From: Lachnospiraceae bacterium
GTDB taxonomy: Bacteria > Bacillota > Clostridia > Lachnospirales > Lachnospiraceae
DNA length: 44,923 bases
Assembly (NCBI GenBank): GCA_017465845.1
Contig: JAFTVH010000194.1
Span: forward strand, 1 to 44,923
Direction of reading: 5' to 3'
Below, piece after piece: positions 1 to 44,923 of this stretch (position 1 is the stretch's first letter; each line of letters opens with the position of its first letter). The translations under genes and the position numbers were made by a program. Under the pieces are notes generated by a model. It was not told the origin of the DNA, searched no databases, and was given only the letters and a program-made list of their open reading frames with translations.

Positions 1-208
1 AGTAATATAACATTCTGTAAGGCATATGATGCTTTAAGAAATGGTGCAATATTCAATTGTATATTCAGTTGTATTATGTAGGTCTGCTTTCTATGCGGTG
101 ACAGTACGCCTTTATGCGTGTGCTACTGCCTGATTGCTAAATTAGTGTAACATAATTAACTGTGGATTGCAATGACAAAATTACAAATCCGCTCTATTGG
201 TCATCTGC
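1..208. other. Intergenic, no gene seen
   Basis: AT-rich sequence at the left edge. I see no reading frame with a plausible start and ribosome binding site on either strand and no convincing RNA gene. The stretch around 105-150 can fold only imperfectly (short CAGTA/TACTG and CGC/GCG arms). It probably belongs to the space between the SGNH gene and a gene outside the window. Confidence 0.4.
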
Positions 209-270
209 CTGTTTTTCAGCGTCTCCCCCCTTTTTTCAACTTGTAGAAACCATCCTTTCCTTACTATACT
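209..270 (+). promoter_or_regulatory. Promoter of SGNH hydrolase gene with T-tract box
   Basis: A box CTGTTTTTCA (209-218) is followed 12 nt later by TTTTTTC (231-237), three bases, then a -35-like TTGTAG (241-246), an 18-nt spacer and a -10 TATACT (265-270). The TTTTTTC-N3-TTG arrangement recurs at three other promoters of this carbohydrate locus (near 11580, 16235 and 16295). It is read here as a candidate activator or regulator site overlapping the -35; the regulator is unknown, with the AraC proteins at 11760 and 21828 being candidates. Confidence 0.45.
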
Positions 271-302
271 GAAGTAAACTATCAAAGAAAGGATCCACTA
301 AT

Positions 303-1592
303 ATGAACTTACAATTTGAAAATGGTGATTCAATCGCCTGTATCGGTGACAGCAACACATCGGCTGAAATAACACAAATTTCTTATTCACAGTTTTTACA
401 GTATTTATATATGACGCGTTTTCCAAAACGTAACGTCAGGTTCATCAACTGCGGCATTGCGGGAGACTCCTATCCTTCAGCCATGCAACGCTTAGATTGG
501 GATATAAGGCCTCATACCCCGACAAAAGCCATTGTTCACCTTGGTACAAATGACATTTGTTACCAGACATATCCCCGTCTCGATAATCAGGAAAAAGACT
601 TAGGCCCAGGTTACCTGAAAATACAGGAGATATTCACAAACTGCCGGGCAATGACAGATACCCTCCTACAGGACGGAATCCATCCAATCCTGGTGTTGCC
701 GGGCGGCTTTTATGAAGGCTCAGACCATCCACGTTCGGAAACTTTTCGCGGTGCTAATAAAGCACTGCAGGAGCTTTCCGGACTGATCAGACAGCATTAT
801 GCAGATTCGAGAATCCCTGTAATCGATCTTTTTCCTGCCTTCGATCATATGCGCAGGACTGTTCCTGCTTCAGAAATAACGCCTGACAGGGTGCATTTTC
901 ATACGATGATGCATCTGTTGATTGCCGCTGTGATTGCAGAGGCACAGGGATTTGACGAGAATATCTCATCTGTGCACATCGGAAGCCTAATGGAATCATA
1001 CCGTTGTGATGTAAAAAATGTATCTATCGGCTCAGATATTGTTACCTTTATATACGCCCCACATTCTCTGCCCTTTTATGAAAGTTCTGTATACAGGCAG
1101 TTAGAACAGTATTATCCTCTTACACAGCATCTGAATCAGGAGCTTTTATACGTTGATAATTTAACCTCCGGACAATATCAGGTGATATTAGACGGAACTG
1201 AGGCCGGCAGCTATTCTGCTGAAGAGCTGGCGAAAGGCATCAATATTGCCAGATTAAAAGAAAATCCCAACCTTGAACCAGCGAAAAAATTGTATAAGCT
1301 TCTCTGCGATGACTGGTATCGGCCAATGCACGATCTGCGGCGTCTGGCTTATCAGACCGAGCACTGCCTGGAACTGGGAATTAATATCAAACGGATTTCG
1401 GGATATCATCCCCAAGATACGCAGGGTGTCGAACCTGCATTTCTGAATTTTGCAGGCGGCTTTTATGCCACTATTATCGGCTTGTTTCAAAATCAGCAGG
1501 CGAATCGTGACAGATTAGAAGAATTATGGCAGCAGGCATCAGCTTCAGCACAACCAAATGCGTATACTGTGATTATCAGGAAAAATAACTAA
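303..1592 (+). CDS. SGNH/GDSL-family hydrolase
   Basis: Cytoplasmic esterase/deacetylase-type protein of 429 residues with no signal peptide. SGNH blocks are visible: GDSNTS near residue 16 (nucleophile Ser), GIAGDS (block II), LGTNDIC (block III with the Gly-x-Asn-Asp motif) and DRVHFH (block V, Asp-x-x-His). The start ATG follows AAAGGA at about 9 nt. The C-terminal ~200 residues extend beyond the SGNH fold and I do not recognise them. It lies divergent from nothing visible on the left and convergent with the giant surface protein on the right. Its promoter shares a box with the ABC transporter and alpha-galactosidase promoters, which suggests a role in trimming acetyl or acyl groups from the same glycans; the substrate is inference. 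Confidence 0.85.
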   Translation: MNLQFENGDSIACIGDSNTSAEITQISYSQFLQYLYMTRFPKRNVRFINCGIAGDSYPSAMQRLDWDIRPHTPTKAIVHLGTNDICYQTYPRLDNQEKDLGPGYLKIQEIFTNCRAMTDTLLQDGIHPILVLPGGFYEGSDHPRSETFRGANKALQELSGLIRQHYADSRIPVIDLFPAFDHMRRTVPASEITPDRVHFHTMMHLLIAAVIAEAQGFDENISSVHIGSLMESYRCDVKNVSIGSDIVTFIYAPHSLPFYESSVYRQLEQYYPLTQHLNQELLYVDNLTSGQYQVILDGTEAGSYSAEELAKGINIARLKENPNLEPAKKLYKLLCDDWYRPMHDLRRLAYQTEHCLELGINIKRISGYHPQDTQGVEPAFLNFAGGFYATIIGLFQNQQANRDRLEELWQQASASAQPNAYTVIIRKNN

Positions 1593-1605
1593 ACAGACAT
1601 GATTT

Positions 1606-1633
1606 AAGGGCACCCGTTTTCTCAGGTGCCCTT
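1606..1633. terminator. Hairpin between convergent genes
   Basis: Perfect 9-bp stem AAGGGCACC (1606-1614) / GGTGCCCTT (1625-1633) with a 10-nt loop, 14 bp after the SGNH stop and 20 bp from the end of the convergent giant gene. The flanking T-tracts are short, so termination efficiency in each direction is uncertain. Confidence 0.55.
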
Positions 1634-1653
1634 TGGTCAGGTTTAGAAGCCCT

Positions 1654-4600
1654 CTAATCTGCCATTCCGCTATTATTTAACTTTCTTTTACGCCAAAGTA
1701 CTATCATGGCAAATGCACAGATTCCCAAAAGTGCAATCATTAACTCCATTGAAGAATTATCAGACGTATCCGGTGCAACGTCTACTGCTCCTGATGCACT
1801 CTCTGTTTCTGCATCCTGCACACTTTCATCAATGTCTTCATCGTCATCCGCATCATCGGATTCTACAGGTAACGATGCTTCGCTTGATTCTGTGTTCTCG
1901 CCGACCCCAGTGCTCTCACTCGGTTCAGTGCTTTCGCTTTCTTCGGTACTTCCGCTCTCCTCGGTGCTTCCGCTTTCTTCAGTGCTTCCGCTCTCCTCAG
2001 TACTTCCGCTTTCCTCGGTATTTCCGCTCTCCTCAGTACTTCCGCTTTCTTCAGTGCTTCCACTTTCTTCAGTACTTCCGCTTTCCTCAGTGCTTCCGCT
2101 TTCCTCGGTACTTCCGCTTTCCTCAGTGTTTCCGCTTTCCTCGGTGCTTCCGCTTTCTTCGGTGCTTCCGCTTTCTTCAGTACTTCCGTTCTCCTCGGTG
2201 CTTCCGCCTTCCTCGGTGCTTCCGCTCTCCTCAGCGCTTCCACCGTCTTCTCTCTTCACAAGTTCAACTTTAATTTCTTTCATTCCGCCTACACTAAATG
2301 CAACATCTTCTACAGATGTATATCCTTCTGCAGTAACAGAATAGGTATAGTCGCCCATTTCCAGCAGATAGCTTCCATCACTCTGTGCAGTAACCACTTC
2401 ACCATTCTGCTTTACAACAATTACTGCATTTTCCGGAAGGGCTGCAAATTCCACTTTATATTTTGCTTTCGTATACATATCCCCGGATAATGTATACCAG
2501 GAGTATGTTTTATCCTTACTGCGATACTGATAAAGTGGAGTCTGACGTATCGTGTCCCTGCCATTATACATCTGTTCAATACCATACTCTTTGGCCAGTT
2601 CGAGATAATACTCCCACTTTGTCTTAGTAGGATCTGCTGTAGACATACCTGTAGTATCAATGGAATCTGCCATAAAATGTACACCCACAGATTGTCCCGC
2701 CTGTACTAAGCTATCATGCCATGGCACTGCAACCTCTATCACATATCCTATCACAGATCCGCTTCCGTCTTCTTTTATCCTGGTCTTATAGATTCCTTCC
2801 ATTGAGCCATCAAAGGAATCAAGATATCCTTCTCCATCAGCGTGAACCGTTATTGTATGCAGTACATTGTTCGGCGTAGATGTATTTAACTCCAGGCAAT
2901 CTTCAAATCTCTTAAATATCTTCCATTGATCTACTTTTCCCGCTGCAAGATATGCATCCATCAAAGGATTGCTTGTAACACTGTCAGTGAGCATATCTGC
3001 ATAGTAGTAGATATAATTTTCATCCCACAGCATATACAATGATCCATCCAGTTCTGTATCATCACTGCCGCCTATTGTAGCTACGGTCATGGGACCTAAA
3101 TCTGTTTTAGCACTAAACAGGTATGCTTCGTCCATTTCAGCATCAATCACCGGCTTCTCATACAAAATGTTATCTGTCTCACTCCAGGTATTTTCCACCA
3201 ATGTATACACCAAAGACTGTCCTGCACTACTGCTTACACAGGTAATCGGAGTCTGACAGATTGCAGCCTGATTATCTGTGTAATTCTTTGAAATTCCATA
3301 TGTATCAGCAATTTCCAGATAAGAATCCCACTTTGTACCATCCACAGAAGTAATTTCTAACAGTAGTGAAAGCGCATCTCCTGCCTGAAGGCTTTCAGCA
3401 ACAGGCACGAAAAACTCTACAATGTAACCGCTGCCATTGTCCATCGGTTTTACACCATACTGTGCATCTTGCTGGCAATCCTCCAAAGTGCAAAGGTAAC
3501 CATAATAACCGTCACCATCTGCATGAACTGCCACATCATATGCTTCTTCATCACCCTGTTTAACCGTCAGCTTTACAGAATCTTCCATGGTGAAGTACTC
3601 TTTATAATGGGTCATATCTTCCGCATCCAAATATGCATCCAATAACGGATTACTGTAAATTCCATCCTTGTTGACCTCAACACATGCATATAATCCGTTT
3701 TCATCCCAGGTCAGATATCCAATTGCTTCCATGTCATCTGTGCCCTGTTCAAATGCAAATGTTGCAGATTCTTCATATGCAGCATCCATGTTACCATCTA
3801 CAATAGCGGTATAATTAATTACATCAGTGAAACTCAGTGCTCCCGGCTTGGTAAATACAAAATGTCCAACTGCAGATTCATTGCTCTGCTTATAATTATA
3901 TTTTGCCAGTGAAACGGCTTCCACTTTCCAATAATAATCCTGAGCAAAGCCCTTCAGTTCTACAGTACATTCCGCTTCTGCCGTATTAATCACCTGAACA
4001 TCTTCTGTAAATGCCTCATCCTTTGCAATTGTCAGAACATAATAACTTGCACCATGTACTTTCGTCCATTTGAGTTCAGCTTTCTCTGCAGTAAATTCCT
4101 GATCAGCAATCGGTGTCAGCAGATATACACCGCTTTCCAATTTTGTTGTTTCGCCCAATGCCGATAACGCAGTTTCATCAAAACTAAGCTTTTGATACAC
4201 ATCCGACTGAAGAACATACTCTCTTTCCGCGGCATCATCCATTGTCAGTTTTTGATTACCCTCCAGCACGCTATAAGGCTTCGCATAGGTATTGGTATTA
4301 ATATCAGAACCATTGATAATAATATTATTTACAAATGTATTATCTGTTGCAGCTCTTGTATACTTGACAATGTCAGCGTCTGTATCTCCCGCCTTCCAAA
4401 GTGCCACCGCTTCTTGAATGCGTTCCACATTTTTCGTAAATGCCGGATACCGCGCATCCCAGACTCCTGCATCTTTTACATTATTGTACCAGGATATTGC
4501 ATCTGAAAAATATCCCCATCGACCGGTACACCAAGAATCTGTAATCGAGCAGTTATCAGAAACTTCTGCACTTGACGTACAGTCAACTAATATATTATCC

Positions 4601-7545
4601 ACATAAACATTTTCATCTCCGGAATGTACAAAAATGCCAATGTGCATGTTTTCTACAATGTTACCTGAAGCATAGTTGCCGGTTACAATATCATCCATGT
4701 AGATACCCCGGGCATTACTCTGGCCGGGCGGGCACGAATCATGAATATAATTGTTGCGGATTAGATTTCCTACGTTTCTGGGACTACCAGAAACATAAAA
4801 CGCACCTGCATCACTCTGAGCATAGGATTGTGCTGTCAGCTCATTTCTTTCCAGAATACATTCCACAGCTACTACACTGATTCCCATACTCCTGGTATAC
4901 TGTACTGTATTATGAGAGAAAATATCTCCGACACCACGAACTTCACATGCTGTAACACGAATGTCATATACCAGACTGTTTTGCAGGAAACAACGTGAAA
5001 TACGAAGGTCTTTATAATCTTCCGTCGGTACTTGTGAAATAAATGCAATATAATCTGTCCTGCGAATCGTAGAATAGGTAACGCCGCTCTTGAAAGAGTC
5101 ATAAACCTTTACGCCGTAACCGCCCATATCCTGAACGATACAATTCTGCATTACAACATTTTCGCATTTCTCCATAAGGACGCCGCTATTTCCGTTTTCA
5201 AACGTAATTCCACTGATAATGACATCATTGGCTCCTGTCAAATTCAGCAAATAATTTGCATTTGTAGTGGTCAGGCAAATCTCATCAGATTCTCCAAAGC
5301 TTCCACTGGCAGGATATACATATAAATAACCGGTATCTTCGTCCAGGAACCATTCTCCCGGAATAGTAAGCTCTTCTATTACATTGTAATAGTAATGTGT
5401 ATTTGATACACTTGCTTTCATACCGCCGCCGTTATTTGCATTTCCCCAACCGATAAACCCATTGGTAGTAATGGTTTTATTCTCGGAATCAATGTCTGTA
5501 ATTCGTCCAACCGCTTTCCACCATTCAGCAAAGAAGGAACCTCGTACATAGATTCTTCCTGTATTTTCCCACTCTAATGGACGTAAATCAGACATTTCAT
5601 AGCTGGATCCGCCGCCAAAACCGGTATTTACTACGGATTTGAATCGAACCTCTCCCACATCAGGGTATCTGGCAATAGTCATCTGCTGACCATTCACTGT
5701 CAAAGCCGGAATTCCACCCTCTTTACTCTCTTTAAATTTGAAATATTGGTTAATTCCTTTCGCTTTCAGATCAGCAATATATACCTTACCCTTAACATCA
5801 TCACTCAATCTGTTCCAGACATCAGAGCCAATTTTATCCTCTGTTGCCAGTGTGAAATCACTGCTCTCTAAAGCAGCTCCTCCCACAAAAGATACATCCT
5901 CATTCTGATACGCTGCAAGTGTCAGAGTTCCGGTTCCCGGAAGAGCACACTGTTTACTGGTAATACTCACACTTTCTGTAATCGTATAACTTCCTTCTCT
6001 GAAATAAATTGCAACGCCCTCTGTTCTGTCAAGAACAGGTATCTGAGCAACCGCCTCCAATGCTTTCTGAGGTGTTGCATATGGATTATCAAAACTTCCG
6101 TCACCGGTACTGTCACTGCCGTTTTCAGCAACATAGATACAAGTACCATATTGATCTTCACTTACGTCAAATAACGGAACCTGTGGTACTTCCTCCGGTA
6201 ATGCTGCCACCGTCTGCTGATATCTTTCCAGCGCAGTTTCTCCGGTAATGGGAGCATAACCTTCCACTTCCTGTTTGGTCAGTTCCGATCCAAAATCGAT
6301 GACCACACCATTTTCAGATGCTGCCAATTCCCTCAATACATAATATCCTTCAATAGAAGCATCGGTAAGTTTCGGTTCCTTTCCGGTCTCATAATACAGT
6401 ATGGTTGGATTTGCCTCTGTTTCAGAAAACTTCAGTGCAATATCCTTAAATACATTCTCCCCGTGGAACACAAAGTAACTCTGTGTAAAGTTTATTTTTA
6501 CATTTTCGTTTTCCCCAACGATGGTAACCGGTGCACTTGACACGGCTGTAAAACCTGTACCATCCATTGTCAAATTATCTCTGATAACAATGGTTCCTCC
6601 GGCCTTACATGCCTGATATGCTGCGTCTAAAGATGCAAACGATGCCTGTTCGCTGCCTGTTGCCGCAATCACACCAATATGATCATAATTTTGTGCCGTA
6701 TATGTATACCCTCCTGAATAATCACAGAAATTAATCCAGGAATCTGTTGCAGCGTTGTCAGATAACTTATGCTCAGCATCTATAGACGTAATTTGGGGTT
6801 CCCCCTGCAGTGTAATATTTACCGTTCCAATTTTGCCGGTTCCAAACCTTGGGCCACCCCAGACATTAGTGATCTCTCCGCCTGTTACCAAATAGTCAAG
6901 ATTTGTCAATACAGCACTTGCATCTGTAGCAAAGTTTGTAATTTTTCCTCCATGAACGATAGCCGAACCATTTCCATCAGCATCGGCATTAACATACACG
7001 TTTACATAGGTACCGCCATAGATTTCCACATTACAACCCACTACAGTAGGTGTACTTCCCTCATGTGCAAGGATCATCTTACTATTAGGATTCTTAATCT
7101 GCGTTGATTTGGATGTGGTAAATGTCAGATTCTCAATTCTGGTATCCCCATTAAATATCAGATGCTTATCTCCTTCACCTGTTAACGTAGGATTATAATC
7201 TGCATCTCCATAGCTTCCGGTTATCGTAGCAGCTTTTTCGTAGGTCTTCTGTGAAGACAAATCTATATTCGTATTTCCGCATATTACGATGATATTCTCA
7301 TCCATGGTTCCATCAGACGGAAGCAGCGCATAGGCTTCATCCAGTGTTTTCACTGCTGTCCCGGCTGAAGCACCATCCCCTGCGGAAACTACATTTTCAT
7401 TTACATAGATTACTGTTTTGCCTTCCTCTGAAGTCTGCGTAACAGCTTCTTCTGCACTGCTTATGATAGGGTTAAAAGCCCCCGACTGCAGTATCATACC
7501 CAAACACAGGATACTGCATAACCATGTTTTCCATGTTTTTCTCAT
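1654..7545 (-). CDS. Giant secreted beta-helix surface protein with Ser/Thr/Glu-rich stalk
   Basis: A 1,963-residue exported protein. The start chosen is the ATG at 7545, behind AAGGGGG at ~6 nt; it opens a signal peptide (KTWKTW then hydrophobic, residues 1-31). An upstream in-frame extension of 42 codons lacks a signal-peptide-like start. Order of parts: N-terminal repeat-rich region (40-450); right-handed parallel beta-helix module with the typical 'GSDSTGDGSFDNPYATPQKA' entry (~470-1100); fibronectin-III-like segment (~1140-1235); two tandem CBM9/DOMON-like beta-sandwiches, each beginning 'DG/DAxMDxAY' (~1248-1450 and ~1465-1690); a PEGA-like beta domain (~1695-1765); 17 hexapeptide repeats (1769-1870); an acidic linker; an APDTSD motif (1924-1929), a hydrophobic segment (1933-1951) and an RKRK tail. 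The last part resembles a wall-sorting signal. Likely a cell-surface glycan-binding protein or glycosidase/lyase; no catalytic residues assigned. It follows the ABC operon but sits behind a terminator. Confidence 0.85.
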   Translation of the reverse strand: MRKTWKTWLCSILCLGMILQSGAFNPIISSAEEAVTQTSEEGKTVIYVNENVVSAGDGASAGTAVKTLDEAYALLPSDGTMDENIIVICGNTNIDLSSQKTYEKAATITGSYGDADYNPTLTGEGDKHLIFNGDTRIENLTFTTSKSTQIKNPNSKMILAHEGSTPTVVGCNVEIYGGTYVNVYVNADADGNGSAIVHGGKITNFATDASAVLTNLDYLVTGGEITNVWGGPRFGTGKIGTVNITLQGEPQITSIDAEHKLSDNAATDSWINFCDYSGGYTYTAQNYDHIGVIAATGSEQASFASLDAAYQACKAGGTIVIRDNLTMDGTGFTAVSSAPVTIVGENENVKINFTQSYFVFHGENVFKDIALKFSETEANPTILYYETGKEPKLTDASIEGYYVLRELAASENGVVIDFGSELTKQEVEGYAPITGETALERYQQTVAALPEEVPQVPLFDVSEDQYGTCIYVAENGSDSTGDGSFDNPYATPQKALEAVAQIPVLDRTEGVAIYFREGSYTITESVSITSKQCALPGTGTLTLAAYQNEDVSFVGGAALESSDFTLATEDKIGSDVWNRLSDDVKGKVYIADLKAKGINQYFKFKESKEGGIPALTVNGQQMTIARYPDVGEVRFKSVVNTGFGGGSSYEMSDLRPLEWENTGRIYVRGSFFAEWWKAVGRITDIDSENKTITTNGFIGWGNANNGGGMKASVSNTHYYYNVIEELTIPGEWFLDEDTGYLYVYPASGSFGESDEICLTTTNANYLLNLTGANDVIISGITFENGNSGVLMEKCENVVMQNCIVQDMGGYGVKVYDSFKSGVTYSTIRRTDYIAFISQVPTEDYKDLRISRCFLQNSLVYDIRVTACEVRGVGDIFSHNTVQYTRSMGISVVAVECILERNELTAQSYAQSDAGAFYVSGSPRNVGNLIRNNYIHDSCPPGQSNARGIYMDDIVTGNYASGNIVENMHIGIFVHSGDENVYVDNILVDCTSSAEVSDNCSITDSWCTGRWGYFSDAISWYNNVKDAGVWDARYPAFTKNVERIQEAVALWKAGDTDADIVKYTRAATDNTFVNNIIINGSDINTNTYAKPYSVLEGNQKLTMDDAAEREYVLQSDVYQKLSFDETALSALGETTKLESGVYLLTPIADQEFTAEKAELKWTKVHGASYYVLTIAKDEAFTEDVQVINTAEAECTVELKGFAQDYYWKVEAVSLAKYNYKQSNESAVGHFVFTKPGALSFTDVINYTAIVDGNMDAAYEESATFAFEQGTDDMEAIGYLTWDENGLYACVEVNKDGIYSNPLLDAYLDAEDMTHYKEYFTMEDSVKLTVKQGDEEAYDVAVHADGDGYYGYLCTLEDCQQDAQYGVKPMDNGSGYIVEFFVPVAESLQAGDALSLLLEITSVDGTKWDSYLEIADTYGISKNYTDNQAAICQTPITCVSSSAGQSLVYTLVENTWSETDNILYEKPVIDAEMDEAYLFSAKTDLGPMTVATIGGSDDTELDGSLYMLWDENYIYYYADMLTDSVTSNPLMDAYLAAGKVDQWKIFKRFEDCLELNTSTPNNVLHTITVHADGEGYLDSFDGSMEGIYKTRIKEDGSGSVIGYVIEVAVPWHDSLVQAGQSVGVHFMADSIDTTGMSTADPTKTKWEYYLELAKEYGIEQMYNGRDTIRQTPLYQYRSKDKTYSWYTLSGDMYTKAKYKVEFAALPENAVIVVKQNGEVVTAQSDGSYLLEMGDYTYSVTAEGYTSVEDVAFSVGGMKEIKVELVKREDGGSAEESGSTEEGGSTEENGSTEESGSTEESGSTEESGNTEESGSTEESGSTEESGSTEESGSTEESGSTEESGNTEESGSTEESGSTEESGSTEESGSTEESESTEPSESTGVGENTESSEASLPVESDDADDDEDIDESVQDAETESASGAVDVAPDTSDNSSMELMIALLGICAFAMIVLWRKRKLNNSGMAD
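1936..2241 (-). repeat. Tandem 18-bp repeat, 17 units (GSTEES stalk)
   Basis: Seventeen 18-bp units encode the hexapeptide GSTEES with variants GSAEES, GSTEEG, GSTEEN and GNTEES, followed by degenerate units down to about 1900. Third-position variation between neighbours shows the array is not recent slippage alone. It forms a flexible, acidic, hydroxyl-rich stalk between the folded domains and the membrane/wall anchor. The array keeps several other frames open on both strands; these are not genes. Confidence 0.95.
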
Positions 7546-7617
7546 ATAAGCCCCCTTATGGAGGACAGCTTCAAAATTGCATCTGCAATTCCGCCATCTG
7601 CCCTCTTTCCTTAAAGA

Positions 7618-7653
7618 AAAAGACCGATTCACCCACAGGCTCATCGGTCTTTT
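7618..7653 (-). terminator. Intrinsic terminator after the lipoprotein gene
   Basis: An 11-bp perfect stem, AAAAGACCGAT (7618-7628) and its complement (7643-7653), with a 14-nt loop. On the minus strand it is followed by TTTTTCTTT. It ends the ABC transporter operon 25 bp after the binding-protein stop, so the giant protein gene downstream is either read through or transcribed from its own promoter in the 70 bp that remain. Confidence 0.85.
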
Positions 7654-7677
7654 CCAGGATATCACTATCAATATCTA

Positions 7678-9540
7678 CTACTGCATATTAGCCAGATAAT
7701 CCTGATATGCCTGCTTATAAATCTCAAGCAATTCATCTGCACCCATCGCTCTGATTTCTGCCAGATAATCATCTGCTTCCTCAATAGGACGTTCGCCGGT
7801 GATAAATTTAGCGGTCTCTGTGGTTGCATAGTTAGATACCACTGCTGATATATCAGATACACGAGTTGCTGTTTCCTGATCCAGGTATATCACACTTGGG
7901 AAAGCAGCTGCCGCATATGGTCTTAATGCTGCCTCAGCTTTTGCCTTAAGGCGGCCGCTTCTATCACTCAAATTGAATGCACCACGTTCAGGAGCTTGCC
8001 CTTCATAACCGGCCATTGCATATCTGTACTCAATGATAGTCATTCCGGTATCCGGCATAACAAGATTGTCTCCTTCTCCACCAATTGCATAGTAACCGGA
8101 ATAAATATTTAATTCCTGACCGATTTCTCTTAAATTAGTTTCTACAAGGTTCCCCTCAGCATCTTTACTGATGCTCCAGCCATCTGTCAGATCATAAGTA
8201 GATACCTCTCCATCCTTCATTGGTCCCCATTTAGCCAATACAGAGTTTTCAGTTGAATAGAACCAGTCAAGCAAGCGCATTGCCACTTCTTTGTTTTCAC
8301 ATGATTCTGCAATGACAAAGTTACCAATAGTAGCACCATTGCTCTTTGGCACTACCGGTGTATCGTTCCACTCAGATGTCATAGGGGACAACGGAATCCA
8401 TTTTTCCATGTACTCATCCAGTACAGCCTCATCCGTGGTCAAATTCCCGGCACTATCCTTTACAAAGCTCAACATGGTATCCATACCATACTGCGGATAT
8501 GCACCACATAATGATTCACCGGCCTGTGCTCTGGTAGTCTTCCAGTCAATGGTAAAATAATCCTGTGAAATCAATCCTTCCTCATACCACTGATTAGCAA
8601 TCTTTAAGTATTCTGCATACAGATCATCTGCATAAATAATGGAAACCGTACCATCATTCTTTATAACTTTGTTGCCGATTACTTCTGAACGAAAACTGTT
8701 GATTCCTAAACCTAATGCCTGCAAAATAACCTGAGTCGGGCAGTCAGCACCCCAATAGCCACCCAGAGGCACGTAATTGTCATCTCCCTCATGGAGTGCC
8801 TTAAATGCACGAAGCATATCTGTAAATTCGTCCAAAGTAGTAGGAAGCTCTGTGATACCTGCTTCATCCAGCCAATCCTGATTTACGTACATCTCATATC
8901 CGCCGCTGACTGTAATTTCATCCTTCACCAGCGAGGCAGAATATATTCCGCCATCAGGTGTGGTCCAGGCAGCTTTGTGGGTGGGATTCGCTTCCAGAAG
9001 AGCGTTCAAATTCGGTGCATAATCCTCGATCAGTGTGCTCATATCAGCTAAAATATGTTCTTCCTGACCATATGTAACCATATCCGTAGTCGATAATTGC
9101 ATATTATACATAATGTCAGGAAGATCCCCTGTAGATAATGCCAGATTCTTCTTTTCACCTTTAGATGACCAGGGAATCAATGTAATCTCCAGCTTCACGT
9201 TACCCACATCCTGCAGATAAGTCCATAACCAGGTATCCTCAACATCTTTTGCACCATCCTGTGCCGCAACCCACATGGTCAGCGTCACTTCTTCTCCACT
9301 GTCTTCCTTTACAAAAGGAACAGCACTTTCCATATTCACATAATCCGGACAGTCAGCAGGAATGTTGCTTTCGCTTTCTTCCACTGTACTTGACTCCACT
9401 GTGCTCTCCTGTACCTGACTGCTCTCTTCAGCCTTACTGCCTTTTGACTCTGTTCCTGTATTCGGCGTATTACCGCAGGCAGTAATGCCCAGAGTCATAC
9501 AGATTGACAAAAACATCGCCCATAATTTCTTGTTTCTCAT
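7678..9540 (-). CDS. Sugar ABC transporter substrate-binding lipoprotein (LplA-type)
   Basis: Extracellular solute-binding protein of family 1, about 620 residues, lipid-anchored on the outer face of the membrane. The start at 9540 is preceded by AAGGAG at ~9 nt and opens with MRNKKLW, a hydrophobic stretch and the lipobox ITAC with Cys22; the upstream in-frame extension of 17 codons would spoil the signal peptide. A Ser/Glu-rich linker (23-60) precedes the globular domain. The size, ~600 residues, is typical of LplA/YtcQ-type binding proteins that serve LplB/LplC permeases. It is the last gene of a three-gene operon with those permeases. The substrate is presumably an alpha-galactoside or a complex glycan breakdown product, inferred from the neighbouring alpha-galactosidases. 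Confidence 0.9.
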   Translation of the reverse strand: MRNKKLWAMFLSICMTLGITACGNTPNTGTESKGSKAEESSQVQESTVESSTVEESESNIPADCPDYVNMESAVPFVKEDSGEEVTLTMWVAAQDGAKDVEDTWLWTYLQDVGNVKLEITLIPWSSKGEKKNLALSTGDLPDIMYNMQLSTTDMVTYGQEEHILADMSTLIEDYAPNLNALLEANPTHKAAWTTPDGGIYSASLVKDEITVSGGYEMYVNQDWLDEAGITELPTTLDEFTDMLRAFKALHEGDDNYVPLGGYWGADCPTQVILQALGLGINSFRSEVIGNKVIKNDGTVSIIYADDLYAEYLKIANQWYEEGLISQDYFTIDWKTTRAQAGESLCGAYPQYGMDTMLSFVKDSAGNLTTDEAVLDEYMEKWIPLSPMTSEWNDTPVVPKSNGATIGNFVIAESCENKEVAMRLLDWFYSTENSVLAKWGPMKDGEVSTYDLTDGWSISKDAEGNLVETNLREIGQELNIYSGYYAIGGEGDNLVMPDTGMTIIEYRYAMAGYEGQAPERGAFNLSDRSGRLKAKAEAALRPYAAAAFPSVIYLDQETATRVSDISAVVSNYATTETAKFITGERPIEEADDYLAEIRAMGADELLEIYKQAYQDYLANMQ

Positions 9541-9600
9541 TTTTCTTTCTCCTTTTCTTTTAATATCGTGAAGGCTTTTCAGCCATATCACCTACAAATA

Positions 9601-10527
9601 TTACCCTTTCAAAGACCCTACCATAACGCCCTTTACAAAATACTTCTGAATAAAAGGATATACTACCAGCATGGGAAGGGACGCAATAAAAATGACTGCA
9701 TATTTCATTCCTTCTGCCATATACACCTGCTGTGCCAGAGCAGTGATCTGTTCGGATGACGCATTCGGATCCATCATGATTTCATTCAGCAACGCTGCAT
9801 TATTAATCAGGACATCTCTTAATACCATCTGCAGTGGCATCAGTTTCGAATCGTTAAGATAAAGCAGTGCCGTAAAATAATCATTCCACCTGCCTACTGC
9901 ATAATATAAAGTAATAACTGCCACTATAGGACCGGAAAGCGGCAATGCCACTTTGAAAAACTGCTGAAATTCCGTCGCACCGTCTATGATCGCTGCTTCA
10001 AAGAGCTCCTGAGGAACGGAGGATTGGAAGTATGTCCTTACGATAATCATATTATAAACAGACAGACCGCCAAGCACTACCAGTGTCATACGATTATCCA
10101 ACAGGTGCAGATTCTTTATATTTAAGTAAGTAGGTATCATACCACCACCAAAATACATTGTGATCACAAAAATCATTGCTATAAAACCGCGTCCGGGCAA
10201 TTTCTTTTTGCTCAATGCATAAGCGCAGGGAATTGTCAGAAACAGATTCCATAAAGTTCCCAGAACCGTATTAAAAATTGTATTGGCATATCCTGTCCAG
10301 ATTTTGTCCGCATTAAATACATTAATATAGGAATATAGTGTAAATTCTTCCGGCCACAGGATTACCTTCCCAAGACTGACAGCATTGGGATCAGAAAAAG
10401 AAGCAATCAATACAAACCATATTGGATAAATCATAATTACTAAGACAAGTAACATTATGATCATATTCACAGTATCAAAGATTAAATTTGATCTGCTGCG
10501 TTTCATTTTTGTCTTTTTTGTTTTCAT
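9601..10527 (-). CDS. Carbohydrate ABC transporter permease (LplC/YtcP-type)
   Basis: Inner-membrane permease of 308 residues with six predicted membrane segments. The cytoplasmic EAA loop is clear: EAAIIDGATEFQQFFKVALP in the second half, which contacts the ATPase. The N-terminus is basic (KTKKTKMKRSR). The start at 10527 has GGGAG ~9 nt upstream; a second ATG lies 7 codons in. It is 17 bp downstream of the first permease gene and 60 bp upstream of the binding-protein gene, forming one operon. No ATPase gene is present; systems of this family commonly share an MsmK/MsmX-type ATPase encoded elsewhere. Confidence 0.92.
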   Translation of the reverse strand: MKTKKTKMKRSRSNLIFDTVNMIIMLLVLVIMIYPIWFVLIASFSDPNAVSLGKVILWPEEFTLYSYINVFNADKIWTGYANTIFNTVLGTLWNLFLTIPCAYALSKKKLPGRGFIAMIFVITMYFGGGMIPTYLNIKNLHLLDNRMTLVVLGGLSVYNMIIVRTYFQSSVPQELFEAAIIDGATEFQQFFKVALPLSGPIVAVITLYYAVGRWNDYFTALLYLNDSKLMPLQMVLRDVLINNAALLNEIMMDPNASSEQITALAQQVYMAEGMKYAVIFIASLPMLVVYPFIQKYFVKGVMVGSLKG

Positions 10528-10544
10528 TTTCCATTACTCCCTCG

Positions 10545-11486
10545 CTAAACAATACTGATGTCAGATACTTTCTTCGATATCCTGTTCACAATCGTGAGCA
10601 GTGTTACATTAATTACAGTATTAAACAATCCAATTGCAGAAGCATAGCTGAACTGTCCGCCTCCAATACCAAGCTGATAGGTATATACAGAGATAACATT
10701 TGATACCTCCATATTCAATGGATTCTGGAGTGCATAAACTTTTTCAAAGCCAACGCCCAGTACATGGCCACACCTCAAAATCAGCATGGTAATAATCGTC
10801 GGCAATATGGTGGGAATATTTATGTACCATATAATCTGTATTCTGGAAGCACCGTCAATCTTAGCCGCTTCTATCATTTCCGAGGATACTCCCGCTAATG
10901 CAGACAGGTAAATGATGGCTCCCCAACCCAGTCCTTGCCATATGCCGGATCCTATATATAATGCGTCAAAATAGTCAGCTTTACCGAGAAAATCTATTCG
11001 TTCTCCTCCAAGACCGGTGATAATTGCATTCACCACTCCATATTGTCTGTTAAAGAATAGTAAAACCATACCGCAAACGGTGATCGTCGATATGAAGTGA
11101 GGCATATATGTAATCATCTGCACAAATTTTTTGAACTTCAGGTTATCCAGCTCATTCAACAACAGTGCAAAAATAACTGATAACGGGAAACTCCATATTA
11201 ATGATTTGAGGCTGATACGCATGGTATTCAACATAATTGTCTTAAATTCAGGGTATGTCAAAAAGCGTATAAAATGTTTTAAGCCTACCCATTCACTTCC
11301 TATAATACCTTTACTGACACGATAATCCTTAAAAGCAATCTGTACACCATACATGGGTACATAATTAAAAATGATTACATAGAGCAATGCCGGTAACAGT
11401 AACACATACACCTGCCACATACGAGCTGCTTTACGTAATGCAGTAGTTATCTTCTGCAGCCATTTACCATGAGACGTTATTTCCAT
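10545..11486 (-). CDS. Carbohydrate ABC transporter permease (LplB-type)
   Basis: Inner-membrane permease of 313 residues, first gene of the ABC operon. Features are an early segment 'LLLPALLYVIIFNYVPMYG' typical of LplB/YteP proteins and an EAA loop 'EAAKIDGASRIQIIWYINIP'. The chosen start is ATG 11486 behind AAGGAG (11 nt spacing). An in-frame GTG at 11507 would add seven residues and would have to overlap the ribosome binding site. It pairs with the LplC-type permease downstream to form the heterodimeric channel. Confidence 0.92.
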   Translation of the reverse strand: MEITSHGKWLQKITTALRKAARMWQVYVLLLPALLYVIIFNYVPMYGVQIAFKDYRVSKGIIGSEWVGLKHFIRFLTYPEFKTIMLNTMRISLKSLIWSFPLSVIFALLLNELDNLKFKKFVQMITYMPHFISTITVCGMVLLFFNRQYGVVNAIITGLGGERIDFLGKADYFDALYIGSGIWQGLGWGAIIYLSALAGVSSEMIEAAKIDGASRIQIIWYINIPTILPTIITMLILRCGHVLGVGFEKVYALQNPLNMEVSNVISVYTYQLGIGGGQFSYASAIGLFNTVINVTLLTIVNRISKKVSDISIV

Positions 11487-11549
11487 CTTCTCATTTTCTC
11501 CTTCCACATACTTTTGTTTTGGAACGTGGGCCTTTGTTCATCTGTCTGC

Positions 11550-11611
11550 ATTGTAGCAAGCAGATTCCTTCTGTGCAATTGGAAAAAAATGCTCCAAAAC
11601 AGAAAAAAGGG
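11550..11611 (-). promoter_or_regulatory. Promoter of the sugar ABC operon with T-tract boxes
   Basis: On the minus strand: CCCTTTTTTC (11602-11611), overlapping CTGTTTTGGA (11593-11602), then TTTTTTC (11582-11588), three bases, -35 TTGCAC (11573-11578), 17-nt spacer and -10 TACAAT (11550-11555) with an extended TGC. The two TTTTTTC elements are 20 bp apart, about two helical turns, as expected for a two-subdomain AraC-type binder. The TTTTTTC-N3-TTG layout matches three other promoters in the locus. Confidence 0.55.
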
Positions 11612-11680
11612 CCACTCCTTGACAAATGAAAGGTAAACTGCTGAAAAACTAAATTCAGAACTGGAAAAACAAGCAAAGCT

Positions 11681-11709
11681 ATGACTTGGTAACCGGATTA
11701 TGCTATAAT
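11681..11709 (+). promoter_or_regulatory. Promoter of the membrane AraC regulator
   Basis: A -35-like ATGACT (11681-11686), 17-nt spacer and perfect -10 TATAAT (11704-11709) with extended TGC. The transcript would start ~45 nt before the ATG at 11760, which has AAGGAG at 10 nt. It is divergent from the ABC operon promoter, 126 bp away, and does not carry the T-tract box. Confidence 0.6.
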
Positions 11710-11759
11710 TTAATAAGAATGCGTGATTCAATATCCGTATAGGAAGGAGTCAAAAAGAT

Positions 11760-13913
11760 ATGTTCAAAAAATCTCTACATTCTATTATCAGTCAATACCT
11801 GCCTTATGTCAGCATTGCTCTGATCAGCTGTTCTGCTATCGGTCTTGCTATTTTCTGGCTCTCTGTTTCGGAGTTAAAAAATACCGCAAAGGAAGCTGAA
11901 TGTTTTCAGCTTCAGCTGGCAGCCGATGACCTGGATACACAGTTTGAAATTTATGAAAATATTCGTAATGATATTTTTTCCAATGTAAGATACAGACCTG
12001 AATATATGAAACTGTCCACTTATCGTGAAGTAGAATTGCTGCGGCTCTTTCAGCAATATCAGTTTTATTCCGCACTTTGTAACAATTATTTTTTATACTA
12101 TCCGGATTCCGGCATGCTTTTTTCCAATGAATCCAAATGCACCCTCGCAGATTATTTCAGTCCATGGCGAAACAACTTCCTGCCGACAGATGAAAAGCAG
12201 CAGGATCTGGCAGAGTGGCTGGGTAACTTAACGCTAAATGATCAGGGCGCATTCCTTGCATTGGAAAACGACTATTTTTTATTTGCTTATCCCATCAATC
12301 TTACACAGGATAAAAGCGGACCGACAGCAGTGCTCTCCTTTATCCTGAATCAATCAGAACTTCTTGACCGGCTGGAGGTTTCTTCCGGTCAGCTTAGAGG
12401 AACACCTTCCTTATACTATCAGGACACACTGATAGCAGGCTCTGATGAAGTATCTCTTTCCGCACTGCAGTGGCAGGATCATTTTTCTGTCTCTCAAAAT
12501 CATATTGCCATTGCCTCCGATTCCGGAAACTTCATTATTATAAGTAAGCTTCCTGAAGGAGGATTGTATAAGGGATTAGACCATTTCCGATTCATTGTCA
12601 TTATTTTTTTGTGCGTTTCCATACTGTTCATTGCATTGATGACTATCGCTGTGACAAGAAGACAATACAGACCCATACGTGTCCTTGCAGAAAAAGTACA
12701 AAAACTGCTGCCTCATGATGACTTGAACTCAGTCAGCAAAAACGAAATCAAACAGATTGAACACGCTTTACATAAAATCCAGCAGCAAAGCAGCCTGAAC
12801 CAGCAGCAGATTACCGATCAGATTGCTCTGCTGCATCATCAGTCAACGCTCCTGCGCCAGCAGACCCTGCTCATGCTGTTAAACGGAAATGCCAATGAGC
12901 AAGTGCTGCATCAAATGGACGAGTTGCAGATTAATTTAAGCGGATCTTTCTTCTGTATCTTTTCGCTGCACTTTGACAATACGATAGAACCCGGAATCCT
13001 CACTTCCATTGAGATGCTGTCCGATGACGACCTGCACTTTTATACCGTACAGATTTCAGATACACAGGTAATCACCATCTGTAACTTTCTTTTGGAAAGT
13101 GATGCGGACGATGCAATGGACCTGCTGGATGCACTTTCCGGCTCAAGTGACAAATGCACCTTTCATATACGCAAGAGTTTAGTAGTAGATTCTATTGATA
13201 AATTACCGGTTGCTTATTACTCTGCTCAAACGCCGAAAAAGCATGATGCATCTGATCAGGATAACCCTGTCAATAATGGCTGGTATCATAGTGACCGGCT
13301 TATGATGATGTTAAAAAGTATCAGAGAAGGAGACCACGAAAATGCAATGGAGCATTTGCAGACCATACTGAATATCATGGAGACGCACTACTCAAGTGCA
13401 CTGATACAACGAAATGTAATTGCAGATGTCGTCAGCCGCCTGATAAACCTTTCCTACGAACTGGATATTCCCATTGATTCGGAAAAAACAGGGGCACTAT
13501 TAATGTATAATAACACCGACACTGTAAAACACTCTCTGGTCTCTTTATTAAATCAAATGTTCGATGCCCTTGACCGGAAGAAAGAACTGTATGAAAGCGA
13601 TCTGTCACTTCGTATCCGCAAATATATTGATGATCACGCTTTAGATTACGATATTAACCTGCAAAGGATTGCAGAAGAATTCCAATTATCCACCAAGCAG
13701 GTGAATCAGTATATCCGTATAGCAACCAATCAGACCTATAAAGAATATGAACTAAGTATCCGTATCCGAAAAGCGCACGAATTGCTGAGCCACTCCTCTA
13801 TGACTGTGGCTCAGATCAGCGAAAGCATCGGTTATACAGATGTATCCTCTTTTATCAAAGCGTTCAAAAATGCTACCGGGATGACACCGGCTACCTTCCG
13901 CAAAAATATGTAG
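11760..13913 (+). CDS. Membrane-anchored AraC-family transcriptional regulator (YtdP-like)
   Basis: A 717-residue regulator with an extracellular sensor. Transmembrane segment 1 is at ~14-36, an extracytoplasmic Cache-like domain spans ~40-275, transmembrane segment 2 is at ~278-298, followed by a HAMP-like stretch with RQYRPIRVLAEKV and a Gln-rich coiled region. The C-terminal ~100 residues (618-717) are a double helix-turn-helix AraC domain ending in 'GYTDVSSFIKAFKNATGMTP'. Proteins of this design are often encoded beside LplABC-type transporters and control them in response to an external ligand or to the binding protein. Here it is divergent from the ABC operon, so that operon is the obvious target. 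Confidence 0.9.
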   Translation: MFKKSLHSIISQYLPYVSIALISCSAIGLAIFWLSVSELKNTAKEAECFQLQLAADDLDTQFEIYENIRNDIFSNVRYRPEYMKLSTYREVELLRLFQQYQFYSALCNNYFLYYPDSGMLFSNESKCTLADYFSPWRNNFLPTDEKQQDLAEWLGNLTLNDQGAFLALENDYFLFAYPINLTQDKSGPTAVLSFILNQSELLDRLEVSSGQLRGTPSLYYQDTLIAGSDEVSLSALQWQDHFSVSQNHIAIASDSGNFIIISKLPEGGLYKGLDHFRFIVIIFLCVSILFIALMTIAVTRRQYRPIRVLAEKVQKLLPHDDLNSVSKNEIKQIEHALHKIQQQSSLNQQQITDQIALLHHQSTLLRQQTLLMLLNGNANEQVLHQMDELQINLSGSFFCIFSLHFDNTIEPGILTSIEMLSDDDLHFYTVQISDTQVITICNFLLESDADDAMDLLDALSGSSDKCTFHIRKSLVVDSIDKLPVAYYSAQTPKKHDASDQDNPVNNGWYHSDRLMMMLKSIREGDHENAMEHLQTILNIMETHYSSALIQRNVIADVVSRLINLSYELDIPIDSEKTGALLMYNNTDTVKHSLVSLLNQMFDALDRKKELYESDLSLRIRKYIDDHALDYDINLQRIAEEFQLSTKQVNQYIRIATNQTYKEYELSIRIRKAHELLSHSSMTVAQISESIGYTDVSSFIKAFKNATGMTPATFRKNM

Positions 13914-13924
13914 CAGTATATTGA

Positions 13925-13952
13925 AAAGGGGCACTCTTACGAGTGCCCCTTT
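13925..13952. terminator. Bidirectional intrinsic terminator
   Basis: A 12-bp stem, AAAGGGGCACTC (13925-13936) with GAGTGCCCCTTT (13941-13952), and a TTAC loop. T-runs flank both sides, so it can end the AraC regulator transcript rightwards and the alpha-galactosidase transcript leftwards. Confidence 0.8.
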
Positions 13953-13960
13953 CCATATCA

Positions 13961-14006
13961 AAGCGGATATTCGCAATCCGCTTCTCTACTTGCTCACAAC
14001 CTCATA
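13961..14006. repeat. Dispersed palindromic repeat, copy 1
   Basis: A 46-bp sequence that recurs at 18236-18281 with 44 identical bases. It opens with a perfect hairpin, AAGCGGAT / ATCCGCTT (8-bp stem, 7-nt loop), then CTACTTGCTCA and AACCTCATA. Both copies sit at 3' ends of alpha-galactosidase genes, here between the shared terminator and the stop codon of the GH36 gene. This copy lacks the three further hairpins that follow copy 2. Confidence 0.85.
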
Positions 14007-14013
14007 TGTGAAC

Positions 14014-16167
14014 TCATATTTCCTCCACTAACCGGAATCTTCTTCTCACCGATGCAAAATTCTTGTTTAACGGAAGCTGAACCCCAATCTGCATGAGACT
14101 TTCTGCAGAATATATCTTCCCAACCTCTTCAGGGAACTGCTCATCTGATACACATTCATACAGTTCTCCCGGAAGCAATCCAGTCATTTGTACCCGCCTG
14201 ATCATGCTGTTGGGATAATGTCTTCCATGACAGAATCCAAACAGGGTAAATGCCTTTCTGTCACGTCTGACATACTGCCACACTGCGTAGGGTGTCTCTC
14301 TTGCAGAAAGCAGGTGGTATACATAGGCATCCTGAAGATCAGCTCTTTCCTCTTTGAACTGTTCAATACTCTCTCGATATTGCTTCAGTTCCTCCTCAGT
14401 ACATGTCAACAGATTCGCTCCAATGCTCAGGGAGCCGGTAAATCCCAGATTTTCTCTGAATGCATAGGGTATTTCTCTTGCACCATTCAGCGTCCCTGCC
14501 CCTCCTGCACATTTTGGTACTATCATGTCTGTAAAGCCTTCATGCAGAAGCATCACATCCAAAGGGAACGCATTGTCACTTCGATTCATACGATCTGCAA
14601 ACTTCAGCATTCCGTAATCCGCCCGTGCGCCGCCGTGAGCACAATTTTCCAACAGAAGCTCAGGATATTTTTCATTCATGTGCTGCCAGATACAATATAC
14701 GTTTTCTATCAAAGTTACAGGAAGTCTGTCACGCTGTTTTTGTGCGACATCTTTCCAGCCAAAATCAGATAGATATCGATTCATGTCCCACTTTAAATAG
14801 TCCAATTCATATTCCGTTATGATACGGTCGAGTATATCAAGCAAGTACTGCAATACATCCTCTCTTGCAAGATTCAATGCAAGCTGATTGCGTGTCAGGA
14901 GCTGATTGCGTGTCGGACTTTGCAGTACCCAGTCAGGATGCTCTCTATAGAGATCACTGTCCGGATTTACCATTTCAGGTTCTATCCAAAGACCGAATTT
15001 CATTCCCTTTTCATGAGCTCTATCCGCCAGAGGCTTGAGACCATTGGGAAAACACTCCTTACAGGCATACCAGTCTCCCAAACCTTTCCTGTCATTGGAA
15101 CGTCCGGGCATCCAGCCATCATCCACCACAAAGAGTTCCACTCCGATATCCGCTGCACGATCAATTAATCCTGCTATTTTTTCTTCATCAATTAAAAATT
15201 CATACGGATACCAGGAATTGTAAAGCACCGGGAACGGATTGTGGGCGCATCTGCGGGGCAATATATAATCAAGCTGATAATCATATAACTGTTCTCTGAT
15301 TCCGCCAAACCCCCAGCAGCTATATCCGGCAGTAATCTTCGGTGTCTCATAACAGCCGCCCGGTTGCAGGGTCATCCTCATTCCATCATCATGGATCCCT
15401 GCTGTCACTGTCACTTCTCCAAACGAACTTCTTTCACAGGTAATCTTGAAATTTCCGCTCCAATGAAGAGAGAGTAAGTAGACCTCTCCGCTTAATTCAT
15501 CTGCCTTTCCCCACGGATCCAGCATAACAAACGGCACTGCATGCGGTCCCGATGTATTACCATGGTTATTTTGTATGACAGTCCGACACACATCCAAAAA
15601 CTGTTGCTTTCTCTGGTATTCTGCTCCCCAGCTCCCTGCGTAATGCGTCAGACGATAGGACACTTCCCTCTGAAAATGAAAGGACGCTGACTGTACTTTT
15701 TCCAGTATCATTGGCGCATCCCCTTCATTATGTATTGCTGCATGCCGGACGATCAGATCCAGATTCTCATAAATCTGATAGTGTAGCGTTACAATAAGCG
15801 GATAATATTCATCCTGCAGAACTACTGTCAGCCAGCTCTTGTCTTTAGAAATCTCATAATCTCGGAATACCAGCTGTGCCCCGTTTACACCATCCGCAAA
15901 CCGCACATCCAATGCCTGTTCTTCATAAGAATAAAATTCTCCTGCATGATACTCGTACCGGTCATTGGTAAGACTGCGTGAGAGACTTCCTTCCGTCATT
16001 TTCATGTTCAGGTTGTCACATAATGGAGTAAGGTCATTTATTCCATTTAACTTTTTCCCCCAATATAAATGAACCAACCGTTTGTCTGCATTCACTGCAA
16101 AAGCATACGTAGTTGATTTCATCTGAATCAGAAAAGTATGATGTTGTGGGCTGTAAATAATTTCCAT
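14014..16167 (-). CDS. Alpha-galactosidase, GH36 (MelA/RafA-like)
   Basis: Cytoplasmic retaining alpha-galactosidase of 717 residues with no signal peptide, hydrolysing terminal alpha-1,6-galactosides such as melibiose or raffinose-type sugars. Seen: an N-terminal beta-supersandwich, VDDGWMPGRSNDRKGLGDW (~348-366), FGLWIEPEMVNPDSDLY, the nucleophile in LKWDMNR (Asp461), and the acid/base in NRSDNAFPLD (Asp531). The ATG has AGGAGG 5 nt upstream. It is divergent from the second, Sip1-like enzyme, and its promoter carries the T-tract box. A small in-gene duplication lies at 14882-14917. Length and motif order are normal for the family. Confidence 0.93.
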   Translation of the reverse strand: MEIIYSPQHHTFLIQMKSTTYAFAVNADKRLVHLYWGKKLNGINDLTPLCDNLNMKMTEGSLSRSLTNDRYEYHAGEFYSYEEQALDVRFADGVNGAQLVFRDYEISKDKSWLTVVLQDEYYPLIVTLHYQIYENLDLIVRHAAIHNEGDAPMILEKVQSASFHFQREVSYRLTHYAGSWGAEYQRKQQFLDVCRTVIQNNHGNTSGPHAVPFVMLDPWGKADELSGEVYLLSLHWSGNFKITCERSSFGEVTVTAGIHDDGMRMTLQPGGCYETPKITAGYSCWGFGGIREQLYDYQLDYILPRRCAHNPFPVLYNSWYPYEFLIDEEKIAGLIDRAADIGVELFVVDDGWMPGRSNDRKGLGDWYACKECFPNGLKPLADRAHEKGMKFGLWIEPEMVNPDSDLYREHPDWVLQSPTRNQLLTRNQLALNLAREDVLQYLLDILDRIITEYELDYLKWDMNRYLSDFGWKDVAQKQRDRLPVTLIENVYCIWQHMNEKYPELLLENCAHGGARADYGMLKFADRMNRSDNAFPLDVMLLHEGFTDMIVPKCAGGAGTLNGAREIPYAFRENLGFTGSLSIGANLLTCTEEELKQYRESIEQFKEERADLQDAYVYHLLSARETPYAVWQYVRRDRKAFTLFGFCHGRHYPNSMIRRVQMTGLLPGELYECVSDEQFPEEVGKIYSAESLMQIGVQLPLNKNFASVRRRFRLVEEI
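14882..14917 (-). repeat. 18-bp in-frame tandem duplication within GH36 gene
   Basis: AGCTGATTGCGTGTC plus three bases occurs twice head to tail (14882-14899 and 14900-14917). It duplicates the conserved TRNQL step before the LNL strand, giving RNQLLTRNQL at residues ~420-429. Family members usually have a single RNQL here. The reading frame is kept, so the enzyme is probably still active. Confidence 0.75.
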
Positions 16168-16200
16168 AACTACCTCCTCTTTTTGTGTTGTCTTTCTTCC

Positions 16201-16238
16201 ATTTAAGCTTAAATCCCCTGAATACTCAAGCTGAAAAA
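16201..16238 (-). promoter_or_regulatory. Promoter of GH36 alpha-galactosidase gene
   Basis: On the minus strand TTTTTC (16233-16238), three bases, -35 TTGAGT (16224-16229), 17-nt spacer, -10-like TTAAAT (16201-16206). It has the same T-tract-N3-TTG layout as the promoters at 241, 11573 and 16301 but lacks the upstream CTGTTTT box. Confidence 0.4.
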
Positions 16239-16267
16239 GGTGTTTTCATATCGGAAAGTAAGGTTGC

Positions 16268-16330
16268 CTGTTTTGCACATATCAAATCCCTTTTTTCACA
16301 TTGCTCCCGGTACTGCAGTAATGTTATTCT
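16268..16330 (+). promoter_or_regulatory. Promoter of Sip1-type alpha-galactosidase gene with T-tract box
   Basis: CTGTTTTGCA (16268-16277), then 13 nt, TTTTTTC (16291-16297), three bases, -35-like TTGCTC (16301-16306), 18-nt spacer and -10-like TATTCT (16325-16330) with extended TGT. The layout and box sequences match those before the SGNH gene at 209-270. Confidence 0.45.
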
Positions 16331-16364
16331 TTAAGTTGCAATAATATAGAAAGGGAAACATATT

Positions 16365-18323
16365 ATGAATTTATCAGTACACTTGGAAGAATATGGGATA
16401 AAGACCTTTCCTTTCATTTCTCATTCTTCTGAACAGGAAATACCGTCACCGGGCAATCAGCTATATTTGCCGGAGCAAAATAATTGGATTGCAGGTTACG
16501 TCCGCACGGAACAAATCCGTGACTGCGTGCTTATCAGGCTGCATTTGGAATGTATCCCTGATCCATATAATTATCTGCGTTCTTTTCAGGAGCGGAGGGC
16601 GGCAGCTTTGGAAATCTGTCCTGCCGATTTTGCTTCAGCAGGTACATACCAAAAAGGCATTGCAATCCGTAAATACAGCCCCTTTTGGACGACGCCGGTA
16701 TTTTTTACTGCTGAATCCGGTGAAACGTTTGACTGCCTTCAGCAGCTTCTCATAGACAATGGCCACGACCGCTACACCTTTTTTCTCCCTCTTGCCGGAA
16801 GCTATGGCGTTACCGATATTGAGCTAACTCCAAAATCCCGGACTCTCCAACTGTGTTTCCATCCTTACCGGGGCGGAACCACCGTCATAGATGCACCACT
16901 GGCAATTATCAGTAATGCTTCCAATCCCTATCAGGCAGTGGAAGTCGGTTATCAATTGGCCTGGGAAAAGCAGTTGATTCTGACACCGCCAAGGTCTCTG
17001 AAGCAATATCCCGCCCACCTAAAAGGCCTGGGCTGGTGCACCTGGAATGCCTTTTATCATGAGGTATCTGCCGATGGCATCAAAGCAAAGCTGGAGGAAT
17101 TTAAGGAGAAAAAAGTACCGATTAAATGGATCATCATTGATGATGGGTGGTCTCAGACAAAAGATTTTAAGCTACTGTCCCCATTGGAAGACCGCAGTAA
17201 GTTCCCCAAGGGGCTAAAGGCTTTTATTCAGGAAATCAAGGCAGATTATTCTGTTGAATATGTAGGTGTCTGGCATGCTTTTACCGGTTACTGGTTTGGA
17301 ATTTCTCCTGAAGCGGACCTCGTGCCGGGCACACAATGCTCAGAGACGCCCTCCGGTCTGCTTCTTCCCGGGACCTCTGAAGAAGATACCTATGACTTCT
17401 TCTATCATTGGCATCATTATCTGAAAGAACAGGGCGTAGATTTTCTCAAAGTGGATGCCCAGGGAAATGCACTGGAATTTCTGCGTCATTCACCTGAGTG
17501 TTGTGAAAAAGTGCAGCATATTCACAACGCTCTGGAAAAATCTGTGAAAGAAAATTTCGACAGCTGTCTGATCAACTGCATGGGGCTTGGCAGCTTAGAT
17601 ATGTTTTCCAGAAACTATTCTTCCCTTGTCCGAAACAGCGACGATTTCTTCCCGGACAAGAAAGATGGTTTTACCAGTCATATTTTACAAAATACTTATA
17701 ATGGGATTTTTAACAGTCAGCTTTATTACTGCGATTTTGATATGTGGTGGACGAAGCATTTCAGTGCAAAGCAAAGCAGTGTGCTCAGAGCGATCAGCGG
17801 TGGGCCTATATATATCAGCGACAAGGTGGGCGAAACCGATCCCGGATATCTGCTTCCCCTTATAGATGAAGAAGGAAATATTCTGCGCTGTGAAGACACT
17901 GCCAAACCTACTGCTGACTGCCTTTTCACGAATCCGACCAACAATGTATTGAAACTATATAATAGAATTGGGAATAACTATGTTCTGGCTGCATTTAACT
18001 TATCAGATACCCCGAAAGAGGTCTCCGTTCAACTGAGTGACTTCATTTTTGATGATATCAATGCGCACAGCTATCAGGCTGTTTTCTATTATTCTAAGAA
18101 GGATATGATTCTTGATCAGAACACCGTTGCCTTCCCCTTGGGGCCTAACGATGTGGAGATTATAAATCTTTATCTGCTTGATGATAAGGGCATCGTTGCA
18201 AGGAACAGGGATAAATATATTGGATTTTTCAAATCAAGCGGATATTCGCAATCCGCTTCGCTACTTGCTCATAACCTCATAACCGCTTCGCAGTTTGTCA
18301 GGTGGAGTACAAACTCCACCTGA
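16365..18323 (+). CDS. Sip1/raffinose-synthase-type alpha-galactosidase (GH36)
   Basis: Cytoplasmic 652-residue protein of the plant-like Sip1/raffinose synthase branch of GH36. Seen: GLGWCTWNAFYHEV (~222-234), WIIIDDGW (255-262), the nucleophile strand LKVDAQG (Asp364) and the acid/base strand RNSDDFFP (Asp426/427), then the C-terminal 'NNVLKLYNRIGNNYVLAAFN' beta domain. Bacterial members act as alpha-galactosidases. The start ATG has AAAGGG ~10 nt upstream. The natural end of the family domain is around residue 615-622. The last ~29 residues, from 'SSGYSQSAS' on, are translated from the palindromic repeat inserted at 18236 and are not conserved protein. Divergent from the MelA-like enzyme; the two probably act on the same imported galactosides. 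Confidence 0.9.
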   Translation: MNLSVHLEEYGIKTFPFISHSSEQEIPSPGNQLYLPEQNNWIAGYVRTEQIRDCVLIRLHLECIPDPYNYLRSFQERRAAALEICPADFASAGTYQKGIAIRKYSPFWTTPVFFTAESGETFDCLQQLLIDNGHDRYTFFLPLAGSYGVTDIELTPKSRTLQLCFHPYRGGTTVIDAPLAIISNASNPYQAVEVGYQLAWEKQLILTPPRSLKQYPAHLKGLGWCTWNAFYHEVSADGIKAKLEEFKEKKVPIKWIIIDDGWSQTKDFKLLSPLEDRSKFPKGLKAFIQEIKADYSVEYVGVWHAFTGYWFGISPEADLVPGTQCSETPSGLLLPGTSEEDTYDFFYHWHHYLKEQGVDFLKVDAQGNALEFLRHSPECCEKVQHIHNALEKSVKENFDSCLINCMGLGSLDMFSRNYSSLVRNSDDFFPDKKDGFTSHILQNTYNGIFNSQLYYCDFDMWWTKHFSAKQSSVLRAISGGPIYISDKVGETDPGYLLPLIDEEGNILRCEDTAKPTADCLFTNPTNNVLKLYNRIGNNYVLAAFNLSDTPKEVSVQLSDFIFDDINAHSYQAVFYYSKKDMILDQNTVAFPLGPNDVEIINLYLLDDKGIVARNRDKYIGFFKSSGYSQSASLLAHNLITASQFVRWSTNST

Positions 18324-18385
18324 CACAAGTAAGTCCCCTACCCACCGCTCAACGATCCACGCCCTTGACGCGGGGGACTTACTTG
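18236..18385. repeat. Composite palindromic element (copy 2 plus two more hairpins)
   Basis: Three perfect hairpins in a row. First, AAGCGGAT/ATCCGCTT (18236-18258), part of the 46-bp repeat shared with 13961-14006. Second, GTCAGGTGGAGT/ACTCCACCTGAC (18297-18308/18313-18324), a 12-bp stem with 4-nt loop. Third, CAAGTAAGTCCCC/GGGGACTTACTTG (18326-18338/18373-18385), a 13-bp stem with a 34-nt loop. Short tandem words (TAACCTCA, CCGCTTCG twice) lie between. The element overlaps and supplies the 3' end of the Sip1-type gene. It resembles a small non-autonomous palindromic element, possibly derived from an IS200/IS605-type end; no transposase is present. Confidence 0.7.
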
Positions 18386-18396
18386 ATTCGGTTAAG

Positions 18397-18437
18397 TAAG
18401 CGCCAATGCTCAGGTCAATCCCGGGCATTGGCGCTTA
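18397..18437. terminator. Hairpin between convergent genes
   Basis: A 13-bp perfect stem, TAAGCGCCAATGC (18397-18409) with GCATTGGCGCTTA (18425-18437). It lies 6 bp from the stop of the minus-strand DUF5107 gene. On the plus side it is followed by TCACAATTATTTT. Likely the shared terminator of the two convergent genes. Confidence 0.6.
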
Positions 18438-18443
18438 TCACAA

Positions 18444-21400
18444 TTATTTTAAGAATCCATATTCTTTAAAGTACAAAGCAAACAAACTGTCTGTATTCAA
18501 TTGACTGCTTTCTTCCATCATCACTTTCGCCTCATCCTTCTGCCCCATGTAGTCATTACATAATGCCATCAGATACAGGTACTGTGATCTGCGAAGTCTG
18601 GCAGGTTCGTCCACAAAAGGAATGAAGAATGGTGTAGTGCCAAAGTATCCATTGTCCTTTGTATCCTTGATTGCTTTCCACTCCCTTAAGTATCTGGTGA
18701 TCAAATGCTGTCCTTTCAGATTTTCGCCCAGACGGTCATATGATTTTGCCTGATAGTAAGGAAGCTCTTTCAAATGCATATTACTGAAGTATTCTATCTG
18801 AATGCCGACAATATAGCGATAAATCTTTTCAGCATCCTCTGTGCAGCCCAGTTTTTCCAGGCAGAGTGCTTCATGGTACTTCAGCGGTACGCGTTTGCAG
18901 TGATTCCAGATACCTGCCCCCAGATTCTGAGGAAGTATCTGGCCGCCTCTAAAATATTCCAAAGCCTCTTCAGTCTTACCCTGTTCCATTGCCATCTTAC
19001 CTTTTACAAGGTATGCAAACATATACTGGTCGGCAATGGCATGCTCACCGCCTTCGCAGGGAACAAATTCGTGAGACATCAGTGTTTCAATGGCTTTATC
19101 GGGCTCATTCATCTGATTGTACGCTTTGGCCAGCTCTGTCATGATATCATCTCTGGTAATGGTGTGACTGATAATCAATTCTGCCTTTTCTTCAGGTGAA
19201 ATCCCCATCTTATCCATAAGCGTCACTGTCTCATATACAAGTTCCTGATCCTCAGGGCGCTCTGCCACAAGCTGCTTCATGATTTCAAGAGCCTCTGCCG
19301 CACGATTTAAATGACTGAAATAGGCAACGGCCAGATTTCTCTTGGCGATATAGTTCTCACCACACTGCTCCCACAGTTCTGCTGCTTTTTCGTAATGCAG
19401 TTTATTATAATACAGACATCCAAGCAGCATTTTGGCTTCTGCATCGCCTGTACGGGCGATTACATCCTCCAGCACTGCGATTTCTTCAAAACGCACCGGA
19501 TAGCAGGGACCGAGTTCTGCTGCAGTGGCCTGATGATACCAGTTGTCTGCCACTTCAGCGCTATTGTCATCTGTTGTAAGTCCTGCAAAATATCCCAGGA
19601 CATAGAGCACAGGCTTTCTCCTGCAGTCAGGTCTTTCGGTGACAAGCCCATTAAGCAGCTTTACAATATCTGCGTATCTTCCCATAGAAGCCAGATCAAA
19701 AGCAACGTCCAGACACGTCTGTACCGCATCACTATCCATCTTCTCATACAAGTCCTCTGCGTCAGTGATAAATCGCATCATATGGTCAAGGCTGTCTTTT
19801 TTCAGCTGCTCCTCTGCCACTTTCATTGCGCTTTCCACATGGCCGGTCTCTTCTAATGCAATTACCAATGCTGCCGCTGCCAGGGAATTGTTCCTGCCAT
19901 AGTCCAGAGCATTCTCCGCATGGCGCACTGCATTCTCATAATCCCCACGTCTGATATCGATCAGTGCGATTCTTGTCATGCCTTTGCTGACACAGTCTGC
20001 TGCCCAGGTTGCCTTATAATAAAAATCATATGCTTTATCATAATTACCCATAGTTTCCAGGATCTGTCCATAGACATAGTATACTTCTCCGCTCTGGGGA
20101 CGTTCATTATAAATACTGATCTGCTTTGCGGCACGCTCAATGTAACCAAGCGCAGCTTCCATATCGTAGCGGTTATACTCATACCTTGCCATTGCGATCA
20201 GAGACGGAATGTGATTGATGTTACGCTTCAATGCTTCCTTCCAGTATGCATCCGGTAATGCTGCCGGGTCACGGTATTGATCTACATGCACACCTGCAAG
20301 ATACAATTCATCTGCAGAATTCATGCCTGCTGCCGAAGGCATATCTGTAATCACATCAGGCATGTTAAATTTATCAAACTGCTTTTCTGTGTATTCTGCA
20401 ATGGATTTGCCGTTCACTGAAATGGATACTGTCACATACTCGGCAATCTCTCCCAGCTTCAGATTCAAACAGGCTTCCGGAGAAAGATCACAGTTCTGCT
20501 CCAAATATACTTTGTCATCACTATATACTTTCACCACAGCGCCTGTAAAACGCTTCGTTGCCTGTATCTTTAAAATATTTTCCTCTCCCCTTTCGATCCT
20601 GAATGCACAATTCAGGTTGGCGAAGGTAGGAGCACCTGTCTTAGAAATCGGATACCAATACTGGGAAAACTGTTTTGTCTCATAAGGCTCCAGCCATGAA
20701 AAATTAGGCTGATTATCAGAATAGGAGCCTGCCATCAGTTCTGCATACTGACCGTCAGTATCTGTCAGTGCATTTTCCCATGATTTTGCCAGCTGGTTAT
20801 AAGCCCAGGTGAACATTTTCTTGCCCGGCGAGATATGATGATCGCCGATATGTACTACACCGCATTCCTTGCCATGATCATATCCTCCGAAGAAGTCATA
20901 ATCGGATGCACTTGCAAAGTAAGAAGTAGCTTCCCTCGTGTTCTTGTGCCAGGAAATATCTCTGTCCGTATCCATCGGAATCCCGTTAAACACCCCGTTT
21001 CCTGCAATCGGAAAGGTGGTACGTGATTTCAGGTAATGGAAATTAACATAGGTCACATCCTGCGGGAAAAATATCTGGTAGGATTCATTCACAGGAACTG
21101 CAGCATTTTCCCACCAGAGGAAAGAATGAGGCACGGCTGTCCTGTTATACAGGCGCATTCTGGTTTCGAATCTGCTCTCGCCGGGTCTTAACACGATTCC
21201 TACCATACCCTTCATGCGGTCAATGGGATCATGCTCGGACAGCCAGCAGATTGCAGTTCCGTCTTCCAACTCTTCTACTTTGAAATCACAGGGCATGAAG
21301 CCGGATGCTCTATGATGGAAAGGCCAGTTAAATTCCACACCGCCGGAGATCCAGGAGCCCAGCACACCGATCAATGCCGGTTTGATCACATGCTGTTTAT

Positions 21401-21683
21401 AAAAGAAATCATAGCCTGTAGTCTTATCCAGTGCTGAATAGATTCGTCCGCCGATTTCCGGAAGTATTTCTATTTTCACATAATCATTTTCCAGACATAC
21501 CACTGTATATTCCTTATCCAGCTTTCGGGAACGATCTACCTGCATCACCACCTTATTTGGATAAGGTCTTCCGCTTGTCCTCTGGTGCACACGGTTCTCC
21601 GCGAACATCGGCATTTCTTCTGCCGGTGGCTCCGGATAAGTAGGTATGATCAATTTGTCCACTGTTACACTTACTTTGCTCAT
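18444..21683 (-). CDS. DUF5107 domain protein with C-terminal TPR array
   Basis: A 1,079-residue cytoplasmic protein. The N-terminal ~350 residues are a DUF5107-type beta-sandwich ('EIGGRIYSALDKTTGYDFFY', 'GVEFNWPFHHR'), related in fold to galactose-mutarotase-like carbohydrate domains. From ~470 to the end there are many tetratricopeptide helices (for example 'GNYDKAYDFYYKATWAAD', 'LHYEKAAELWEQCGENY'). Two ATGs are adjacent; the second (21683) is 7 nt from AGGAGG and is chosen, the first is 4 nt away. Such proteins are common beside glycoside hydrolases in gut Firmicutes, but the biochemical role is not known to me. It is divergent from an AraC regulator, its probable controller. Confidence 0.85.
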   Translation of the reverse strand: MSKVSVTVDKLIIPTYPEPPAEEMPMFAENRVHQRTSGRPYPNKVVMQVDRSRKLDKEYTVVCLENDYVKIEILPEIGGRIYSALDKTTGYDFFYKQHVIKPALIGVLGSWISGGVEFNWPFHHRASGFMPCDFKVEELEDGTAICWLSEHDPIDRMKGMVGIVLRPGESRFETRMRLYNRTAVPHSFLWWENAAVPVNESYQIFFPQDVTYVNFHYLKSRTTFPIAGNGVFNGIPMDTDRDISWHKNTREATSYFASASDYDFFGGYDHGKECGVVHIGDHHISPGKKMFTWAYNQLAKSWENALTDTDGQYAELMAGSYSDNQPNFSWLEPYETKQFSQYWYPISKTGAPTFANLNCAFRIERGEENILKIQATKRFTGAVVKVYSDDKVYLEQNCDLSPEACLNLKLGEIAEYVTVSISVNGKSIAEYTEKQFDKFNMPDVITDMPSAAGMNSADELYLAGVHVDQYRDPAALPDAYWKEALKRNINHIPSLIAMARYEYNRYDMEAALGYIERAAKQISIYNERPQSGEVYYVYGQILETMGNYDKAYDFYYKATWAADCVSKGMTRIALIDIRRGDYENAVRHAENALDYGRNNSLAAAALVIALEETGHVESAMKVAEEQLKKDSLDHMMRFITDAEDLYEKMDSDAVQTCLDVAFDLASMGRYADIVKLLNGLVTERPDCRRKPVLYVLGYFAGLTTDDNSAEVADNWYHQATAAELGPCYPVRFEEIAVLEDVIARTGDAEAKMLLGCLYYNKLHYEKAAELWEQCGENYIAKRNLAVAYFSHLNRAAEALEIMKQLVAERPEDQELVYETVTLMDKMGISPEEKAELIISHTITRDDIMTELAKAYNQMNEPDKAIETLMSHEFVPCEGGEHAIADQYMFAYLVKGKMAMEQGKTEEALEYFRGGQILPQNLGAGIWNHCKRVPLKYHEALCLEKLGCTEDAEKIYRYIVGIQIEYFSNMHLKELPYYQAKSYDRLGENLKGQHLITRYLREWKAIKDTKDNGYFGTTPFFIPFVDEPARLRRSQYLYLMALCNDYMGQKDEAKVMMEESSQLNTDSLFALYFKEYGFLK

Positions 21684-21705
21684 CATCTATCCTCCTAAAA
21701 TTTTC

Positions 21706-21723
21706 AAAACGCCCTTGCGTTTT
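21706..21723 (-). promoter_or_regulatory. Palindrome in the leader of the DUF5107 gene
   Basis: AAAACGC and GCGTTTT form a perfect 7-bp inverted repeat around CCTT, about 12 nt before the AGGAGG of the DUF5107 gene and just downstream of a -10-like TATAAT (minus strand, ~21738-21743). It could be an operator or an mRNA hairpin controlling the DUF5107 gene; which is not decidable here. Confidence 0.4.
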
Positions 21724-21788
21724 ATACTTTCTTAGTTTATTATAGATGAATAATTGCTGTATTTATATGCAGTTTCTTACTTAATTTT

Positions 21789-21800
21789 TAAGATATCTTA
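21789..21800 (+). promoter_or_regulatory. 12-bp perfect palindrome upstream of AraC gene
   Basis: TAAGATATCTTA lies 28 bp before the AraC start codon in the divergent intergenic region. Possible autoregulatory site; AT-rich palindromes also occur by chance, so confidence is low. Confidence 0.25.
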
Positions 21801-21827
21801 CTGATATTTTTATTATGGAGGTTGGAA

Positions 21828-22610
21828 ATGGTTTTACCGGAAAATATTACCTGCGGATACTGGGACGGCTCCGAATTTGGCAGCCTGACGGAGTCCCCGA
21901 AACGGACCGTCACACAATTTGAAATAGAATATTATCTTACTGATGCCTTTACCACCACAGTTGATGAACGAACCTATCAGATCAAGGCAGATTACATACA
22001 GATTGCAAAACCGGGGCAGGTACGCCATAGTAAACTTCCCTTTACCACCCTGTTTCTGAAATTCACAGCGGAAAGCACACTTCATGACGAGCTGATCAAC
22101 GCGCCCGAATTTTTTAAGGCGTATCATTCTCATGAAATCAAAGCACTTCTGCGGGAAATCATATTGCTGCAGGAAACGATCTCTCAGGATTCCCTGCTGT
22201 TTTACAGCAAGCTTTTAGTGCTGCTGCAGATGATTCTGGAAGATTCCCGTATCTCACTGGTTCAGAACACGCGGGATTATGAAATCGTTCTCAATGCACA
22301 GCTCTTTATGGAACAGCATTTTTCTGAGAATATAAGACTTTCGGATATTGCTGCCTCCGTGAATTTAAGCCCCATTTATTTTCACAATATTTTCTCCACT
22401 TCCTGTGGTCAATCGCCCCATGAGTATCTGACAGACTACCGCATTAAGAAAGCAAAGGAAATGCTCTGGCACAGCGAAAATTCAATCAGCCTCATTGCGG
22501 AAGCATGCGGTTTTGGCTGTCAACAGTATATGAATCAGGTATTTAAGAAGTATTTGAATATTACACCCGGGCAGTATCGGAAGCAAATGAAGCAGAATTA
22601 TGTACTATGA
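21828..22610 (+). CDS. AraC-family transcriptional regulator
   Basis: A soluble 260-residue regulator with an N-terminal cupin-like ligand-binding half (~1-150) and a C-terminal double HTH (~160-260) ending in 'CGFGCQQYMNQVFKKYLNITPGQYRK'. The start is ATG 21828 with GGAGG 6 nt upstream; a TTG two codons earlier overlaps the ribosome binding site and is rejected. It is divergent from the DUF5107 gene, the likely target. The last 13 bp overlap the end of the convergent metallophosphoesterase gene. Confidence 0.9.
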   Translation: MVLPENITCGYWDGSEFGSLTESPKRTVTQFEIEYYLTDAFTTTVDERTYQIKADYIQIAKPGQVRHSKLPFTTLFLKFTAESTLHDELINAPEFFKAYHSHEIKALLREIILLQETISQDSLLFYSKLLVLLQMILEDSRISLVQNTRDYEIVLNAQLFMEQHFSENIRLSDIAASVNLSPIYFHNIFSTSCGQSPHEYLTDYRIKKAKEMLWHSENSISLIAEACGFGCQQYMNQVFKKYLNITPGQYRKQMKQNYVL

Positions 22611-23461
22611 CATATTTCTTCCACTGCTTTCTCCCAATATTTTTCCGGAATATCCGGCCAGCACCACTTGCCGGTATCGTTATAAAGTAATTGCATGGCC
22701 CTTGATAATACCGTTCCGTGAGAAATGTTTCCATACCTGAGAACCTCCTCTGTAACCCGGCTCCAGCAGGGTGCTTTCACAAACAGATTTTCTTCGTGCA
22801 GCTCTGCAATCACTCTTTCCACATCATATGGAAGATCAATAAATTCATAATTCCATGTACTATTCTCTCCGGACAGTACCATAAATTGTGCCTTGCCCTG
22901 ACTCTCCAATGGCACTCCCGCCGATCCCGGATTTAACAGAAGACGCCCGTCCTGCATAAGTTCATTGCGTATGTGGGTATGTCCGCATAAAATGATGGTT
23001 TCCTTTGCATCCAGAAAAAGCTGAGCGGAATTATCTGTATTCAATTTCAGCTTTTGATCATTTCTGTTGTGAGAGCCATGATATGCTGCAATAGCCGGCA
23101 TTCCTTCAAAAGATATGATCTGCACGTGAGATAAGCTTTCAAAAAACAAAATGTCCTCATTGGTCAGATTTTGATAAGCATATAATAACATGCCTGTTGT
23201 CGAATTGTTGTCTTTCCACGTTATTTCACTTCCCTTCTTATAATCAATCCAATAGTCTTCTTTGTTTCCCCTTACAAAATAGCATTCGTAATTGCGCTTT
23301 AGCTCTTTTATCAATGCCATGGTTTTCTGCGGGTATGCTAACTCTCCTACATAATCTCCCAGGAAAATTAACTTATTGATATCTCTTCGGTGTATTTCTT
23401 CCATACAAGTTTCCAGTGCTATATGATTACCGTGGATATCGGACAATACTGCTGCTTTCAT
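22598..23461 (-). CDS. Metallophosphoesterase (calcineurin-like)
   Basis: A 287-residue cytoplasmic phosphoesterase. All metal-binding motifs are present: DIH (Asp8, His10), GDYVG (Asp36), GNKED (Asn66, where family members often have GNHE or GNHD) and a C-terminal GHTH. The sequence start 'KAAVLSDIHGN' is typical of the YfcE/MJ0936-like group, which hydrolyses phosphodiesters; the physiological substrate is unknown. ATG 23461 is preceded by GAGGAAG at ~8 nt. It overlaps the AraC gene end to end by 13 bp. The C-terminal ~60 residues are an extra helical segment. Confidence 0.88.
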   Translation of the reverse strand: MKAAVLSDIHGNHIALETCMEEIHRRDINKLIFLGDYVGELAYPQKTMALIKELKRNYECYFVRGNKEDYWIDYKKGSEITWKDNNSTTGMLLYAYQNLTNEDILFFESLSHVQIISFEGMPAIAAYHGSHNRNDQKLKLNTDNSAQLFLDAKETIILCGHTHIRNELMQDGRLLLNPGSAGVPLESQGKAQFMVLSGENSTWNYEFIDLPYDVERVIAELHEENLFVKAPCWSRVTEEVLRYGNISHGTVLSRAMQLLYNDTGKWCWPDIPEKYWEKAVEEICHST

Positions 23462-23720
23462 GGTGTCTTCCTCGCTTCTGAATCTATTACTTGCATCTTC
23501 CTTGGACTGTTACATGATAGCATTGTCTTGCGTGGAATCTTTTTAAGCATTTCTTAAAATTCATTTAAAATATGGGGGGACTCACCAATGAAAAATCTAT
23601 CATAATGTATCCCTTATAACTTTCCTTCTTTTCTGAGCGTTACAGCCATCGCAGCAGTTTCCTCCGTAATTGCAGCGATTTCCATGGCATCCTTCTGGGA
23701 TAAGCCTTTTGTGCTACAAT
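23462..23720. other. Intergenic with a possible coding remnant
   Basis: On the minus strand a frame from about 23700 to a TAA at 23614-23616 reads 'KGLSQKDAMEIAAITEETAA' and ends '...MAVTLRKEGKL'. It has protein-like composition but no convincing start and lies in a different frame from the transporter gene before it. It may be the tail of a lost gene. The rest is AT-rich, with no promoter I would call. Confidence 0.3.
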
Positions 23721-24992
23721 TTACACGCCATATAATACCCACAAATAGATATATGCAGGAATAACCGCAGCTAAGGTAAAGGGAATGCCGACCTTGAAGA
23801 AATCCGCATTTTTCACCTCATAGCCCTCCTTACGCAGAATACCGATACCGGTGATATTGGCAGACGCACCAATAGGGGTAATATTTCCCCCCAGTGTCGC
23901 ACCACTCAACAGACCAAAATACAGGGGCGTAGGATCAACTCCCAACTGCACTGCCATCCCGGCAATGACAGGAATCATTGTGGCAACGTAAGGAATATTG
24001 TCTATGAAGGCAGAAATAGCCACAGATGCCCAGACAATTATGGTATATAATAAAAACACATTGCCACCGCCGGCCTGCGCCAAAATCCTTGCAGCTGCAT
24101 CAATAACACCCATGTTGGAAATACCGCCAATCATCAGGAACAGTCCAACCAACAGTCCCAGCGTCTCAAAATCAATTGCTTTTAACGGACCGGTGATTGC
24201 AGAGATATCCTTTTTCTCACTGAAATTATAAATCAACCCCACGATCAACATAGCACAGCAAATAAGACCATTCGTCACATCAGGCTTGTTGGGAATAAAG
24301 GAAGCAAAGATCAACAGCACTATCGCTCCCACCAGCAGAATGGTTGGAACATAGTCTGTAACCTTGGTTCTTGCAGCCCCCTTTTGAATTGAAGCCTTTT
24401 CCTTCCGGAAAACAAATGCCAGAATCAATGCTGATAAAACTGCGCCAAGCTCCACAGCAAAGAAGATGGAAGGCTTGCCTTTATACCAGAAGAAATCCAT
24501 AAAGCTCATATTCAAGGCCGATCCCAGCATAATGGCTGTAGTATCACCCACCAGGGTTGCGGCACCTTGCAGATTGGAGGACACAGCAATGCCGATGATA
24601 AAAGGTACAGGATTCGTCTTTAGCTTCCTGCAAATCTCTAAAGCCACCGGTGCAACCATCAGAACAGTGGCTACATTGTCTACAAAAGCTGATATTACAC
24701 CGGCAAAAAGAGCCAGTGACACAGCCGCCATCTGAACATTTGGAACCTTTTCCATAATTATGTCAGCTAACAGCTGTGGCATCTTGCTTTCAATAAAAAG
24801 TGCTACAAGGCCCATTGTACCGGCAATCATCAGCAAAACATTGAAGTCTAAAGTACCGATAATCTGGTCTACAGGCAGCATGCCGGCAGCAATGAAAATC
24901 ACACCGGATGCCAGTGCTATATAAGGTCTATACTTACTGAATGTAAGCATAAGGATATAAGTTAGTGCAAAAAGTATAATCGCAATTATCAT
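23721..24992 (-). CDS. ArsB/NhaD-type (ion transporter superfamily) permease
   Basis: Polytopic inner-membrane protein of 423 residues with about 11-12 hydrophobic segments. Two related halves carry the characteristic re-entrant motifs: 'FVDNVATVLMVAPVALEICR' in the first and 'FIDNIPYVATMIPVIAGMA' in the second. 'NLQGAATLVGDTTAIMLG' is typical of the ArsB/NhaD/CitMHS group. It probably exchanges Na+ or another anion/cation across the membrane; the substrate cannot be read from sequence. The start chosen is ATG 24992, which begins a membrane segment (MIIAIILFALTYILML). An upstream in-frame extension of 41 codons has no suitable features. No arsenic-resistance genes are nearby. Confidence 0.82.
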   Translation of the reverse strand: MIIAIILFALTYILMLTFSKYRPYIALASGVIFIAAGMLPVDQIIGTLDFNVLLMIAGTMGLVALFIESKMPQLLADIIMEKVPNVQMAAVSLALFAGVISAFVDNVATVLMVAPVALEICRKLKTNPVPFIIGIAVSSNLQGAATLVGDTTAIMLGSALNMSFMDFFWYKGKPSIFFAVELGAVLSALILAFVFRKEKASIQKGAARTKVTDYVPTILLVGAIVLLIFASFIPNKPDVTNGLICCAMLIVGLIYNFSEKKDISAITGPLKAIDFETLGLLVGLFLMIGGISNMGVIDAAARILAQAGGGNVFLLYTIIVWASVAISAFIDNIPYVATMIPVIAGMAVQLGVDPTPLYFGLLSGATLGGNITPIGASANITGIGILRKEGYEVKNADFFKVGIPFTLAAVIPAYIYLWVLYGV

Positions 24993-25125
24993 TGGATATC
25001 TTCCCTTTCTTATATTGTATTTTCGGTCTCTCACTATAACATATATCGTCAGCAAAGGACAACTACGGGTTGTCTGAACTATTACTATATCTTTGACATA
25101 TTTACTCTTTCTCATTACAAATGAA

Positions 25126-25154
25126 TTGATATTTGTAGAGATTTATGGCATGAT
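25126..25154 (+). promoter_or_regulatory. Promoter of the aldo/keto reductase gene
   Basis: TTGATA (25126-25131), a 17-nt spacer and CATGAT (25149-25154) with extended TGG. A second possible -35 (TTGACA, 25093-25098) lies upstream and pairs poorly with a -10. The start codon is ~55 nt downstream. Confidence 0.45.
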
Positions 25155-25217
25155 AGATATATTAAGCAATTACACGTAAAGGAAATTGACGAAGCATTCG
25201 CCAATGGAGGTATGTAT

Positions 25218-26396
25218 ATGAATTATCGTTCTGACAAATATGGGAACCAACTGTCCATTTTAGGTTTTGGCTGCATGCGTTTTCCCAAAACCACAGGCAA
25301 AATCAATATGGAAGAAACAGAAAGGCAAATACTTACTGCCATTCATGGCGGCGTCAATTATTTTGACACGGCTTACGTATACCCCGGCAGTGAGGCAGCC
25401 CTTGGCGAAATTCTGGAAAAGAATAGCATTCGTGATCAGGTATATATTGCGACCAAGCTTCCTCACTATCTGATTCAGAGTGCAAATAGTATGGAAACAC
25501 TTTTTTCTGAAGAGTTGAAACGTCTCCGTACAGATCATGTGGACTACTACCTGATGCATATGCTGTCAGATATTGAAACATGGAATCGCCTGAAAGCGTT
25601 AGGCATTGAGGAATGGCTTGAAAATAAGAAGAAAAGCGGAGCTATCCGTCAAGTAGGCTTTTCCTATCACGGGAACTCGGATATGTTCTGCCGGTTGGTG
25701 GATGCCTATGACTGGGATTTCTGCCAAATCCAGTATAATTATATGGACGAGCACTCTCAGGCAGGGAGAAAGGGCTTGAACTATGCGCATGAAAAAGGAA
25801 TTCCTGTTATCATCATGGAGCCGCTCCGTGGCGGAAAACTGGTGAATCGACTGCCTGAGGAAGCCAAGGCGCTCTTTGCCGATTACAAAATCAAGTACAC
25901 TCCTGCACAGTGGGCGTTCCGCTGGTTATGGAACCAACCAGAAGTGACTTGTGTTTTGTCCGGTATGAATTCTGATGAAATGATTCGGGACAACATAGAG
26001 ACTGCCTCCAATGTAACAGTCGGCGAACTTGGACCCGAAGAGGAAGAAATGCTTCGGCACGTTGTCAAAGCGATTAACGCTAAGATGAAAGTAGGCTGCA
26101 CCGGCTGCGGCTACTGTATGCCCTGCCCTAAGAATGTGGACATCCCGGGAACATTTGCGGCATACAACCGCCGGTATGCAGAAGGTAAGCGCTCCGGTTT
26201 CTTTGACTATATGATGTGTACTGCTTTGCGCAAAACATCAACTGCGGCTTCTAACTGCGTGGAATGCGGCAAGTGCGAAAGGCACTGTCCGCAGCATATT
26301 GAAATCCGTAAGCATCTTAAAGACGCGCAAAGAGAGTTGGAGGGTCCGGTGTATAAAATTGTTCGGAGCGTTGTTAAGCTGCTGAAAGCTTTTTAA
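25218..26396 (+). CDS. Aldo/keto reductase with ferredoxin-like [4Fe-4S] domain
   Basis: A 392-residue cytoplasmic oxidoreductase. The N-terminal ~280 residues form an aldo/keto reductase barrel: GFGCMRFP, FDTAYVYPGSE (catalytic Asp and Tyr), ATKLP (Lys) and YYLMHML (His). The C-terminus has two cysteine clusters, CTGCGYCMPCP and CVECGKCERHCP, matching the Fe-S extension of clostridial AKRs. ATG 25218 is used because GGAGG lies 7 nt upstream; an ATG six bases earlier is only 1 nt from it. It probably reduces aldehydes or ketones or takes part in electron transfer; the substrate is unknown. Single gene, convergent with the MFS gene 23 bp away. Confidence 0.9.
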   Translation: MNYRSDKYGNQLSILGFGCMRFPKTTGKINMEETERQILTAIHGGVNYFDTAYVYPGSEAALGEILEKNSIRDQVYIATKLPHYLIQSANSMETLFSEELKRLRTDHVDYYLMHMLSDIETWNRLKALGIEEWLENKKKSGAIRQVGFSYHGNSDMFCRLVDAYDWDFCQIQYNYMDEHSQAGRKGLNYAHEKGIPVIIMEPLRGGKLVNRLPEEAKALFADYKIKYTPAQWAFRWLWNQPEVTCVLSGMNSDEMIRDNIETASNVTVGELGPEEEEMLRHVVKAINAKMKVGCTGCGYCMPCPKNVDIPGTFAAYNRRYAEGKRSGFFDYMMCTALRKTSTAASNCVECGKCERHCPQHIEIRKHLKDAQRELEGPVYKIVRSVVKLLKAF

Positions 26397-26419
26397 CCTC
26401 AATCATTGCCTCCTACCGC

Positions 26420-27622
26420 CTACTTTTTCACCTTAATCGTTGCCGCATACGCACTGTTACACAATCCCAGCACTGCAGAAATAATAAAGAGCATCTCAAT
26501 ACCAATTGTCTGCCAGATCCATCCGCCAAACAGTGCAATAAAAATAGTAATCACATGGTTAATAGACACGCCGGTGGAGATTGTGGCTTTCACCTCATCC
26601 GCGTTATCTGCAAGGTCCTGTACATACACATTAGATGCCATGGACGCCAGCGAAATGACGGAATCTAATACGTAGTTAACACAACACACAATAAACGCCA
26701 CATCCTTCGGAAACAGATGATGCGCAAATCCGTAGAAAAAGCACACGATTACAAGTATCAACGTATCTGTAACCATAACCACTTTATACCCCAGCTTATC
26801 GATAATCCGCCCGACAACAGGAGATGCAAAGAAGCACGAAATGGCTGATATAGCAAACAAAAGACTGATGGTTGCTGCATTAGCTCCATAGAACAAAATC
26901 AGCACGTACGGTCCAAAGGTAAAAAAGACTTGTTTGCGCGCTCCGTAAAACATCTCCAGCATATAGTATTTGGTATATTTTTTATGAAAATAAAATCGTC
27001 TCTTTGTTTCATCTGTCTGACTTTTTCCGGTGATGCGCAGAGAGAACACTGCACTCACTGCCGCCAACGCTGCTGCCACGCAGAAGAACACCGTATATGG
27101 CTGCTCTTTGGTAAATACGGAAAATGCCGCCACAATGACAAGATACCCTACCAGTGTTCCAATCTGACTCATTGAAGTCTGCGCACCAAGTGCTGCTCCC
27201 CCGCATCCCGGCTTTGCATATTTTAATGACAACGTGTTTTTCATGCCCAGCTGGATGTGTTCGCCCAGTGAGTACATGCAGATAGCAAGTATCGTCAATA
27301 TTTTAGCAGGCGGCAGTATGGCAAGCATTCCCATTCCCACGAGCATAATAATAGCACCCGCCTTATATAAGGTTTCCGCTGACATCATATAAAATACTGC
27401 CAGAATGAAGACCAGCATTATCCCCGGCAACTCCCTGAAAAACTCCGTGATACCACGATCCATCTCTCCCATTCCTACGACTTCCGCCAGGAAATTGTCC
27501 AACATTCCCTTATACAAGCCGTAGGAAAGACCTGTTACTAATATGGAGGTCAAAAAAAACTTATATTTTGAGCCCTCCTGAAAAACGTTTTTGCTTTTGT
27601 TGATTACACTTTCTCTCTTCAT
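26420..27622 (-). CDS. Major facilitator superfamily transporter
   Basis: A 400-residue integral membrane protein with about 12 hydrophobic segments. It shows a loop 2-3-like region and an inter-half basic cytoplasmic loop (GKSQTDETKRRFYFHKKYTKY). 'SPVVGRIIDKLGYK' in the second half is a typical MFS loop motif. The ATG has AGAGGT at 6 nt. It is 19 bp downstream of the permease-like gene, so the two are one transcript. Together they may move a common substrate, but nothing in the sequence identifies it. Confidence 0.85.
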   Translation of the reverse strand: MKRESVINKSKNVFQEGSKYKFFLTSILVTGLSYGLYKGMLDNFLAEVVGMGEMDRGITEFFRELPGIMLVFILAVFYMMSAETLYKAGAIIMLVGMGMLAILPPAKILTILAICMYSLGEHIQLGMKNTLSLKYAKPGCGGAALGAQTSMSQIGTLVGYLVIVAAFSVFTKEQPYTVFFCVAAALAAVSAVFSLRITGKSQTDETKRRFYFHKKYTKYYMLEMFYGARKQVFFTFGPYVLILFYGANAATISLLFAISAISCFFASPVVGRIIDKLGYKVVMVTDTLILVIVCFFYGFAHHLFPKDVAFIVCCVNYVLDSVISLASMASNVYVQDLADNADEVKATISTGVSINHVITIFIALFGGWIWQTIGIEMLFIISAVLGLCNSAYAATIKVKK

Positions 27623-27641
27623 CTCGTACCTCTTGTATCTG

Positions 27642-29069
27642 CTATTTTCTTCGCTCTATGAAACGACTCACCACGATGCATGCTCCTGCAACCAGAATCG
27701 GCACTAGGACATAAAGTGTTGCCGTAAGCTGTATGGCATCAGGAGAATGATCTATTGTATTCTGCCTGTTATTTAGCTGATATATCACCATGGAAAGCGG
27801 AGTTTTGTACGCACTGCGCAATGCTACCAGGGCAGACATATGATCTCCCCAGAACCAGGCAAAGGCAAGCCCAAAAGCCGAAACAGAGATCGTAAATGCT
27901 CTGGACACACTGCCATCTTCTTTCATCATAAACGCACCAATTAAACCAACCGGAGCTATCAGATACATGTTTTGAAACACAACACCGGCAAATGTATCCA
28001 GCATTCCCAGACTACGGCCGACCATATAATAACCCAGCAGATTGTCGCCGACAAAGTACAGAACTGCTGCAAGCAAAACACCTACCGTTCCAAGATTGAC
28101 CACTGCCCTTGCAAGAAGCATCCCCAGGCCAACCACCACAACAGCCGATGCTGCCGCTATCAACATACCGTATGCATAAGCCTGTATCACCCTGGGCTGC
28201 TCAAAATAAACTCCATCGCCTGTACCGGTTGCAAGAGCCAGAATCAAGAGTACGACCGGCAGCACTGCAAAAATGATAGAAGGTAAAAAGTTACCGGAGC
28301 TGCTGTTCAAAGAAGATCTGTCTCTAAACAGTATCATCAAAAGGAATACGCCCACGACTGCAGGGAGCAACTGTATCAGAAGCTGCACAACGTAGCCGGC
28401 TGCATATCCAGAGAATTCCGACTGCATAAGTCCTGTTCTGTATAAATAAGATCCAAATGTGTCCAAATGCTCATAAGTAAGCGGATTGTAAAAGCTGTTC
28501 AGAAACGCAGTATCCATCGTCAGAATATGTATAAGTCTCAATGCCACAAACAAAAAGGTATATTTGGTGGCCTCCCTCAGGATATTTCCCTTAGAAAACA
28601 TTGCCCCAATCACAAATACTGCCGAATAACGCAGTCCATATTCCGCAGCTGCAATTACCTGCAAAAGAACAGAGCTTTTCATCATAATCTCCGTTGGCAG
28701 AATCGCCTGCAATATGATGATATAAGCATTGACCGGAATGATGGCGGGCAGCGCAAAAACTATGGTAAGTGCCGCTTTTACCATACGATTACGGGAGTTA
28801 CCAATTGCAAGGAACGCCGTAAACAGGTATGCGGCACCTATGAAAAGAGCCAAAATACTTATCGTAAACGTGTTTTTCAGCACTCTCATAAAAATGAGCT
28901 GTGAAAGAAACTCCGCTATATTGGCAAAGCCGACAAACGAACTTCCCAACAAGCCACTCACCGGTCTGTAGTCTGTGAGGCTCATAATCACCAAAAGCAG
29001 GGACGGTATCAACAGCACCAAGCCGATTCCTAACACACACACCATACTTACCATTTTTTTATTTCTCAT
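27642..29069 (-). CDS. Polytopic membrane protein resembling an ABC sugar permease
   Basis: A 475-residue protein with about 11 membrane segments. The N-terminus (LLIPSLLLVIMSLTDYRP, then 'FVGFANIAEFL' and 'VLKNTFTISI') strongly resembles MalF/LplB-type sugar permeases. I cannot find a canonical EAA loop in either half and the length is far above the usual ~300 residues. It could be a degenerate, fused permease, or a family I do not know. AGGAGG precedes ATG 29069. It heads a two-gene unit with the MFS gene and follows a frameshifted membrane-protein remnant. No ATPase or binding protein is linked. Confidence 0.65.
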   Translation of the reverse strand: MRNKKMVSMVCVLGIGLVLLIPSLLLVIMSLTDYRPVSGLLGSSFVGFANIAEFLSQLIFMRVLKNTFTISILALFIGAAYLFTAFLAIGNSRNRMVKAALTIVFALPAIIPVNAYIIILQAILPTEIMMKSSVLLQVIAAAEYGLRYSAVFVIGAMFSKGNILREATKYTFLFVALRLIHILTMDTAFLNSFYNPLTYEHLDTFGSYLYRTGLMQSEFSGYAAGYVVQLLIQLLPAVVGVFLLMILFRDRSSLNSSSGNFLPSIIFAVLPVVLLILALATGTGDGVYFEQPRVIQAYAYGMLIAAASAVVVVGLGMLLARAVVNLGTVGVLLAAVLYFVGDNLLGYYMVGRSLGMLDTFAGVVFQNMYLIAPVGLIGAFMMKEDGSVSRAFTISVSAFGLAFAWFWGDHMSALVALRSAYKTPLSMVIYQLNNRQNTIDHSPDAIQLTATLYVLVPILVAGACIVVSRFIERRK

Positions 29070-29124
29070 AAACTTCCTCCTAATATTCTTCTACTTTGAA
29101 CCTTCAATCTCCCGTTTCGGCCGC

Positions 29125-29514
29125 TTAGATGTGAACAGGCAGCCCAACCATAGGTCCCATGAAAAGTACAATAGCAGGGAACAGCAAGCATAAAATAACT
29201 ACTACAATAATGCCCGGTACAACGCCGTCCTTTGTCTCCCACCAGCCGTAATGCTTATTTACAAGCACTGCAGCATTCAGTCTCAGCACGAAGAATGTAC
29301 AGTGAAGAATGAGGACAGGCAGCATCACAAGAGAAGCATAGGGACTTAAGCCGCTAAAGAGCAGGGTAAGATAATCTGCAAACAAGGGAGAGTATGATGA
29401 TAATCAGAACTCCGGGTACGCCAACAGCAGCAAACTGACTGTAAGCAATGGTATAAGCGCCTCCTGAGACCACTGATAATGCAAACATGGAACCGGTCAA
29501 GCCCCCTCTCTTCC
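29125..29514 (-). pseudogene. Remnant of a membrane protein gene, frameshifted and 5'-truncated
   Basis: Two hydrophobic reading frames join only by a frameshift near 29385. The first runs from ~29514 ('RKRGGLTGSMFALSVVSGGA') to ~29386; the second continues from 29385 to the stop at 29125 ('LFADYLTLLFSGLSPYASLV' ... 'FMGPMVGLPVHI'). The first frame is closed upstream by a TAG, so the N-terminus is missing. It sits just before the permease-like gene in the same orientation and was probably part of the same transport operon. Confidence 0.6.
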
Positions 29515-29550
29515 GGTCGCTTCTTATCTATCCTAGCCTTCCTGTTTTTC

Positions 29551-30441
29551 TCACCCTAATAACAACTTCTCAAACTCACCTATACTGTCTGCTTTTATCG
29601 CAGCTTTCAGCCAACTGTTAAGTACTGTTATATCCTGCTGTGCTAAGATGCAATCTTTCAATTCTTCGGGAACCTCTCCAAACTCCTGTAAAATTTCCAA
29701 TACTGCTTCTGCCTTTCCAATAGCCTTTCCAACAGCTTCTCCAATGACCTTTCCTTCTTCCCTGCCTTCCTCTCTTTCATAAACCTTCTCTTCCCACAAC
29801 TGCATATACTTCACTCCCATCTCTTCACTGGACTTGATCTTACGTACACATTCATGGATTAACCTGATTCTTTCACTATTGGCAGCCTCAGCCGATTCAT
29901 CATCGGTCTTCTCAATATAATGCAGGAAATCTACCAGTTCCTTATTCACTTCCTTATTGTTGGTTCCTCTTGTGTTAAGAAAGATACGCACAGCCCCATC
30001 TCCAAGTTCCAACTCTCTCTTTTCCTCACAATAACTTCGGAAAGTGTACTGATATTTCCCTTCGCCAAACAAATCGAAAGGCGTAATCATGATAATGCAC
30101 GTATTATTCAGTTTGTTAAAATTAACATTCCCCGGCTCCAGAAGTGACGAATCAATCAGTCCCTGATAATAGCGGCTTCTTTTAATCAGGTCACCTTTCC
30201 TCTCAGCCTGCATCTCCGTATTGTACAACGTATTATCCTGATCCATGGCATACACATCCAGCCTGATAGAACGAAGCCATGGCATGGTACGGATTTCTTT
30301 CTCTGTTTGAGAAGGGGTTAACAGTTTGATCAATTCATTCTGCAGAATAATCTGCAAAGCAGCTTCATGAGCTTCGGGAATGTCCATTGTTTGATCGAAC
30401 AAAAACTTGCTCGTTAACGTCAGTTCCTGTAGTGTCTTCAT
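29551..30441 (-). CDS. Rpn-family PD-(D/E)XK nuclease / putative transposase
   Basis: A 296-residue protein of the recombination-promoting nuclease (Rpn, PDDEXK_2) family. The active-site pattern is visible: RLDVYA (Asp62), then YNTEMQ (Glu76, Gln78). Near the C-terminus there is an EEGREEG run and a repeated helical stretch (GEAVGKAIGKAEAVLE), typical of the variable tails of this family. The ATG at 30441 has AAGGAG 6 nt upstream. It has its own strong promoter ~200 bp upstream. Rpn proteins nick DNA and promote recA-independent recombination in enteric bacteria; they are widespread, multicopy and often accessory. Confidence 0.88.
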   Translation of the reverse strand: MKTLQELTLTSKFLFDQTMDIPEAHEAALQIILQNELIKLLTPSQTEKEIRTMPWLRSIRLDVYAMDQDNTLYNTEMQAERKGDLIKRSRYYQGLIDSSLLEPGNVNFNKLNNTCIIMITPFDLFGEGKYQYTFRSYCEEKRELELGDGAVRIFLNTRGTNNKEVNKELVDFLHYIEKTDDESAEAANSERIRLIHECVRKIKSSEEMGVKYMQLWEEKVYEREEGREEGKVIGEAVGKAIGKAEAVLEILQEFGEVPEELKDCILAQQDITVLNSWLKAAIKADSIGEFEKLLLG

Positions 30442-30641
30442 TCATTTCTCCTTTTATTGTATACTATTGTCCGAAAAATGGCAACAAAAATAATTGCTTT
30501 TTGTGCTGCTCTCTGCCCTGACTGACATATGAGCCGGAACAATACAAAAAGGTTCTCTTTCGTTTCTCTGTCCGGGGAAATCGGACGACAAATGTCCGCT
30601 TCGAAAAACAGATATCAGATTGATTCGCGTGAATTGGTATT

Positions 30642-30670
30642 ACTTTAGCACAGCTGGAATATTATGTCAA
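30642..30670 (-). promoter_or_regulatory. Strong promoter of the Rpn nuclease gene
   Basis: On the minus strand: -35 TTGACA (30665-30670), 17-nt spacer, -10 TAAAGT (30642-30647) with extended TGC. This implies a ~190-nt 5' leader before ATG 30441. The leader holds a short GTCCG/CGGAC hairpin (~30570-30590) but no recognisable riboswitch. Confidence 0.6.
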
Positions 30671-30749
30671 TCATTAAATGATATTCCTGAGACATTTCCA
30701 AAAACATTACATATGTTTCTAATTCCGTATCATATTAAAATAAGCAAAA

Positions 30750-30776
30750 GAGAAACGTTGTAGTTCAACGTTTCTC
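30750..30776 (-). terminator. Intrinsic terminator downstream of truncated response regulator
   Basis: GAGAAACGTTG (30750-30760) and CAACGTTTCTC (30766-30776), an 11-bp perfect stem with a 5-nt loop, followed on the minus strand by TTTTGCTTATTTT. It ends the transcript that carries the truncated response regulator and the small Cys-rich frame. Confidence 0.8.
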
Positions 30777-30861
30777 CATACGCTTCCTAATTCCATATAT
30801 AATGCAGCCTCCTGCATACAAACATCCGCCACAGCCATTACCATCACAAAATTGGTTTCAT
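30765..30861 (-). pseudogene. Small Cys-rich frame, apparently frameshifted
   Basis: On the minus strand an ATG at 30861 (MKPIL, then stop) is joined, if one T is removed from TTTT, to a frame reading 'CDGNGCGGCLYAGGCIIYGI' and ending RKRMEKR with a TGA at 30765-30767. The repaired peptide would be ~31 residues with four cysteines. AAGGAG lies 12 nt before the ATG. The final codons lie in the terminator stem, so it may not be a gene. I do not recognise it. Confidence 0.25.
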
Positions 30862-30905
30862 TTCTACAAATTTCTCCTTAACCCCTGTCTAATATTTAAG
30901 CTGTA

Positions 30906-31223
30906 TCATTCCTCTAAAATATAATTTGCATTCAGGTTAATTGCGCTTTTAGCAAAATCAAACTCCTCAAAACAAGTCATAAAAATCACCATAACCTTGG
31001 GATTGATTTTTTTATATTCTTTCACCATATCAAGGCCGTTCATAACAGGCATGGATATGTCAGATATAATAATATCCGGTACATTTTCAATAGCCCTAGT
31101 CAACCCTTGCATACCGTTGCGGGCGGTGCAGCAAATCTCCATACCATAATCGATCCAGTTAATATTATTCATGATTCCATCAAGATCTCTCTCATCATCA
31201 TCTACAATCAGTACATTATACAT
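30906..31223 (-). pseudogene. Truncated response regulator (receiver domain only)
   Basis: A 105-residue fragment of a YesN-type response regulator. The acidic pocket (VDDDE) and the phosphoacceptor in SDISMP (Asp ~55) are intact, as is the conserved switch Thr (FMTCFEEF). The protein stops at 'NANYILEE', exactly where the family has the conserved Lys-Pro, so the last strand and helix, the conserved lysine and the whole AraC-type DNA-binding half are missing. ATG 31223 has AAGGAG at 8 nt. No partner histidine kinase is nearby. It is probably a dead gene; an odd stand-alone receiver is less likely because the lysine is lost. Confidence 0.75.
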
Positions 31224-31300
31224 TTCCTCTACTCCTTCTTCTCATGCTTATAACCTTATTATAGAGGATGGCGACGAACATGAAAATATAAATATTTGTT

Positions 31301-31441
31301 TCAAAATATTAAGATGTAATTCATAGCTACTGCGGTTATAAGACTTCGACTTGCCAGTAACCCTTTCTTAATCTCCACAACTTGGCAGACTATCTTTTCG
31401 CTTCCCGGCTTCAGTTCCAAAAATATTTCCTCCTGCAACAT
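31301..31441 (-). CDS. Possible small ORF, 46 aa, unknown
   Basis: Minus-strand ATG 31441 to TGA 31301-31303. The first ~30 residues ('LQEEIFLELKPGSEKIVCQV' and on) read like real protein; the tail (SRSLITAVAMNYILIF) looks like run-off sequence. It begins at the T-tract of the terminator at 31448-31490, with only a distant GAGG. It may be a fragment of a lost gene. Nothing else in 31224-31300 is recognisable apart from a -10-like TATAAT for the response regulator fragment. Confidence 0.25.
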   Translation of the reverse strand: MLQEEIFLELKPGSEKIVCQVVEIKKGLLASRSLITAVAMNYILIF

Positions 31442-31447
31442 TTATAA

Positions 31448-31490
31448 AAGCCTCAAATCAGGTGACTTTGAAGCACTTGATCTGAGGCTT
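31448..31490 (-). terminator. Intrinsic terminator of the blaI-blaR-type operon
   Basis: AAGCCTCAAATCA (31448-31460) pairs with TGATCTGAGGCTT (31478-31490), 13 positions with one mismatch. On the minus strand it is followed by TTTATAAATG. It lies 10 nt after the stop of the small ORF at 31500, consistent with that ORF being the last gene of the operon. Confidence 0.65.
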
Positions 31491-31499
31491 AGATATTAA

Positions 31500-31640
31500 T
31501 TAGTGTTGAGGCATATCATTTTCATCGGATATGACAATCGTAGCATGAAGCACACCCGGAAGATCGTCTGTAACGTCGATTCTTACCCGGAAAAGGCTGG
31601 CATCATAGGAAACAACCCCAAAATACGACAAATACGGCAT
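31500..31640 (-). CDS. Small ORF after blaR1-type gene, 46 aa, unknown
   Basis: ATG 31640 to TAA 31500-31502, 27 nt after the M56 peptidase stop and in the same frame as that gene. It reads 'MPYLSYFGVVSYDASLFRVR', an acidic stretch, then a C-terminus ending SDENDMPQH. The composition is protein-like and it ends directly before the operon terminator. There is no good ribosome binding site, so it would depend on translational coupling. Alternatively it is the severed tail of a longer protein separated from the M56 gene by the TAA. No family recognised. Confidence 0.4.
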   Translation of the reverse strand: MPYLSYFGVVSYDASLFRVRIDVTDDLPGVLHATIVISDENDMPQH

Positions 31641-31667
31641 TTCTGTTATATTTATCGCGTTAACAGG

Positions 31668-34418
31668 TTAGTCCGCCATATTCAACCCTTCAAACACTTC
31701 AAAGACTCTATCATGAGAAGGGAGTTTGAACTGAACCACCTTGATCCAACCTTTAGTGCCATCCTCTGCTTCCAATAGTACCCATTCTTTCATGTCCGAT
31801 GCCACACACTGTACTTCCTGAGGACTCATGATCATTGCCGTACTGCTCACTGAGCGCTCCTCATATACGGTAATCTCCTGAAGCAGGACAAGCGGACAGT
31901 CCTCACGTTCCCGCCACTCACTTTCATCTAAATAGTAATACACTTCGTCCTCTCTCCTGACAATCTCACTTCCATCCCAGTAATAATAGCCCCATGCCCA
32001 TTGAGTCTGAATCATATCTCCCCGGAAACTACAATGTATCACTCTCTCTTCATCAATTGTCACATCCCGCAGATCTCCCGGTATACTTCCCGCCGGAATC
32101 ACACTTTCTCCATCATAACGGTAAAAAGCCGTCAACGGATCTCCGCTGGGACCATCATCATAGATTGCCAGAAGAATGGTCTCCCCGTCAGGAGAATATG
32201 CCATCAAATTCAAATCTGCTATGCTGCAATAGCTTTCATAATAAGCCTGATTCACCCTGACCCGATAATACTCATCCAAATGTACGTGTTCCGGATATGT
32301 TGTGTTATATCCGTCTCCTGCATGATTGCTGAATCCTTCCAGGTAAAGCACTTCCTTTTCCCCGTCTCCGTCCAGATCAAGACGTCCTGCTGTGGTATTT
32401 TCCTGAGAGACTTCCATACATAACAGTCCCCCATTTAAAATCCACTCTTCCGGATTGTCCGGCAGCCGGGTAATGGGTTCCATGCCATTCGGATAAAAGA
32501 AGTCCTTGATTTTCAACTCCAGTCCGCTTCCTCCCACTTCTGTCATAAATACATCACAGGCATACTGACTTCTTCGATCAGACTTCTGATACAAATAGCA
32601 AGCTTCCTCATCACCGGCTGCATTCAGGAGAATCTGCGTAGACGAACTCCGAAGCAGCTTATTCAGCTCTTCCTCTACCAGAAGCACTTGATTTACAGTC
32701 TCTTCATTATTCTCACCATTGCCCGGAGCAAAATACTCTGCCCGATTTTCTTTCACAAGCTGCATTTCCCCTTCCGGTGAAAACTGCCAGATTTGATACC
32801 AGAAATCACCGTTCCCCTGATACATGGAATTGTTATAAAGCAGGATACTGTTTTGCTTCTCGTATTTCACCACTGCCAGATTACCATTTCCTGCATGCAC
32901 ACTGGAAAAAGAATATTCCTTCAGTATCTTATCCTGTAGCTCCGTTCCCTCCTGCGTCTCTTCACTTCCCTCCAGAATCTTTATAACTATCTCAGCGCCA
33001 CTCCAGAGCTTTTCCCAAAGTACTTCTTCCGTTATCTCTCCTGTCTCCGGAGCAAGCTCCGTCCAATACAGGACATCGAAAACAATCCGTTCTTTTACCT
33101 TATCCTCTGTCAGGTCAACTTCATACTCTGACAGCCGAAAACTGCCATCATCATTTTGCGTGACACCATCTCCAAGCTTCCGTGCCTCTTCTGTCCCAGA
33201 AGTATCTGTCTGCTCTCCCATATCAACCGGCCCTTCTGTACTGTCCGTCCTCTGTCCATCCGCCGCCTCTGTTTCATTCTCCTGCAACACTTCCCCTTCA
33301 TCCGGTTTCTGTTCCACAGTTCCTGCCGTACAGGCTGACAAAAGCAATGCACAGAACACTACCAACACCGTCGACCACACCATGTACTTCTTATAAGCTG
33401 CAATCGCTATAATTCTCTTCTTAATCTCTTTCTTTCCATTTATCATTCCGGTTGCACAATATAGTAACTGACTATTCTTAGTCCTTGCCGTCATCATTTC
33501 GATCAAAGTCTGTCCATATGCCTGCCTGTGCTCCTCGCCAAGTCTGACCAAAGTTCCCTCATCGCATGCCAGCTCACTATCCTCTGTGGAAAACACCGCT
33601 GCTGCCCACACCAATGGATGAAACCAATATACCACCAGGCAAAGGCTCCTGACAAAGGTCCAGATATGATCGCCATGCCTGTAATGGGTCATCTCATGCA
33701 GCAAAATATGTCTCTTTCTCTCTTCCGATGCAAGTCCCTCTTCATTCATGTAAATGGCCGGTGTGAAAAGACCGCACAGGCAGGGAGACTCCAGATGAGC
33801 CGCCAGATAAACCTTCAGCCTGCCCTCCTGTCCGATCAGCCGCCTGTCAGCTGCAAGATTCCTGCGAAACCGAACATTGCACACAATAAGACATCCTGCT
33901 ATTACCAATACTCCTATTATGTAAATTGCCAAAAGTACTTTATAAATATGATTTCCAGAAGATTCTGCTTTTCCGTCGGCTATCTCTGCCTTAGACTGAG
34001 ACCGCAATTCGGACTGCACCTCGACTGACTGCACGATTTCAGACTCCACTTCAGATTCCACTGTTCCAGATTTCTCCGTTCCATTCTGGCCGCCTCTTTT
34101 ATTTTCTGTCCCATTTATCAACTGACCATCGTACTGCATACTACCTGTGGCCGGATTATCCCCTAATGAGTCCCCCGGCACCGTATCGTTCTCCTTTTGC
34201 CCCGCCTGCCATTTATCATAAGCAGCTTCCCCCGCATACTCGATCACATTCATAATACTTAGTGAACTGGTGAAGAACTGCGCAGGCACCAACAGCCTGA
34301 TTATCACCAACAGCCACAGACTATACTGCAGTCGCCTGCTGATTTTTCCCCAGCAAAGCTTTCGGAATAAAAGTAACACAAGAATCAAAATAGAAGATGT
34401 AATCATAATCTCTGCCAT
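31668..34418 (-). CDS. BlaR1/MecR1-type M56 peptidase with large extracellular region
   Basis: A 916-residue membrane sensor-protease. N-terminal membrane segments lie at ~5-20 and ~32-50. A low-complexity acidic loop follows (60-155), then a segment at ~160-180, the zinc motif HEMTH (241-245) followed by 'YRHGDHIW', a downstream 'SELACDE' (281-287), and a last segment at ~345-362. The ~550 extracellular residues contain no penicillin-binding domain; they end in an SH3-like module (~850-916, 'GWIKVVQFKLP'). The start at 34418 is 3 nt past the blaI stop. It is predicted to sense a surface signal and cleave the BlaI-type repressor. Lack of a penicilloyl-serine transpeptidase domain suggests the signal is not a beta-lactam bound directly by this protein. 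Confidence 0.85.
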   Translation of the reverse strand: MAEIMITSSILILVLLLFRKLCWGKISRRLQYSLWLLVIIRLLVPAQFFTSSLSIMNVIEYAGEAAYDKWQAGQKENDTVPGDSLGDNPATGSMQYDGQLINGTENKRGGQNGTEKSGTVESEVESEIVQSVEVQSELRSQSKAEIADGKAESSGNHIYKVLLAIYIIGVLVIAGCLIVCNVRFRRNLAADRRLIGQEGRLKVYLAAHLESPCLCGLFTPAIYMNEEGLASEERKRHILLHEMTHYRHGDHIWTFVRSLCLVVYWFHPLVWAAAVFSTEDSELACDEGTLVRLGEEHRQAYGQTLIEMMTARTKNSQLLYCATGMINGKKEIKKRIIAIAAYKKYMVWSTVLVVFCALLLSACTAGTVEQKPDEGEVLQENETEAADGQRTDSTEGPVDMGEQTDTSGTEEARKLGDGVTQNDDGSFRLSEYEVDLTEDKVKERIVFDVLYWTELAPETGEITEEVLWEKLWSGAEIVIKILEGSEETQEGTELQDKILKEYSFSSVHAGNGNLAVVKYEKQNSILLYNNSMYQGNGDFWYQIWQFSPEGEMQLVKENRAEYFAPGNGENNEETVNQVLLVEEELNKLLRSSSTQILLNAAGDEEACYLYQKSDRRSQYACDVFMTEVGGSGLELKIKDFFYPNGMEPITRLPDNPEEWILNGGLLCMEVSQENTTAGRLDLDGDGEKEVLYLEGFSNHAGDGYNTTYPEHVHLDEYYRVRVNQAYYESYCSIADLNLMAYSPDGETILLAIYDDGPSGDPLTAFYRYDGESVIPAGSIPGDLRDVTIDEERVIHCSFRGDMIQTQWAWGYYYWDGSEIVRREDEVYYYLDESEWREREDCPLVLLQEITVYEERSVSSTAMIMSPQEVQCVASDMKEWVLLEAEDGTKGWIKVVQFKLPSHDRVFEVFEGLNMAD

Positions 34419-34421
34419 AAG

Positions 34422-34796
34422 CTATCTCGCTTTCCGGAGAATTTCATAGAGCTCATCGATCTCCTCATCACTCAGTGCATTCTTTTTCACCAACGTACTC
34501 ATCATCATACTGACCGATCCCTGATAAACACGCTTCAGCAGACTCTCCGTCTCTGCCAGTGCCGCATCCTCCCGCCTTACACAGGGATAATACTGCCTGG
34601 CTTTTCCACCTTCCTCGTAATAAATGATTCCCTTGTCCACCATGCGCCCCAACAGTGTATTCACCGTGCTTTTGCTCCAGCCCGGTTCCACTTCCAGTGC
34701 ATGATAAAGTTGCACAATGGTCCTGGGACTTTCCTCCCACAATTTCTCCATGATATGCCATTCGCTCTGCTGCAGAATAATACTTTCCTTCCCCAT
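34422..34796 (-). CDS. BlaI/MecI/CopY-family repressor
   Basis: A 124-residue winged-helix repressor. ATG 34796 is chosen because AAGGAG lies 8 nt upstream and the protein then starts with the family-typical 'KESIILQQSEWHIMEKLW'; the frame is open 12 codons further. The recognition region is 'WSKSTVNTLLGRMVDKGII', followed by the dimerisation helix region 'SLLKRVYQGSVSMMMSTLV' with a probable cleavage site for the partner protease. It is first in the operon with the M56 peptidase gene. Two similar 19-bp sites flank its promoter, indicating autorepression. Confidence 0.92.
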   Translation of the reverse strand: MGKESIILQQSEWHIMEKLWEESPRTIVQLYHALEVEPGWSKSTVNTLLGRMVDKGIIYYEEGGKARQYYPCVRREDAALAETESLLKRVYQGSVSMMMSTLVKKNALSDEEIDELYEILRKAR

Positions 34797-34812
34797 ACTA
34801 CCTGCTCCTTTC

Positions 34813-34864
34813 GTGTTACTTGTGTCAACCATATCATATCATATTGTGTTACAACTGTCAACCA
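34813..34864 (-). promoter_or_regulatory. blaI promoter with two operator repeats
   Basis: Minus strand: -35 TTGACA (34856-34861), 17-nt spacer, -10 TATGAT (34833-34838). Two direct copies of a 19-bp sequence, 16 of 19 identical, flank it: GTGTTACTTGTGTCAACCA at 34813-34831 (at the transcription start) and GTGTTACAACTGTCAACCA at 34846-34864 (over the -35), 33 bp apart. The core TACAACTGTC of the second copy resembles the BlaI/CopY operator TACANNTGTA with one mismatch. Repression by promoter occlusion is the natural reading. Confidence 0.7.
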
Positions 34865-34895
34865 CCAACCAATCTTTTAGGGACCGGACCTTGTA

Positions 34896-35057
34896 CTACT
34901 CTGAAACCATACAAATCAATTGTTCTGCAGTTTCTATCTGCTGCACAGTAACTTCCATCGCTAATACTGCTGAAATGGCATGAAAAATAGCGTAATATGC
35001 ACAATTGTTAGCACCGCGGTAAGAGGCTGCTTCATATAACAATATCCCCTCCTTCGC
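34896..35057 (-). pseudogene. HEPN-domain protein remnant with internal deletion
   Basis: On the minus strand an open frame reads 'LLYEAASYRGANNCAYYAIF' followed by HAISAVLA, a strong match to the central helices of HEPN-domain proteins that pair with minimal nucleotidyltransferases. It then jumps to 'QQIETAEQLICMVSE' and a TAG (34896-34898), which looks like the C-terminal helix of the same kind of protein. The ~50 residues normally between these parts, and the N-terminus, are missing. No nucleotidyltransferase partner remains. The rest of 34865-35125 holds nothing I recognise. Confidence 0.55.
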
Positions 35058-35125
35058 AACTAAGTTTTGGAAATACCGACCATGACCATCAATGAGTAGG
35101 CAGATGTTTTATGCAGTGAGGCAAA

Positions 35126-36016
35126 TTATTCCGCATTCTCACTTTGCAGCCTCTTGATTTCTTTATTTGACCGGATGATCATAAAGGCTGACATCGACAA
35201 AACGATGACACAAACACCGGCGCCGGTGAGTGCGAGCATCAGCCTTCGATAGGCTTCATCATCGCCAAACTGCACCAGCATAGATGCTTCCAAAGATAAA
35301 AGGGAGACCAGCGCCGAAGCAAAACGTATAGCTTTTGATGCTGAAATAACAGGACTTTTATACTTTCGGTACTTGATAAGGTCCTTGATAGAAACGATAA
35401 GCATGTAAAAAGTATATGCCGCTGATGTAATAACATAGATATCGGAATAAGCAACAGACTCATTTTTTACAATCATGCTGAGAACAATACCGGATAATGT
35501 CAGATTAATCATCATCATCAAAGCAGCACTGATACGGTAACTGCGGTATTCTGCAGCCAATCCGGCATCTTTTTTCCGCTCCATATGGTAGAGCAGCACA
35601 AAGCGGATGACTGCCAGCAAAATATAATAAATGGCTATGCCTCCAATCCAGAGCGAAGCATAATAAATTCCTGAAAGCAGTTTAAAGGCCGAATATGCCA
35701 AATTGATTCCCAATGAAATATAAAGGGATATTCGTACCTTAAAGGCTGCATCCGTCATATATCTGTTACCAAGAGGATGATCGTATATCTTCTGATGAAC
35801 TTCTTTATACTGCTTAGGCAATACCTGCGCTAAGAACACGCTGATAACCAACACAGTATAGAATGATACCACATACGCAGCATACGCGATGAGAGTTTCC
35901 TCCCACCCTTTGATAAATACTAACGGCAATACCACCACACTCACAATCGTGAGCAGGATCATCAGCCATATCGGAGGATATAATACTTTATTCAAGATTT
36001 CTTTCCACTTTTCCAT
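35126..36016 (-). CDS. Polytopic membrane protein of unknown function
   Basis: A 296-residue protein with about eight membrane segments in paired clusters (for example 'PPIWLMILLTIVSVVVLPLV' near the start and 'LALTGAGVCVIVLSMSAFMI' near the end). Cytoplasmic loops are basic (YRKYKSPVISASKAIR) and the C-terminus is a short charged helix. ATG 36016 has GGAGA at 8 nt. No conserved catalytic or transport motif is visible and I do not recognise the family. It follows the alcohol dehydrogenase remnant and cardiolipin synthase on the same strand. Confidence 0.75.
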   Translation of the reverse strand: MEKWKEILNKVLYPPIWLMILLTIVSVVVLPLVFIKGWEETLIAYAAYVVSFYTVLVISVFLAQVLPKQYKEVHQKIYDHPLGNRYMTDAAFKVRISLYISLGINLAYSAFKLLSGIYYASLWIGGIAIYYILLAVIRFVLLYHMERKKDAGLAAEYRSYRISAALMMMINLTLSGIVLSMIVKNESVAYSDIYVITSAAYTFYMLIVSIKDLIKYRKYKSPVISASKAIRFASALVSLLSLEASMLVQFGDDEAYRRLMLALTGAGVCVIVLSMSAFMIIRSNKEIKRLQSENAE

Positions 36017-36040
36017 ATGATGATCTCCGGATAGATAAGG

Positions 36041-36376
36041 TTATTCTTCGGCATCAAATTTGATCGTCACATTCAGTGCATGATTGACATCGCCTGCGGT
36101 GCGGATTGCCTTTTCCAGTTCTGTAATGGGAAATTCATGGGTTATCATCTTCTCCAGTTCCCATTTCCCACTTTTCATGATATCCATTACCGTGACAACA
36201 TCCTCCGGCATATATCCCCCGGAACCGATGATACTTTTCTGCGAGTATGTAAGGTGAAGCATATCCAGATCACGCAGAGCCTTGTTCACTGCAACAGCAA
36301 TGAATCGGCTCTCAATCTTCCCCTGTTCCATAAAGGTCTCAAATATGGATTCTGCACCGGCAGCGTCGATAAAGCT
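36041..36376 (-). pseudogene. C-terminal fragment of a zinc-dependent alcohol dehydrogenase
   Basis: The frame 'FIDAAGAESIFETFMEQGKI' to 'DVNHALNVTIKFDAEE' is the last ~110 residues of a medium-chain dehydrogenase/reductase (2,3-butanediol or threonine dehydrogenase-like), including the family-typical 'THEFPITELEKAI' ending. The catalytic zinc domain and most of the Rossmann fold are absent. The homology begins right at the stop codon of the cardiolipin synthase gene, so a deletion removed the front of the dehydrogenase. The longer open frame running into the synthase gene is a shadow. Confidence 0.75.
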
Positions 36377-37940
36377 AGAACAGCGGTGAAAAGATCCTGA
36401 CCACAGAGCGGATCGCACGCTGTAGCAGGCTGGTCTTTATCATATCCTGTGTGATCTCTATGGATTTATCCAGCGTGTCGGCGATATCCGCCTTCAGATC
36501 TCCGATCATCTCGCAGCGGTACATCCAGACACCGTTTTCAAAGTGGTGCACCAGGCTTCTGTAGTCAAGATTGATCGTTCCCACCATTGCGTATTCATCG
36601 TCAGCCAGATAGCTCTTCGCATGGATGAATCCCGGTTCGTACTCATAGATTTTTACACCTGCGGCCATCAGCCTTGGATAAAAGCTCTTTGTCATACCAA
36701 ACACGATCTTTTTGTCGGGGATATGGGGGACAATGATCCTGACATCTACGCCTCTTAGGCTTGCGTTTTCAATGCTCTGGCAGAGATCATTATCAATGAT
36801 CAAATACGGTGAAGTCATATATACATAACGTACCGCACTGTTTAACATGTTCCGGATCACACTTTTACCAACCTGTCGATCATAAATAGGACCAGGTCCG
36901 TCTCCGAAGGGAATCATATAACCATTTGCTTCGATACCACTCTGAGAAGGGAAACAGTCTGCTTTTATCTGAGGCATTTTCCTTACATTGATACCGAAGT
37001 CAATCAGGAAAAGCTTCGTAAGCTCCCATACGGCATCTCCCTCCAGCCGAAGGCCGATATCCTTCCAATGACCGAATTTTTCCACTTCATTTATGTATTC
37101 ATCTGCAAGGTTGATTCCCCCGGTGTAGCCCACCTTGCCGTCTATGACGGTAATCTTGCGATGGCTGCGGTTGTTGAATTCGCTGTCGGCATTTCCCCGC
37201 AGTCTGGAGAAGGGTGTGGCTTCAATCCCGTAGGTCTTCAGTATCTTGCTGTAATTACCGGGCAAAGTCATCATACAGCCTACGTCATCATAAACCACCT
37301 TTACTTCTACTCCTTCAGCTGCCTTCCTTTTCAGGATATCCAGTATGGAATTCCAGAATTTTCCCTCTTCGATAATGAAATATTCCATAAAGATGAACTT
37401 TTCTGCTTTTTCCAAATCCTCCAAAAGCCTCGGATGCATGTCCTCTCCAAGGGGGAAATATTCCTGTCTGGTATCTGTGAACAGATGGGTTTCTGCTATG
37501 TTACAAAGCATCTTTGCCTGAGAACAAGCCATCGGATTCTCGTTATGCAGCTGTTCAAGTAGGATATAATCATCTTTCTGATAAGAGTTATCTTTCAGAT
37601 CCTTCATGCGCTTGATATACTTCTTTTTCAGTTTTCTTGAATAGAACAGGAAGTACAGCATGAATCCTGCAATCGGAATGATTAGAACAAACAAAAGCCA
37701 CGGAACCTTGTAATCCGGATTATCATCAGAGGCAACTATCCGGATGACACAGGCAATCTCAGTCAGCCAGCAGAGTACATAAAAATATGGTACATAAAAG
37801 CAGAGGGCAATCATGATCCCCACAATAGCCAATACCTCAAGTGCAGTGATAAGAATGGCAATAATATAGCGGACGGGGATATAATTATACTCCCGTTCTA
37901 CCTGTCTGTCATTCACCTGATATTTGACCTTTTTTTTCAT
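36375..37940 (-). CDS. cls: Cardiolipin synthase (phospholipase D family)
   Basis: Inner-membrane enzyme that joins two phosphatidylglycerols into cardiolipin; 521 residues. Two N-terminal membrane segments lie at ~25-50 and ~85-105. The two HxKxxxxD motifs are intact: HRKITVIDG in the first half and HAKSYLADDEYAMVG in the second, each followed by the conserved Gly-Gly/Asn-Leu-Asp context. ATG 37940 is preceded by AGGTGAG. A GTG four codons upstream with AAAGGA is a possible alternative. Length is normal for clostridial Cls. Its stop codon abuts the dehydrogenase remnant. Confidence 0.93.
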   Translation of the reverse strand: MKKKVKYQVNDRQVEREYNYIPVRYIIAILITALEVLAIVGIMIALCFYVPYFYVLCWLTEIACVIRIVASDDNPDYKVPWLLFVLIIPIAGFMLYFLFYSRKLKKKYIKRMKDLKDNSYQKDDYILLEQLHNENPMACSQAKMLCNIAETHLFTDTRQEYFPLGEDMHPRLLEDLEKAEKFIFMEYFIIEEGKFWNSILDILKRKAAEGVEVKVVYDDVGCMMTLPGNYSKILKTYGIEATPFSRLRGNADSEFNNRSHRKITVIDGKVGYTGGINLADEYINEVEKFGHWKDIGLRLEGDAVWELTKLFLIDFGINVRKMPQIKADCFPSQSGIEANGYMIPFGDGPGPIYDRQVGKSVIRNMLNSAVRYVYMTSPYLIIDNDLCQSIENASLRGVDVRIIVPHIPDKKIVFGMTKSFYPRLMAAGVKIYEYEPGFIHAKSYLADDEYAMVGTINLDYRSLVHHFENGVWMYRCEMIGDLKADIADTLDKSIEITQDMIKTSLLQRAIRSVVRIFSPLF

Positions 37941-38123
37941 TTCAGCTCTCACCTGTTCCTTTCGTATTGACTTTATGAGCTCATTATATAATAGTTTTAT
38001 TTATTTAAAGTTAGGGAATTGTTTCCATAATATTAATTGGTGTTTTTACCATTAACCTATATAAAGTATCATTATCCGTTCTTTTTTCATATTATACTTG
38101 TAAAGTAATTTCAGGAAAAATTC

Positions 38124-38696
38124 ATGACAAAACGATGTGTTCCATTAGAACCTGCCGCAGAGATCGTCTGCAATCAAAGTGCCGTTCCACCCTTGATTTT
38201 TCAACTTCCCCCAAAGCAGGGCAGGGAAAAATTAGAAGAGGCCCAAACCACTCCTGTATATAAATATCCGGCTGTCATTCACGCTGAGAATATTAACACC
38301 GGGATATGGGGAAAAATCCCCGTATATTTTGTTTTACCGCAGGAAGAAACCAGAAATGTGATATTTTACATCCATGGCGGAGGTTGGGTCTTTGGAAGCT
38401 TTTATACTCATGAAAAGCTAATCAGGGAACTTTCTGCAAGAACAAATTCCCTAGTGGTTTTCCCCGAGTATACCCGCTCGCCGGAAGCAAAATATCCCAC
38501 TGCCATAGAGCAGTGCTATTTTGTGCTCTCGCACCTTTGGGATTTGGATCAGACAAACGCCTGCCGTGCTGCTATGGATGCGTCTGTTTTCTGGATTAAT
38601 CGAAAAAATACTCCCGGGAAACCATACAGTTTTCCCGGCGCTCTTGCATATGCTGTCAGGAAAACATCGCTTAATGTTGTTAATTCCCCAAAGTGA
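38124..38696 (+). pseudogene. HSL-type esterase with internal deletion
   Basis: The first ~145 residues match hormone-sensitive-lipase-type alpha/beta hydrolases: oxyanion motif HGGGWVFGSFYTH and 'PEYTRSPEAKYPTAIEQCY'. After 'LSHLWDL' the sequence jumps to 'DQTNACRAAMDASVFWINRK', which looks like the C-terminal helix of this family. The nucleophile GDSxGG and the catalytic Asp and His are missing, so the product cannot be an active esterase. The tail after NRKN is run-off sequence. ATG 38124 has AGGA 8 nt upstream. The frame is preserved across the deletion. Confidence 0.65.
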
Positions 38697-38697
38697 T

Positions 38698-38720
38698 GGC
38701 GCCGCAATTTAAGCGACGCC
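38698..38720 (+). terminator. Intrinsic terminator of the esterase remnant
   Basis: GGCGCCGC (38698-38705) pairs with GCGACGCC (38713-38720), eight positions with one mismatch and a 7-nt loop, followed by TTTGTCATTTTT. It begins one base after the stop codon. Confidence 0.6.
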
Positions 38721-38825
38721 TTTGTCATTTTTGCTAACCAGCCTGTTCAGTATCCCGATATAACAGAGCCAAGAAGAAACAGCTCCTTTCCAATGGATGA
38801 TGCCTATATCTCTCTTAATCACTCA

Positions 38826-40049
38826 TTACATGATATAATTGTCAGCATTAATCATTTTTGTAGAAAGCAAATCTTTAATACCATCCATCATTCCGGGAAG
38901 TTCTTCCCCTTCGGATTCTCCTATTTTTGCAACATTCTGCGCAACGGCAGCAATGGCACTTTCCTGTTCTTCGTTACAAGCAACCTTCGCACAATTTTCA
39001 ATCATAAGTCTATCCAGAATCAGTTCGGGGGTTACATCTGATGCAATCTTTATAGTAGCGGCATTTCTTACAAGCACTTTATTAGGAGAACCTTCAAGCA
39101 ATGCTTTATCAACTCTGGCACTTGGTTTGTTTTCAATTATTCTGCCTTCCCACTTGAATTCAAGCTGACTATATTCTACATTTATTTTTTTGAAACATCC
39201 TTCCTGCTCTTTCTTCAGTACCACATTTCCTTTCACAACAATTTTTTCCACTGATTCTGCCAATGATTCCACATCGCAATCCTCAGGAACATTTAATTTC
39301 CCATACACATATATGTTACTTCCCTCTTTCTCCAGCAGCTGCTCATTTAAAACCGCGTCTCCGTAATGAAGTGTCATACCTGCAGGAATAACTACAAAAT
39401 CCACTTTTTCATCAAACAATTCTACACACGATTCTACCATTTCTTCAGGAACGATCAATTGCTTTGTAACAAACTGTACATTTTTCTGAACTAATTTTCC
39501 TAAATCCACTGCTTTGTCCTGAACGATTACCTTATTTTCCACATAATATTTCTTTCCTTCTTTTGCTCTCATAGGAAAGTATTTATCTACAATAAATGTA
39601 CTATCCAAAATAACACAATCATCCGGATACATAGAAACAGAACCATTCGCAGATAATTTAGTCAGATACCCTTCCAAACTTTTCGGGCATCTAACAGAAC
39701 CATTTACATGAATTTTTTCATATTTTGCCAAGGTATCTTCTGTGCCCGGATGAATGTTCAACGACCCATTTACAATTAACAAAGTATGTTCCTGAACAGC
39801 AGTAGTTCCGGTTATCTCATAAGAACCATTAATTGTTTTTAATTCCACATCAATATCATCTGCAATTTCTATGGTACAATCTTGATTAATTGTAACAGGA
39901 AGTCTGTTCAAAACACTTTTGCTCGCTGCACTGACTACAACAACATCTGCATTTATCATCATTTTCTCATATCCACTGTAATCCTCTTCATTAATCTTTC
40001 TGGTATCACAGACATCACAGTTTAATAAATAGTTTTTCTTGTTAAACAT
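38826..40049 (-). CDS. Soluble repeat protein paired with ECF sigma factor
   Basis: A 407-residue protein with no signal peptide or membrane segment. The N-terminus has a CDVCDTRK motif that could bind metal. The first half carries four spaced NGS turns (TINGSYEI, LIVNGSLNI, IHVNGSVRC, LSANGSVSM) separated by ~22-25 residues of alternating hydrophobics, suggesting a bactofilin-like beta-solenoid. Similar strands recur in the second half (YVYGKLNVP, KIVVKGNVVL). ATG 40049 has AGGAGG and overlaps the sigma-factor stop by 8 bp, so the two are translationally coupled. It may act as a cytoplasmic anti-sigma or scaffold protein; that is inference from the pairing. Confidence 0.7.
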   Translation of the reverse strand: MFNKKNYLLNCDVCDTRKINEEDYSGYEKMMINADVVVVSAASKSVLNRLPVTINQDCTIEIADDIDVELKTINGSYEITGTTAVQEHTLLIVNGSLNIHPGTEDTLAKYEKIHVNGSVRCPKSLEGYLTKLSANGSVSMYPDDCVILDSTFIVDKYFPMRAKEGKKYYVENKVIVQDKAVDLGKLVQKNVQFVTKQLIVPEEMVESCVELFDEKVDFVVIPAGMTLHYGDAVLNEQLLEKEGSNIYVYGKLNVPEDCDVESLAESVEKIVVKGNVVLKKEQEGCFKKINVEYSQLEFKWEGRIIENKPSARVDKALLEGSPNKVLVRNAATIKIASDVTPELILDRLMIENCAKVACNEEQESAIAAVAQNVAKIGESEGEELPGMMDGIKDLLSTKMINADNYIM

Positions 40050-40512
40050 ACTTTTTCCCTCCTAAAGACTCTTTTAAATGTTGACGGGCAGAAGAAAGTT
40101 TAAATCGAATCGTTCCCGGTGGCAGGGATAACATTTCTCCAATTTGTTTAGAATTGTACCCCTCTAAATAGCGTAAAGAGAAGATTAGCCCTTCCATATC
40201 CGGCAAAGCTTCCAGCAATTCCTCCCACTCCAAACGAGTGATTTCTTCAGAATATTTTTGGTGCTGCGGAAACTCTTCCACCATGGTCTCCTTACTCCTA
40301 TGCCGTACACGATCCACATACAAATTTTTGATAGTACGATATAACCACGAACGACACTGCTGATCCTGTAAATTTTTCAAAACATCTTCGTGAAGCATTG
40401 CGCGCAAGAATGCTTCTTGTACCAGTTCTTCTGCAGTATGCAGGTTTCCTGTCATGTTCTGAGACCAGCTTATCAACTCCTGGTGATATTTTTTATACAG
40501 TTCCTCTATCAT
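40042..40512 (-). CDS. ECF-type RNA polymerase sigma factor
   Basis: A 156-residue sigma-70 family protein. Region 2 is 'ELYKKYHQELISWSQNMTGN' to 'SWLYRTIKNLYVDRVRHR'; region 4 is 'RYLEGYNSKQIGEMLSLPPG' with the HTH 'TIRFKLSSARQHLKESL'. Start ATG 40512 is chosen, 9 nt from AAAGGA; an ATG three codons earlier touches the ribosome binding site. Upstream on the minus strand, CAACACTTTTGCGT (40559-40572) followed by a CTTATAAG stretch could be an autoregulated ECF promoter, but this is weak. It is coupled to the repeat protein gene; there is no membrane anti-sigma gene. Confidence 0.9.
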   Translation of the reverse strand: MIEELYKKYHQELISWSQNMTGNLHTAEELVQEAFLRAMLHEDVLKNLQDQQCRSWLYRTIKNLYVDRVRHRSKETMVEEFPQHQKYSEEITRLEWEELLEALPDMEGLIFSLRYLEGYNSKQIGEMLSLPPGTIRFKLSSARQHLKESLGGKKYV

Positions 40513-40679
40513 CCTTTGCATTCCTTTCTTTTGCCTTTCACTTATAAGACAGATGAACACGCAAAAGTGTTGAAATTTTTTTGATTTTTGTCACGATTTC
40601 GTTCTTTTATCTGAAACAAACGCTGATTACACAATCACTCTGTACACGCTGGATTCAATACACTCACATATTACAAATC

Positions 40680-40829
40680 CTATCGGATAACCACATATTT
40701 ATCGGCAATCTCTGGATTATCATAGAAAAAATCATCCGATTCATGATATTCTCCCCAGTTTGCGCAACCATCAAAATGCCCTGAAACCCTGATTCTAGCA
40801 GCATCTTTTGGGAATCCGAAAATTCCCAT
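40680..40829 (-). pseudogene. Fragment of an unknown protein, 49 codons
   Basis: The minus-strand frame from ATG 40829 to TAG 40680-40682 reads 'MGIFGFPKDAARIRVSGHFD', then 'GCANWGEYHESDDFFYDNPE' and ends IADKYVVIR. Its acidic, aromatic, balanced composition looks like the tail of a folded protein. There is no ribosome binding site and no promoter in the right place. Probably the 3' end of a gene lost when the toxin-antitoxin pair or a deletion arrived. The remaining bases from 40513 to 40679 and 40830 to 40846 hold nothing else clear. Confidence 0.35.
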
Positions 40830-40846
40830 TTCTCATGTGACTTTTC

Positions 40847-40915
40847 CACAAATCGTTCGATTTACAAATATTTTCGTTCGATTTCGTTGATATTATCGAA
40901 CGATTTGTGTATAAT
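40847..40915 (+). promoter_or_regulatory. Toxin-antitoxin promoter with three operator boxes
   Basis: -35 TTGATA (40887-40892), 17-nt spacer, -10 TATAAT (40910-40915). Three 9-bp boxes at an exact 21-bp step: TCGTTCGAT at 40853-40861 and 40874-40882, and its inverse ATCGAACGA at 40895-40903 inside the promoter spacer. The outer boxes extend to a perfect 15-bp inverted repeat, CACAAATCGTTCGAT (40847-40861) and its complement (40895-40909). The spacing places all boxes on one face of the helix, as expected for cooperative antitoxin/toxin autoregulation. Confidence 0.75.
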
Positions 40916-40948
40916 AATATTGTAAAGAAATCGAAAGGAGGCATTTCT

Positions 40949-41164
40949 ATGTCAATTACTGCTACTGAATTAAAAATGAATTTAGGCAAGTACTTGTTAA
41001 TGGCAGAAACGGAAGATATATACATCACCCGAAACGGCAAGATCATTGCTAAGTTGACCAATCCTAATCAGGACAGAGTAGATATGGCAAAATCCCTTTT
41101 TGGCATTATTCCTGCTGATATTACTTTAGATGAAGCCCGAAAAGAACGGCTTAGCCAGATATGA
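40949..41164 (+). CDS. Phd/YefM-type antitoxin
   Basis: A 71-residue antitoxin. The N-terminus 'MSITATELKMNLGKYLLMAE' and 'IYITRNGKIIAKLTNP' form the Phd/YefM DNA-binding fold. The C-terminal ~25 residues (DMAKSLFGIIPADITLDEARKERL) are the toxin-neutralising arm. ATG 40949 has AAAGGAGG ~8 nt upstream; a longer frame from 40907 starts inside the promoter and is rejected. The stop overlaps the toxin start by ATGA. It probably binds the three boxes in front of it. Confidence 0.9.
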   Translation: MSITATELKMNLGKYLLMAETEDIYITRNGKIIAKLTNPNQDRVDMAKSLFGIIPADITLDEARKERLSQI

Positions 41165-41586
41165 GAGCTTTAATAGATACCTGCATTATCATAGATGCAC
41201 TTCAAAACAGAGAACCGTTTGCCGAAGATGCAAAAGCTTTGTTTTTGGCGGTTGCTAACCGACACTGTAGCGGATTTGTCACTGCTAAATCAATTACGGA
41301 TATATACTATTTGCTCCATCGATATACACATAGTGATAAAGATACCAAGAATATTTTAAACACACTTTTCCGTTTATTCGACATTCTGGATACTACAGGT
41401 GTAAATTGTCGAAAAGCGGTATCTGCCGGCATAGCTGATTATGAAGATGCCATAATGATTGAAACAGCGATCCGGTCTGGCATGGATTGTATCGTTACAA
41501 GAAATCTAAAAGATTACTCAAATGCTTCCATCCCAGTATATCATCCAGCAGATTTTATAAAATCGCTCGAAACTATCGATGAATAG
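41161..41586 (+). CDS. PIN-domain toxin (VapC-type ribonuclease)
   Basis: A 141-residue PIN-domain protein, predicted Mg2+-dependent ribonuclease neutralised by the upstream antitoxin. Acidic residues of the site are visible: LIDTCIIID (Asp6), a central Asp/Glu region (KSITDIYYL), ADYEDAIMIE, and VTRNLKDY near the end (Asp). The start overlaps the antitoxin stop (ATGA), giving translational coupling. The Phd-like antitoxin with a PIN toxin is a known combination. A weak hairpin followed by ATTTTTC at ~41600-41635 may be the terminator. The next 120 bp show nothing certain. Confidence 0.9.
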   Translation: MRALIDTCIIIDALQNREPFAEDAKALFLAVANRHCSGFVTAKSITDIYYLLHRYTHSDKDTKNILNTLFRLFDILDTTGVNCRKAVSAGIADYEDAIMIETAIRSGMDCIVTRNLKDYSNASIPVYHPADFIKSLETIDE

Positions 41587-41756
41587 TTTTCTCGAAATCT
41601 ATCGGCACTGCATTTTATGCTTGCCGGTATTTTTCATTTAGACAGCAGACAACTTATGCCGATGATTTAGAACTAATGGAATCCGTGTTAGATTAAAAAA
41701 TCCAGTGTTTATGCGGTCTACACGTTTCTACACGGATTTTTCAAAAAATTTTGTAG

Positions 41757-41795
41757 AAAAAAAACGGGGAAATGCTGATAAATTCAACATTTCCC
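41757..41795 (-). terminator. Intrinsic terminator downstream of tRNA-Thr fragment
   Basis: GGGAAATG (41767-41774) pairs with CATTTCCC (41788-41795) over a 13-nt loop. On the minus strand it is followed by CG and eight T (41757-41764). It lies 15 bp after the 3' end of the tRNA-Thr-like fragment, as a native tRNA terminator would, and may now end the PBECR4-like transcript. Confidence 0.75.
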
Positions 41796-41810
41796 ACATT
41801 TTAAACTTAC

Positions 41811-41830
41811 TGCTGGTGGCCGGACTTGAA
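41811..41830 (-). other. tRNA-Thr 3'-end fragment, probable attachment site
   Basis: The minus strand reads TTCAAGTCCGGCCACCAGCA. This is the T-loop (TTCAAGT), T-stem 3' strand (CCGGC), acceptor 3' strand (CACCAGC) and discriminator A of a tRNA whose acceptor would begin GCTGGTG, as tRNA-Thr does in many Clostridia. The upstream bases do not pair with the T-stem, so only the last 20 bases of a tRNA gene are present. Such short copies are what tyrosine integrases leave at one end of an inserted element. Confidence 0.6.
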
Positions 41831-41876
41831 TTATTCACACATTAAAAAATATTGATAAACAGGAGGTTTCAAGAGG

Positions 41877-42566
41877 TCAGTCGCTAATGTTATCACCCAT
41901 GTTATCACCTAACTTCTCCAAATCACATAGTTTCTTCAATTCATCCGGAAGATTCGCATAAAGTTCTGTAAACAACCCTGTTTTAATCTCCATCAAAATA
42001 TTTTTATATTTATAGTCCTGCATATGTTTTTGAAGGACAAAGATGATTTTATACTTCTCTGAAACAAATTCATCAATATTTCTTGGAATCAATGTAAGTG
42101 GGAAAGATGACTTACCTAATATCTTAAAACCTAAGGTAGCTTCATTTCCATAACCATATGAAAAGTCCACATATTGAGATATCTTATCTTTTAATCCTAC
42201 TTTCATATACTTTGCATCCTGAATACGAAACATAGCAGGACAACAGGAACTTTTTTCATTGATCGTTGTGCGGCTGTGATTTCGCGATGGCTGGCAATCT
42301 GATATCTCAATCCCTTTACCCATTCCGTTATTATATGCATCGCACGCTTCGTAAAATTCCTCTGCACTCATTGTTCTACTATCTATTCCGAGCAAATGCA
42401 TAAAATGCTTTTTTTCAAAATAGCACTGAAACCAGAAGTAATCTGGATTTTTCTTATTCTTCCCTGCAATCAAATAAGCATTTCCTATTAATTTTGCATA
42501 CTCTTCAGCCGCTTTATAAATTGTTTCCAACAATTTTTCATCTGAAAGCTTTGATTCTATTACCAT
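41877..42566 (-). CDS. PBECR4-like nuclease-domain protein
   Basis: A 229-residue protein with no signal peptide. 'FEKKHFMHLLGIDSRTMSAE' followed by EFYEAC matches my recollection of the PBECR4 (phage Barnase-EndoU-ColicinE5/D-RelE-like) domain; 'RIQDAKYMKVGLKDKISQYV' and 'GYGNEATLGFKI' would be the later strands. A central RNHSRTTIN is basic and could contact RNA. ATG 42566 has AGGAG 6 nt upstream. Directly upstream lies an independent structured transcript ending in a terminator, and downstream lies the tRNA-Thr fragment. It may be the toxin or effector of a small mobile defence or addiction module; that role is inference and the family call is from memory. Confidence 0.6.
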   Translation of the reverse strand: MVIESKLSDEKLLETIYKAAEEYAKLIGNAYLIAGKNKKNPDYFWFQCYFEKKHFMHLLGIDSRTMSAEEFYEACDAYNNGMGKGIEISDCQPSRNHSRTTINEKSSCCPAMFRIQDAKYMKVGLKDKISQYVDFSYGYGNEATLGFKILGKSSFPLTLIPRNIDEFVSEKYKIIFVLQKHMQDYKYKNILMEIKTGLFTELYANLPDELKKLCDLEKLGDNMGDNISD

Positions 42567-42581
42567 TTACTTCTCCTATGT

Positions 42582-42789
42582 AAAAAGGCCTCGCTCACGC
42601 AAGACCTCTACACTTACTGTTATATACTGGTTTATTTAGGTGCGTGCCACCCAATTGAAAGCCTTCCACTTTCACGCGAAATCAACTATTTCGTAAAGTG
42701 TGTGCATAGTTTTAACGTTTCCAGTTTAACGGCGATACGCTCCTTATATCGCGTGTCCATACAAGCATGGAGAAGATTCCTCTTCTGGC
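42582..42789 (-). ncRNA. Candidate structured RNA upstream of PBECR4-like gene
   Basis: About 205 nt between a promoter (42796-42824) and an intrinsic terminator (stem 42586-42594/42599-42607 with U5), with the PBECR4-like start 16 nt further on. Hairpins readable on the minus strand: AGAAGA-GGAA-TCTTCT with a GNRA loop; GCGATA/TATCGC around 9 nt; a two-step stem CACTTT-CGAAAT / ATTTCG-AAAGTG; and GGTG/CACC around GCACG. There is no good reading frame. It could be a regulatory leader with attenuation or a separate antitoxin-like RNA. It lacks the repeats of ToxI and does not match a T-box. Confidence 0.55.
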
Positions 42790-42795
42790 ACTTTT

Positions 42796-42824
42796 AGTAT
42801 ATCACGAATCCATACTAATTACAA
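42796..42824 (-). promoter_or_regulatory. Promoter of the structured RNA
   Basis: Minus strand: -35 TTGTAA (42819-42824), 17-nt spacer, -10 TATACT (42796-42801). Transcription would start near 42789. The stretch 42825-43078 beyond it is very AT-rich, with no gene or RNA feature that I can support. Confidence 0.6.
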
Positions 42825-43078
42825 TTGGTAATTTTTTATTTACGGTTATTTTTCTATTTGTTTTCACGCACTCTAATATCATTATATGTATTTTTACATA
42901 TAATGTATTACAATTCATCCATTTTTGTAATTTAGTTACATTATTCTCGCTTCATACAAGTATAAAATGCAGATCAGTAGGTTATGAAGATTACCGGACT
43001 GGCCAGGAATACGTACTATAATTACAAGTGCTGATATTGCTCTAACATCATATTAACGCTGTGGATATAACATATACT

Positions 43079-44104
43079 TTATTCTCCAATCTTGCCTAAA
43101 ATTTCTTTTAATTTTTCCGCCAACGATAAAGATATTGCAGCATGCCCTGCATTCGAAGGATGCAGTAAATCGCAAGTGAGTCCATAAACTCCGCCGCTCA
43201 AAGCTCTGCCGTCAATAAAGAAAAAGTTCTTATCCGTAAATTTTTCTGTCAGTCTTAGAAAACCTTTATCATATTCTTTGGTTCGAATATTTGCCAAATC
43301 GTCCTCCGGAAGCCCCCGGTAACCATTGTCAAATGGTGAAATCAGTACAACCGGCCTGCCGCCGGAAGCCTCCAGAACCTTTTGAAGCAGATATTCTGCC
43401 CGCGCCATGAACTCCTGACCGGTAAATATTCCCAACATATTGACACCCAGTTCCAATGTCATAATATCCCAGTCCCTGCGTGCTGCAAGATAATCTGCCA
43501 CTTCTTTTTCACAGAGGCAGGAACCTGCCAAACCTAAATTGCACACATCCAAACCTGTCATTTGTGCAGTACGGAACACATAGCTGGAAGTCACATCTGT
43601 TGCATTAGCACCCATCGTAATAGAAGAGCCGTAAACCAGCCACCGTTTTTTCGGCAGTAACGCCTGATCAGGTGCCTCTACCGCTGCACCAAATGTATTG
43701 ACTCCGTGAAAAATCACAATTGCTCCATCCATAACAATGCGCCACACGGAAAAATGAAAATTTCCCTGCGCCAGCATATCCGGTCTGACCTTATCCAGAC
43801 GTCCGCGCCCCTGTATCGAAAGATTCGTTTTTACGCCCGCCTTAAGTTCATGCACAGAATGCAGAAAATCTCCGCAAAAAACAAACACCTTACATTCCTT
43901 GTCCATTGCTTCCAACATAACAAAATATTCTCTTGCATTTGTTACAAAACGTATTTCCGATGCTGTCGCCTTTACTGCACGGATATTTCCCTTTTCTAAG
44001 CGATTACGCACATTTTGGGGATATCTGGCCATTACCAGTCCATCTCTGTCGTTCCACTGCTCCAACGCCGCAACGTTATGAAACATTAAATTATTATATA
44101 TCAT
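43079..44104 (-). CDS. SGNH/GDSL-family hydrolase
   Basis: A 341-residue cytoplasmic protein with an N-terminal beta-domain (~1-145) and a C-terminal SGNH hydrolase domain. Blocks seen: YGSSITMG (nucleophile Ser), LGLAGS (block II), ELGVNM (block III, Gly-x-Asn) and DLLHPSNAGH (block V, Asp-x-x-His). It belongs to a different SGNH branch from the gene at 303. The start ATG has no ribosome binding site at the usual distance; AGGAGGGG is ~17 nt upstream. The ATG overlaps the stop of a small ORF (ATGA), so translation is probably coupled. In an operon with the GH31 glycosidase, it likely removes acetyl groups from the same oligosaccharide. Confidence 0.88.
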   Translation of the reverse strand: MIYNNLMFHNVAALEQWNDRDGLVMARYPQNVRNRLEKGNIRAVKATASEIRFVTNAREYFVMLEAMDKECKVFVFCGDFLHSVHELKAGVKTNLSIQGRGRLDKVRPDMLAQGNFHFSVWRIVMDGAIVIFHGVNTFGAAVEAPDQALLPKKRWLVYGSSITMGANATDVTSSYVFRTAQMTGLDVCNLGLAGSCLCEKEVADYLAARRDWDIMTLELGVNMLGIFTGQEFMARAEYLLQKVLEASGGRPVVLISPFDNGYRGLPEDDLANIRTKEYDKGFLRLTEKFTDKNFFFIDGRALSGGVYGLTCDLLHPSNAGHAAISLSLAEKLKEILGKIGE

Positions 44105-44205
44105 ATTTTTGCCGTACGGCTCCCCTCCTTTTGCTGATGTTCCAGTGACTTTTCATATTTTCGTCGATCTTTTTCATAATACATTCTTTTTTGAACTTCC
44201 AGCAA
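44101..44205 (-). CDS. Small coupling ORF, 34 aa
   Basis: TTG 44205 to TGA 44101-44103, lying between the GH31 stop and the SGNH start. GGAGG is 8 nt before the TTG. The stop overlaps the SGNH ATG as ATGA. The peptide (LEVQKRMYYEKDRRKYEKSL and on) is strongly charged and helical, with no recognised family. It may be a translational-coupling leader peptide rather than a functional protein. Confidence 0.4.
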   Translation of the reverse strand: MLEVQKRMYYEKDRRKYEKSLEHQQKEGSRTAKI

Positions 44206-44219
44206 TCTTGCCACCTCCG

Positions 44220-44923
44220 TCAAAACTGTATTTTGCCGCGATATACTGTATTTGCGGCCACTTCCACTTGAGTTTCTGCAACAGTCAGTCCAATCAGGCG
44301 CACACAATATTTCCTTTTGCTACCTGTGTTATTTTCCAATAGCAATTCTGCACCATCTGATGTAAAGGTACAGGCAAACAGCTCTGTTACCGTATTGCTT
44401 TCGCTGCATTGTATCTTAGCTCCGCATCTATCCGGATAGAAATCAATATGTAAAATTTCCGGAATTTCTTCCGTCTGAAAGCTTTTGCCGTATTCACGAA
44501 CCAACGCGGAACCAAGTTTTACAAACATTGGAAGTCCTTTTACTTCTTTTAACGGTGCTTCGACCATAATGGTCTTTCTTCCCTGATGGCATACACCGGT
44601 GTGGAAATCCATCCATTCTCCCTCAGGCAAATACACTTCCCTGGCTTCGGCTCCCTGCTCTACTACCGGCGCACCCAGAAGTGCTTCGCCCAAATAAAAT
44701 TGATCTCCGATGTTATAGACCTTTTTATCGTCCATATGGTAGAAAATCAAAGGTCGAATCAAAGGAGCTCCTGTTCTATGTGCTTCTATTGCACAGGAAT
44801 ACAAGTAAGGTATCAGACTGTATCTAAATTCCAGACATTGACGATATAATTTCTGCGTGCTCTCCGGACAGTTCCATGGCAGTTTTGCAACTCCATGTCC
44901 ATTATGGATACGGGCAACCGGCA
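44220..44923 (-). CDS. Glycoside hydrolase family 31 C-terminal part (runs off window)
   Basis: The last ~234 residues of a GH31 enzyme (alpha-glucosidase/alpha-xylosidase type). The frame is open to the window edge: 'PVARIHNGHGVAKLPWNCPE', then 'LEFRYSLIPYLYSCAIEAHR', TGAPLIRPLIFYH, and 'DQFYLGEALLGAPVVEQGAE' with 'REVYLPEGEWMDFHTG'. These are the family's post-barrel motifs and proximal beta-sandwich. The catalytic Asp residues lie in the missing N-terminal part, so specificity cannot be judged. It is followed by the small coupling ORF and the SGNH hydrolase, in one operon. Confidence 0.85.
   Translation of the reverse strand, partial: PVARIHNGHGVAKLPWNCPESTQKLYRQCLEFRYSLIPYLYSCAIEAHRTGAPLIRPLIFYHMDDKKVYNIGDQFYLGEALLGAPVVEQGAEAREVYLPEGEWMDFHTGVCHQGRKTIMVEAPLKEVKGLPMFVKLGSALVREYGKSFQTEEIPEILHIDFYPDRCGAKIQCSESNTVTELFACTFTSDGAELLLENNTGSKRKYCVRLIGLTVAETQVEVAANTVYRGKIQF

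Follow-up and report, generated by a model that had tools for sequence, protein, structure and literature searches.

Type III toxin-antitoxin systems, as described in the accessible part of PMC5086642, have one promoter that serves a repetitive, pseudoknotted antitoxin RNA, a Rho-independent terminator and the gene of an endoribonuclease. A structured RNA has also been reported to act on a toxin of another family: according to the accessible part of PMC12373285, direct binding by the abiF RNA neutralises AbiF. Our literature searches, restricted to open-access papers, found no paper naming PBECR4 and, among the papers that they listed on type III systems, BECR, PBECR and RNA antitoxins, no report of an RNA-PBECR4 pairing; the accessible part of PMC9403866 names PBECR3 only. 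Here we describe an RNA-PBECR4 locus in a 44,923-nt stretch of DNA from a Lachnospiraceae bacterium (contig JAFTVH010000194.1 of assembly GCA_017465845.1), the whole of which is called the window below. We read the locus, with a probability of about three in four, as a toxin-antitoxin module of two components, functioning in the manner of type III systems, in which the RNA blocks the PBECR4 nuclease. The module is called type III-like, and not a member of that class, because the window RNA is without repeats and the protein belongs to another family.

Results

On the minus strand of the window, a promoter, a folded RNA of about 205 nt, a terminator, a ribosome binding site and an intact PBECR4 (PF18813) gene follow one another in that order. 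The promoter (42796..42824), already proposed in a sequence-only reading of this DNA, has a -35 element TTGTAA (42824-42819), a 17-nt spacer and a -10 element TATACT (42801-42796) preceded by an extended TG. By itself it does not rise above chance (4 promoter-like sites in 1.6 kb vs 6.5 expected); among related loci, TATACT stands at the equivalent place in L007 and L008, and TATATT in L004. The RNA gene (42582..42790), a putative RNA antitoxin by its fold and by comparison, consists of a body (42790-42624) and the intrinsic terminator that the same reading had placed before the nuclease-like gene, AGGTCTTGC-GTGA-GCGAGGCCT-TTTT (42582..42607). This terminator was found by a fixed-rule scan and was not listed by a stock terminator scanner, perhaps because its stem is extendable into the short U run. 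The ribosome binding site AGGAG (42573..42577) and an ATG at 42566 then open the gene of a predicted PBECR4-family endoribonuclease of 229 aa (41877..42566, minus strand). Thus, as in type III systems, the RNA gene is co-oriented with and upstream of the protein gene under one promoter, recognised from consensus match and comparison only, and a Rho-independent terminator lies between the two.

The window protein matches the PF18813 profile with an E value of 1.3e-15 and 58.7 bits (cut-off 27), and its residues H57 and T158 lie at the places expected for a BECR active site. Among 28 aligned rows H57 is conserved in 27, the remaining row having a gap, and position 158 is T in 17, S in 10 and I in one. 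Based on the PBECR4 profile and the active-site His and Thr/Ser, the protein is predicted to be a member of the BECR-fold RNase families. With Pfam, all 28 family members matched PBECR4, one of them also weakly an unrelated family, and no ToxN model matched; PADLOC gave 0 matches for five PBECR4 proteins and NCBIfam nothing relevant for four. By sequence, the candidate toxin appears to fall outside the ToxN/AbiQ/CptN/TenpN family. A search of PDB sequences with the family profile gave three chance-level matches (best E 0.55), Foldseek searches of the PDB with two models gave no match at E below 0.001, and in the VIA-align lists no MazF/ToxN-like chain was noticed, an absence that carries no weight.

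The RNA region, 231 nt in length, folds at -64.6 kcal/mol (z -2.8, with 2 of 200 shuffles equally good), which agrees with the structured RNA of about 205 nt that the sequence-only reading had claimed. Its multi-branch minimum free energy fold differs from the conserved fold, and the comparison of relatives supports a predicted h1 hairpin with a pseudoknot. From the 5' end, the minus strand carries the hairpins P1, P2 and P3 (42732..42786), all with two-sided changes in relatives, P1 having a GNRA loop and P3 the near-invariant loop UAAGGAGCG. Next comes hairpin h1 (= P4; 42716..42731), CGUU[AAACUGGA]AACG. In its loop, ACUGG (42725-42721) forms pairs with s3 (CCAGU, 42626..42630) further 3', and the two strands co-vary over 15 RNAs. 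Between them lie P6, P7 and P8 (42636..42693), the last being the h3-like GGUG[GCACG]CACC, and then an A-rich linker. The loop of P1 is GGAA in the window and L009, GAAA in L007, L008 and L005, and has one extra A in L004; since GGAA or GAAA is kept in five of six copies, the GNRA tetraloop noticed in the single sequence is taken as real. For P7, the pairing GAAAG/CUUUC was chosen over the MFE-like CACUUU/AAAGUG, which was dropped because P7 alone keeps its register and is compensated in L005 and L008. A window-kind h3-s1 pairing (GCA/UGC), at 3 bp, was too short for a claim, and a pairing of s1 AACUA with the P6 loop UAGUU, possible in the window, is lost in L005.

In the helices of the window-kind RNAs, 294 of 297 pairs are standard, a count that describes chosen helices only because those that could not be placed were left out (P8 of L004; P2, P6 and P7 of L011), the truncated L003 being counted in P6-P8 only. 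Two-sided changes occur in P1 (L007, L011), P2 (L007, L004), P3 (L005, L011), P4/h1 (L004, L005), P7 (L005, L008) and P8 (L005, L011), and P6 hardly varies. For the h1-s3 pairing, 15 RNAs were compared, five of the window kind (window, L007, L004, L005 and L011) and ten of the repeat kind described below, with the near-copies L008, L009 and L028 (a near-copy of L027) and L003, which is without h1, left out. Paired with their own partners they scored 104.5, vs 67.5 +- 4.3 with shuffled partners, and none of 20,000 shuffles was as good; related sequences and choice by eye inflate this statistic and those for h2-s2 and h3-s1 below. The strength of the evidence for the predicted loop-segment pairing is the many different partner sequences that it takes in. 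By this co-variation at the sequence level, the window RNA is predicted to be pseudoknotted, as type III antitoxins are.

Direct repeats of at least 16 nt were looked for in window positions 42570-42800 and none was found, so the earlier remark that tandem repeats are absent is correct for the window copy and not for the whole family. At the Rfam gathering score the window RNA has no match, and at E up to 5 there were three window matches (E 0.78 to 2) that lie far below gathering; a riboswitch, T-box or known leader was rejected on the lack of a match at gathering score, which bears out the claim that the RNA fits no known riboswitch class. In the T-box case, a resemblance of GGGUGGCA to the T-box motif had been considered. 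The P3 loop (hairpin at 42752-42732), almost constant in the window kind as UAAGGAGCG and CAAGGAGCG in L004, resembles a Shine-Dalgarno sequence. A retron or other RT-linked RNA was considered, and no RT-like ORF was noticed among the ORFs of window positions 38000-44923.

A DNA search of 397 genomes of the family hit the own genome at two places and three other genomes, G223 at 85% identity and, more faintly, G121 and G184. The G121 match (L005) is a genuine window-kind RNA; the G184 match (L006) covers only 29 nt and is without such an RNA. Protein searches of species genomes added L007, L008 and L009, all from Lachnospiraceae. Each has the RNA and the terminator upstream of its PBECR4 gene, and the promoter is present in both loci for which the contig extends far enough. 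A covariance model, R1, built from six RNA copies and searched over 26 sources, matched its six sources, the truncated own-genome copy L003 and L011, the last at E 6e-4 though outside the model and with a protein merely 28% identical. In phage and plasmid DNA, searches with the window RNA gave no matches; in viral contigs a degenerate RNA pattern gave none, and four candidate protein stretches there were not confirmed.

Window-kind RNA also occurs apart from PBECR4. At L003 (1207-2333, contig C25 of the own genome), a truncated copy that has lost the promoter, P1-P3 and h1 lies downstream of a tRNA-Leu and before a nucleotidyltransferase/HEPN pair, and the stretch 3' in C25 resembles the stretch behind the window PBECR4 gene, a picture that a swap of cargo between common ends would give. 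L004 (1516-1730, G223) is a full-length orphan RNA of the window kind with a terminator-like hairpin of its own; the stretch read around it showed no PBECR4 gene.

Across Bacillota, PF18813 was found in 29 of 391 genomes of the class and in 4 of 398 genomes of the phylum, two of these already in the class set. Most of the PBECR4 genes examined, on chromosomes, plasmids and phages of Clostridia and Bacilli, have a promoter, a structured RNA and a terminator upstream. By a fixed rule, 35 of the 42 loci scanned have a terminator 8-90 nt before the start codon of the PBECR4 gene, vs 6 of 47 other genes taken from these loci as controls, the 42 including near-copies such as L028, L030, L031 and L043, and L040 being outside them because the ORF profile did not pick it up. 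Of the seven loci missed by the rule, five (L021, L026, L027, L028 and L073) have, as judged by eye, a hairpin whose loop is longer; L024 is without its 5' part, and the start of L042 is misplaced. The rule also matched 9 of 11 further loci, with L078 a true miss and L075 a misplaced start; nine of the 11 were retrieved after the 42-locus scan, and L040 and L074 before it, part of the L074 RNA having already been seen. A perfect TATAAT stands 170-320 nt upstream in 34 of the 51 PBECR4 loci with enough sequence, vs 13.0 expected from base shuffles. With regard to the comparison of regions upstream of PBECR4-like genes that the sequence-only reading had called for, stems of the window-kind RNAs co-vary and the promoter-terminator unit recurs in most loci.

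The RNAs of the 42 loci are of several kinds. Six loci carry the window kind (window, L005, L007, L008, L009 and L011), 11 the repeat kind, 15 drum (RF02958) at or above the Rfam cut-off (L039 exactly at it) and three drum below it, and seven are unassigned, including the 5'-truncated L024, which is without an RNA. By eye, one of the unassigned RNAs, that of L036, has two H-type pseudoknots in tandem.

The repeat kind, found also in L074, L077, L079 and L083, consists of h1, two tandem units and then s3; at the end of each unit, an A-rich linker follows a hairpin, whose stem is mostly GUUG or GGUG. The units are spaced 52-58 nt in nine of ten loci, and in L027 by 52 or 65 nt depending on the element measured; a repeat finder returned two tandem units spaced 50-55 nt in all five repeat-kind loci given to it. 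Three loop-segment pairings are predicted, h1-s3, h2-s2 and h3-s1, and h2-s2 (4-5 bp) and h3-s1 (4 bp) are present in all ten repeat-kind RNAs given, a set that omits L028 as a near-copy of L027. Shuffled partners were as good in 1 of 20,000 trials for h2-s2 and 9 of 20,000 for h3-s1, and the alternative pairings h2-s1 and h3-s2 scored 42 and 35, vs 54 and 51 for h2-s2 and h3-s1. All three pairings (3-7 bp) hold in four of four further repeat-kind loci, L080, L081 and L082 not included, with two of the h2-s2 helices just 3 bp. On an Enterococcus faecium plasmid (L072, 1184-1293), two 55-nt tandem repeats, 93% alike, stand before a PBECR4 gene, and genes at least 99% identical to that gene occur in 76 of 96 matched plasmid records.

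For the drum RNA, 23 places in 18 of the 391 class genomes were found, of which 12 lie directly before a PBECR4 gene, two before an apparent truncated PBECR4 remnant (L054 by profile, L055 only by eye), eight have no PBECR4 gene downstream, four of these being copies in genome G630, and one is at a contig end. Drum is therefore tied to PBECR4 but not exclusively. The four near-identical G630 copies and a similar one in G412 (L060, L062-L065), all without a PBECR4 gene, each lie behind a coding-like sequence, of which the end is the same in every case. The window RNA gave no match to the drum covariance model (cut-off 43 bits). We know of no report on the function of drum, and the drum and abiF motifs both reportedly come from the same 2017 survey. 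A literature search on drum, again restricted to open-access papers, found no toxin link among the papers listed; the term occurs once, in PMC7657543.

Relatives of the module are carried by plasmids and phages. In the window, 20 nt that repeat the 3' end of the tRNA-Leu(taa) of this genome, probably what is left of an attachment site, lie 46 nt behind the PBECR4 gene (41811..41830, minus strand). With three tblastn queries, relatives of PBECR4 were found in 21, 80 and 96 plasmid records (overlapping sets, mostly Enterococcus); among phage records the counts were 0, 2 and 14. Fifteen plasmid and phage regions were read, and by eye the 14 annotated ones have no shared neighbour gene as a possible protein antitoxin. 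In three of the six phage regions read, from phages of lactic acid bacteria, the PBECR4 gene is just behind the endolysin gene, a usual place for lysogenic-conversion genes. In Lactococcus phage phiLC3 (L082, 1163-1743), the annotated orf87 (1480-1743) is the later part of the match only, and the tblastn match, which starts at 1201 and takes in query residues 1-169, is preceded by a structured stretch and a terminator. The window contains a second TA-like pair at 40907-41586 on the plus strand, a Phd/YefM-like antitoxin (below the Pfam cut-off) and a PIN_3 toxin, which ends about 225 bp before the tRNA remnant. Window positions 40.9-42.8 kb may form a small TA island.

Discussion

The type III-like reading of the window is based on the layout, its recurrence, the co-varying pseudoknots, the tandem-repeat relatives and the predicted active-site residues; expression levels, RNA-protein binding, neutralisation, toxicity, trigger and benefit are the parts that we infer. 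One promoter would drive the RNA, and most transcripts would end at the terminator, giving an excess of RNA, while a minority would read through and allow the PBECR4 nuclease to be made. The compact pseudoknotted body, held by the h1 loop and s3, would bind and block the nuclease, which may also trim the RNA. Once RNA is no longer supplied, because the element is lost or a phage shuts down host transcription, the nuclease, as the more stable of the two, would be freed and would cut RNA. For the family as a whole, we consider it probable that Bacillota have a large RNA-antitoxin superfamily, independent of ToxN and AbiF, whose toxins are PBECR4 nucleases and whose antitoxin architectures are interchangeable (tandem nested-pseudoknot repeats, drum and the single-copy window RNA); orphan drum would then be an antitoxin, and solo copies may protect against the toxin of incoming elements.

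The sequence-only reading had left two options, an attenuated leader and an RNA-antitoxin/toxin module on a mobile element, of which the second is favoured by the pseudoknotted repeats of relatives, the plasmids and phages and the tRNA-Leu remnant, and the first is less favoured. A leader, that is, a cis-acting RNA that senses a ligand, a stalled ribosome or the nuclease and sets the read-through past the terminator, is the main rival and in our judgement an unlikely one. It would suit a terminator directly before the ribosome binding site, a Shine-Dalgarno-like P3 loop that hardly changes and a weak excess of complement to the terminator arm (own vs shuffled, 944 of 20,000). It fits poorly with one gene family carrying several different-looking RNA kinds, one with tandem repeats that a leader does not need, and with solo RNA copies that have no gene (L004 and eight of the 23 drum places), and the strong co-varying pairing joins parts of the RNA body (8.6 sd), the signal for pairing of the body with the terminator being 1.7 sd.

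It seems less likely again that the RNA is the substrate or guide of the nuclease or a co-travelling trans-acting sRNA, so that the locus would encode a defence effector whose cutting the RNA directs or activates. CBASS, retrons and DRTs rely on RNAs for activation or function (accessible part of PMC12373285), and the loops vary between copies as specificity determinants would; these variable loops are, however, explained by partner strands in the same RNA, which leaves little free variable sequence, and no second linked protein was seen. The window copy could also be the decaying remains of such a module where an insertion at tRNA-Leu took place long ago, neither expressed nor active any more: the tRNA 3' remnant adjoins it, the second RNA copy in the genome has lost its 5' part including h1, and the relatives L008 and L031 have damaged genes. 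We regard this as very improbable for the window itself, where promoter, RNA helices, terminator and ribosome binding site are intact, as is the reading frame, H57 and T158 included.

Taken together, the results suggest that the RNA-PBECR4 pairing is a little-recognised kind of RNA-neutralised toxin system. If so, another protein lineage would be added to the RNA-neutralised toxins, the drum RNA would gain a testable function, and there would be an explanation for the recurrence of 'PBECR4 domain-containing protein' genes on plasmids of Enterococcus and lactobacilli and in phages of lactococci. The natural pseudoknot variants may also help to show how RNA inhibitors of different build can be accepted by proteins of a single family.

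Among known elements, drum is close to the window RNA in occupying its place in other PBECR4 loci and, by eye, in a similar 3' end (AAACC strand, A-rich run and terminator), and differs in that the window RNA does not score as drum and in that its Rfam entry is that of an sRNA gene, not an antitoxin. The PBECR domains of polyvalent phage proteins (Iyer et al. 2017, PMC5512222) share the helix-borne His and the C-terminal Thr/Ser, and solo versions in phages were noted there; in the accessible part of that paper they are treated as phage effectors, with no mention of a linked RNA. For AbiF and the C. difficile RCd22 RNA, a structured RNA motif (abiF) is likewise encoded before the toxin, but the motif is another one and the protein belongs to Abi_2/AbiD/F, with structural links to Cas13 ancestors (accessible part of PMC12373285). 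ToxIN, CptIN and TenpIN (AbiQ), as described in the accessible part of PMC5086642, share with our loci a pseudoknotted tandem-repeat RNA (here in the repeat-kind relatives), a terminator and an endoribonuclease gene; CptI and TenpI, with repeats of 45 and 50 nt in 2.1 units (accessible part of PMC12373285), come near the unit length of these relatives. Unlike in those systems, the window copy is without repeats, the h1-s3 and h3-s1 pairings of the repeat kind span the RNA, and the protein is PBECR4 and not ToxN-like.
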